From assembly GCA_002869015.1 (NCBI GenBank), contig PKTT01000046.1:1-39649 (forward strand): a stretch of DNA of 39,649 nucleotides, given 5' to 3'. Numbering within the stretch: the stretch's first letter is position 1; each line of letters opens with the position of its first letter. This document shows positions 1 through 39,649 of this stretch, in pieces. The translations under genes and the position numbers were made by a program. This DNA comes from Deltaproteobacteria bacterium. GTDB taxonomy: Bacteria; Desulfobacterota; Deferrisomatia; Deferrisomatales; BM512. The notes beneath the pieces were generated by a model. The model was given only the letters and a program-made list of their open reading frames with translations. It did no database searches and was not told the origin of the DNA.

Positions 1-644
1 AGCTGATAAAAGAGGGTTATGGCGCGCTCCATCAGGACCCGGTCGAGGCCCGGGTGGTGAACCTCGACTATCTGCTTCATCTGGTGCTCATCGGGAAAAT
101 CGATGTAGTGGAATACGCAGCGCCTTAAAAAGGCATCGGGGAGCTCTTTTTCGGAGTTGGAGGTTATTATTGTTACTGGGCGCTTTTTGGCCGCGACCTC
201 CTCGCCCGTCTCAAGCACCTCGAAGGACATCTCGTCAAGCTCATGGAGCAGATCGTTGGGAAACTCCACATCCGCCTTGTCAACCTCGTCGATCAAGAGC
301 ACCACGGGCTCCTCGGCGGCAAAGGCGCGCCCAAGGGGTCCAAGCTTAATGTAGCGAGAGATATCGCGCACGTCGCCGTCACCAAAGCGTGCATCGTTGA
401 GGCGCGCCACTGTGTCATAGGTATAGAGCCCCTCCCTTGCTTTGGTTGTGGACTTGACGTTCCAGATAACCAACTTCTGGTCGAGGGCCTTGGCGATGTG
501 GTGGGCGAGCAGCGTCTTCCCCGTGCCCGGCTCTCCTTTAATCAAAAGGGGGCGTTCAAGGGCCACAGCCACATTTACCGCTGACTGAAGCTCCGATGAT
601 GCAATATACCCCTCTGTTCCCGTGAACTTGTTGAAACTTTCCAT
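1..644 (-). CDS. MoxR-family AAA+ ATPase (3' part cut by window edge)
   Basis: About 214 N-terminal residues are visible; the gene continues beyond base 1. The Walker A motif GEPGTGKT lies near residue 40. The Walker B segment VVLLIDEVDKAD follows, and the sensor-1 region (TIITSN) and arginine-finger region (DAFLRRC) are both present. The order and spacing match MoxR-type AAA+ ATPases, which act as chaperones for assembly or metal loading of partner enzymes, often with a VWA-domain protein encoded next door. Any VWA partner would be beyond the left edge and cannot be seen. The start is the ATG at 644, with AAGG about 7 bases upstream. The family call is firm; the substrate is unknown. Confidence 0.9.
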   Translation of the reverse strand, partial: MESFNKFTGTEGYIASSELQSAVNVAVALERPLLIKGEPGTGKTLLAHHIAKALDQKLVIWNVKSTTKAREGLYTYDTVARLNDARFGDGDVRDISRYIKLGPLGRAFAAEEPVVLLIDEVDKADVEFPNDLLHELDEMSFEVLETGEEVAAKKRPVTIITSNSEKELPDAFLRRCVFHYIDFPDEHQMKQIVEVHHPGLDRVLMERAITLFYQ

Positions 645-673
645 AAAACACCTTGCATTTTTGTAGGGTTGAA

Positions 674-703
674 ATTATAGTTTAATTGTTACTTATTTAG
701 TAA
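674..703 (-). promoter_or_regulatory. Possible promoter for the moxR-like gene
   Basis: On the minus strand a perfect -10 hexamer TATAAT (674-679) sits about 30 bases before the start codon. An 18-base spacer separates it from a poor -35 match, TTACTA (698-703). The region is much richer in A+T than the surrounding genes. A small inverted repeat (TTACT, 5-base gap, AGTAA; 689-703) overlaps it and could be an operator. Only the -10 is a strong match. Confidence 0.35.
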
Positions 704-721
704 TAGTTGAAACCCATCCTA

Positions 722-739
722 CAGGGTAGAGATACCCTG
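722..739 (+). other. Perfect 7-bp hairpin with GAGA tetraloop in a leader region
   Basis: CAGGGTA, a GAGA loop and TACCCTG form a perfect stem with a GNRA-type tetraloop. It lies about 90 bases upstream of the zinc-ribbon gene at 830. No U-run follows, so it is not an intrinsic terminator. I could not match it to a riboswitch class I know. It may be a structured part of the 5' leader or chance. Confidence 0.4.
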
Positions 740-829
740 GGCAAGTAAAACGTTACACTGAAAGGTACACCTAAAAGCGCTTGGCAGTCCACGGAGGAGC
801 GGATTTTTTGGTGTTGAAAGGAGTCCAGG

Positions 830-1405
830 ATGAGCAAATGCCCCGGTCAGGACACAGCTTCCTGGGGATATGACGCAATCTTCGACGTAGAATGCCCCAA
901 GTGCCACGCCCCGGTCGAGTTCTTTAAGGATGAGATGCGCAGGAAGTGCCATAGCTGCGGCGAGAGGGTATTCAACGACAGAATGGACCTAGGCTGCGCA
1001 AAATGGTGTCCATCGGCGGAGGCTTGCATCGGCGCGGACTCTCTAAAGGATTTCAAGGTTAATGAGAAGCGTAAGGAGCGCCGTGAAGAGTTCCGCGAGC
1101 TACTTGAGCACGCCGAGGGGGATGAGGGCGTAATAGAGCTCTTCAAAACCCTCTACGGAGAATATCCAAAGGATGACGCGCTCTTTGACACCAACCGCCT
1201 GGCAACGGTGCAGGAGCGAGACGAGGCGCTCTTTAAACGCGCCACCGCAGCTTTCAGGAGCTACCTGGACAGAAAAGCAGAGTCCGCCGAGGCTGAGATA
1301 AAAGCGCGTGAGCGCACCGCGAAGATGCTGGAAAACGATCAGTACAAGAAACGTAAGGCGGAGCTTGAAGCGGCGAAGGCCGAGAAGAGCCTTGACACTC
1401 ACTGA
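830..1405 (+). CDS. Zinc-ribbon protein with long charged C-terminal helix region, function unknown
   Basis: This 191-residue protein begins with a cysteine-rich region of about 70 residues. Pairs CPKC (22-25) and CHSC (40-43) form a classic zinc ribbon. An extra Cys at residue 4 and a trailing cluster at about 56, 60 and 66 could bind a second metal. The rest, from about 73 to 191, is rich in Lys, Glu, Arg and Ala and is probably helical or coiled coil. I recall similar N-terminal modules in deltaproteobacterial proteins, some fused to other domains, but cannot confirm this here. The start is an ATG preceded by AAGGAG. A small ferredoxin gene lies 74 bases downstream on the same strand. No enzymatic motif is visible. 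Confidence 0.8.
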   Translation: MSKCPGQDTASWGYDAIFDVECPKCHAPVEFFKDEMRRKCHSCGERVFNDRMDLGCAKWCPSAEACIGADSLKDFKVNEKRKERREEFRELLEHAEGDEGVIELFKTLYGEYPKDDALFDTNRLATVQERDEALFKRATAAFRSYLDRKAESAEAEIKARERTAKMLENDQYKKRKAELEAAKAEKSLDTH

Positions 1406-1479
1406 TCCATCGGTCATTCTTCGCACTTGATTATCAATTACGGGGGTATTTTACCCGCCAAACAAGAAGGAATGGTATT

Positions 1480-1650
1480 ATGGCATTCGTTATTACAGAC
1501 GCCTGCGAAGGCTGCGGCACCTGCCTGGAGGCATGCCCCGTCGATGCTATCTCAGAGAACGACGGCGCCTACTCCATCGACGCTGAGACCTGCGTCGATT
1601 GCGGCACTTGCGCTGAAGAGTGTCCCCTTGATGCCTGCGAACAGGCGTAA
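1480..1650 (+). CDS. Small 2[4Fe-4S] ferredoxin (56 aa)
   Basis: This short protein carries two complete cluster motifs. The first is CEGCGTCLEACP, near residues 9-20; the second is CVDCGTCAEECP, near 38-49. Both follow the CxxCxxCxxxCP pattern of clostridial-type bacterial ferredoxins, which carry low-potential electrons in the cytoplasm. The length of 56 residues is typical of the family. The ATG at 1480 follows a purine-rich AAGAAGGA Shine-Dalgarno sequence. A strong intrinsic terminator begins 21 bases after the stop codon. hypF follows, so a link to hydrogen metabolism is possible, but ferredoxins of this type serve many enzymes. Confidence 0.93.
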   Translation: MAFVITDACEGCGTCLEACPVDAISENDGAYSIDAETCVDCGTCAEECPLDACEQA

Positions 1651-1671
1651 GGAAGCGATATCTTCACATAG

Positions 1672-1700
1672 GAGCCGGGGCCATTCGCCCCGGCTCTTTT
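1672..1700 (+). terminator. Intrinsic terminator after ferredoxin
   Basis: A perfect 10-bp stem (GAGCCGGGGC / GCCCCGGCTC) with a 5-base loop is followed at once by TTTT and an A/T-rich tail. It lies only 19 bases before the hypF start codon. hypF transcription must therefore start inside the ferredoxin region, read through this structure, or be controlled by it. Confidence 0.9.
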
Positions 1701-1718
1701 AATTTTGCGGAGAGAATT

Positions 1719-4037
1719 TTGCCAGGTGGGGTCAAGAGGGTCCGATTTCTAGTTCGAGGAATAGTGCAGGGGGTCGGCTTCAGGCCCTTTGTCTCAAAGA
1801 CCGCCACGCGCCTTGGCCTCTTCGGCACCGTCGCCAACACCACCCGAGGGGTGGTGATAGAGGTCGAGGGCAGTCTGGAGAAGATAAGAGCCTTCGAGAT
1901 TGCCCTTACCGGAAATCCTCCCAAGGCCTCAAAGATACTCTCCATTGATGAGGAGGAGCTAGCGCCCCTCAAGGATAGCTCCCCATTTAAAATTCTGGCC
2001 TCCCGCGAAGACCCGATAGCCTCGGTTGTTATCCCTCCCGACATCGCAACCTGCGCCGAGTGCGCCCGTGAAATTCTCGACCCCGGTGACCGCCGCTACG
2101 ACTACCCCTTCACCAACTGCACCGACTGCGGCCCCCGCTACTCAATTATCGGGGGGGTTCCCTATGACCGCGCCCTAACGGCGATGGCGGCCTTCAAACT
2201 CTGCGCCGATTGTGAGCGGGAGTATTCGCACCCCGCCATGCGCCGCTTCCACGCTCAGCCTAACGCCTGCCCGAAATGCGGCCCGAAACTTAGCGCTTTA
2301 AGGCCCGACGGAAGGGAGGTTGCCGGAGAGCCTCTGGATATAGCCGCCAAAGCCCTAAAAGAGGGCAAAATAGTAGCGCTCCTCGGGCTGGGAGGTTTTC
2401 ACCTCGCGGTGGACGCACAAAACGAGGAAGCGGTAGCGCTCTTGAGGGAGCGCAAAAACAGGCCCGCCAAACCCTTCGCGGTCATGACGAAAGATATTTC
2501 CAGCGCCCGCCGTTTGGCCCACCTCTCCGGCGACGCGGTTGAGCTGATGACCTCCGCCGCCGCTCCTATCTATCTCACGGAGGCAAGGGATAAGAGCCCC
2601 CTCGCCCCCTCGGTAGCGCCCGGCCAAAGCGCAGTAGGCCTGTTTCTTCCATACACGCCCCTCAACATCCTCCTCTTTGAGCGCGGCGATTGCCCCCCCG
2701 CGCTGGTTATGACCAGCGGAAACCGCTCAGATGAACCGATAATCTCCACTTGGGAGAAGGCGCGTGAGAGGCTGGCCGGGGTTGTCGACCTCTTCATCAT
2801 CCACAACCGACCGATTCTCCACCCTATCGACGACTCCGTGGTCAAGGGGTTTGAGCTCGGGAGCATACCGGTGAGGCGCGCGCGTGGCTATGCCCCGGTG
2901 CCAATCCCCCTCCCCTACGGGGACGCCGATGGCCAGGTGCTTCTCGGGGCGGGGGCCGAGCTGATGAACACCTACGCGATCCTAAGAGGTGAGCTGGCCT
3001 TCGTCGGGCCCCACGTGGGTGACCTTAAAAACCCCGACACAGTCGAAAGCTACACAAGGGGAATCAGCAACCTTGAAAAGCTCCTCAAAGTTGAGGTTGA
3101 GGGGGTAGTTTGCGATATGCACCCCTCCTACCGCTCAACCATCTTCGCCAAGGAGCTCGCCTCCAAGGGAGTTGGCCTCCTTGAAGTCCAGCACCACGAA
3201 GCGCACGCGGCGACGGTGATGGCGGAAAACTCCTTTGATGGAGAGGGGGTAGTGCTGGCGCTAGACGGAACGGGCCTCGGCCATGACGGCACGATTTGGG
3301 GCTGTGAGATATTCTCGGGCAGGCCGGGGAGCTTTAAACGGGTGGGAAGCCTCGCCACTGTGCCGATGCCCGGCGGCGACCGCGCCGCTAAGGAGCCGTG
3401 GCGGATGGCGGCGGCGCATCTCAGGAGGGTCCAAGGCGAAAAGTGGATTGAGACCCCCCTCCCCGCCTTCACCTCTATGGAGCGGCGGGACCTTGAGCTA
3501 CTGGAAGCGATAATGGCGCGTGGACTAAACTCCCCCCTCACCTCCTCGGCGGGGAGGCTCTTCGACGCCGCGGCGGCGATAACGCTTGGCTTTACCGGTG
3601 AGATGAAATATTCGGCGCATGCGCCGATGTTGCTTGAGGCATATGGACGGCGCGCCAAAGCACCAAGACGCTATGAGGTCGATGGAATAGCGCTGGAAGA
3701 TGGCTTTATAACGATTGACGCCGCAGGACTACTTGTGGAGATGGAGGCTGATATTTTAAGGGGACGCGCCGCCGCCGAGGTCGCCCTGGGCTTTCACCAC
3801 TGGCTTGGCGAGACCCTCGTTGAGGCGGCCTTTCAGATAGCCGAGCGTAATGGGCAGAGTGACCTCTTCCTGACAGGAGGCGTCTTTACAAACGCAATTC
3901 TCACCTTAGTTGTCGAGAGGGCGGCGAAAGCCAAGGGGCTCAGGGTACACCGCCACAAGCTCCTCCCGCCGGGTGACAACTCCATCTCCTATGGACAGCT
4001 GGCATGGGCCAAGATGAGCGGCGCCGATTTCAAATAA
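1719..4037 (+). CDS. hypF: Carbamoyltransferase HypF, [NiFe]-hydrogenase maturation
   Basis: HypF uses carbamoyl phosphate and ATP to make the thiocarbamate on HypE, the source of the cyanide ligands of [NiFe] hydrogenases. All domains are present in 772 residues. The acylphosphatase domain comes first (GIVQGVGFRPFV, about 14-25). Two zinc fingers follow, with Cys pairs at 112/115, 134/137, 162/165 and 184/187. A YrdC-like domain comes next. Last is a Kae1-like carbamoyltransferase domain with QHHEAHA and the nucleotide-site segment LDGTGLGHDG. Length is usual for the family. The start is a TTG at 1719 with GGAGAG just upstream. hypC, D, E, A and B are not in the window, so hypF is separated from them, and a terminator precedes it closely. 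Confidence 0.97.
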   Translation: MPGGVKRVRFLVRGIVQGVGFRPFVSKTATRLGLFGTVANTTRGVVIEVEGSLEKIRAFEIALTGNPPKASKILSIDEEELAPLKDSSPFKILASREDPIASVVIPPDIATCAECAREILDPGDRRYDYPFTNCTDCGPRYSIIGGVPYDRALTAMAAFKLCADCEREYSHPAMRRFHAQPNACPKCGPKLSALRPDGREVAGEPLDIAAKALKEGKIVALLGLGGFHLAVDAQNEEAVALLRERKNRPAKPFAVMTKDISSARRLAHLSGDAVELMTSAAAPIYLTEARDKSPLAPSVAPGQSAVGLFLPYTPLNILLFERGDCPPALVMTSGNRSDEPIISTWEKARERLAGVVDLFIIHNRPILHPIDDSVVKGFELGSIPVRRARGYAPVPIPLPYGDADGQVLLGAGAELMNTYAILRGELAFVGPHVGDLKNPDTVESYTRGISNLEKLLKVEVEGVVCDMHPSYRSTIFAKELASKGVGLLEVQHHEAHAATVMAENSFDGEGVVLALDGTGLGHDGTIWGCEIFSGRPGSFKRVGSLATVPMPGGDRAAKEPWRMAAAHLRRVQGEKWIETPLPAFTSMERRDLELLEAIMARGLNSPLTSSAGRLFDAAAAITLGFTGEMKYSAHAPMLLEAYGRRAKAPRRYEVDGIALEDGFITIDAAGLLVEMEADILRGRAAAEVALGFHHWLGETLVEAAFQIAERNGQSDLFLTGGVFTNAILTLVVERAAKAKGLRVHRHKLLPPGDNSISYGQLAWAKMSGADFK

Positions 4038-4069
4038 AATACGCTGGCGTGTTATGATGTCGATTAATG

Positions 4070-4396
4070 CTAGGGCTTGAAGGTGCGTCCGCCGACGCAA
4101 TTATAGCGATGAAGCTCTGTCGGGTAGCTGCGGCAGATATGGGGCTTTGTCCTGTGGATAGCGCATAGGGCGTGTAGGGAGCCGCCATTCTTAACGCGGC
4201 CAAGATGAGGGCAGTGGTCAAGGTGCTCGCCGGTTTCGGGTTCGAGCCATAGAAGCCCATCCTCACCCACCATGGCGAGGAGGTCACCTCTTCCCTCAAC
4301 CCTCCAGCGCTCAAGGTCCCCGGCATCGGCGGTCAGGGTGAAGCCATAGAGGTCACAGCAGATACCGCAGGCAGCGCATTCGTTTGGGGGTTTCAT
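4070..4396 (-). CDS. YkgJ-family cysteine cluster protein
   Basis: The 108-residue protein opens with CAACGICC, the CxxCxxCC cluster that defines the YkgJ / zinc- or iron-chelating family. Further conserved-type residues follow: DHCPHL, CAIHRTKPHICRSYP and a C-terminal Cys. The family is thought to bind a metal or Fe-S centre; its biochemical role is largely unknown. The length is near the family norm. The start is the ATG at 4396 with GGAGG about 10 bases upstream. It converges with hypF (32-base gap) and diverges from the CPBP operon. Confidence 0.88.
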   Translation of the reverse strand: MKPPNECAACGICCDLYGFTLTADAGDLERWRVEGRGDLLAMVGEDGLLWLEPETGEHLDHCPHLGRVKNGGSLHALCAIHRTKPHICRSYPTELHRYNCVGGRTFKP

Positions 4397-4461
4397 ATTC
4401 GCCCGCCTCCACAGTAGACTTAGGTGAGCAACTTATACCCGACCTTAAGACGGGGGACAAC

Positions 4462-5049
4462 TTGAATTTTACAAACAAAGAGGTTGAGCCGCGCGCCGCT
4501 CACCCGATGACGCGGGTCGCCATCGCCTATGGATTGGCAATGGTGATAGGGCTTATCCTCCTGAGCAAATTAAGGGAGCCTGTCTCCTATTACGGAGTAA
4601 CTACTGGGCTTGGCTTTTTTCTCGGCAAGGAGCCCCTGCTCTCCCTTACATGGGGCGCCGCAGGCGGCGTGGCGCTGGCCCTTACAAGCGAGCTCGCTTC
4701 AAGATATACAAGGTGGGGGCGCGCTATTGAGCGGATGCTCCTCACCCTGGTCGGGCGGATGCACCCCCTTGACGCGCTGCTCCTCGCCCTTTTAAGCGCC
4801 TCCGGCGAGGAGCTTCTATTTCGGGGAGTGCTCCTGCCTTACGTGGGGCTTTTGCCCTCCGCGATCCTCTTTGGCGCGCTGCACATAGTCCCGCGAAAGC
4901 ATCTGTGGGTGTGGTCTATATGGGCAGCGCTAGCAGGCCTTTTGCTCGGCTACCTTGCAATCGCGACGAAGGGCCTCGTGGCGCCCATAACCGCTCACTT
5001 TGTCGTCAACTTCATCGGGCTCCTCTACGCGGGGCGAAGGAGGAGATAG
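4462..5049 (+). CDS. CPBP-family intramembrane glutamic endopeptidase (Abi/Rce1-like)
   Basis: From the TTG at 4462 the protein has 195 residues and several hydrophobic segments. It shows the CPBP motifs in order: EELLFRG with the glutamate pair at 116-117 and Arg 121, a His in FGALHIV (141), and HFVVN (179-183). Bacterial members cleave membrane-bound substrates and have been linked to bacteriocin self-immunity and protein processing; no target is evident here. The frame is open back to a TTG at 4384, but that start would overlap the divergent ykgJ gene. TTG 4462 has GGGGG five bases upstream; ATG 4507 is another option. The stop TAG touches the next ATG, so the genes are probably co-translated. 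Confidence 0.85.
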   Translation: MNFTNKEVEPRAAHPMTRVAIAYGLAMVIGLILLSKLREPVSYYGVTTGLGFFLGKEPLLSLTWGAAGGVALALTSELASRYTRWGRAIERMLLTLVGRMHPLDALLLALLSASGEELLFRGVLLPYVGLLPSAILFGALHIVPRKHLWVWSIWAALAGLLLGYLAIATKGLVAPITAHFVVNFIGLLYAGRRRR

Positions 5050-5514
5050 ATGATCAATACTGAGATAGAGCGAAAGTTCCTCGTCGATACCGCGCTATTA
5101 CCCAAACTTAGCGGCGGCACGGAGATACGCCAGGCCTACCTCTCTTTGGACCCGACGGTGAGGCTCAGAATAAAGGGTGACCGCGCTTACATAACGGTAA
5201 AGTCGAAGGGCCTCGTAGAGAGAAAGGAGATCCAGGTGGAGATACCAATCGCCGAGTGCGAAGCGATGATGGAGCTTTGCCCCGAATCAACGATAATCAT
5301 TGAGAAGGAGCGCTTTGAGGTCAAACACAAGGGGAACCTTTGGGTAGTTGACTTCTTCCACGGCGCGCATGAGGGGCTTGTAATAGCCGAGATAGAGCTT
5401 GACAAAATCAACCAAGATGTTGAAATTCCCCCGTGGGCTCACCGGGAGGTAACCGGCGACCCATCATATTTAAACTCGAATCTGGCACTTTCAGGTGCAA
5501 AGCAAGGTGAATAG
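5050..5514 (+). CDS. CYTH domain protein (triphosphate tunnel metalloenzyme family)
   Basis: The N-terminus holds the signature ExExK as TEIERK (E5, E7, K9). It is followed by alternating charged beta strands with Arg, Lys and Glu residues (RLRIKG, YITVKSKG, EIQVEIP), as expected for the eight-stranded tunnel that binds triphosphates and metal. Length (154 residues) fits a single CYTH domain. Bacterial members include inorganic triphosphatases and class IV adenylate cyclases; the sequence alone does not separate these, and triphosphatase activity is the more common outcome. The gene starts directly at the stop of the CPBP gene and ends directly at the next start, so it is part of a packed operon. 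Confidence 0.9.
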   Translation: MINTEIERKFLVDTALLPKLSGGTEIRQAYLSLDPTVRLRIKGDRAYITVKSKGLVERKEIQVEIPIAECEAMMELCPESTIIIEKERFEVKHKGNLWVVDFFHGAHEGLVIAEIELDKINQDVEIPPWAHREVTGDPSYLNSNLALSGAKQGE

Positions 5515-5838
5515 ATGGTGACCAGGATCACCCCGCTGGATGTAATATCAGTATATATCGATGGCAACTTGGCCTTTTACGCGCGCGTTGAGGAGATACT
5601 CCCCGACGTCAAGAAGGGCTGGCTGAGGATGCGCTTCTTTGTCCTCAATCCCGCTCTGGAGGAGCAGGAGCTCACGTGGATCCTCGAACCCGCCCAAATT
5701 GAAGGAGAGGAGTTCACCATGGGCGGCACGCCAATCAGGATAGAGCGCCTCCCCGACCCCTCCTCCACGGAGACAAAAGAGGATGCGGATAGCGGAGAGG
5801 GCGGTCAGGTGATCTCCTTCACCTCCCGCAAGAGCTAA
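5515..5838 (+). CDS. Conserved-looking small protein, function unknown
   Basis: This 107-residue acidic protein begins at an ATG directly following the previous stop. The first 80 residues look like a compact beta-rich domain (VISVYIDG, LRMRFFVLN, LTWILEP, PIRIERLP). The tail is a low-complexity acidic linker ending in a short basic strand. I do not recognise the family, and no catalytic motif or membrane segment is visible. Its position between the CYTH and pseudouridine synthase genes, with no gap or a 2-base gap, says only that it is co-expressed with them. Confidence 0.7.
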   Translation: MVTRITPLDVISVYIDGNLAFYARVEEILPDVKKGWLRMRFFVLNPALEEQELTWILEPAQIEGEEFTMGGTPIRIERLPDPSSTETKEDADSGEGGQVISFTSRKS

Positions 5839-5840
5839 CC

Positions 5841-6587
5841 GTGAGCCAGGAAAAGAGCGCTAAGGAGCGCGGAGGGCCTAAGAAGAGCTCCAGAAGCTAC
5901 TTCACCATAATACATCAGGATTCCGACCTCATAGTCGCGGACAAGCGCGCGGGCGTGCTAACTGTTCCAATCCCCGGCAAGCAGTCGCGAAACCTTCAGG
6001 AGATGCTCTCCAAGTTCCTCTTAAAACAGAAGAGGGAGGCGTTGATCGTCCACCGGATAGACCGCTACACCTCTGGACTGGTGGTCTTCGCCAAGCACAA
6101 GCGCGCCCGTGAAAAGCTAGTGGCGCAGTTTCGCGCCCACACACCGGAGAGAACCTACCTCGCCTTGGCGCGCGGCGAATTCAAAGAGGATTCAGGGACA
6201 TTAAGGCACAACCTCGAGCTAACCCGAGACGGCTTCAGGCAGCGGGTGGTCAAAGAGGAGGGCACCCCAGCCGTAACCCATTACAAAGTGATTGAGCGCT
6301 TCAAGGGGGCTACGCTTCTTGAGGTGAAGCTGGATACGGGCCTTAAAAATCAGATACGAGTGCAGTTCGGCGCGGCGGGGCACCCCCTCGTCGGAGACAG
6401 GCACTACGCGGCATCCGAGGCGGGCGCCAAGCTCCTTGACAGGCAGGCGCTGCACGCATGGAAGCTCGCCTTCACCCACCCGACCAAAAACATTCGCGTC
6501 AGCTACGAAGCGCCTATACCCAACGACTTTGAATACGCCATAAAGTGGCTCAAGAGAGCTTCAAAAACTTCAAAGAAAGAAGGCTAG
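5841..6587 (+). CDS. RluA-family RNA pseudouridine synthase
   Basis: The protein (248 residues) contains the catalytic motif HRIDRYTSG with the nucleophilic aspartate at 74. It also has the family's later motifs: LALARG, KNQIRVQF and HPLVGDRHY. It lacks an N-terminal S4 domain; instead it has about 18 basic residues that could contact RNA. Such enzymes isomerise uridines in 23S rRNA or tRNA, and the exact target cannot be read from the sequence. The start is GTG at 5841. The stop overlaps by 4 bases the stop of the convergent zinc-ribbon gene. Confidence 0.93.
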   Translation: MSQEKSAKERGGPKKSSRSYFTIIHQDSDLIVADKRAGVLTVPIPGKQSRNLQEMLSKFLLKQKREALIVHRIDRYTSGLVVFAKHKRAREKLVAQFRAHTPERTYLALARGEFKEDSGTLRHNLELTRDGFRQRVVKEEGTPAVTHYKVIERFKGATLLEVKLDTGLKNQIRVQFGAAGHPLVGDRHYAASEAGAKLLDRQALHAWKLAFTHPTKNIRVSYEAPIPNDFEYAIKWLKRASKTSKKEG

Positions 6588-7861
6588 AGGGTAGCCCCCA
6601 CCTCAAGGGCGCGCCGGTCGATGGATTGGCCGCTCTCTTTGTGGAGGTACTCCCTCGCCCTGGGCTCAAAGGGGATGAAGATCAGCCGCGCCCGGACGCC
6701 TCTCAGCTCCGCCCCGGCTATCTTTGGCACCCGCCGCTCCTTGTCCGTAGTCATCTCGCAGAGAGCCACCTGAATGGCCTCCATGGCCTCCTTCAGGGGG
6801 AGCCTCACCGGCTCGGAGAGGAGCCGCCCCCTGCCCGGGGTCACTCGATGCTCCTCCTCCGCGAAGAATATTGTCGCCGTCTTGGCGAGCCTTAGGAAGA
6901 TCCTCGCGTTGACCTTAAAGGCGGGTATCAGAAAACCGGCAGCCTCCTTTTCCCACTCAGGCCTGGGCACCTTATAGGGGGCGCACCACCTCAAAAGGTC
7001 CGCCCGGCTCCTAATCCCGAGTTTTTCATCCTCAACATCGATGTGCCAGAAGGGAAAGAGGCGGGAGCTTTCAGCTATCTCGCCAAGTATGGCGTAGGGC
7101 ATTCTGGCGAAGGCATTTCCTCTGGGCCAAAAGGCGCGGTGGCAATGTTCGCAGAGGAGGACCTTGGCATTATGCTCAGGGGGCAGCGCGTGGCCGCAGT
7201 TGGGGCAGTCCAAGGCAAGGAAGCTGAGCTCCTTTGATTTGGGAGCCTCTGCGATCGCCCCCTTAAGCCTCTCTACCTCCTCCACGCTTAGCGAGTGTGC
7301 GCGGCCGCCGGGGAAAGCCTCCATCAGGAGGTGTTTTGAGCCCTCCTCCTTTAAAAAGAATGGGGCGTGGATAATCACCCGCTCCTCACCTATCAGGCGA
7401 GATATGAGGATATCCCCCTCTTCGTTGTAGAGGCGGTCAACGCCGCTCTCATCTGCGATTCTTGAGTGGGCCAGGGTTGCGGCGGGGGTATCGGGGGGCC
7501 AACTGGTGAGGTGCAGGGTGCATGCCTGGGGCCTCACCCCCAGATTCGCGGCGGAATTTATATGCTCGCAGGCGGGCGCGGTGAGGTCTACCAGACCTCC
7601 CTCCACTTTAAAATTTTCCCGATTGACTTTGAAGCGGACACCCCTAAGGCGCCAGTAGGGAAGGTGAAATATACGCTCGGACAGATATTCCTTATCCGCG
7701 GGCATCCTGTAGGAGAGTGGGCCCTCCGGGAGTACGTAGATCGAGCTTTTGCAAAAGCCGCACTCCAGAAGCTGGTCGCCGACCTCGGTATCCACCTCCC
7801 CGCCGCAGTTGGGGCAGGTGCCGGTGGCCGACCACCCTCCCGCTCCATTAAGGTGGCTCAA
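6584..7861 (-). CDS. Duplicated zinc-ribbon protein, partner of the SPFH protein
   Basis: This 425-residue soluble protein has two zinc ribbons: CPNC/CGFC at 16-37 and CPNC/CEHC at 219-240. Each is followed by a similar block. A P-aromatic-W motif comes about 50 residues after the first Cys (LPYWRL, FPFWHI), and a later hydrophobic strand ends in PF (IIHAPFF, LIFIPFE). The protein therefore looks like a tandem duplication of a unit of about 200 residues. The architecture recalls TFIIB-type zinc-ribbon proteins with PFW motifs, sometimes found beside SPFH/YdjI-like genes. No membrane segment or enzyme motif is seen. It starts 9 bases after the SPFH gene, so the two are almost certainly co-translated. 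Function unknown. Confidence 0.8.
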   Translation of the reverse strand: MSHLNGAGGWSATGTCPNCGGEVDTEVGDQLLECGFCKSSIYVLPEGPLSYRMPADKEYLSERIFHLPYWRLRGVRFKVNRENFKVEGGLVDLTAPACEHINSAANLGVRPQACTLHLTSWPPDTPAATLAHSRIADESGVDRLYNEEGDILISRLIGEERVIIHAPFFLKEEGSKHLLMEAFPGGRAHSLSVEEVERLKGAIAEAPKSKELSFLALDCPNCGHALPPEHNAKVLLCEHCHRAFWPRGNAFARMPYAILGEIAESSRLFPFWHIDVEDEKLGIRSRADLLRWCAPYKVPRPEWEKEAAGFLIPAFKVNARIFLRLAKTATIFFAEEEHRVTPGRGRLLSEPVRLPLKEAMEAIQVALCEMTTDKERRVPKIAGAELRGVRARLIFIPFEPRAREYLHKESGQSIDRRALEVGATL

Positions 7862-7870
7862 TACCCCGCC

Positions 7871-9019
7871 CTAACCCTTTACGGGCTCACCGCACTGGTT
7901 GCAGAAGGATGCCCCGGCGAGGTTCTCCGCGCCGCAAGCCGTACAGAAGGTCGCCTTGACGCGCTCGCCGGCGCGCGCACCGCACCGTGGGCAGAACTTT
8001 GCCTTAGGCGGCAGGTTTTTCCCGCACTCTCCGCACTGTCTGAGGACAAGTATCTGGTGCCCGCAATGGGGGCAGAAACGGGCGTCGTCAGACACCTCTC
8101 CGCCGCAGTCAGGGCATCCTTTGGGTGCAACATCTCCGCCACCGGCAGCGCCCTCACTTGTGGATATTGAAGGGCCGAGGAGCCCCGGCATCATCATGCC
8201 TACCCCCATGCCCATACCCATCCCCATTCCCCCCTGCATATTCTGACCGCCCTCAGCGCCCTTCTCCAATGCCATCGCCATCTTCATCTTGACTAGGTCA
8301 TCCAGTTTGCCAGAGACCGCGCCGAGGCGGGCGCGCTCATCGATAGCCTTTTGAACATCGTCGGGGGGGGTTACGGCGTTGATGTACATGGATTTTAGAG
8401 ATACGCCAAAGCGGGAGAGCGCCTCCTCTACGCGCCCGGCCAGCTCGGCGCCCAGCTCATCATACTTTGAGGGCAGGCTTAAGAGGGAGTCCAGCTTCTC
8501 GCCCAGCAGATCATTTAGCTTGGAGACGACTATCTCGCTTATGTAACTCTCCAGCGAATCGGCGCTGTAGCTGGATTTGGTGCCTACGAGGGAGTTTACG
8601 AAGAGCACCGGCTGCACCACCTGAATATCGAAGATGCCGTGGGCTCTCAGCCTGACGAGGCCTAGCTCGCTGTCGCGAAAAGCCACCGGGTCGCGGGTAC
8701 CCCAGCGCATGTTGACGAAAGTTTTGAGGTTTACGAAGTAGACCTCTGCGCGAAAGGGGCTGCGAAGCCCCCACGGGATAGCAAGGATCTTGTTTAAGAT
8801 CGGCAGATTTTTTGTTGTGAGGGTGTGTTGGCCGGGGCCCAGGGCGTCGCAAGCGGTGCCCTCGGAGTAGAAGACCGCCGCCTGAGAATCGCGCACCGTT
8901 AGCTGCGCTCCGAACTTTATCTCCCCCGAACCCTTCTCGGGGATTCGGTGCGCAAGCTCCTTACCGCTGTCGTCAAACCACTCTAATACTTCAAGGAAGA
9001 AAACGTTGTCTGTGCCCAT
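7871..9019 (-). CDS. SPFH-domain protein with C-terminal zinc ribbons (YdjI / 'virion core protein' type)
   Basis: Residues 1 to about 245 form an SPFH/band-7-like domain without an N-terminal membrane anchor, as in Bacillus YdjI. A low-complexity Met/Gly-rich linker follows, around residues 260-285. After it come three zinc ribbons of the CxxC-x(10-11)-CxxC type: CPDC/CPHC, CGEC/CPRC and CTAC/CNQC. In Bacillus the YdjGHI proteins work with PspA in the envelope-stress response; a similar membrane-associated scaffold role is an inference here, and no PspA gene is in the window. The ATG at 9019 has GGAGG five bases upstream. That GGAGG is one arm of a perfect 9-bp inverted repeat, so translation may be controlled. 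Confidence 0.85.
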   Translation of the reverse strand: MGTDNVFFLEVLEWFDDSGKELAHRIPEKGSGEIKFGAQLTVRDSQAAVFYSEGTACDALGPGQHTLTTKNLPILNKILAIPWGLRSPFRAEVYFVNLKTFVNMRWGTRDPVAFRDSELGLVRLRAHGIFDIQVVQPVLFVNSLVGTKSSYSADSLESYISEIVVSKLNDLLGEKLDSLLSLPSKYDELGAELAGRVEEALSRFGVSLKSMYINAVTPPDDVQKAIDERARLGAVSGKLDDLVKMKMAMALEKGAEGGQNMQGGMGMGMGMGVGMMMPGLLGPSISTSEGAAGGGDVAPKGCPDCGGEVSDDARFCPHCGHQILVLRQCGECGKNLPPKAKFCPRCGARAGERVKATFCTACGAENLAGASFCNQCGEPVKG

Positions 9020-9020
9020 C

Positions 9021-9079
9021 AGAGCCTCCCTCGCCGCAGGCTGGTCGAATATTCCCGCTATGATACCATAGGAGGCTCT
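9021..9079 (-). promoter_or_regulatory. Inverted repeat masking the SPFH gene's ribosome binding site
   Basis: On the minus strand AGAGCCTCC (9079-9071) is perfectly complementary to GGAGGCTCT (9029-9021). The second arm contains the whole Shine-Dalgarno GGAGG of the SPFH gene, whose ATG begins one base further on. The 41-base loop holds a smaller stem (TATG, gap, CATA) and the palindrome GAATATTC. No U-run follows, so it is not a terminator. It lies wholly in the gap between the GDP-mannose gene and the SPFH gene. A folded state would block ribosome entry. Confidence 0.55.
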
Positions 9080-9086
9080 TACATGG

Positions 9087-11582
9087 TTACTTCGCGCCGC
9101 CCCAAGACTCTATCTTTTTACGATATTTTTCAGCGACCTTCATAACCTTCTTCTCCTCCGGCCCCTGCGCGACCATATGCACCACAGGCTGGTCCGCATC
9201 GGGAATTATTAGAATGTAAGCGCCATCCACCTTGACCTGAATCCCGTCGATCTGCTCCCTCTCAAGGCCCTCACTCGCCTCGCTCATCAACCTCATAACC
9301 TGCCCCTTGCGGGCTGGGTCTACGCGGACGACGGTGCGCTTGTAGCACCACTTTGGTATCGAGTCATAGACCTCCGAGAGGTTTTTACCCGCTAGAGAGA
9401 GAAGCTCAAGCAACTTGGCGGCGGCGAACATCGCGTCGGGGGCATGGAGGAAGGAGGGGAAGGCGTAGCGCCCCTCGCCATGGGCGATAAACTCCACGTC
9501 ATGCATCTTTGAGGTGTGCGGCGAGGTAGCCTTGCCCCAGAGGATATCAATATCTTTATCTTCGGCAAGAAGACGCGACTGTGTCACCGGGAGGTATGTC
9601 TTAACCGGCGCGCCCCCCGAGGTGAGCGCAAGGAGCCGCAGGATAACCATCGCGGTCAAGTTGGAGTGGTGAACCCTACCCTGGTCATCAACCACATAGA
9701 GGTACTCCCCTCCCGGAGATATGAAAAATCCCGCGTCCGCCCCCAGCGTGGTGACAATCTTCGAGACCTCCTCAAGAGATTCGCCGCGCTCAAGGGTTGA
9801 GCTCATCAACCTCCGCTCGTCGGGGTGCGAGTTAAGGGAGACGACGCGGCACCCCATGGTGTTCAAAATCTCCGGCAGATAGCTGCCGGTCGTGCCGTTG
9901 CCGAAATCAATGACTACGTTGAAGCGGCGAGACCTCACCGCGTCGGGGTCCAGAGACCTTAAGAAGCTCTCCCTGTAGTAATTAGGCACCTGCGTGAGCT
10001 CGACAATCTCGCCCACCTCATCGTGGGGCATCCTCCTGAAATTCTCTTTAAAGAAGATGCGCTCTATGGACTTTGACTGCCCAGTGTCCATGAGGTTGCC
10101 CTCATCATCGAAGAAGGTCATCTGTATCTGGCCCGCGCCGACCCCCGACTGCTGGAAGTGAATCCCCGCCTCCTCTCCGAAGGTAGAGAGCTTGAGGCGG
10201 GCCACCGGCACCGGCGTCATCTTTATGTCATGCACGTTGATGCCAGTGGAGAGGAGCCCGCCCAGGAAGGCGCGCTTTAGCATCCTGCTTGCCCTGAGGT
10301 AATCCCTGCTCACCAGGACAGTATTTCCGGGGGGCAGTACGGTGCCAAGCGCCGCGCCGACCTTGGTCGCGAACTCCGGCGAGAGCTCGGTGTTGGTCTC
10401 GCCTGTGACCATGCCCCCGGTGAAGATTGACTTCTTCCACTTATCGCCCCAGACGAGGTTAGAGGAGAGGAGCGCTCCACGCTCAATTTCCTTGCCGGGC
10501 CAGATCATAATGTCCCGCTCAAAGGAGGCCCTTGCCCCCACCTTTACCCCGGAGGCGACGACCGCGCCTTTCTCGATGGTAACCCCCTTGCCAAGGGTAA
10601 CCCCATCGCAGAGCACCACATTGTCGAGGATTGAATCCTCCCCCACTACCGAGTCTTTCCAGATAGTTGAGTTTACTACACGCGCTCCCGCCTTTATCTT
10701 CGAGCCTGGGCCGATCACTGAATTTTCCACGGTGGCGCCCTTTGATATCTTCGCCCCCTCTCCCAGGAGGACCCTGCCCCTGATATCTACCTTGGCGGGT
10801 TTTTTGGCAGAGTGGTCGTCAAGATAAAGTGTGCCCTCTCGAAGCTTTTTCGCCTTGCCCTCTATGTCGAACTTTACTTTGCCCTTCAGTATGTCACTTG
10901 CCGCCTCGCGGTAGGAATCAGTGTTGCCAACGTCACGCCAGTAGCCCTTGGCGTTGTAGCCGAATATCGGCACCTCCTCGCGCATGTAGATGGGGAAGAG
11001 GTCCTTCGAGAAGTCGAAAAATTCTCCGGCGGGGATGCGGCTGAAAATCTCCGGCTCAAGGATGTAGATGCCGGTGTTGACGGTGTCGCTGAAGACCTCT
11101 CCCCAGCCCGGCTTCTCAAGGAAACGCTGTATGCGCCCATCGGGGCCCGTAATTACGACACCGAAGGCAAGGGGGTTGTCTACCGAGGTAAGGGTGAGGG
11201 TTACGGGGCCGCCCTTTTGACGGTGGAAGGCCACTGCCTTTTTCAGGTCGAGGTCGGAGACTATGTCGCCGGAGATAACGAGAAAGGTTTCCCCCAGGTG
11301 CTCCTCCGCTGATTTTACCGCGCCGGCGGTGCCAAGGTCTTCATCTGGGATTATGTATGTGAGCTTTACGCCCAGCTGGCTGCCATCGCCAAAGTAATCT
11401 GTTATCACCTCGGGCATGTAGTAGAGCAAAACGACTATGTCGTCGATTCCAGCCGCCTTCATCTGCTTGATTATGTGATACATCATCGGGCGGTTCGCCA
11501 GAGGGACCATAGGTTTGGGAACATCATGGGTCATCGGCTGCAAGCGCGTGCCGAAGCCGCCTGCCATTACGACGCCTTTCAT
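9087..11582 (-). CDS. Mannose-1-phosphate guanylyltransferase / degenerate phosphomannomutase fusion
   Basis: The 831-residue protein has three parts. Residues 1-230 form a sugar nucleotidyltransferase with GGFGTRL and the lysine of VPKPM, plus the metal-site aspartate in VISGDI. Residues about 250-375 are hexapeptide repeats of a left-handed beta helix. Residues about 380-831 resemble the phosphohexomutase fold. In the last part the hallmark serine loop (TASHNP type) is replaced by FQQSGVGAGQ at about 476-485, and the DGDxDR metal loop reads GADAGFFI. Mutase activity is therefore doubtful. Long fusions of this type are known in bacteria and are annotated as GDP-mannose pyrophosphorylases. 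The likely role is activated-sugar supply for envelope polysaccharide. The start is the ATG at 11582. Confidence 0.9.
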   Translation of the reverse strand: MKGVVMAGGFGTRLQPMTHDVPKPMVPLANRPMMYHIIKQMKAAGIDDIVVLLYYMPEVITDYFGDGSQLGVKLTYIIPDEDLGTAGAVKSAEEHLGETFLVISGDIVSDLDLKKAVAFHRQKGGPVTLTLTSVDNPLAFGVVITGPDGRIQRFLEKPGWGEVFSDTVNTGIYILEPEIFSRIPAGEFFDFSKDLFPIYMREEVPIFGYNAKGYWRDVGNTDSYREAASDILKGKVKFDIEGKAKKLREGTLYLDDHSAKKPAKVDIRGRVLLGEGAKISKGATVENSVIGPGSKIKAGARVVNSTIWKDSVVGEDSILDNVVLCDGVTLGKGVTIEKGAVVASGVKVGARASFERDIMIWPGKEIERGALLSSNLVWGDKWKKSIFTGGMVTGETNTELSPEFATKVGAALGTVLPPGNTVLVSRDYLRASRMLKRAFLGGLLSTGINVHDIKMTPVPVARLKLSTFGEEAGIHFQQSGVGAGQIQMTFFDDEGNLMDTGQSKSIERIFFKENFRRMPHDEVGEIVELTQVPNYYRESFLRSLDPDAVRSRRFNVVIDFGNGTTGSYLPEILNTMGCRVVSLNSHPDERRLMSSTLERGESLEEVSKIVTTLGADAGFFISPGGEYLYVVDDQGRVHHSNLTAMVILRLLALTSGGAPVKTYLPVTQSRLLAEDKDIDILWGKATSPHTSKMHDVEFIAHGEGRYAFPSFLHAPDAMFAAAKLLELLSLAGKNLSEVYDSIPKWCYKRTVVRVDPARKGQVMRLMSEASEGLEREQIDGIQVKVDGAYILIIPDADQPVVHMVAQGPEEKKVMKVAEKYRKKIESWGGAK

Positions 11583-11637
11583 CTCTTTTTACCTCTCTCG
11601 GGGCCATTCGTAGAGCCCCCTGTTCATTTAAAAAAAT

Positions 11638-12018
11638 TTAGTGAGGAACGCCAGCTCCATAGCTTCGTTCCAGAACGCGGGATACCTGATGTTTCAGTTC
11701 ATCAAGGGAGCTGGATTTGACAACGTACGCCTCTGCAAGCCAGGAGGAGAACTCCTCCCGAAAGGAGCTATACGCAGTGGAAAGGATTACCGGCAAGTTT
11801 TCGTAGCGCTTCGATATTTCTTTTAAAATCTGTAGGCCGCTCTCTCCCCTGAGCTTGATGTCAAGAACTACGACGTGGATATTCTCGCTGCCCAGGAGGC
11901 TGAAGACCTCCTCCCCGCACGTCGCCAGATGGACGAGGTAACCCTCATCTTCAAGCTCCAGCCTGTATAGGTTCCGTATTGACTCCTCGTCGTCCACAAC
12001 GAGAACTGAATATTTCAT
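11638..12018 (-). CDS. Single-domain response regulator (CheY-like receiver)
   Basis: This is a stand-alone receiver domain of 126 residues. It has the acidic pair D9/D10, the phospho-acceptor D53 in VVLDIKL, the Ser/Thr switch (STAY, about 80-83) and the invariant Lys 101. There is no DNA-binding or enzymatic output domain, so it must signal by protein contact or relay phosphate. The ATG at 12018 has AGGAGAGG upstream. It stands 55 bases before the GDP-mannose fusion gene in the same direction and may share its transcript. The receiver-first histidine kinase at 15617-16687 is a possible partner, but that is only proximity. Confidence 0.93.
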   Translation of the reverse strand: MKYSVLVVDDEESIRNLYRLELEDEGYLVHLATCGEEVFSLLGSENIHVVVLDIKLRGESGLQILKEISKRYENLPVILSTAYSSFREEFSSWLAEAYVVKSSSLDELKHQVSRVLERSYGAGVPH

Positions 12019-12076
12019 AGACCTCTCCTGTAGGCATTACTGTGTCACCAAAATACTAACACGCGAATCGTCAAGG

Positions 12077-14707
12077 TCAAATTTTGCCGGGATTTTTCTT
12101 CAAACGTTCACCTATCCACGCCAATTCATCCTCGCGGCTGACCACATCGCCGTCGAACCTGGCATCGAGAAGGCCCTCAAGGAGTTCCCTGTAGATTGGT
12201 CCGGGCGGCACCCCCATCTTGACGAGGTCGTCGCCGTCGAGGTGGGTCTCGACCCCTGTAAGGTGGGTGTAGTAGCGGCTCAGAGCCCTCCGCTTCGCCT
12301 CATCCCTGGTCTTTATCATCGCGTAGAGGATAGCTTCGTCGCTCCTTCCCTTAAGCGCCCTGTAGATTCGCTTGTCTGGCAAAGCCCTCCCCTTCATTGC
12401 GACTCTTAGGCCAAGGAGTATCTTGCCCGCGGCCTCCCTGTCGCTTATCAGCGCGCCGCCCTCACCCTGCTCGATATTGAAGGAAGCGACAAAGTTACGC
12501 ACCTCCTCCATAGTCATATCCTCAAGGAGCGCGAGCAGGTAAATCCGCCAGCCTTTAAGCTCCCGGCCAAGGTAGAGGAGGCCGAACCAGGCTACAACCT
12601 CATCCACCCGGCGCAGCCGCTCCCTGGCGTTCTCACCCATGGTCAGGGCGGGAGAGAGGGTTTTTAAACAATCATATTTTGCCAAGAGGTCAATCGCCTT
12701 TCCCGGCGAGCTGCCTTCCAGAAGGAGCTTAAGCTCCCTAAAGAGTCTAGGACCTCGGCCCTGCGCGAAGAAACCATGCTCAACAGCGCTTTTGAGGAGC
12801 TTTTCAGTCTGTGCGCCAAGGGTGAAGCCAAAGCGCAGGGAGAAGCGCAACGCCCTCAGGACTCGCGTCGGGTCCTCGACAAAGGAGAGGTTGTGCAGAA
12901 TGCGGATGCTTCGCTCCTTGATATCGCGCAGCCCACCGAAAAAATCCAGAACCTCACCGAAGTTTGAGGGGGCGAGGCTCATGGCGAGGGTATTAACCGT
13001 AAAGTCCCTCCTCTTGAGGTCCAGCTTGAGGCTCGACTCCTCCACAGTGGGCATCGCTGCCGGGCTATCGTAAAACTCAGTCCTCGCGGTGGCGACATCA
13101 ATACAGAAGCCATCAGCGAAGATTATCTTCGCTGTGGCGAAGGGGGTATGCGGCACTACTTTGGCGCTCCACCTTTTGCCGGCCTCGCGGGCGAAGCTTA
13201 TCCCGTCACCTTCTATGACGAGGTCAACGTCGATATTTCGTTCACGAAGGAGGAGGTCCCTCACCATCCCACCTACTAGATAAGCACCCATACCCAGCGT
13301 TTCCGCGATCCTCCCCGCCTCCCGGAGCTTCGTTACGACCTCCTCTTCGACCAGCTCTTCGAGGAGCCTCTTGGCATGCCGCACCGACCCCTTTGTCCGG
13401 GACCTCTTTATCGGGGATTCCTCTGCGGTGAGGACATGCAGGATATCCGTGCGTGTAATCGCCCCGACGAGGGTTTTCCCATCGGTCACAGGCAAGAATC
13501 GCTGGCGGCCGGAGATGATAAGCTCCCTCAACGTTTCAAAGTCGGTTTGCGGTGTGACGGTGGAGAACTCGCTTGTCATATACTCCTCTGTCTTCGCGCC
13601 GGTCAGCCCGTGACCAAGTGCCCGCTCGACCACCATTCTGGTTATTACGCCGGTGAGGTCTCCGCCCCTCAATACCGGGGCGGCGTTTATCTGGTAGCGG
13701 TTAAAGAGCGCCCTGACCTCCCCAAGGGTGCTCTCGGCCTCCACGCTCTTTACTGGCGAGGTCATAATATCGCGCGCGGTGACCTTTGCCTTTACAGCGA
13801 CGGGCAATATCTTCAGCAGCTCCTCGCCCACCTGTATCGGGGTCATCTCGTGGATGGTCGCGGAGGCAGCCTCATGGTGACCGCCGCCGCCAAAGTGCTT
13901 TGCCACAACGGATACGTCGACGGAGGGGGTGCGTGAGCGCGCCACTAGTAAAACCCTGTCCTCCATCCGAACATAGACTATCAGGGCATCTATATTCTCC
14001 ATGTCCCTAATGCGGTGCGCGAGAAAGGCGACGTCGCCTATGTACTCATCCACCGAAGCGCTTGCAATAGTAACCTCGACGCCCTTGATACGTTCGACGC
14101 GTCTGTTCTTAAGGAGCTGGTCAAGGAGTGCTACCTGCGCCGCCGTCATCTCCGGCGTGAGAAAATTGGAGGCCGCAGTCGGGTCCGCCCCCTGGGAGAG
14201 GAGGTAGCCCGCCGCATAAAAATCCCTTGGCGTAGTTGTGGAAAAGGTGAGCCCGCCCGTATCCTCAAAAATCCCCATCAGCATAACGGTGGCCTCGGCG
14301 GGCTCTATGGGCAGGCGGCGTTCCTTTAATATCTCCACCATAAGGGTTGTCGCGGCGCCTACACGCTCGATATGTGAGTAATCCGCGACTATGGAGCCCT
14401 CGGATTGAGGGTGGTGGTCAAAGATATGGACCTCAACATCATCCCGCCCGATCAGGCTGGCGAAGTTTCCAATCCTTGACGGGTGGTCGACGTCGACGAG
14501 GATGAGGCGGGTGACCTTCTCAAGGTCTATCTTCTTGGCTTTCTCGAAACCGGCGGCGTAGAGGGAGGAGTCGAGGAAGAAGTTTCTAAGGTTCTTCTCC
14601 TGCGACCCGGGGAATACGCAGATCGCCTTTGGGTATAGCTTCCTGGCGCCAATCATCGCCCCGAGGCTGTCAAAGTCGGAGTTTAGGTGAGTTGTTATTA
14701 TCTCCAC
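12077..14707 (-). CDS. DHH phosphoesterase - CBS pair - tRNA nucleotidyltransferase fusion
   Basis: The 876-residue protein joins three modules. Residues 1 to about 300 are a DHH/DHHA1 unit with DFDS (11-14), DVDH (72-75), DHH (97-99) and the GGGGHHEAA segment (273-281). Residues about 312-425 hold two CBS domains. From about 445 on comes a class II CCA-adding/poly(A) polymerase head with LVGGMVRD (478-484), catalytic DVD (493-495), RRDFT, and the template motif ED..R (611-615). Fusions of this kind occur in deltaproteobacteria and Aquificales. From memory, an Aquifex homologue adds only the terminal A, with a second enzyme adding CC, so CCA versus A-adding is open. GTG start, one base after the recombinase stop. 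Confidence 0.92.
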   Translation of the reverse strand: MEIITTHLNSDFDSLGAMIGARKLYPKAICVFPGSQEKNLRNFFLDSSLYAAGFEKAKKIDLEKVTRLILVDVDHPSRIGNFASLIGRDDVEVHIFDHHPQSEGSIVADYSHIERVGAATTLMVEILKERRLPIEPAEATVMLMGIFEDTGGLTFSTTTPRDFYAAGYLLSQGADPTAASNFLTPEMTAAQVALLDQLLKNRRVERIKGVEVTIASASVDEYIGDVAFLAHRIRDMENIDALIVYVRMEDRVLLVARSRTPSVDVSVVAKHFGGGGHHEAASATIHEMTPIQVGEELLKILPVAVKAKVTARDIMTSPVKSVEAESTLGEVRALFNRYQINAAPVLRGGDLTGVITRMVVERALGHGLTGAKTEEYMTSEFSTVTPQTDFETLRELIISGRQRFLPVTDGKTLVGAITRTDILHVLTAEESPIKRSRTKGSVRHAKRLLEELVEEEVVTKLREAGRIAETLGMGAYLVGGMVRDLLLRERNIDVDLVIEGDGISFAREAGKRWSAKVVPHTPFATAKIIFADGFCIDVATARTEFYDSPAAMPTVEESSLKLDLKRRDFTVNTLAMSLAPSNFGEVLDFFGGLRDIKERSIRILHNLSFVEDPTRVLRALRFSLRFGFTLGAQTEKLLKSAVEHGFFAQGRGPRLFRELKLLLEGSSPGKAIDLLAKYDCLKTLSPALTMGENARERLRRVDEVVAWFGLLYLGRELKGWRIYLLALLEDMTMEEVRNFVASFNIEQGEGGALISDREAAGKILLGLRVAMKGRALPDKRIYRALKGRSDEAILYAMIKTRDEAKRRALSRYYTHLTGVETHLDGDDLVKMGVPPGPIYRELLEGLLDARFDGDVVSREDELAWIGERLKKNPGKI

Positions 14708-14708
14708 C

Positions 14709-15620
14709 CTACTCTCCCCTCGGGTGGTGTTTTTTGACCATCTTCCTTAGGTGGTCGGTGGAGACGTGGGTGTAAATCTGAGTGGTGGAGAGGTCAGCGT
14801 GGCCTAGCATCATCTGTAGGCTTCTAAGGTCCGCTCCCCCCTCAAGGAGGTGGGTTGCGAAGGAGTGGCGCAGGGTATGTGGGCTTGTATCGGGAGAGAC
14901 CCCCGCGCGGCGGCACGATTGCTTTACGACCTTCCAGATCGATTGGCGGGAGAGCTTGCCGCCGAAGCGGTTCAAGAAGAGGTAATCGTTTCTCTTCTTG
15001 CCGACGAGCTTTGGGCGCGCCCTCTCAAGGTACTCCGAAACGGCGCTCCTCGCCCTCCCCCCGATTGGGACGACGCGCTCCTTTGAGCCCTTGCCCATGG
15101 TCCTTACAAAGCCGACATTCAGGTCGATGCCGCCAAGTCTGAGGTCGCTCACCTCGGAGACCCTTAGCCCGACTCCATAGAGAATCTCAAGTATCGCCTT
15201 ATCCCTCAGCCCCTTTGGGTCACCAAGGTTCGGAACATCCACAAGCGCCTGCGCTTCCTGATAGCTTAGGGTCTTTGGCAGGGTCCGCCATTGGCGCAGG
15301 GATTCCAGCTTCTCCAAGGGGGTTGAAGTTACCTTGCCCTCGCGCATGAGCGTCCGGTAGAAGGTCCTGAGCGAGGAGACACGCCGCGCCACGGTACGCG
15401 CCGCGAGGCCTCCCTCGCGTTGTCTGCGGACGAACTCCATTACATCGCGCTGCTTGGCCTCCTTCAGCGAGAGGCGGTGTTCCTTGGCGAGGTAGGTTGC
15501 GAAGAGGCGAAGATCACGTGCGTACGCATCCACGGTATTTGGAGAGAGTCCACGCTCAACAATGAGGTGCTCCAAAAAGTAGTCGATAAGATTGTCACCG
15601 GCTTCGGCGCGGTCACTCAC
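14709..15620 (-). CDS. XerC/XerD-type tyrosine recombinase
   Basis: The 303-residue protein has the SAM-like N-terminal core-binding domain and a full catalytic set: R153, K177, H248, R251, H274 and the nucleophile Y283, in the order and spacing of XerC/XerD. Length is typical of Xer proteins, which resolve chromosome dimers at dif with FtsK. No dif-like site or mobile-element signature is seen around it, which favours a housekeeping Xer over a phage integrase. Whether it is the C or D type cannot be fixed from this sequence alone. The GTG start overlaps the stop of the histidine kinase by 4 bases (GTGA), which couples their translation. Confidence 0.93.
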   Translation of the reverse strand: MSDRAEAGDNLIDYFLEHLIVERGLSPNTVDAYARDLRLFATYLAKEHRLSLKEAKQRDVMEFVRRQREGGLAARTVARRVSSLRTFYRTLMREGKVTSTPLEKLESLRQWRTLPKTLSYQEAQALVDVPNLGDPKGLRDKAILEILYGVGLRVSEVSDLRLGGIDLNVGFVRTMGKGSKERVVPIGGRARSAVSEYLERARPKLVGKKRNDYLFLNRFGGKLSRQSIWKVVKQSCRRAGVSPDTSPHTLRHSFATHLLEGGADLRSLQMMLGHADLSTTQIYTHVSTDHLRKMVKKHHPRGE

Positions 15621-16687
15621 GGCGCATCCTCTCCCCTTGGCAGCGTTACCCGCACAGTCGTTCCCTCGCCCACAGCAGAGGTTATGGATAGCTCCCCGCC
15701 GTGGTTTTTAACTATCCGGTGGACCATTGTAAGTCCTATCCCCGCGCCACTCATCTTGGATGTAAAGAAGGGTGAGAGGATATGGTTCAGCTCATCCTTT
15801 GGGATGCCCCGGCCGGTATCCTCAACCAGCACAGTTACCTCACCGGCATCCTCCTCGGCGGTGGATATCCTGATTTCACCGTCTGAGCGTATCGCTTCGT
15901 AGGCGTTTTCAATCAGGGCCATGAAGACGAGGGTGAGGTTCTCCCTGCTCCCCTTTACGGTAATCTCCTCGCCGACGCCCAGGAGAAGTTTTATGCGGCA
16001 CGCCTCAAGCTCACCCTTAAAGGCGGCGGTGGACTCCTCAACTATCTCACGGAGGTTGACGCTGCCGCCGGGGGGAAGCATCAAGGCCTTGAGGTCTACT
16101 ATGGCGTTCACCATCTTCTCAAGGCGGGCGGTCTCTTCCACTATGCTCTTTGCATAACTCTCAGCGACGCTGCCCTCCTCAAGCTCCTTTACGAGCCGCC
16201 TGGCAAAGCCGCCAATCGTGACCATGGGGTTTCTGACCTCATGAGCGACGCCATCCGCCATAATCCCCAGGGCTTCAAGCTTCTCCTCCGCTGCGCGCTT
16301 CTGCTGGTCTGTGCGCCGCCTTATGAGCGCCTTTATTCTCGCTGCCAACTCTTTTGGATTAAATGGTTTGGTGACGTAGTCATCCGCGCCGGTGTCCAGC
16401 CCCTTGACCTTGTCGGGGGTCTCATTGCGGGATGTTAATAGAATGACGGGGATCGTCTCTTTTTCAGGGTCGGCTTTCATGCGCGAGAGCACCTCGAAGC
16501 CGTCCATCTTTGGCATGATTATGTCTAGGACAACCGCGTCAGGCAGCTCACCCTCAAGCTTGGAGAGCGCCTCCAAGCCATCATAGGCGGCCTCGACGTC
16601 ATACCCCATGGAGCCCAGGCGATCCGAGAGGATATCGACGTTTTCCCTGTTATCATCTACGACAAGTAACCTGTAGCGCCTCTGCAT
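15617..16687 (-). CDS. Hybrid histidine kinase with N-terminal receiver domain
   Basis: Numbered from the ATG at 16687 (356 residues), a receiver domain spans about 5-120 with the phospho-acceptor D55. A HisKA domain follows with the H-box VAHEVRNP (His 149). A HATPase_c domain with the N-box (ALIENAYEA), DTGRGIP and GAGIGLT completes it. There is no sensor domain or membrane segment, so the kinase is cytoplasmic and its input is probably phosphorylation of its own receiver. The frame is open up to a GTG at 16708, but no ribosome site supports that start. It is the first gene of a coupled unit with the Xer recombinase and the nucleotidyltransferase fusion. Confidence 0.92.
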   Translation of the reverse strand: MQRRYRLLVVDDNRENVDILSDRLGSMGYDVEAAYDGLEALSKLEGELPDAVVLDIIMPKMDGFEVLSRMKADPEKETIPVILLTSRNETPDKVKGLDTGADDYVTKPFNPKELAARIKALIRRRTDQQKRAAEEKLEALGIMADGVAHEVRNPMVTIGGFARRLVKELEEGSVAESYAKSIVEETARLEKMVNAIVDLKALMLPPGGSVNLREIVEESTAAFKGELEACRIKLLLGVGEEITVKGSRENLTLVFMALIENAYEAIRSDGEIRISTAEEDAGEVTVLVEDTGRGIPKDELNHILSPFFTSKMSGAGIGLTMVHRIVKNHGGELSITSAVGEGTTVRVTLPRGEDAP

Positions 16688-16789
16688 AGGTAAAGCTCTT
16701 GATCCCACCGGAAGTTGAATTAATGGGCAACCAATCTTAATACTACCCCCGGCTAAACGAGTCGCACTAATTTTTTAACAGCTCCTCAA

Positions 16790-17983
16790 TTACCCGATTG
16801 TCACCAGCTGTTTCGGCGAGGTTGTAAGCTGCTCTGCTCCATCGGTGCGAACTACGTAGGTATCCTCAATACCAACCGCTCCGATGCCCTTGAAGATGAA
16901 CTTCGGCTCAAGGGCGAAGACCATCCCCTCCTCAAGGGGCATCTTGAAACCTCTCGCGAGGAAGGGATACTCGTCAACCTCAAGGCCAAGGCCGTGTCCT
17001 ACGAAGGAGACCTTTGCGCCGTCGCCGAGGAAGTTATCGCCATAGGGGGTGGCCTCGGCAAGCTCGACGGCCTTTTCGTAGAGTTTGGACGCGGGGACTC
17101 CGGGCCGCGCAATGGCGGCGACCTCCTCCTCAATGGCGACAGCTGCCTCAAAGGCTCCTTTAAGCGGTTCCCCAAGCTCCCCTAATGAGAAGAGACGCGT
17201 CTGGTCACAGAGGTAACCGCCATTTGACCCCATAATATCAACGGTGAGCGCTTCACCCATCTCAATAACCTTGTCGCTAGCGCCCTGAGAGAGCAAGGGT
17301 GAAGAGCCCTTACCTGAGGTCGGCATATCGAAGCCGCTGGGCTCGCCCCCGCCGCTGCCCGATAGTATATGCCCGTAGAATATCCACTGATTAAAGCCGC
17401 GCATCCCGATGCGGCCTCCGTGGCCCACCATCCTCAGCTCATATTCAATTCTGGCGGAGAGCTCCCGCTCAGTCATCCCCGGCTTTACGATTCCGGCGAC
17501 CATAGAGACGGCGCGGTCAACCTGCTCGCAGGCTATGCGGATGGCGTCAACCTCCGCCTCGCTCTTTATGGCGCGGGTTTGCATAAGAGCATGGGAGGCA
17601 TCGGCGAACTCGGCGCCATCGAAGAGCTTCTCCATCATCATCGCCTGCTTGACTGGGAGAACATCGTACTCCATGCCAAGTGGCGAGGGCAGCTCACCGA
17701 GGGTCTCGCGGACAAGGTGGGCGAGGCCGCGTGTGGAGGCGAGCTTTGTCACGGGCCACGCCGACTCCGCCTTGGCACGTTCGCAGTCTTTTCTTATCGC
17801 GACAAGGGGAGCGCCCTCAGCGGGGATAACTACAAAGCCGGATTGTAAGGTGCCCGTGAAGTAATAGCGGTCTGTGTTCTGGAGGAGGAGTACGCCGCCG
17901 AGTCCGGCGGCGTTCATGTTGTCTTGAAGGCGCGAGACGCGCCCCTTGAACTCATCTTGCGGGAGGGTCAGGTAACCAGGCAT
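16790..17983 (-). CDS. M24-family Xaa-Pro aminopeptidase-like metallopeptidase
   Basis: This is a creatinase-fold protein of about 397 residues. The five metal ligands expected of M24 peptidases can be placed in order: Asp in LTVDIMG, Asp in YLCDQTR, His in VGHGLGLEVDE, Glu in ALEPKFIF and Glu in GIEDTYVV. The N-terminal creatinase-like domain covers about the first 150 residues. Such enzymes remove N-terminal residues before proline in cytoplasmic peptides. A well-placed GGGAG eight bases before the ATG at 17983 supports that start. A GTG at 18013 with GGGGA upstream is a fair alternative, 1 base after the Der stop. It is the last gene of the S41-era-der unit. Confidence 0.92.
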   Translation of the reverse strand: MPGYLTLPQDEFKGRVSRLQDNMNAAGLGGVLLLQNTDRYYFTGTLQSGFVVIPAEGAPLVAIRKDCERAKAESAWPVTKLASTRGLAHLVRETLGELPSPLGMEYDVLPVKQAMMMEKLFDGAEFADASHALMQTRAIKSEAEVDAIRIACEQVDRAVSMVAGIVKPGMTERELSARIEYELRMVGHGGRIGMRGFNQWIFYGHILSGSGGGEPSGFDMPTSGKGSSPLLSQGASDKVIEMGEALTVDIMGSNGGYLCDQTRLFSLGELGEPLKGAFEAAVAIEEEVAAIARPGVPASKLYEKAVELAEATPYGDNFLGDGAKVSFVGHGLGLEVDEYPFLARGFKMPLEEGMVFALEPKFIFKGIGAVGIEDTYVVRTDGAEQLTTSPKQLVTIG

Positions 17984-18014
17984 AGAAAAAGCTCCCTTCT
18001 CTTTGTCGGCCACC

Positions 18015-19352
18015 TCAATCCCCGGGGTTGTCTCCCGGGCGCTTGCGCTTCCTGAAGAAGAAACGCACCGGGACCCCTTCGAAGCCGAAGACCTCCCTGA
18101 GGCGGTTTACGAGATATCTTTCGTAGTTTACCGGTATCCCCTCCGGGTAGCTTGAGAAAGCCGTAAAGGAGGGGGGCTTTGTCGCGACCTGCGTCGCGTA
18201 GTAGATGCGCGTACGTTTTCGCCCCACTACCGGGGGCGGGAGGATGCGCATAGTCTCTTCCATAAATTCATTGAGCTTGCTTGTGGATATCCGTTTTTGC
18301 CACTCACCGTGAATCGCATCTATTATCTCAAACACCTTACGCACCCTTAAGCCGGTGAGGGCGGATATGGAGATTACCGGTACGTGGCGGTGTGGGCCCA
18401 GCTTTACGGCGAGCTCTTTTTTCATCCTGTCGAAGGTTTTGCCGTCCTTCTCGACAAGGTCCCATTTGTTGACGCAGATAGCTATCCCTCGCCCGGCGCG
18501 CAAAATAAGGTCGAGGATGCGAAGGTCCTGATCGGTCACCCCCTCTTCGCCATCCACCATCAAGAGGCAGACCTCGGCGCGGTCGATGGCGCGCATCGCT
18601 TTTAAGACGGACCAACGCTCGACGCCGCGCTTCTCCACCCTCGATTTACGCCTTATCCCTGCGGTGTCGATGAGGATGTAGGGCTGCTCCTCCACTATTA
18701 CGCGGGTATCCACTGCGTCTCTGGTCGTGCCCGCCACAGGGCTCACCACTACGCGGTCGCTGCCCAAAATCTTATTTACGAAGGAGGATTTCCCAACATT
18801 GGGGCGGCCAAGAATAGCTACCCTGGTGGCCCCCTCCTCTGGCAGCTCGGTTGGCGCCGCGCCCTCAAGGCGTTTACCCATCTCTTCGGTTAACTCGGAG
18901 ATGCCGAGCTTGTGCTCCGCCGATATCTGGATGACGCTCTCAAAGCCGAGCGAGTAGAACTCACCCGCCGAAGGTTCCCAGTTTCGCCCATCCACTTTGT
19001 TAACAACCAGGAGGACGTCCTTGGCGCGTTTACGCAGGAAGTCGGCTACCTCGTAGTCCACCGGCAGGATGCCCTCATGGGCGTCGGTTACAAAGAGGAT
19101 AAGGTCCGCCTCGATAACGGCCTGCTCGGCCTGCCCGGCCATGGAGGCGGCTAGCTCATCTTCGTTGTAGGGCTCAAGGCCGCCCGTATCGACCAGCGTT
19201 ACCGGATGGCCCTCAATCACCGCGTCGGCATAGTTGCGGTCGCGGGTAACTCCGGGCACATCCTCTACGATGGCGGTTTTTCGGCCTACAAGGCGGTTGA
19301 AAAGCGTTGATTTGCCGACGTTCGGGCGTCCAACTATCGCTACGAGGCTCAT
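18015..19352 (-). CDS. der: Ribosome assembly GTPase Der (EngA)
   Basis: Der has two tandem GTPase domains and a C-terminal KH-like domain, and it matures the 50S ribosomal subunit. Both domains are present in 445 residues. Each has GRPNVGKS as the P-loop, a DTxG switch (VDTGGLE, IDTAGIRR) and an NKxD motif (VNKVD, VNKWD). The KH-like region ends in a basic tail (FFRKRKRPG). Length is usual for the family. The ATG overlaps the era stop by 4 bases (ATGA), so era and der are translationally coupled. Confidence 0.98.
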   Translation of the reverse strand: MSLVAIVGRPNVGKSTLFNRLVGRKTAIVEDVPGVTRDRNYADAVIEGHPVTLVDTGGLEPYNEDELAASMAGQAEQAVIEADLILFVTDAHEGILPVDYEVADFLRKRAKDVLLVVNKVDGRNWEPSAGEFYSLGFESVIQISAEHKLGISELTEEMGKRLEGAAPTELPEEGATRVAILGRPNVGKSSFVNKILGSDRVVVSPVAGTTRDAVDTRVIVEEQPYILIDTAGIRRKSRVEKRGVERWSVLKAMRAIDRAEVCLLMVDGEEGVTDQDLRILDLILRAGRGIAICVNKWDLVEKDGKTFDRMKKELAVKLGPHRHVPVISISALTGLRVRKVFEIIDAIHGEWQKRISTSKLNEFMEETMRILPPPVVGRKRTRIYYATQVATKPPSFTAFSSYPEGIPVNYERYLVNRLREVFGFEGVPVRFFFRKRKRPGDNPGD

Positions 19353-20239
19353 CGGTCACCATCGTCATAGCCAAAGCGCTTCAGCTGGTGGGGGGACTTT
19401 GTCCAGTTGTGCTCGACCCCAACGTGGAGGTCAAGGAAGACCTTCGTGCCGAGGAGCTCCTGAAGGTCTTTACGCGCGCGTTTGCCTATCTCCTTTATCA
19501 TCTGCCCGCCCTTGCCGATGATTATGGCCTTCTGGCTGTTACGCTCGACGTGGATGGTGGCATAGACGACAGAGACGTTCTTTGAGGGCTTGTCCTCCCA
19601 GGACTCTACGGTAACGGCCACCGAATAGGGCAGCTCTTCGCCGGTCAGCTCAAAGACCTTCTCGCGGATGTACTCCTGCGCGATAAAGCGCTCAGGGCGA
19701 TCTGTTATAGCATCATCCGGGTAGTATACCGGGCCCTCGGGCATCGCAGCGGCGAGGAGGCTAAGCAGCCCCTCAACACCGTCGCCCTTAAGCGCTGATA
19801 TCTCATAGACGCCGTCAAAATCGCCCAACACCTTGAAGTCAACGGCGCGCCTTGGGCCGCTATCCACCTTGTTGACTATGAGGAATTTTTTCGCGTCAAC
19901 TTCGGCCAGCTTCTCGGCGATAATCTTCTCCGCCTCGGTTACGCCCTTCGTGGAGTCAACCATGAAGAGGACCGCCTCCACCTCGGCTAGGGTGGATAGA
20001 GCCTTTTTGGTCATGTATTGGTTGAAGAGCTTACCGGAGGCGTGAACGCCAGGGGTATCGAAGAAGACGAGCTGCGCCCGTCCCCGGTTGATTATTCCCG
20101 TTATACGGTTTCTCGTGGTCTGCGGTTTGGGTGAGGTGATCACCAGCTTCTCACCGATAAAACGGTTTAGAAGCGTGGACTTTCCGACGTTGGGGCGTCC
20201 AACTATCGCCACAAAGCCGGAGTGTGTAATGTCATTCAT
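19349..20239 (-). CDS. era: GTPase Era
   Basis: Era binds the 3' end of 16S rRNA and helps assemble the 30S subunit. The protein has an N-terminal GTPase domain with GRPNVGKST, FDTPGVH and VNKVD, then a C-terminal KH domain with GKGGQMIKEIG. From the ATG at 20239 it is 296 residues, the normal Era length. A longer frame reaches 20347, but it would run into the S41 protease gene. The ATG at 20239 is preceded by a purine-rich AGAGAAGAA and lies 19 bases after the protease stop, so this start is preferred. Confidence 0.97.
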   Translation of the reverse strand: MNDITHSGFVAIVGRPNVGKSTLLNRFIGEKLVITSPKPQTTRNRITGIINRGRAQLVFFDTPGVHASGKLFNQYMTKKALSTLAEVEAVLFMVDSTKGVTEAEKIIAEKLAEVDAKKFLIVNKVDSGPRRAVDFKVLGDFDGVYEISALKGDGVEGLLSLLAAAMPEGPVYYPDDAITDRPERFIAQEYIREKVFELTGEELPYSVAVTVESWEDKPSKNVSVVYATIHVERNSQKAIIIGKGGQMIKEIGKRARKDLQELLGTKVFLDLHVGVEHNWTKSPHQLKRFGYDDGDR

Positions 20240-20258
20240 GTATTGGTTCTTCTCTCCA

Positions 20259-23036
20259 TCAATGTTCTGAGTCATTGCCAAGGGCAAGCTCTTCGCCGCC
20301 CTCGGCTCTGTAAATGTGAAATGAGCGGGTCGTGAAGATACCCTCATTGTCCGCCGCAGTCACCGTAAAAAAGTTGCTACCCTCTTCAAGCTCCACATCG
20401 AAGGAAGCGTCAAAGGAGCCTTTGGCGTCAGCGCGCTTGTAGAATATCTTTTTGTCGCCAAGATATGCGTAAAGCTCCTTTACCTCCTCATCGTCTTTTA
20501 CCCGAATCGATGCGCGGACCTTATCCATGGCGGTCCTCAAGGGGGGGAGCTTGTCCATGTATATTCTGGGCGGGAAGCGGTCATCCTTTGAGGCGAAGGT
20601 TTCACCTACCGTAAACTTGAGGATATCCGAGAGCGCCACGCCAAAGTCGGTGTCCGAGATAGTGACGACAAGTTTTACAAAGCCTTCATCGTCTGCCTTC
20701 TTAACATCAAACTCCATCGGCGCGACAACCTCCGCCCCCGGCGCGAACTCGTCAAAGGAGTGCCGCGCAGCGCGTAAAAATACCGTATCGTCGGCGGATT
20801 CGCCCCGGATATTAACCTCCGTCTTGCGCGATGCTCCCTCGCCCCTGTTTATCACGTCGAGGGTCAGGGTAACGTGGTCGCCCACATCGAGCCTGCCGTT
20901 ATTTGAGAGGGCCTCATCGTCGTTTGTCTCCACTACCGTGTAGGCAAACTGGTAATCGGGGAGTTTGCCGCTCCTTGAAAGCGCGGAGCCCTCCCCCGCT
21001 GCTACGCCGAGGTCGCCATCGGAATCAAGGGAGATGGTGACGGGGTCCCAACGTGAATTTATGGATTTAGGAGCCTTGACGGAGGTGGTCCAGCTGACCT
21101 CTTCGCCTGGGGCTATCTTGCCGAATACAAAGTCGATGTTGTTAACCATCGGGTTGTCCGAGGAGGTGCGCCCCTGGACCCTGTGAACCGTCTCGCTGCC
21201 TACGTTTGTGACCTTAATAACGAGGTCGGAGGTTTCTCCCGCATTAAGAGAGAAGTCGCCAACGGTAACCTTCAGCTCTCCCGCGTGCGCCGCTGTGCCT
21301 GCGCTCCAGTCGACCCCCACACCTCCAAGGGCGGTGGTGATCTTCCCCTCCTCCTCGGCGCGAGCTTTCTCCAGCGCTATAAGGGCGGCCTTCTTTAGCA
21401 CTTCGCGCTCCGCGTTCTCACGTTCATCGGCGGGCACGTCGTAAATTACCTGGCGGGACAGGGAGATTAGAAAATCCTTCTCCAGTCGCTCCAGCTTCTC
21501 ATCCTGCGAAAGCTCGGCGAAGGAGCGCATATCACCCATCTCGTGCGGGGCGTCATCGCCGCCGGCCATATCGTCATCGGAGGGGACAAGGTACTGCACC
21601 TTCTGCCAGGGCTTGAAGTCCGCGTTGCCCCACTCGGTGAAGGCGTTCTCAAGGTCCGCTTCCAGGTTGTGCGCCGGAGGCTCACCTATGCGCACGCGCT
21701 TATCCTTTACGTTGGCGCCGTAGGTGTAGATGTCGGGCTGAATGCCAATCGACTGTATCGAGACGTCGTTGGGGGTAAGGTATTGAGCTATGGTCAGCTT
21801 CAGCGCCCCCCTGTCGGGCAGGGGAAAGAGCTTTTGCACGGACCCTTTGCCGAAGGTCTTATCGCCGATTAGTAGCGCCCTGTAGTCCCTGAGCGCGCCC
21901 GCTACGATCTCCGAGGCGGAGGCGCTGCCCTGGTTAAGGAGGACGATTAGCGGCAGGTCCGAAATTGATGGGTCGTCCACCGCCATCGAGCGCTCGGTTT
22001 CCCGCTCGTTCCTGCCGCGGGTCGAGACTATGGCGCCACGGGACATGAAGGAGTCGGAGAGCTCTATAGCCTGGTCGAGCAGACCGCCGGGGTTGTTTCT
22101 AAGGTCCATGACTATCCCGGCGAGGTCCTGGTACTCATTTTGAGCCGCTGCTATGGCGCCGGTAAGCTCATCAGTGGTCGCTTTCTGAAAGTTCTTCACC
22201 TTTACGTAGAGAACGGGAGGTTTGCCCTCGCTCTCAAGGAGATAGCTCTCTACGGAGACTACGTGTATGACCTCGCGGGTAAAGGTAAAATCCCTTGGCT
22301 CGTCCCAACCGTCCCGCTGTAGGGTCAGGGTGACCTCGGTGCCGGGGTCGCCGCGCATCTTCCACTTGGCGGTGTCGAGGAGCATGTTGATGGTGGGCTC
22401 TCCATCGATGAAGAGTATCTTGTCGCCGGAGCGAAGGCCCTGTCTGGCGGCGGGGGTGTCCTCGATTGGGGAGATAATCGTCATCTCTCCGTCCCGCAGG
22501 CCGAAGATGAACCCTATTCCCCCGAAGCTCCCCTGCGTGCCTATCATAAAATCTTTGAAGGCTTTGGGATTTATGACATTAGAGTGCGGGTCGAGCTGGG
22601 AAACCGCCCCATTTAAAGCTGTGTAGTAGATGTCATCCTTCTTAGCTTCTTCAGCAAGCTTCTCCGAGACGAAGGAGAGGACGTCATTTAGCACCTTGGC
22701 GGCGCCAAGCATAGTTTTGCCCTCCTCAGTGTCTACCTCTTTGGAGTCGGCGCCTACTATAACATCAGCCTTTGTGCCCCGCTCATTGATGAGCACGGGG
22801 GGGAACCTCGTCTCAAGGGCCCGGAATGCTCCCTCCAGGAGTGTTTTGGCCTCGGCGCGATCAGGGTCGACGTATCTACCCTCGATGTAGGCGAAGACCT
22901 GATGGGTTATCCTCGGGTATGGGTCGCCCATTGCGTGGAAAGAGCGCGCCATCCCGGTTTGGGAGAACGCCGTCGATTGCACCGCGAAGGTTATGGTGAG
23001 CGCCAATATGAGTAAGGCGATTTTTATTCGTTTCAC
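20259..23036 (-). CDS. Exported S41 (C-terminal processing) protease with long C-terminal extension
   Basis: The start is the GTG at 23036, because GGAGGA lies 7 bases upstream; the longer frame to 23060 would put that site inside the coding region. The first 24 residues form a signal peptide or anchor (KRIKIALLILALTITFAV). A PDZ domain follows (GGIGFIFG, SGDKILFIDG). The S41 core has the catalytic Ser of GSASASEI at about 373 and Lys of FGKGSVQ at about 397. Residues from about 560 to 925 are beta-rich repeats resembling CARDB/Ig-like domains. The layout recalls the myxobacterial MXAN_5808-type peptidases. It probably acts in the periplasm. First gene of the era-der-M24 unit. Confidence 0.9.
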   Translation of the reverse strand: MKRIKIALLILALTITFAVQSTAFSQTGMARSFHAMGDPYPRITHQVFAYIEGRYVDPDRAEAKTLLEGAFRALETRFPPVLINERGTKADVIVGADSKEVDTEEGKTMLGAAKVLNDVLSFVSEKLAEEAKKDDIYYTALNGAVSQLDPHSNVINPKAFKDFMIGTQGSFGGIGFIFGLRDGEMTIISPIEDTPAARQGLRSGDKILFIDGEPTINMLLDTAKWKMRGDPGTEVTLTLQRDGWDEPRDFTFTREVIHVVSVESYLLESEGKPPVLYVKVKNFQKATTDELTGAIAAAQNEYQDLAGIVMDLRNNPGGLLDQAIELSDSFMSRGAIVSTRGRNERETERSMAVDDPSISDLPLIVLLNQGSASASEIVAGALRDYRALLIGDKTFGKGSVQKLFPLPDRGALKLTIAQYLTPNDVSIQSIGIQPDIYTYGANVKDKRVRIGEPPAHNLEADLENAFTEWGNADFKPWQKVQYLVPSDDDMAGGDDAPHEMGDMRSFAELSQDEKLERLEKDFLISLSRQVIYDVPADERENAEREVLKKAALIALEKARAEEEGKITTALGGVGVDWSAGTAAHAGELKVTVGDFSLNAGETSDLVIKVTNVGSETVHRVQGRTSSDNPMVNNIDFVFGKIAPGEEVSWTTSVKAPKSINSRWDPVTISLDSDGDLGVAAGEGSALSRSGKLPDYQFAYTVVETNDDEALSNNGRLDVGDHVTLTLDVINRGEGASRKTEVNIRGESADDTVFLRAARHSFDEFAPGAEVVAPMEFDVKKADDEGFVKLVVTISDTDFGVALSDILKFTVGETFASKDDRFPPRIYMDKLPPLRTAMDKVRASIRVKDDEEVKELYAYLGDKKIFYKRADAKGSFDASFDVELEEGSNFFTVTAADNEGIFTTRSFHIYRAEGGEELALGNDSEH

Positions 23037-23061
23037 GGAAATTCCTCCGATAGTTGCCACA

Positions 23062-23091
23062 ATTATCCTGCCATAAACTTAACAGACGCAA
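23062..23091 (-). promoter_or_regulatory. Possible sigma-70 promoter for the S41-era-der unit
   Basis: Minus strand: TTGCGT, an 18-base spacer, then GATAAT (23062-23067). The predicted transcript start falls about 20 bases before the GTG, leaving room only for the ribosome site. The -10 is a 5/6 match and the -35 is weaker. Confidence 0.4.
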
Positions 23092-23113
23092 AAGCGCGCC
23101 GGGAGGATGATCT

Positions 23114-23428
23114 TCATCCCACCAAATCGTCTATCATCCTCTTCATTTCGGGTGAGAGCCAGGTGAACTCTATACCCATCCCACCTTTGGAGAAACGCAT
23201 CAGGGTGGAGGGCACCCGCTTCGCCCATTTAACGACCCCGACCCCGAGGGAGACGTTCCCCTCCTTGTCGGAGATTTCAAGGCGTATTCTGGTCCCGGGT
23301 TTATGTATCTTGGTCGAAACGAGGAAGAGGCCAGTGGAGCTTATATCACCGCAGTAAGCGCGTATATCCCCCGGCTGGGCGTGAATGAGAAGCCTTAGCC
23401 TTTTCCGGTTCGAGTCGCGTTTTTCCAC
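23114..23428 (-). CDS. PilZ domain protein (putative c-di-GMP binder)
   Basis: The 104-residue protein has the two c-di-GMP-binding elements of PilZ domains. One is an N-terminal basic motif, RKRLR (8-12). The other is DISSTGLFL, the (D/N)xSxxG type. A beta-barrel pattern follows (IRLEISD, GVGVVKWA, GMGIEFTW). It is a single domain with no output partner, so it would act by contact with other proteins, for example in motility, adhesion or polysaccharide control. The GTG start at 23428 is preceded by AAAAGGAGCGGG. Transcription probably starts in the upstream gap. Confidence 0.92.
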   Translation of the reverse strand: MEKRDSNRKRLRLLIHAQPGDIRAYCGDISSTGLFLVSTKIHKPGTRIRLEISDKEGNVSLGVGVVKWAKRVPSTLMRFSKGGMGIEFTWLSPEMKRMIDDLVG

Positions 23429-23470
23429 GTCCCGCTCCTTTTAACTTCCGGGACAAGTTCCCAAGGGATG

Positions 23471-23479
23471 ATTGTAACA
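23471..23479 (-). promoter_or_regulatory. Possible extended -10 promoter for the PilZ gene
   Basis: Minus strand reads TGTTACAAT, an extended -10 (TGn plus TACAAT, 5/6 match). There is no convincing -35 at the usual distance. The predicted transcript start is about 35 bases before the GTG. Confidence 0.35.
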
Positions 23480-23519
23480 CACGTAAAGCGCCAAGAGGTC
23501 TCCAAGTTGCTCATGGCAT

Positions 23520-23831
23520 TTATTTTTTGAGGTTTTCCATATACTCACTCCATTCGATGGGGAGCATATACTTTTTCTTGGCGTTACACTCCGCGCAGGC
23601 GGGGACGAGGTTGGACTTCACTGATTTGCCGCCGCGTATTATCGGCACCAGATGGTCCATCGTAAGCTCCCGCGCAGGTAAAGACTCCCCGCAGTAGTGG
23701 CACCTGCCAGATGAGCGCTTATTCTTCCACCACTGGGAGTTTCTTAGCTCCCGAGCTTTGGCTTTCTCCCACTTGGCCTCCTCCTCGGAGACCTCCGGGA
23801 TGAAGAAATTGTCAAGATCGTCCGTCTTCAT
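23520..23831 (-). CDS. Small HNH endonuclease-like protein
   Basis: From the ATG at 23831 (103 residues) the protein has a zinc pair CHYC, the core MDHLVPIIRGG, then SNLVPAC and AECN. This gives the HNH/His-Me finger pattern with two CxxC zinc pairs and the conserved N in the later helix. The N-terminal third is charged and helical. Such small HNH proteins are widespread; many have no known substrate. Nothing nearby suggests a phage, intron or restriction system. GAGGAG sits just upstream of the ATG and, unusually, directly follows the terminator hairpin of the cytochrome gene. Confidence 0.85.
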   Translation of the reverse strand: MKTDDLDNFFIPEVSEEEAKWEKAKARELRNSQWWKNKRSSGRCHYCGESLPARELTMDHLVPIIRGGKSVKSNLVPACAECNAKKKYMLPIEWSEYMENLKK

Positions 23832-23842
23832 GCGGCTCCTCA

Positions 23843-23874
23843 AAACAAAGAAGGCGGCCCCAAGAGGCCGCCTT
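23843..23874 (-). terminator. Intrinsic terminator after the tetrahaem cytochrome gene
   Basis: Minus strand: a perfect 9-bp GC-rich stem (AAGGCGGCC / GGCCGCCTT; 23851-23874) with a 6-base loop, followed by CTTTGTTTT. It starts 24 bases after the cytochrome stop and ends at the ribosome site of the HNH gene. Confidence 0.85.
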
Positions 23875-23897
23875 CCTTTAAAGCTTTTGGCAAAGCA

Positions 23898-24239
23898 TTA
23901 GCCAGCGTGGCAATCCTTGCACTTGAGCTCCTTAACAACACTGGGGCTCTTCTTGTTGTGGCAGCTCCAGCACTTACCAACTTCCTTCTTGTGAGCAGCA
24001 TCCTTCATTGCGCCGTCGTCCTGATGGCAACCGGCACACTTGAAGTCGCCGGAGTCGGCTTTGTGGTGACAAGTTGCGCACTCAGCGGAGGTGTGCTTGG
24101 CATGGTCGAAGGTGACCACATCTTTCTTGCCGAAGTTTGTTACTTTGATGGGGCCGGCAGGCGCATCGGCGGCGATGGCCGCTAGACCGAGACCGACGAA
24201 GAAGACGACTGCTGCTGCGATAGCGGTAAATTTCTTCAT
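23898..24239 (-). CDS. Periplasmic tetrahaem cytochrome c (class III / c3-like)
   Basis: The start is the ATG at 24239 (113 residues), preceded by GGAGG. Residues 1-24 form a Sec signal peptide ending AIA/AD. The mature part has four CxxCH haem sites at 54-58, 68-72, 90-94 and 107-111. Exactly four further histidines (46, 49, 59, 83) are available, enough for bis-His coordination of all four haems, as in cytochrome c3. Such proteins carry low-potential electrons in the periplasm of sulfate- and metal-reducing bacteria, often from periplasmic hydrogenases. The gene appears monocistronic, with its own promoter and terminator. Confidence 0.93.
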   Translation of the reverse strand: MKKFTAIAAAVVFFVGLGLAAIAADAPAGPIKVTNFGKKDVVTFDHAKHTSAECATCHHKADSGDFKCAGCHQDDGAMKDAAHKKEVGKCWSCHNKKSPSVVKELKCKDCHAG

Positions 24240-24289
24240 TTTGACCTTTCCTCCATTGGATTTGTTTCCCTCATACGGGGAACCCACCT

Positions 24290-24308
24290 AAGAGCTTCTA
24301 AAGCTCTT
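24290..24308 (-). repeat. 8-bp inverted repeat in the cytochrome 5' leader
   Basis: AAGAGCTT, a 3-base gap and AAGCTCTT form a perfect palindromic repeat. It lies between the predicted promoter and the cytochrome start. No U-run follows on the minus strand; on the plus strand a short T-run follows but no gene ends there. It may be a protein-binding site or an mRNA stem. Confidence 0.5.
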
Positions 24309-24328
24309 TTCTCGAAAAAAGCCCGTCA

Positions 24329-24357
24329 TTAATAACATGACAGCCATTAACGGTCAA
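24329..24357 (-). promoter_or_regulatory. Possible sigma-70 promoter for the cytochrome gene
   Basis: Minus strand: TTGACC (24352-24357), a 17-base spacer, then TATTAA (24329-24334). The -35 overlaps the last codons of purE. The match is 5/6 and 4/6 with ideal spacing. Confidence 0.5.
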
Positions 24358-24866
24358 GACTGAGAGCTACGCCTTTTTTGCAGCTTCTTATCTTTTTCGA
24401 CGACTGAGGCCGCCATATCGTTGCGCTCTTCCAACATTTTTTTTGCGAGAACTTTATCGGAGAGGGCCAATATCTGACAAGCTAGCACCGCTGCGTTGGT
24501 AGCTCCGGCCTTGCCGACCGCTACCGTAGCAACGGGAACCCCAGGAGGCATCTGCACCGTCGCCAGGAGGGCGTCCATTCCGCCTAGGGGCGAAGCGTCG
24601 ACCGGTACACCGATGACGGGTTTGGTGGTGAGGGAGGCCACTACTCCGCCAAGGTGCGCCGCCATCCCGGCAGCGCAGATAAAGACCTTGACCCCGGCCT
24701 CCTCAGCCTCTTTGACGAGGGTGTGGGTGCGGTCTGGGGTGCGGTGCGCGCTTGATACGCGCATCTCGTGTACTACTCCCATCTTCTCGAAGAACTTCCC
24801 GGCGCTCTCGAGGACGGGATAGTCGGAGTCTGAGCCCATTAAAATGAGTACGGAGGGGTTCGCCAT
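24354..24866 (-). CDS. purE: N5-carboxyaminoimidazole ribonucleotide mutase PurE (class I)
   Basis: PurE class I moves the carboxyl group of N5-CAIR to give CAIR in purine synthesis. The 170-residue protein has the phosphate-binding GSDSDYP near residue 11, the catalytic-region motif SSAHRTP, and the loop AAGMAAHLGG. Its length is usual, with a short charged C-terminal tail. It follows purD by 14 bases, with AGGAG before the ATG. A class I enzyme implies a PurK partner, which is not in the window. Confidence 0.97.
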   Translation of the reverse strand: MANPSVLILMGSDSDYPVLESAGKFFEKMGVVHEMRVSSAHRTPDRTHTLVKEAEEAGVKVFICAAGMAAHLGGVVASLTTKPVIGVPVDASPLGGMDALLATVQMPPGVPVATVAVGKAGATNAAVLACQILALSDKVLAKKMLEERNDMAASVVEKDKKLQKRRSSQS

Positions 24867-24880
24867 CCGGTATATCTCCT

Positions 24881-26158
24881 TTATCTCTCTCTTTGGAGGG
24901 CCTTTTTACCGATATCCGTTCGGTATTGTGCGCCCTCCCATGTTATCAATTCAACTGCTTCATATGCTCGTGAGATAGCCTCGGAGACCGTATCACCAAG
25001 GGAGGTTACGCCAAGGACGCGCCCGCCGTTTGTGAGGACCTTATCCCCCTCCAGCTTCGTCCCTGCATGGAAGACCACCACGTCTTTAAGGGCGGCGGCA
25101 TCCTTCAGCCCCTTTATCTCAATCCCTTTTGGATAACTGCCGGGGTAGCCGCCGCTTGCCATAACGACGCAGACGGTAGCGCGCTCATCCCACTCAAGGG
25201 TTATCTCGTCGAGTTTGCCGTCAATAGCGGCCTCGAGGATATCGACAAGGTCGCTCTTTAGGCGGATGACTATGGGCTGGCACTCCGGGTCGCCAAAGCG
25301 GCAGTTGAATTCAAGGACCTTTATCGCGCCATCCTTGATCATGAGGCCGCCGTAGAGGATGCCGACGTAGGGGTTCCCCTCCTTCGCCATGCCGTCAATC
25401 ATCGGCTGCATAACTTTGGCCATAGCCTCATCGAAGAGCTCTCGGGTCACAACCGGCGCGGGGCTGTATGCGCCCATGCCGCCGGTGTTTGGGCCCTTAT
25501 CACCATCGTATGCGGGCTTGTGATCCTGGCTTGAATCCATGGGGACGACCGTCTTGCCGTCGCAAAAGGCAAGGAAGCTTGCCTCCTCGCCATCGAGAAA
25601 CTCCTCGACAACGATTAGGTCGCCGGCTTCGCCGAACTCGCGCTCCTGCATTATGAGGTCAACCGCCTCAAGGGCCTCTGCTTCAGTCTGGGCTACGATA
25701 ACCCCCTTGCCCGCCGCGAGGCCGTCAGCCTTCACGACTATGGGCGCGCCCTGCTCCTTTATGTAGGCCTTTGCTGCCTCGGGGTCGGTGAACTCCCCAT
25801 AGGCGGCGGTTGGCACTCCAAAGCGCACCATGGCGGCTTTACAGAAAGACTTGGACCCTTCAAGCTGCGCCGCTTCCTTTGAGGGGCCGAAGGCGCGTAG
25901 CCCAGCCTCTTTGAAGCGGTCAACGATGCCGAGCACCAGCGGGGCTTCCGGGCCTACTACCGTGAGGTCTATATTTTCGCGTTTGGCAAAGTCAAGGAGC
26001 GCGTCCACATCCTCTGCGCTTATCTCAACATTTTCAGCCAAACCAGCGGTTCCCGCGTTGCCGGGCGCCGCGAATATCTTGGTGGCCCTGGGCGACTGGG
26101 CCAACTTCCAGACGAGCGCGTGCTCGCGGCCGCCGGAGCCGACTACCAGTATCTTCAT
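24881..26158 (-). CDS. purD: Phosphoribosylamine-glycine ligase PurD (GAR synthetase)
   Basis: PurD joins glycine to phosphoribosylamine using ATP, the second step of purine synthesis. From the ATG at 26158 it has 425 residues, the family norm. It begins [15 protein letters not shown], has the ATP-grasp segment ([12 protein letters not shown]), [11 protein letters not shown] and the metal-binding [11 protein letters not shown] slightly longer frame exists, but the ATG at 26158 overlaps the IMP cyclohydrolase stop by 4 bases (ATGA), typical of coupled translation in this operon. Confidence 0.98.
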
Positions 26159-26751
26159 TTCGCGTGCTCCCTGAGCCATGAGGATATGACCGTGTCGTAC
26201 TGCGCCGTGCGCGAATATGCCTTTACGCAGAGTTCGTAGCGCATCTCGTCGGAGACCTCCCCACCGTTTTTGTCCATCTCTTCGAGGACGCGGTAGTAGT
26301 CGGAGGGGTCAACGACGACCGTAACGAATTTATGGTTCTTCGCCGCCGAGCGGATCATGCAGGGTCCGCCGATATCAATCTGCTCAATCGCCTCGGGGAC
26401 AGTGCAATTTTCATTGGCTATAGTTGACTCGAAGGGGTAGAGGTTTATCGCGACAAGGTCGATATTCTCTATTCCGTGCTCCTCCATCTTGGCGACGTGC
26501 TCCGGGTTGTCGCGCATTCCGAGGATGCCGCCGTGGACCTTGGGGTGCAGGGTCTTTACGCGGCCGTCGAGCATCTCCGGGAAGCCTGTGTACTCGCTGA
26601 CGTCTTTTACCGGCACGTCCGCATCGCGCAAAAGCTTTGCGGTGCCGCCTGTGGAGAGCACCTCCACGCCGCGCTGTGTAAGAGCTTTTGCGAACGCAGC
26701 CACCCCGGTTTTATCCGATACGCTGACAATTGCACGTTTAATCTTCGCCAT
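26155..26751 (-). CDS. Stand-alone IMP cyclohydrolase (PurH N-terminal domain only)
   Basis: The 198-residue protein matches the MGS-like IMP cyclohydrolase half of PurH: SVSDKTG near the start, STGGTAKLL, the substrate region [13 protein letters not shown], and INLYPFE followed by NIDIGG-type residues ([10 protein letters not shown]). It closes the purine ring of FAICAR to form IMP. The AICAR transformylase half (about 320 more residues in usual PurH) is absent. The stop overlaps the purD start by 4 bases, so this is a deliberate gene end and not a broken gene. A separate formyltransferase must be encoded elsewhere. The ATG at 26751 is chosen because upstream residues do not fit the family. 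Confidence 0.93.
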
Positions 26752-26797
26752 CTTATAGCCTCGCTGGAAAGGGTTTGTATTTAAAGTAAGGCGGTTA

Positions 26798-27406
26798 TTA
26801 CTCTTCTCTGACGAGCTTCCATCCACCCTCCGCATAGAGCCACCATTGTTTTACAGTAGACCTGTCGGGCGCGACGGAGTCCCTCGCAAAATCTGTCAAT
26901 ATTCCATTGATGGTGGCGCTTGCCGGGTCAGCTTCAAAATCTATCGTGGTGGAGTCAACGTCAAAGCTGTTGACCTTCTTTTTGGCTATATATTTATAGA
27001 GCTCCTGCTGCTTATTTTCACGCTCCATAGCTTCCACATACTCGACGGCCTTTGTGACGTTCCTCCGCTCCAGAAGCTGCCAGTACTCTTTAACCGCTTC
27101 ACCAAGCTCACGTTCAAGGGCCCTTCGGCGCTGCGACTCCTCCAGCGTAAGGCGCTCCGGCTCCGCCGGTGACGGTGGTGGAGGGCCCTTTTTTATGGGA
27201 GGAGCGGGCGCTTTCTCTGCCTCAAGCTCAACAACCCTCCACTTGGGGGCATCACCCTCGGGCGCTTTTGCCTCCTGGCTCTTGGTTTCCACTTGGGGAG
27301 GCGCTTCATCAACCTTCACCACCTCTTTATCGGTGGAGGCCATGCAGCCTAAAAGCGTTGTCAGCGCGCAAAGAATGAGGATGGCGGTCGTTACCCTTTT
27401 ATTCAT
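26798..27406 (-). CDS. Putative lipoprotein, function unknown
   Basis: The N-terminus is a lipoprotein signal: a basic MNKR, a hydrophobic stretch and the lipobox LLGC with Cys 21. Residues about 30-90 are a Pro/Glu/Lys/Ala-rich flexible linker. A helical segment with many Glu and Arg follows (about 88-140). The last 60 residues look like a small alpha+beta domain ([28 protein letters not shown]) that resembles SnoaL/NTF2-like stress or binding domains only loosely. I do not recognise the family. It is the first gene of the transcript that also carries the purine genes (46-base gap), although a functional link is not evident. Strong AAGGAGGGG precedes the ATG. Confidence 0.8.
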
Positions 27407-27461
27407 CCCTACCCCTCCTTAAAAAGCATGAGAATCGAAGGAAAAATAAAGTTGAAGGTAA

Positions 27462-27490
27462 ATCATAATAAAGGGTTGAGCCGGGTTCAA
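27462..27490 (-). promoter_or_regulatory. Good sigma-70-like promoter for the lipoprotein-purine unit
   Basis: Minus strand: TTGAAC (27485-27490), a 17-base spacer, then TATGAT (27462-27467). Both hexamers match the consensus well. The -35 lies inside the terminator hairpin of the upstream typA gene. The transcript start would be about 50 bases before the ATG. Confidence 0.55.
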
Positions 27491-27510
27491 GGTGTAACCC
27501 TCGACCCGGC
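27480..27510 (-). terminator. Possible terminator after typA
   Basis: GCCGGGT and ACCCGGC form a 7-bp stem with a shorter inner pairing (AGG / CCCT) in the 17-base interior. The tail is A/T-rich but has no clean U-run, so termination may be weak or need Rho. Confidence 0.5.
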
Positions 27511-27558
27511 CCGCCGCCGCTATGTTTTGTGCCCACGCCAAATGGCGGGAGAGTCAGC

Positions 27559-29370
27559 CTACTCGGTGGATTTGTACTTCTTGGGCCGCATATTTGCCTG
27601 AAGCACTTTTTTCCTCACCCTGATGGATTTGGGGGTTACCTCAACCAGCTCGTCGGAGTCGATCCACTCGAGGGCATGCTCAAGGGTCATCTCTCTGGGC
27701 GGTGACAACCTTAGCGCATCGTCGGAGCCTGCTGCGCGGACGTTGGTGAGCTTCTTCTCGCGTGAAGCGTGAACGTCCAGGTCATTGTCACGGCTATTTT
27801 CGCCTATGATCATACCCTCGTAAACCTCAACGCCGGGGCCGAGGAAGAGAATGCCGCGAGGCTGCAAGTGAAAGAGCGAGTAGGTGGTCGTCTTTCCGCG
27901 CCTATCTGCGACCAGCGCGCCGGTTATGCGCCCCGATATATCTCCGTGCCATGGCTTGTAGCCGTCGAAGATTGAGTTGATTATGCCGGTGCCCCGTGTA
28001 TCCGTAAGAAATTCGGTGCGCCACCCGATGAGCCCGCGGGAGGGTATGGAGAACTCCATCCTTACGCGGCCGTGGCCGGGGTTGTGCATCTGCACCATCC
28101 TACCCTTGCGAGCCGAGAGTTTCTCAGTGATAACCCCCACGAATTCGTCGGGACAATCGATTATGGCGAGCTCCATCGGTTCGTGGAGTCTGCCGTCGAT
28201 CTCCCGCGTTATTACCTCGGGCTTTGAGACTGAAATCTCGAAACCCTCCCGTCGCATCGTTTCAATGAGAACGGCCAGCTGAAGCTCGCCGCGCCCCATC
28301 ACTACGAAGCGGTCGGCCTCCGGTATCTCCAACTTGATACTTACGTTGTGGAGTATCTCTTTTTCCAGCCTTGCCCTAATCTGGCGGGAGGTGACGTAGT
28401 TGCCCTCGCGCCCGGCGAAGGGTGAGGTATTAACTGAAAAGTTCATCGCGATGGTGGGCTCATCAACGGCGATTCTCTTCATTGGCGCCGGATTTTCAAG
28501 GTCGGTGAGGGTATCGCCTATAGCTATATCCTCAATGCCGGCCACTGCGATTATGTCCCCCGCTACTACGTTCTCCGCCTCCACCCGCTTTAATCCCTCA
28601 TAGGTGTAGACGATGGCCGGCTTTACCTTTTTAATACCATCGGCGGTGGAGAGGGCGTACTGGACGCCCGGCTTCAAGGTGCCGTTAAAGAGCCTGCCTA
28701 TGGCGAGCTTGCCCACGTAGTCGTTGTAATCGAGGCTTGTCACTAAAAACTGGGGTGCGGCGGCGGCATTACCCGTGGAGGGGGGCACCGTTTTAAGTAT
28801 CTCATCGAAGAGGGGGCGAAGGTCGGTAGAGGAGTCTCCCTCCTCAAGGTGCGCTACCCCCTCCTTTGCGTTTGTATAAAAGACGGGGAAATCCAGCTGC
28901 TCCTCGGTCGCGTCAAGGTCTATGAAGAGAGCGTAGATCTCGTCCAGCACCTCGGAGGGGCGCCTGTCCGGGCGGTCGATTTTATTTAGGACTACGATGG
29001 GGGGGAGCCCCAACGCCAGCGCCTTCTGGAGGACGAAGCGGGTCTGCGGCAGCGGCCCCTCTGCGGCATCGACCAAGAGGATGACGCCATCGACCATCTG
29101 GAGGGTACGCTCGACCTCGCCGCCGAAGTCGGCGTGGCCGGGGGTGTCGACGATATTTATCTTAACCCCCTCGTAGTTTACGGCGGTGTTCTTCGCCAGG
29201 ATGGTGATGCCGCGCTCGCGTTCCAGGGCGTTTGAGTCCATCACCCGCTCCTCTACGCGCTCATTTTCGCGGAAGGTGCCCGACTGCCAGAGCATCGCAT
29301 CAACGAGGGTTGTCTTGCCGTGGTCAACGTGGGCGATTATAGCTATTGTTCTGAATTCCTGGCCGCTCAT
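27559..29370 (-). CDS. typA: Ribosome-associated GTPase TypA/BipA
   Basis: TypA is a translational GTPase that supports ribosome assembly and stress adaptation. From the ATG at 29370 the protein has 603 residues, the family norm. It has [10 protein letters not shown], the switch region [18 protein letters not shown] and NKIDRP in the G domain. The EF-Tu-like domain, EF-G-like domains III and V, and the specific C-terminal domain (with the GxLV-type segment [11 protein letters not shown]) follow. The open frame continues upstream to 29523, but the family begins at the residues read from 29370, where GGAG is well placed. Monocistronic by position. Confidence 0.97.
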
Positions 29371-29401
29371 CTTTTTCTCCGTTACTTTATAAGGGGCGCT
29401 C

Positions 29402-29430
29402 TTTCTACCACCCTCCCAATCAGCGGTCAA
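29402..29430 (-). promoter_or_regulatory. Possible promoter for typA
   Basis: Minus strand: TTGACC (29425-29430), 17-base spacer, TAGAAA (29402-29407). The -35 is good and the -10 is a 4/6 match. It lies 32 bases before the typA ATG. Confidence 0.45.
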
Positions 29431-29510
29431 GGATCGTCGATTGACAGAGGAGGGCGCGGGCGGTAAAAACGTTTGTTTCCCAAGATTAATGCATAATCGG
29501 ATGATGACCA

Positions 29511-30374
29511 TTGTTAAATTCAAGTAACGAACTCGCCGTGGAAACCAGGGGCCTGGTCAAAGAGTTTGGAAAACTCCGCGCCGTGGATACCCTTGAGCTC
29601 TCCGTGGGGCGGGATGAGATATACGGCTTCCTCGGCCCCAACGGCGCAGGCAAGACGACGACGATAAGAATTCTCACCGGCACCTCTCGCCCGACCTCCG
29701 GCCGTGCGCTGGTCGGCGGCGTCGACATAGTAAAGGACCCGGTAGGGGCCAAACGCCACATCGGCGTGGTCAGCCAACATATAAATATTGATGCCGACCT
29801 CACCGTTGCGGAGAACCTCCACCTTCACGGCCTCCTTCACGGCATGGACAAGCCCTCCCGCCTCAAGCGGATAAGAGAGCTCCTGGAGTTTGCAGACCTC
29901 GCCGATCGCGAGCGTTCCCTCGCCCGAACCCTCTCCGGCGGAATGAAGCGCAAGCTCACCATAATAAGGGCGCTTATGCATGAGCCGCGCATTCTCTTTC
30001 TCGACGAGCCGACCACCGGCCTTGACGCAGCTTCCAGAAGGCGCATGTGGGAGCTGGTTAGAACTATCCATGAGGGCGGCGTCTGTGTCTTTCTCACTAC
30101 CCATTATATAGAGGAGGCTGAGGCGCTCTGCTCGCGGGTCGGCATAATCCATAAAGGCTCGATAATAGCCGAGGGAACGCCTGAGGAGCTTATCAAGAAA
30201 TCAGGAGAGTACGCGGTGGACGTGGTCGATGACGGCCGCACCGAGACCTCCTGCTTCCCAAGCAGGGAGGCCGCCGCTGAATTTCTTGAGAGTTCGGGCC
30301 ACGCGGGGAGGCTAAGGCCGACAAACCTCGAAGATCTCTTCCTTCAGGAGACGGGAAGGAGGGTGCACCTGTGA
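29511..30374 (+). CDS. ABC exporter ATP-binding protein (ABC-2 / DrrA-type)
   Basis: The 287-residue ATPase has Walker [10 protein letters not shown] (42-50), the signature LSGGMKRK (141-148), Walker [13 protein letters not shown] (161-172) and the switch His in TTHYIEE. It has the C-terminal extension usual in DrrA/CcmA-like exporters. It pairs with the ABC-2 permease that overlaps its end by 4 bases. The start is uncertain: TTG 29511 has only a weak ribosome site, and GTG 29538 is the alternative. The exported substrate is unknown. The position upstream of cobalamin genes raises the possibility of a related substrate, but this is speculation. Confidence 0.92.
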
Positions 30375-31105
30375 CCGGCGTTTGGGCAATCCTCTACCGG
30401 GAGGCGCACATATACATGAGGCGGTGGACCAAGCACGCCGCCGCCTATGCTATGAGCCCCTTCCTCTTCCTCCTCGTCTTCGGGTGGGGCGTAGGACGCC
30501 ACGTCGAGATGGAGGGGATGACCTATCTACAGTTCATGCTCCCCGGCCTCGCCACCATGAGCGCGATGACCCAGTCCTATGGAATGGCGACGGAGATAAA
30601 CATCGCACGCTTTTACTGGCGCATCTTTGAGGAGTTCCAGATGGCCCCCGTCTCCGCCTGGGAGATAGTCTTGGGCGAAGTACTCTACGGGATGGTGCGC
30701 GGGACGCTGGCGGCGATGGTGGTCTATCTGATGGGCGGCTTCTTCGGAACATGGGTACTCCCCGGCCCCTTGGCGATCACCTTTTACCTCCTCCATGCCT
30801 TTACCTTCGCCTCGGCGGCTGTGGTCGCGGCGATGATTGTAAAAAGCCATGCGGATCAAGGACATATAAATACTTTCTTCATAGTCCCCATGAGCTTTCT
30901 TTGCGGGACCTTCTTCCCCCTTGAGCGCCTCCCCGTCTGGGCTGAGTACGCTGCGCGGGCGCTGCCGCTCACCCACTCGAACCTCGCGATACGCGCCGCC
31001 CTCTTCGGCGGGGCGATACCCTGGGGCTCGGTTTTGGCGCTCGCCGCCTTCGGTGCGGTATTCTTCACCCTTGGAATCTATCTGGTGCGCCGCGCAGGCG
31101 TATAA
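30371..31105 (+). CDS. ABC-2 type transporter permease
   Basis: The 244-residue protein has about six hydrophobic segments. The first follows a short basic N-terminal amphipathic stretch (YREAHIYMRRWTKH), as in ABC-2 permeases of the DrrB/NodJ kind. The family-typical region with FFPLERLPVW and ALPLTH before the last two segments is present. The GTG start overlaps the ATPase stop (GTGA). Together the two genes make one exporter half-set that would act as a dimer. Only 12 bases separate it from cbiL. Confidence 0.9.
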   Translation: MTGVWAILYREAHIYMRRWTKHAAAYAMSPFLFLLVFGWGVGRHVEMEGMTYLQFMLPGLATMSAMTQSYGMATEINIARFYWRIFEEFQMAPVSAWEIVLGEVLYGMVRGTLAAMVVYLMGGFFGTWVLPGPLAITFYLLHAFTFASAAVVAAMIVKSHADQGHINTFFIVPMSFLCGTFFPLERLPVWAEYAARALPLTHSNLAIRAALFGGAIPWGSVLALAAFGAVFFTLGIYLVRRAGV

Positions 31106-31117
31106 AGGAACTTTATA

Positions 31118-31837
31118 ATGAGAATTAAAGCTGGAACATTTTACGGCATCGGCGTCGGCCCCGGCGATCCGGAGCTTTTGACGGTCAAGGCGGTAAACGC
31201 CATAAGGGACGTTGACGTTGTCTTCACGGCGGGGCACCAGCGCTCAGGCGTCTCGATGGCTGGGAAGATCGCCTACGAGTATCTAAAGGATAAAGAGGTC
31301 GTCGCGCTGCCCTTCCCCCACACCTTCGACTCGGTATCGGGCCGCTCGCCCCATCGGGAAGCCGCGGAGAAGATTGTCGAAGCGCTTAAGAGGCCCGCCT
31401 CGGTCGCGTTCCTCACCATCGGCGACCCCATGACCTTCTCAACCTTCACCTACGTCCTTGAGGCTGTACGCGAGCTGGACCCAACAGTGCCCGTCAAGGT
31501 TATCCCCGGCATAACCTCTTTCGCGGCGGCGGCCGCCGCCACCATCACCCCCCTCGCAGAGGGCGAAGAGTCCTTCGCGGTGGTCGGCGCGGCAAAGACC
31601 ACGGAGAAGCTCTCCAAGGCTATAGACGCAGTGGACAACCTCGTTATAATGAAGCCATACCGCCACTCAGAGGAGGTTTGCGATATCCTCGATGAGCGCG
31701 GCCTCGGGATGCATACATGGTTCTGCGTGGAGTGCTCACGCCCGCACGAACGCTGCTACCTGGGCCTCGACGCCGCGCGCGAGGAGGGGGCGGACAAGTA
31801 CATGAGCCTATTCATCGTGAGGAAAGAGCCCAAGTGA
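31118..31837 (+). CDS. cbiL: (Cobalt-)precorrin-2 C20-methyltransferase CbiL/CobI
   Basis: CbiL adds a methyl group from SAM at C20 of (cobalt-)precorrin-2, an early committed step of cobalamin ring synthesis. The 239-residue protein has the methyltransferase opening GIGVGPGDPELLTVKA, the second loop FLTIGDPMTFSTF, and the PGITSF motif, all characteristic of this family. Its length is typical. No other cobalamin ring gene is nearby; it is wedged between an ABC-2 exporter and a BtuCDF-type importer, and its stop overlaps the btuC start. Cobalt-early (CbiL) versus late (CobI) route cannot be decided here; the anaerobic setting favours CbiL. Confidence 0.94.
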   Translation: MRIKAGTFYGIGVGPGDPELLTVKAVNAIRDVDVVFTAGHQRSGVSMAGKIAYEYLKDKEVVALPFPHTFDSVSGRSPHREAAEKIVEALKRPASVAFLTIGDPMTFSTFTYVLEAVRELDPTVPVKVIPGITSFAAAAAATITPLAEGEESFAVVGAAKTTEKLSKAIDAVDNLVIMKPYRHSEEVCDILDERGLGMHTWFCVECSRPHERCYLGLDAAREEGADKYMSLFIVRKEPK

Positions 31838-32880
31838 GAGATAACAGGGGCGCCAGGCTGACACTGCTGCTCTCGGCGCTCCTCCCCCTAGCGATACTCT
31901 TCGCCGCCTCGGTGGGCTCCTCCGGCCTAGGACCGCTGGACCTCCTGCGCGCAGCGGCGCAGGCCCTTGGGTTTGGGGATTTTGGCCTCTCGGAGGTGGA
32001 CCTTGCGATCCTGCTGGATGTACGCCTCTCCCGCGTGCTTCTATCGGTGGTCGTCGGCGGTGGCCTCGGCGCGGCCGGGGTAATCTTTCAGGGGATACTC
32101 CTAAACCCCCTCGCCGACCCCTTCACCGTGGGCGTATCCTCCGGCGCAGCGCTCGGCGCTTCAACGGCGATACTCCTTGGGCTCGGCGGCTACACCGCGC
32201 TGGGCCTCGGCCTCCTGCCCTTGGCGGCGTTTGCTGGAGCCATCCTCGCCCTTGGCGCGGTACACCTCCTCGCCTCCCGCCACGGCTATGCGGGAAGCGG
32301 CACCTTGATCCTTGCTGGCATAGTCGTATCGACAACCCTCTCCGCCGCTATAAGCCTCCTCAAATCCCTAAACGAGGACTCCGTCTCCTCCATCGTCTTC
32401 TGGATAATGGGGTCGCTGACGGGGCGCGGTTGGGGGCACCTTCTCTTCTGCCTGCCCTACGTCCTCGCGGGGCTCATCCTAGCTCTCATTCTGGGCCGCG
32501 ATCTGGACCTTATGGCGCTGGGCGAAGAGGGCGCAAAGCAGCTTGGCGTAGATGCCCTGAAGGTCCGTCGGGCGCTTTTGATCGGCGCTTCGGTGATCAC
32601 GGGGGCATGCGTCGCGGTGAGCGGGGTAATCGGCTTCGTCGGCCTTGTGGTGCCTCACCTCGTTCGCACGGCGACGGGGCCATCCCACCGCGCGCTCCTG
32701 ATAAACTCCTTCCTCGGCGGCGGGCTTCTTTTGGCCCTTGCTGACGCGATGAGCCGCACCCTCCTGCCGGGAGGAGAGGAGCTGCCCGTGGGCGTGGTCA
32801 CCGCGCTGGTCGGCGGCCCCTTCTTCTGCTACCTACTCGGCAGGAATCCCTTGGGGCGCACCATGGGGGGATCAAAATGA
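31834..32880 (+). CDS. btuC: FecCD/BtuC-type importer permease
   Basis: The protein begins at the GTG at 31834 (348 residues), which overlaps the cbiL stop (GTGA). A longer frame from 31717 would run through cbiL and give a non-hydrophobic N-terminus. About ten hydrophobic segments are seen. The family motifs RLSRVLLSVVVGGGLGAAG, QGILLNPLADP, GLVVPHLVR and the LPVGVVTALVGGPFF end are present. BtuC/FecCD permeases import vitamin B12, siderophores or haem. The cbiL neighbour favours a corrinoid, so the symbol is provisional. Confidence 0.9.
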   Translation: MRDNRGARLTLLLSALLPLAILFAASVGSSGLGPLDLLRAAAQALGFGDFGLSEVDLAILLDVRLSRVLLSVVVGGGLGAAGVIFQGILLNPLADPFTVGVSSGAALGASTAILLGLGGYTALGLGLLPLAAFAGAILALGAVHLLASRHGYAGSGTLILAGIVVSTTLSAAISLLKSLNEDSVSSIVFWIMGSLTGRGWGHLLFCLPYVLAGLILALILGRDLDLMALGEEGAKQLGVDALKVRRALLIGASVITGACVAVSGVIGFVGLVVPHLVRTATGPSHRALLINSFLGGGLLLALADAMSRTLLPGGEELPVGVVTALVGGPFFCYLLGRNPLGRTMGGSK

Positions 32881-33656
32881 TCTTGGTGCATGGCCTTAGC
32901 GCCGGTTATGGTGAGAAGCAAGTACTTAGCAGCGTGGATTTAGAGGTCGCAAAGGGCGGCTTCACCGGGGTCCTCGGCCCCAACGCCTGCGGCAAATCCA
33001 CCCTCCTCAGGGTTATTTCAGGGGTGCTCCCCTATAGCGCGGGGAGGGTCAGGGTTGGCGGCGTTGAGGTATCGGAGACACCCGCCCGCGAGTTAGCCAA
33101 GTTGACGGCGACAATTCCACAATCCACAGAGATCCCCTTCCCCTTCACCGGAGAGGAGCTGGTTACGATGGGGCGCTTCCCCCACGTTGGCCGCTTCGCG
33201 CCACTCGGGGAGGGTGACCGCATCGCGATTAAAGCGGCTCTAGAAGATACTGATACAATATCACTCGCCAAGCGCCTCGTGACGGAGGTATCGGGCGGCG
33301 AACGCCAACGCCTCGTGCTGGCGCGCGCCCTCGCCCAAGGCTCCCCGCTTATGCTGATGGATGAGGCCACGGCGGCGATGGACGTCCACCGGAAAATCGA
33401 TACCTTCGATCTGCTGACGGAGAAGAACGAGGGGGGGCTGACCGTCGTCGCGGTTATGCACGACCTCAACCTCGCTGCGCTCTACTGCAAAGAGCTCCTC
33501 TTTATGAAGGCGGGTGAGGTTTTCGCCCATGGCCCCACGGAGGAGGTCTTTACAAAGGAGACGGTGGAGGCTGTCTATGAGACGCCGGTGGAGCTCTTCA
33601 CCCACCCATCGACGGGGCGGCCGCAGCTCTTCTTCTCAAAGAGGAGGGGGCGATGA
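32877..33656 (+). CDS. btuD: FecE/BtuD-type importer ATPase
   Basis: The 259-residue ATPase has Walker A GPNACGKST (34-42), the signature VSGGERQR (138-145) and the switch His in VMHDLN. Walker B reads LMLMDEATAAMD; the usual DEPT is DEAT here, a mild deviation with the catalytic Glu retained. The PFPFTGEELVTMGRFPH segment is typical of the iron-chelate/B12 subfamily. The ATG overlaps the permease stop by 4 bases, and its own stop overlaps the binding-protein start. Corrinoid is the preferred substrate by context only. Confidence 0.92.
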   Translation: MILVHGLSAGYGEKQVLSSVDLEVAKGGFTGVLGPNACGKSTLLRVISGVLPYSAGRVRVGGVEVSETPARELAKLTATIPQSTEIPFPFTGEELVTMGRFPHVGRFAPLGEGDRIAIKAALEDTDTISLAKRLVTEVSGGERQRLVLARALAQGSPLMLMDEATAAMDVHRKIDTFDLLTEKNEGGLTVVAVMHDLNLAALYCKELLFMKAGEVFAHGPTEEVFTKETVEAVYETPVELFTHPSTGRPQLFFSKRRGR

Positions 33657-34540
33657 AGAGAATTATCCTCTCTATACCGCTTCTTCTAGCGCTTTTTGCA
33701 TGCCTCCCCTCACCCGCCGCCGCCGTATGCATAACCGACGACACCGGGGAAGAGGTCTGCCTCGAAGCGCCCCCCGCCAGGGCCATCTCCACCTACGGCG
33801 CCTTCACCGAGACAATATGGGAGCTTGGCGGCGGAGAAACCCTGGTCGCGAGGACCAAGAACGACACAACGATCCCGGAGGTCGCGGGGCTTCCCTCCGT
33901 AGGCACCGGGCTACGTCCCAACATAGAGTACCTCCTCGCGTTAAAGCCCGACCTCGTCATCGCCCGCGCCTCAAAAGCCGGAGCCGAGACTCTTTCATCA
34001 CTGCGCGAACGAGGAATAAAAACCGCCGCCTTCGACCCCGCTTCTGTGGCGGATATCTACTCCCTCATAGAGCGGCTGGGAAAGCTCTTTGGCCTTGAGG
34101 AGCGAGGAGTGGAGCTTATGGAAGAGATAAAGGGCGAGATAGCAGCGGTCGAGACGATGGTGGCAAAGCGTGAGCGCACCCCTTCCCTTATCTACGAGGT
34201 GAGGGCGGAGCCGCTCACCGTTGCAGGACACGCTTCCCTTGTGGCGGAATTGGTGAAGATTGCCGGCGGCGAGCTTGTGGTGGATGTCGATAAAAAGCTG
34301 GTCCGCTTTGACCTCGAGAAGCTGCTCGCTATAAACCCGGACCTATACGTGGTCCAAGAGGGGCCGATGAACTTAAAACCCCTCCCGCCGAAGGAGCGCG
34401 CGCACCACCCCGCCCTCAAAGCTGTACGCGAGGGGCGCGTCCTCACGGTAGACGAAAAGCTTATATCACGCCCGGGCCCCCGCGTAGGTGAAGCAGTTGA
34501 GGTTCTGGCGCGCTTCATCCACCCGGAACTCTGGCAGTGA
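33653..34540 (+). CDS. btuF: Periplasmic binding protein, BtuF/FepB-like
   Basis: The first 24 residues form a Sec signal (KRIILSIPLLLALFAC...AAA). A Cys at 17 preceded by LFA could be a poor lipobox, so lipid attachment is possible but unsure. The mature part has the two-lobed class III binding-protein pattern: PPARAISTYGAFTE, a long connecting helix, and NPDLYVVQEG. Two cysteines flank DDTGEE near the mature N-terminus and could form a disulfide. It completes the importer with the two preceding genes. Substrate assignment to vitamin B12 rests on cbiL nearby; a siderophore or haem remains possible. Confidence 0.87.
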   Translation: MKRIILSIPLLLALFACLPSPAAAVCITDDTGEEVCLEAPPARAISTYGAFTETIWELGGGETLVARTKNDTTIPEVAGLPSVGTGLRPNIEYLLALKPDLVIARASKAGAETLSSLRERGIKTAAFDPASVADIYSLIERLGKLFGLEERGVELMEEIKGEIAAVETMVAKRERTPSLIYEVRAEPLTVAGHASLVAELVKIAGGELVVDVDKKLVRFDLEKLLAINPDLYVVQEGPMNLKPLPPKERAHHPALKAVREGRVLTVDEKLISRPGPRVGEAVEVLARFIHPELWQ

Positions 34541-37086
34541 TGGCGAAACCTTCACCCAACCTGATACCTCTCCCCATAGATGAGCGGCTAGGCGATATCC
34601 TCACATCGCTTGAGCAAAATCCAGCACTCGTGCTCATATCTCCACCCGGCACCGGCAAGACTACCCGCGTACCACCCTCCCTCCTCGACGCCCCCTGGAT
34701 GGAGGGGAAAAAATGCGTGATTTTAGAACCGCGCAGAGTAGCCGCCAGAGGAGCGGCGCAGCGCGTCGCCTATGAGACCGGCGGCAAGGTGGGGGAACTG
34801 GCTGGCTACCGTGTACGCCTCGACCGGAAAGAGTCCGAGAGTACCCGCATACTCTTCATCACCGAAGGTATAATGACCTCCCTTATCCAGCGGGACCCCT
34901 TCCTTGAGGGTGTGGGGGCTGTAATCCTAGATGAGTTCCACGAGCGCTCCCTCGAATCCGACCTCGCCCTTGGGATGCTTAGGGAGGTGCGCGAGGGCGC
35001 TAGGCCGGACCTCAGGATAATAGTCGCTTCCGCCACCCTTGATGGCGGCCCTGTAGCCGAATACCTTGATGCAGAGGTGATCAAGCTGGAGGAGCCCGGC
35101 TATCCTGTGGAGGTCGAGCACCTTAAAGCCCCCTCTAGAGAGCCCGTTGAAAAACTCACCGCGGCCGGCGTCAAAAGCGCATGGCTGAAACGCCCGGGCG
35201 GCTCCGGCGACCTCCTCGCATTTCTCCCCGGCGCGGGCGAGATCAGGCGCACCGCAAGGGAGCTTGAAGGCTGGGGCAATCGCCTCGGCATCGAGGTCTT
35301 GACCCTCCACAGCAACCTATCCCCCTCCGCGCAGGAGCGCGCGCTGACAACGGGCGAGTCAGATAGGGTAATTCTCTCGACCAACGTGGCGGAGTCGAGC
35401 GTCACAATCCCCTCCCTCACCGCGGTCGTGGATTCGGGCCTTGTAAAGACCCTCATAAGCGACCCCACCACCCTCATAGACCGCCTTGAGACGGTGCAGG
35501 CTTCGCGCCACTCGGCGGCACAGCGAAGCGGACGCGCGGGCAGAACGGGCCCAGGTTACGCGCTAAGGCTCTGGACAAAACACGAGGATCTATCCCGGCC
35601 GGAGCGAGCTGAGCCGGAGGTGCGCCGCGTAGACCTCTCCCGCGCCCTCCTTGAGATAATTGCCTGGGGGCACTCGGACCCCGAATCATTTAAATGGTTT
35701 GAAACACCTGAACCACACCGCGTCAAGCGCGCCGTAGCGCTCCTCTCCTCCCTGGGTTTAACCGCTCCCGGCGGCGGGCTGACGGCCATGGGAAAACGCG
35801 CCGCCACCCTCCCCCTTTCACCCAGGCTTTCGCGGCTCATCATTGAAGCTGAGCGCCTTGGAGCCGGAGAGGAGGGGGCGCTCGCCTGCGCCCTCCTTGA
35901 GGAGCGTGAGATAATGCTCTCGGGCAGGATAGATGGTCCTTCAGGTATGGCAACCAGCCACCGTTGCGATGTAGAGCACCGCATAGAGCTGGTAGAGGAG
36001 TGCGCGAAGCGCCGCTTCGATCATGCCTTCTGCCGAGCCTTAGGCGTAGACGCCGGGAGGGCCCGGAGGGTACACCTTCAGGCGCGCACTCTGGCGCGAA
36101 AGGTAATGACCGATGCCTCCGGCGCAGAGAAAGATGCCCTTAGCCGGGCCATCTTCAGCTCCTTCCCGGAAAGAGCGGCAAAGCGCCGCAGCCCCTCCTC
36201 CGACCGTTTCCTCCTCGCCGAGGGCGGCGGGGCGAAGCTCGACCCCCAAAGCGGGGTGATAAGAAGCGAGTACGTCACCGCGGTCAGCCTCACCGGGGGT
36301 GCGCGGGGAGAGGGCCGAGAAGCAATTATCCGTATAGCATCTCCAATAGACCCCGCATGGCTTATGGAGAGCGGCGAGGTAATTGAGCGAACCCTCCACA
36401 GTTGGGATTCCGAGCGCGGGAGGGTCGTCGCTTCGCGAATCATCGCTTACCGCGCGCTGACCCTCTCCGAGGAGAGAGTTGCCCCGGACCCCTCCAAAGC
36501 CTCTCCAATTCTCGCCAGTGAACTTTTAAAAGATCCTCTAAGGCTCCTTGCTCCACCCAACCGCGCGCTGGCTCTAATAGAGCGCATCAACTTTCTTTCA
36601 AAGCTTCTTCCTGGGGAGATAAGACAATTTGAATGGGAGCCCTTTATCGAAAATATCTGCATCTGCAAGAGCTCCCTTGATGTGGTGAAAGGTGTTGACC
36701 TCTACAGCGCGATCCTCTCGGCGCTCCCCTATGAGGAGCAGACCCTTTTGAGGAGCGAAGCGCCTGAGAGCATCTCCCTCGCCAGCGGCCGAAAAGCCAC
36801 CCTCGACTACTCCGGTGAAGCCGGGCCGGTGGTGGAGGGCAAGCTTCAGGAGTTCTTCTCAATGCGCGAGCTGCCAAGGGTAGCGAAGGGCAGAGCCAGG
36901 GTTGTCGCCCAGCTACTCTCCCCGGCAGGGCGCCCCTTGCAGGTAACCTCCGACCTTGCCGCCTTCTGGGAGAACTCATACCCGGAGGTAAGAAAGGAGA
37001 TGCGCGGCCGTTACCCCAAACACAACTGGCCCGAAGACCCACTCGGGGCAACCGCCTCTACCCGCACAACGAAGCCAAAAAAATAA
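34540..37086 (+). CDS. hrpB: ATP-dependent DEAH-box helicase HrpB
   Basis: From the ATG at 34540 the protein has 848 residues, close to the family norm. It begins with the HrpB-type LPIDERLGDI, then Walker A PGTGKTT (37-42), LDEFHERS (DEAH variant DEFH at 131-134), SATLDGGPVAEYL, the motif STNVAESSVTI, and the QRSGRAGRTGPG motif VI. The HrpB-specific C-terminal domain follows, ending LGATASTRTTKPK. Its role is RNA-related but poorly defined. The start overlaps the btuF stop (TGATG), so it is the last gene of the B12/ABC operon, a position with no obvious functional reason. Confidence 0.95.
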   Translation: MAKPSPNLIPLPIDERLGDILTSLEQNPALVLISPPGTGKTTRVPPSLLDAPWMEGKKCVILEPRRVAARGAAQRVAYETGGKVGELAGYRVRLDRKESESTRILFITEGIMTSLIQRDPFLEGVGAVILDEFHERSLESDLALGMLREVREGARPDLRIIVASATLDGGPVAEYLDAEVIKLEEPGYPVEVEHLKAPSREPVEKLTAAGVKSAWLKRPGGSGDLLAFLPGAGEIRRTARELEGWGNRLGIEVLTLHSNLSPSAQERALTTGESDRVILSTNVAESSVTIPSLTAVVDSGLVKTLISDPTTLIDRLETVQASRHSAAQRSGRAGRTGPGYALRLWTKHEDLSRPERAEPEVRRVDLSRALLEIIAWGHSDPESFKWFETPEPHRVKRAVALLSSLGLTAPGGGLTAMGKRAATLPLSPRLSRLIIEAERLGAGEEGALACALLEEREIMLSGRIDGPSGMATSHRCDVEHRIELVEECAKRRFDHAFCRALGVDAGRARRVHLQARTLARKVMTDASGAEKDALSRAIFSSFPERAAKRRSPSSDRFLLAEGGGAKLDPQSGVIRSEYVTAVSLTGGARGEGREAIIRIASPIDPAWLMESGEVIERTLHSWDSERGRVVASRIIAYRALTLSEERVAPDPSKASPILASELLKDPLRLLAPPNRALALIERINFLSKLLPGEIRQFEWEPFIENICICKSSLDVVKGVDLYSAILSALPYEEQTLLRSEAPESISLASGRKATLDYSGEAGPVVEGKLQEFFSMRELPRVAKGRARVVAQLLSPAGRPLQVTSDLAAFWENSYPEVRKEMRGRYPKHNWPEDPLGATASTRTTKPKK

Positions 37087-37135
37087 TTTTCCCCGGCTAG
37101 CACAGGCAATTCATCTTTATGGCGTCCCCACATAA

Positions 37136-37164
37136 TTGGACATAAAAAAAATTCTTGATATGAT
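37136..37164 (+). promoter_or_regulatory. Strong sigma-70-like promoter for the superoxide reductase gene
   Basis: TTGGAC (37136-37141), a 17-base spacer and TATGAT (37159-37164) match the consensus well, in a clearly A+T-rich gap. A perfect 10-base palindrome, TTAATATTAA (37179-37188), follows just downstream of the predicted transcript start and could be an operator. A second weaker pair (TTGATA / TAATAT, 19-base spacer) overlaps. Confidence 0.6.
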
Positions 37165-37239
37165 CTCTACATGGGTGTTTAATATTAATTACCATTTTGG
37201 TTATATTTTACTCGCTACTCCCAATATAAGGAGAATGAA

Positions 37240-37596
37240 ATGAGCCTCAACTACAAAACCGCTGACTGGAAGTCGGAGAAGCACGTACCCGTCATCGATT
37301 GCCCCGACTCAGTTTCAGGAGAGTTCGCCGTAACCGTCACCGTTGGTAAAGAGATAGCGCACCCCAACACGGTCGAGCACCACATCCGCTGGATCCGCCT
37401 CTACTTCACCCCCGAGGAGGGGCTGCCGGTGGAGATCGCCTGCTTCGACTTCTCCGCACACGGTGAGGGAGGCGCGCTGACCTCCTCCACCGGCTCAGCT
37501 ACGGTAACCCTGGAGAAGTCCGGCACCTTTACCGCGACAAGCTACTGCAACCTCCATGGCCTCTGGGAGTCCTCAAAGGCGGTTACAGTCGGTTAA
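37240..37596 (+). CDS. Superoxide reductase (neelaredoxin / class II type)
   Basis: This enzyme reduces superoxide to peroxide without making oxygen, a defence common in anaerobes. The 118-residue protein lacks the N-terminal desulforedoxin iron site and has only the catalytic Fe(His)4Cys centre. The ligands are H15 in EKHVP, H41 in AHPN, H47 in VEHHIRW, and C103 and H106 in CNLHGLW. The catalytic E13-K14 pair beside H15 is present. AGGAG precedes the ATG. The gene is flanked by its own promoter and a strong terminator, so it is a single-gene unit, as expected for a stress-responsive enzyme. Its electron donor, usually rubredoxin, is not in the window. Confidence 0.95.
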   Translation: MSLNYKTADWKSEKHVPVIDCPDSVSGEFAVTVTVGKEIAHPNTVEHHIRWIRLYFTPEEGLPVEIACFDFSAHGEGGALTSSTGSATVTLEKSGTFTATSYCNLHGLWESSKAVTVG

Positions 37597-37611
37597 ATTC
37601 AACCAATCAGT

Positions 37612-37647
37612 AAAAAAAAGGGACCCTTTGAGGGGTCCCTTTTTTTG
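37612..37647 (+). terminator. Intrinsic terminator after superoxide reductase
   Basis: GGGACCC and GGGTCCC (37620-37639) form a 7-bp stem with a 6-base loop, flanked by a run of eight A before and seven T after. The symmetry means it could also stop transcription on the opposite strand. Confidence 0.92.
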
Positions 37648-37652
37648 CGCGT

Positions 37653-37680
37653 TTGAATCGTCGCTAAAAAGCCGTAATAT
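37653..37680 (+). promoter_or_regulatory. Possible promoter for guaC
   Basis: TTGAAT (37653-37658), a 16-base spacer and TAATAT (37675-37680) lie between the preceding terminator and the guaC start, about 43 bases upstream of the GTG. Confidence 0.5.
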
Positions 37681-37722
37681 ATTAAAGATAAGGCCAAAAG
37701 ATTTCTTGAAAAGGATATAGCC

Positions 37723-38763
37723 GTGAGAATTGAGAGCGACATCAAGCTGGGGTTCAAGGATGTGCTGATCCGCCCTAAGCGCTCCACCTTAAGGAGCCGC
37801 AACCAGGTTGAATTGAAGCGCACCTATACCTTCATGCACTCAAAGCGAGAGTGGAGCGGAGTGCCGGTGATCGCCGCAAATATGGACACCGTCGGCACCT
37901 TTGAGGTCGCCGAGGTTCTCGCCGAACATGACCTCATAACCGCTATACACAAACACTATCCCCTACCCGAATGGAAGAATTTCATGGCTGGCAGGGATGA
38001 GACCGTCGCCGAGCGGATAATGGTCTCGACAGGCGTCTCCGAGGTCGATTTTGAGCGCATGGAGAAGATTTTCGACCTCTTTCCCTTCCTCAACTTCATC
38101 TGCATAGACGTAGCTAACGGCTACGCAGAGTCCTTCGTGGAGTTCGTTCAGCGGGTGCGCGAGCGCTACCCGGAGAAGACTATAGTCGCGGGCAACGTGG
38201 TCACAGGCGAGATGGTGGAGGAGCTACTCCTCTCAGGCGCGGATATAGTAAAGGTGGGCATCGGCCCCGGCTCAGTATGCACCACTAGGGTAAAGACGGG
38301 GATTGGCTACCCGCAGCTCTCAGCAGTGATCGAGTGCGCCGACGCGGCCCACGGCTTGGGGGGGCTGATAATCTCCGACGGTGGGTGCGTCTGCCCCGGC
38401 GACGTCGCGAAGGCTTTTGGCGGTGGGGCGGACTTCGTCATGCTCGGTGGAATGTTCGCGGGCCACGACGAGTCGGGCGGCGAGTTCGTTGAGAAGGATG
38501 GCAAGAAATTTAAATTGTACTATGGGATGAGCTCATCCACCGCGATGGAGAAGCACTCCGGCGGGGTTGCAGAGTACCGCGCCTCCGAGGGGAAGACCGT
38601 GGAGGTCCCCTACCGCGGCCCAATAACCTCTACGGTGCTGGACCTTCTGGGGGGACTTCGCTCAACCTGCACCTACGTGGGCGCTTCTGCGTTAAAGGAG
38701 CTCTCCAAGAGAACCACCTTCATCCGCGTTATGGAGCAGGAGAACCGTGAATTTTCAGATTAG
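37723..38763 (+). CDS. guaC: GMP reductase GuaC
   Basis: GMP reductase converts GMP to IMP with NADPH, returning guanine nucleotides to the adenine branch. The 346-residue protein has the IMPDH/GMPR barrel without CBS domains. It shows [12 protein letters not shown] with the catalytic Cys 186, [19 protein letters not shown], and YYGMSS in the flap region. Length and residue numbering agree with the enterobacterial type. A long GMPR-specific N-terminus ([15 protein letters not shown]) separates it from IMP dehydrogenase. The start is GTG at 37723 with AAGGAT upstream. It stands alone between a terminator and a convergent gene. Confidence 0.96.
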
Positions 38764-38778
38764 GGCTGATAGCTTCCG

Positions 38779-39303
38779 CTAACCAACTGGCTCCATACCC
38801 TCGGCGAGATACTTAGCCGCGAGGTTTACGTAGAGCTCTTTGCCGTATAGCCAGAACTCCTTGTCCTGCTCCGATGTCTCCCTGACGGCCTTGGCGGGGT
38901 TTCCCACCGCTACAACCCCCTCTGGAATTTGTTGGCGCAGCTTGACCACGCTCCCCTCACCCACTATGGACCACTCACCGACCTCGGAGCGGATGGAGAG
39001 GATCGCCCCCATCCCGATTACGGCAAAGTCTCCCACAGTGGCGGAGTGGATAACAGCGCCGTGTCCTATGGTGACGCTCTTACCTATGGAGGCGGTCTCC
39101 TTTGGCGGCGCATGTATTATCACCCCCTCCTCCACAGCCGTGCCGGGGCCAATCTCAATTCGTCCATAATCTCCCCTTAGGATGGCCCCGTGCCCTATGT
39201 ATGAGTTCTCGCCGATTACGACGTCGCCGATTACCTGGGCTGTTTCGCTAACAAAGGCGCCACTACCCACGGCGGGCTCCTTTCCGTCAAAGCGGTAAAG
39301 CAT
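38779..39303 (-). CDS. Gamma-carbonic anhydrase-like hexapeptide repeat protein
   Basis: From the ATG at 39303, with GGGAGGAG just upstream, the protein has 174 residues, the family norm. It is a left-handed beta helix of hexapeptide repeats (VIGENSYIG, VTIGHGAVIH, VGDFAVIG). The three zinc-ligand histidines are at 64 (VIIH), 81 and 86 (GHGAVIH), as in gamma-type carbonic anhydrases (YrdA/PaaY group). Many relatives have weak or no carbonic anhydrase activity, so the biochemical role is open. The open frame extends to 39564, but that part overlaps the end of the next gene and is not family-like. It converges with guaC, leaving a 15-base gap. Confidence 0.93.
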   Translation of the reverse strand: MLYRFDGKEPAVGSGAFVSETAQVIGDVVIGENSYIGHGAILRGDYGRIEIGPGTAVEEGVIIHAPPKETASIGKSVTIGHGAVIHSATVGDFAVIGMGAILSIRSEVGEWSIVGEGSVVKLRQQIPEGVVAVGNPAKAVRETSEQDKEFWLYGKELYVNLAAKYLAEGMEPVG

Positions 39304-39384
39304 ATAACTCCTCCCATGAGCCTCGCCGGGGTGAGGGCGGCGGCGAAAAGGCTCCATTTGCCTTAATTTATATCTTAAAGCTGA

Positions 39385-39411
39385 AGGGCTCTCCTCCTTA
39401 GGGAGCGCCCT
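39385..39411 (-). other. Imperfect hairpin between the membrane protein and carbonic anhydrase genes
   Basis: AGGGC and GCCCT arms enclose a shorter CTCC / GGAG pairing, so an interrupted stem can form. No clear U-run follows on either strand. It may be a weak terminator or processing site. Confidence 0.3.
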
Positions 39412-39440
39412 CTTCTGAATGATATCAGCGAGATGAGAAA

Positions 39441-39649
39441 TCAGCCTATCACCATAATCGCGGATTTCATGGCGAACTCGCCGCTTAGCTCCCCCATTCC
39501 CCGGCCCGCCGCTATTACCCCTGCGGCCAATACCAATATGTAAAGCGAAAAGCGCAGCTCCCAAAGCTTAAGCGGGGCGGGCCGTCCCTCCTCTGCCCGC
39601 GCCATCTCCTCGGGCACGCGAAGCACTACGTAAAAGAAGAGCTGTGCTA
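39441..39649 (-). CDS. C-terminal end of a membrane protein (5' part beyond window)
   Basis: Only the last 68 residues are visible; the frame is open to the right edge, so the start lies outside. It contains a hydrophobic stretch, SLYILVLAAGVIAAG, probably a membrane helix, after a charged segment (ELRFSLY). A weaker hydrophobic end (KSAIMVIG) follows. There is too little sequence to name a family. The ATG or GTG codons inside the fragment should not be read as the true start. Confidence 0.6.
   Translation of the reverse strand, partial: AQLFFYVVLRVPEEMARAEEGRPAPLKLWELRFSLYILVLAAGVIAAGRGMGELSGEFAMKSAIMVIG

Follow-up and report, generated by a model that had tools for sequence, protein, structure and literature searches.

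A conserved gene pair encoding an SPFH protein and a duplicated zinc-ribbon partner related to YdjI and YdjG

In a 39,649-bp contig of a deltaproteobacterium (PKTT01000046.1; the whole stretch is hereafter called the window), an SPFH gene is followed directly by a gene for a duplicated zinc-ribbon protein, and comparison across the phylum identified the two as a conserved, co-inherited two-gene module. We consider it somewhat probable that this pair represents a PspA-independent variant of the YdjI-YdjG module that has no membrane anchor and probably acts as a sub-membrane scaffold or chaperone. To our knowledge, bacterial YdjI-type SPFH proteins have been described almost exclusively as PspA helpers.

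Results

The SPFH protein and its zinc-ribbon partner

The two genes, their domains and the genes upstream of them are located in the window as follows:

7871-9019, minus strand: SPFH gene; YdjI-type SPFH (Band_7_1) protein of 382 aa, ATG start.
SPFH residues ~8-233: SPFH core (alignment of 22 homologues and Pfam).
SPFH residues ~220-290: helix and Gly/Met-rich linker (alignment of 22 homologues).
SPFH residues C302-C319, C329-C346 and C359-C376: three C-terminal zinc ribbons (Zn_Ribbon_1, three stretches).
7862-7870, minus strand: intergenic spacer of 9 bp from the SPFH stop to the partner start (gap computed from the sequence).
6584-7861, minus strand: partner gene; protein of 425 aa, TTG start, a tandem repeat of zinc ribbon plus core with no transmembrane (TM) segment.
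7226-7861, minus strand: N-half of the partner (residues 1-212); ribbon C16-C37, 'LPYWR' and 'APFF' motifs, YdjG-related (HMM-HMM).
6587-7225, minus strand: C-half of the partner (residues 213-425); ribbon C219-C240, 'FPFW', 'IPAFK' and 'IPF' motifs (HMM-HMM).
9087-11582, same strand as the SPFH gene and upstream of it: nucleotidyltransferase/phosphomannomutase-like enzyme.
11638-12018, upstream of that enzyme gene: single-domain receiver.

The SPFH protein matches the Pfam family Band_7_1 (PF13421, E = 6.9e-61) over profile positions 8-210 of 211, and zinc-ribbon models match it three times, with the corresponding six CxxC motifs being kept in 71 of 72 orthologues. In its core and its C-terminal ribbons, it belongs to the YdjI/Band_7_1 kind. 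It shares with Bacillus subtilis YdjI the PF13421 type, the lack of a TM segment (maximum 19-residue Kyte-Doolittle (KD) mean of 1.37), a C-terminal zinc ribbon, and a YdjG-type gene alongside, but differs in having three ribbons, a TM-free partner, and neither PspA nor YdjH. Flotillin/NfeD pairs likewise consist of a two-gene operon for an SPFH protein and a partner, for which a scaffold or chaperone role has been considered; however, the hydropathy of the window protein reveals no flotillin membrane segment, the NfeD model does not match the partner, and the pair does not fall among the Flotillin/NfeD pairs. The predicted structure of the SPFH protein, based on a shallow alignment, has a mean pLDDT of 37.5. 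Three further Band_7 proteins are encoded in the host genome, two of them by adjacent genes, and a search with the SPFH alignment found no relatives in viral contigs.

The partner contains two CxxC...CxxC ribbons, at residues 16-37 and 219-240, one heading each repeat in an alignment of 21 homologues. Since all eight cysteines are 99-100% conserved among 78 homologues, these ribbons are not a product of chance. The two halves are homologous to each other (HMM-HMM, P = 97.9), and after removal of the ribbons the match persists with P = 90.6 and a score of 44, whereas 20 column-shuffled controls scored no higher than 21. No TM segment was seen in the window partner (maximum KD mean of 1.15); no full-length fused partner exceeds 1.72, as against 2.19 and 2.54 for YdjG-like controls. 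The mean pLDDT of its predicted structure, calculated from a 2-row alignment, is 30.5, and the protein has no match among plasmids.

Regarding the function of the partner, an enzymatic activity might be suspected from the near-invariant D92 and R71 and the frequent R110/K316, which could be catalytic. Nevertheless, only generic zinc-ribbon models and no known enzyme family matched, no conserved His/Asp/Glu/Ser cluster was found, and the internal repeat together with the Cys/Pro/Trp pattern fits a structural role, which leaves this reading very improbable. Among the 78 homologues, the near-invariant non-Cys positions are mostly Pro, Trp, Gly, or Phe, the pattern that would be expected for a scaffold. 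Also unlikely is a role of the partner as a regulator that binds nucleic acids or is linked to the ribosome, acting through TFIIB/eS27-like ribbons and held at the membrane by the SPFH protein. While its ribbons resemble those of eS27, L37Ae, and Rpo12 (with weak E-values), and a DNA-binding role has been proposed for the YdjG ribbon (PMC9239133), such likeness is common among zinc ribbons in general, searches of the partner revealed neither a helix-turn-helix nor any other DNA/RNA-binding family, and its conserved non-Cys positions are mostly non-polar.

The SPFH gene and the partner gene are inherited together

A profile search identified the partner, a few weak matches included, in 98 of the 297 genomes sampled from the phylum, which represent 77 of 199 genera. 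Loci were fetched from about 95 sampled genomes and searched with profiles of both proteins; six further loci were cut by contig ends. In 80 of the 84 genomes with a readable flank, the partner is immediately preceded by an SPFH gene in the same orientation, with a median gap of 17 bp between the two profile matches. Furthermore, the pairwise identities of the two proteins correlate across 72 genomes (r = 0.88, against 0.22 for the highest of 999 permutations), and the partner is the faster-evolving of the two (median identity of 29% versus 60% for the SPFH protein). The SPFH gene and its partner are, in short, a conserved and co-inherited two-gene module. Four carriers without an adjacent SPFH gene (G035, G036, G052, and G087) count against this module model. 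In G052 (L127:4965-7453), the partner lies, as judged by eye, directly 3' of a D-Ala-D-Ala-ligase-like gene, with no SPFH gene nearby.

The gene content of the locus agrees with a preliminary description made from the sequence alone, which had listed an SPFH protein with three C-terminal ribbons, a partner of duplicated make-up with two more ribbons 9 bp downstream, the lack of a PspA or transmembrane partner (no PF04012 match), and a position behind a "GDP-mannose enzyme" and a single-domain response regulator. Both points on which it had let its proposal depend also turned out in its favour, namely the adjacency of the two genes in related genomes and the lack of a match between the second protein and any known enzyme family. 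Its view of the pair as an uncharacterised two-gene module held in part: the pair is real and conserved, but the N-half of the partner belongs with YdjG (see below), in keeping with the relation to YdjGHI that it had suggested from Bacillus.

The same description had derived a "different partner set" from the genes upstream. In the window, the sugar-nucleotide enzyme gene does adjoin the pair on the same strand with a gap of 67 bp, which could speak for a scaffold of GDP-mannose or polysaccharide synthesis tied to this enzyme and the receiver. However, in a neighbour tabulation in which ORF choice is approximate for GC-rich genomes, the gene (nucleotidyltransferase/PMM) directly preceded the pair in just 2 of 46 genomes, each belonging to the family of the window, and G002, from the same family, lacks it at that place. 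The other neighbours vary, and nothing beyond the pair is common to the genomes; LpxC, found downstream in 4 of 51 genomes, matches in number the four loci of one family (f17) and was read directly in one of them. The sugar-nucleotide enzyme and the response regulator therefore reflect the local synteny of a single family; the proposed partner set does not hold, the GDP-mannose/response-regulator linkage is largely refuted by comparative synteny, and a role of the pair in polysaccharide synthesis is highly unlikely. Moreover, the NCBIfam matches of the putative "GDP-mannose" enzyme stay below their cut-offs.

Several further observations concern the surroundings of the pair. On the downstream side, the partner stop overlaps the end of a convergent pseudouridine synthase gene by 4 bp (6584-6587), and pseudouridine synthase is the downstream neighbour of the partner in four scanned genomes. 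Elsewhere in the window, 23898-24287 encodes a small cytochrome c that carries several CxxCH motifs and is probably secreted. Genomes on the early branches of the SPFH tree have, as the next gene upstream of the SPFH gene, one for a helical protein without a TM segment, 164-199 aa long in the cases read (L079, L080, L081, L082, L117-L119, L121, L124, L126, and L129-L132). This protein has no Pfam family over cut-off and is possibly a third component that was lost in the lineage of the window. A coiled-coil gene considered as a PspA candidate was rejected, as it has no Pfam match to PspA and did not turn up in the window's own genome. Scanning the window with Rfam models and for tRNAs gave no matches, and no stress-regulation element was found in it, promoter-like matches being at chance level. 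PADLOC likewise produced matches at chance level only, and a role of the pair in defence is unsupported.

The pair is not a phage-shock operon

In Bacillus, YdjI and YdjG act together with PspA and YdjH (PMC8581546), and the window shares with the pspA-ydjGHI operon the combination of SPFH and zinc-ribbon protein as a unit. The operon differs in that its PspA and its TPM-type protein (YdjH) are missing from the window locus as well as from the window's own genome. In this 95% complete assembly, neither PspA (PF04012; control positive in 9 of 14 known genomes) nor a TPM/YdjH-type protein (PF04536; control positive in 8 of 14) was found, and the same holds for G001 and G003, which belong to the family of the window. 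The window pair is not a phage-shock operon.

Alternatively, the pair could be a normal YdjGHI/phage-shock component whose PspA and TPM are encoded elsewhere in the genome. While the working together of these proteins in Bacillus and the occurrence of TPM in 15 of 24 carriers among 59 relatives, unlinked where coordinates were checked, are consistent with this, PspA exceeded its cut-off in only 2 of the 24 (G008 and G046), a distribution that argues against a general need for PspA/TPM. Together with the failure to find either protein in the three genomes of the window's family named above, this makes such an arrangement quite unlikely.

Split genes link the partner to YdjG

For comparison with YdjG, we used a set of YdjG-like proteins encoded behind SPFH genes in plasmid records of Vibrio, Paracoccus, Comamonas, Tsukamurella, and Enterococcus. 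These records have the same order of SPFH gene and YdjG-like gene, with a TPM gene behind in Enterococcus. The N-half of the partner matches these proteins with P = 97.5 over 184 columns (HMM-HMM). As the match of the core alone, with the zinc ribbon removed, is weak (P = 31.5), the link between the partner core and YdjG rests on a bridging gene found in family f17.

In this family (G024, G061, G096, and G124), three separate genes, called A, B, and C, lie behind the SPFH gene. Each encodes a ribbon and a core; A and B additionally encode a C-terminal hydrophobic TM hairpin (KD up to 2.9), while C has no TM segment. Gene B matches both YdjG (P = 98.4, E = 4.6e-15, 263 columns) and the N-half of the partner (P = 99.6), and gene C matches the C-half (P = 99.9, E = 2e-32). 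Thus, the window partner corresponds to B joined to C, minus the membrane hairpin of B, and profile comparison indicates that its N-half is homologous to the YdjG family through the bridging genes.

Membership of the partner in the YdjG family is partial. Like YdjG-type proteins, it has a zinc ribbon that precedes a core carrying '[LY]PYW' and 'LPVW' motifs and is encoded directly 3' of an SPFH gene. YdjG itself has been described as having two ribbons, a YpeB/NTF2-like domain, and a TM segment (PMC11237479). Whereas YdjG thus combines two tandem N-terminal ribbons with one core and a C-terminal TM segment, the window partner is arranged as ribbon-core-ribbon-core and has neither the tandem ribbons nor the TM segment. 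Since its N-half belongs with YdjG, the partner is of the same kind as in YdjI-YdjG, rearranged and without the membrane anchor. A classic YdjG was not found in 99 relatives by a search with a single divergent query, which may miss relatives.

The SPFH tree does not settle the order of fused and split forms; G035 and YdjG hint that the anchored form came first. The G035 genome carries, without an SPFH gene beside it, a split A-B-C triad (L120:6922-9210) whose reading frames overlap or abut. The SPFH protein of this genome (L176:4647-5765) lacks zinc ribbons and instead ends in a 'YFLAINGQQTGPF' tail. Two plasmid loci are also worth recording: in Vibrio coralliilyticus (L057:2063-8124), the SPFH-YdjG pair lies ~900 bp from a gene cluster including a TIR-domain gene, and in Paracoccus (L060:3689-8407), genes for TelA (toxic anion resistance), DUF2927, SPFH, and YdjG-like proteins follow in a row.

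Discussion

Our analysis is consistent with an autonomous two-gene module that would be derived from the YdjI-YdjG part of a Bacillus-type pspA-ydjGHI system. B. subtilis YdjI is soluble and forms foci without PspA; its recruitment to the membrane depends on two membrane proteins, YdjG and YdjH, and it has an effect on membrane fluidity (PMC8581546). SPFH proteins assemble into ring- and dome-shaped structures (PMC12624060). By analogy with such solved proteins, the soluble YdjI-type protein of the window would be expected to build a ring or dome that lies on the inner membrane, its three zinc ribbons presumably facing outward as docking modules. The partner, as two putative YdjG-type units of zinc ribbon plus core that match the separate genes B and C without the TM hairpin, would most likely bind the SPFH oligomer as a docking subunit. 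The resulting assembly may serve the quality control of membranes or proteins during envelope stress, as a peripheral scaffold or chaperone that works independently of PspA. That the two proteins form a complex, oligomerise, touch the membrane, and act in stress is here predicted from their relatives, as is the envelope link proposed in the preliminary description, which we infer from YdjI and YdjG (PMC8581546, PMC11237479).

Neither protein has a TM segment, and the membrane attachment of the predicted scaffold, which the model leaves unexplained, counts against it. Going further, one may tentatively propose, as a rather doubtful extension, that the soluble double-YdjG protein replaces the anchors YdjG and YdjH, giving a widespread, self-contained SPFH system without PspA or any integral membrane protein, in which the SPFH oligomer would be peripheral or cytosolic instead of anchored in the membrane.

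While the YdjI and YdjG kinds are already known, no description of an anchor-free, PspA-free SPFH-YdjG variant was found in the open-access texts searched, and the fused, anchor-free variant appears to be new. If our preferred reading of an anchor-less YdjI-YdjG variant is true, the presence of such a pair in dozens of genera would mean that the SPFH-YdjG unit has its own function. As a minimal two-protein system, it would make the roles of the zinc ribbons and of YdjG directly testable, and the split and fused forms would provide a natural series in which to study the role of the membrane anchor.
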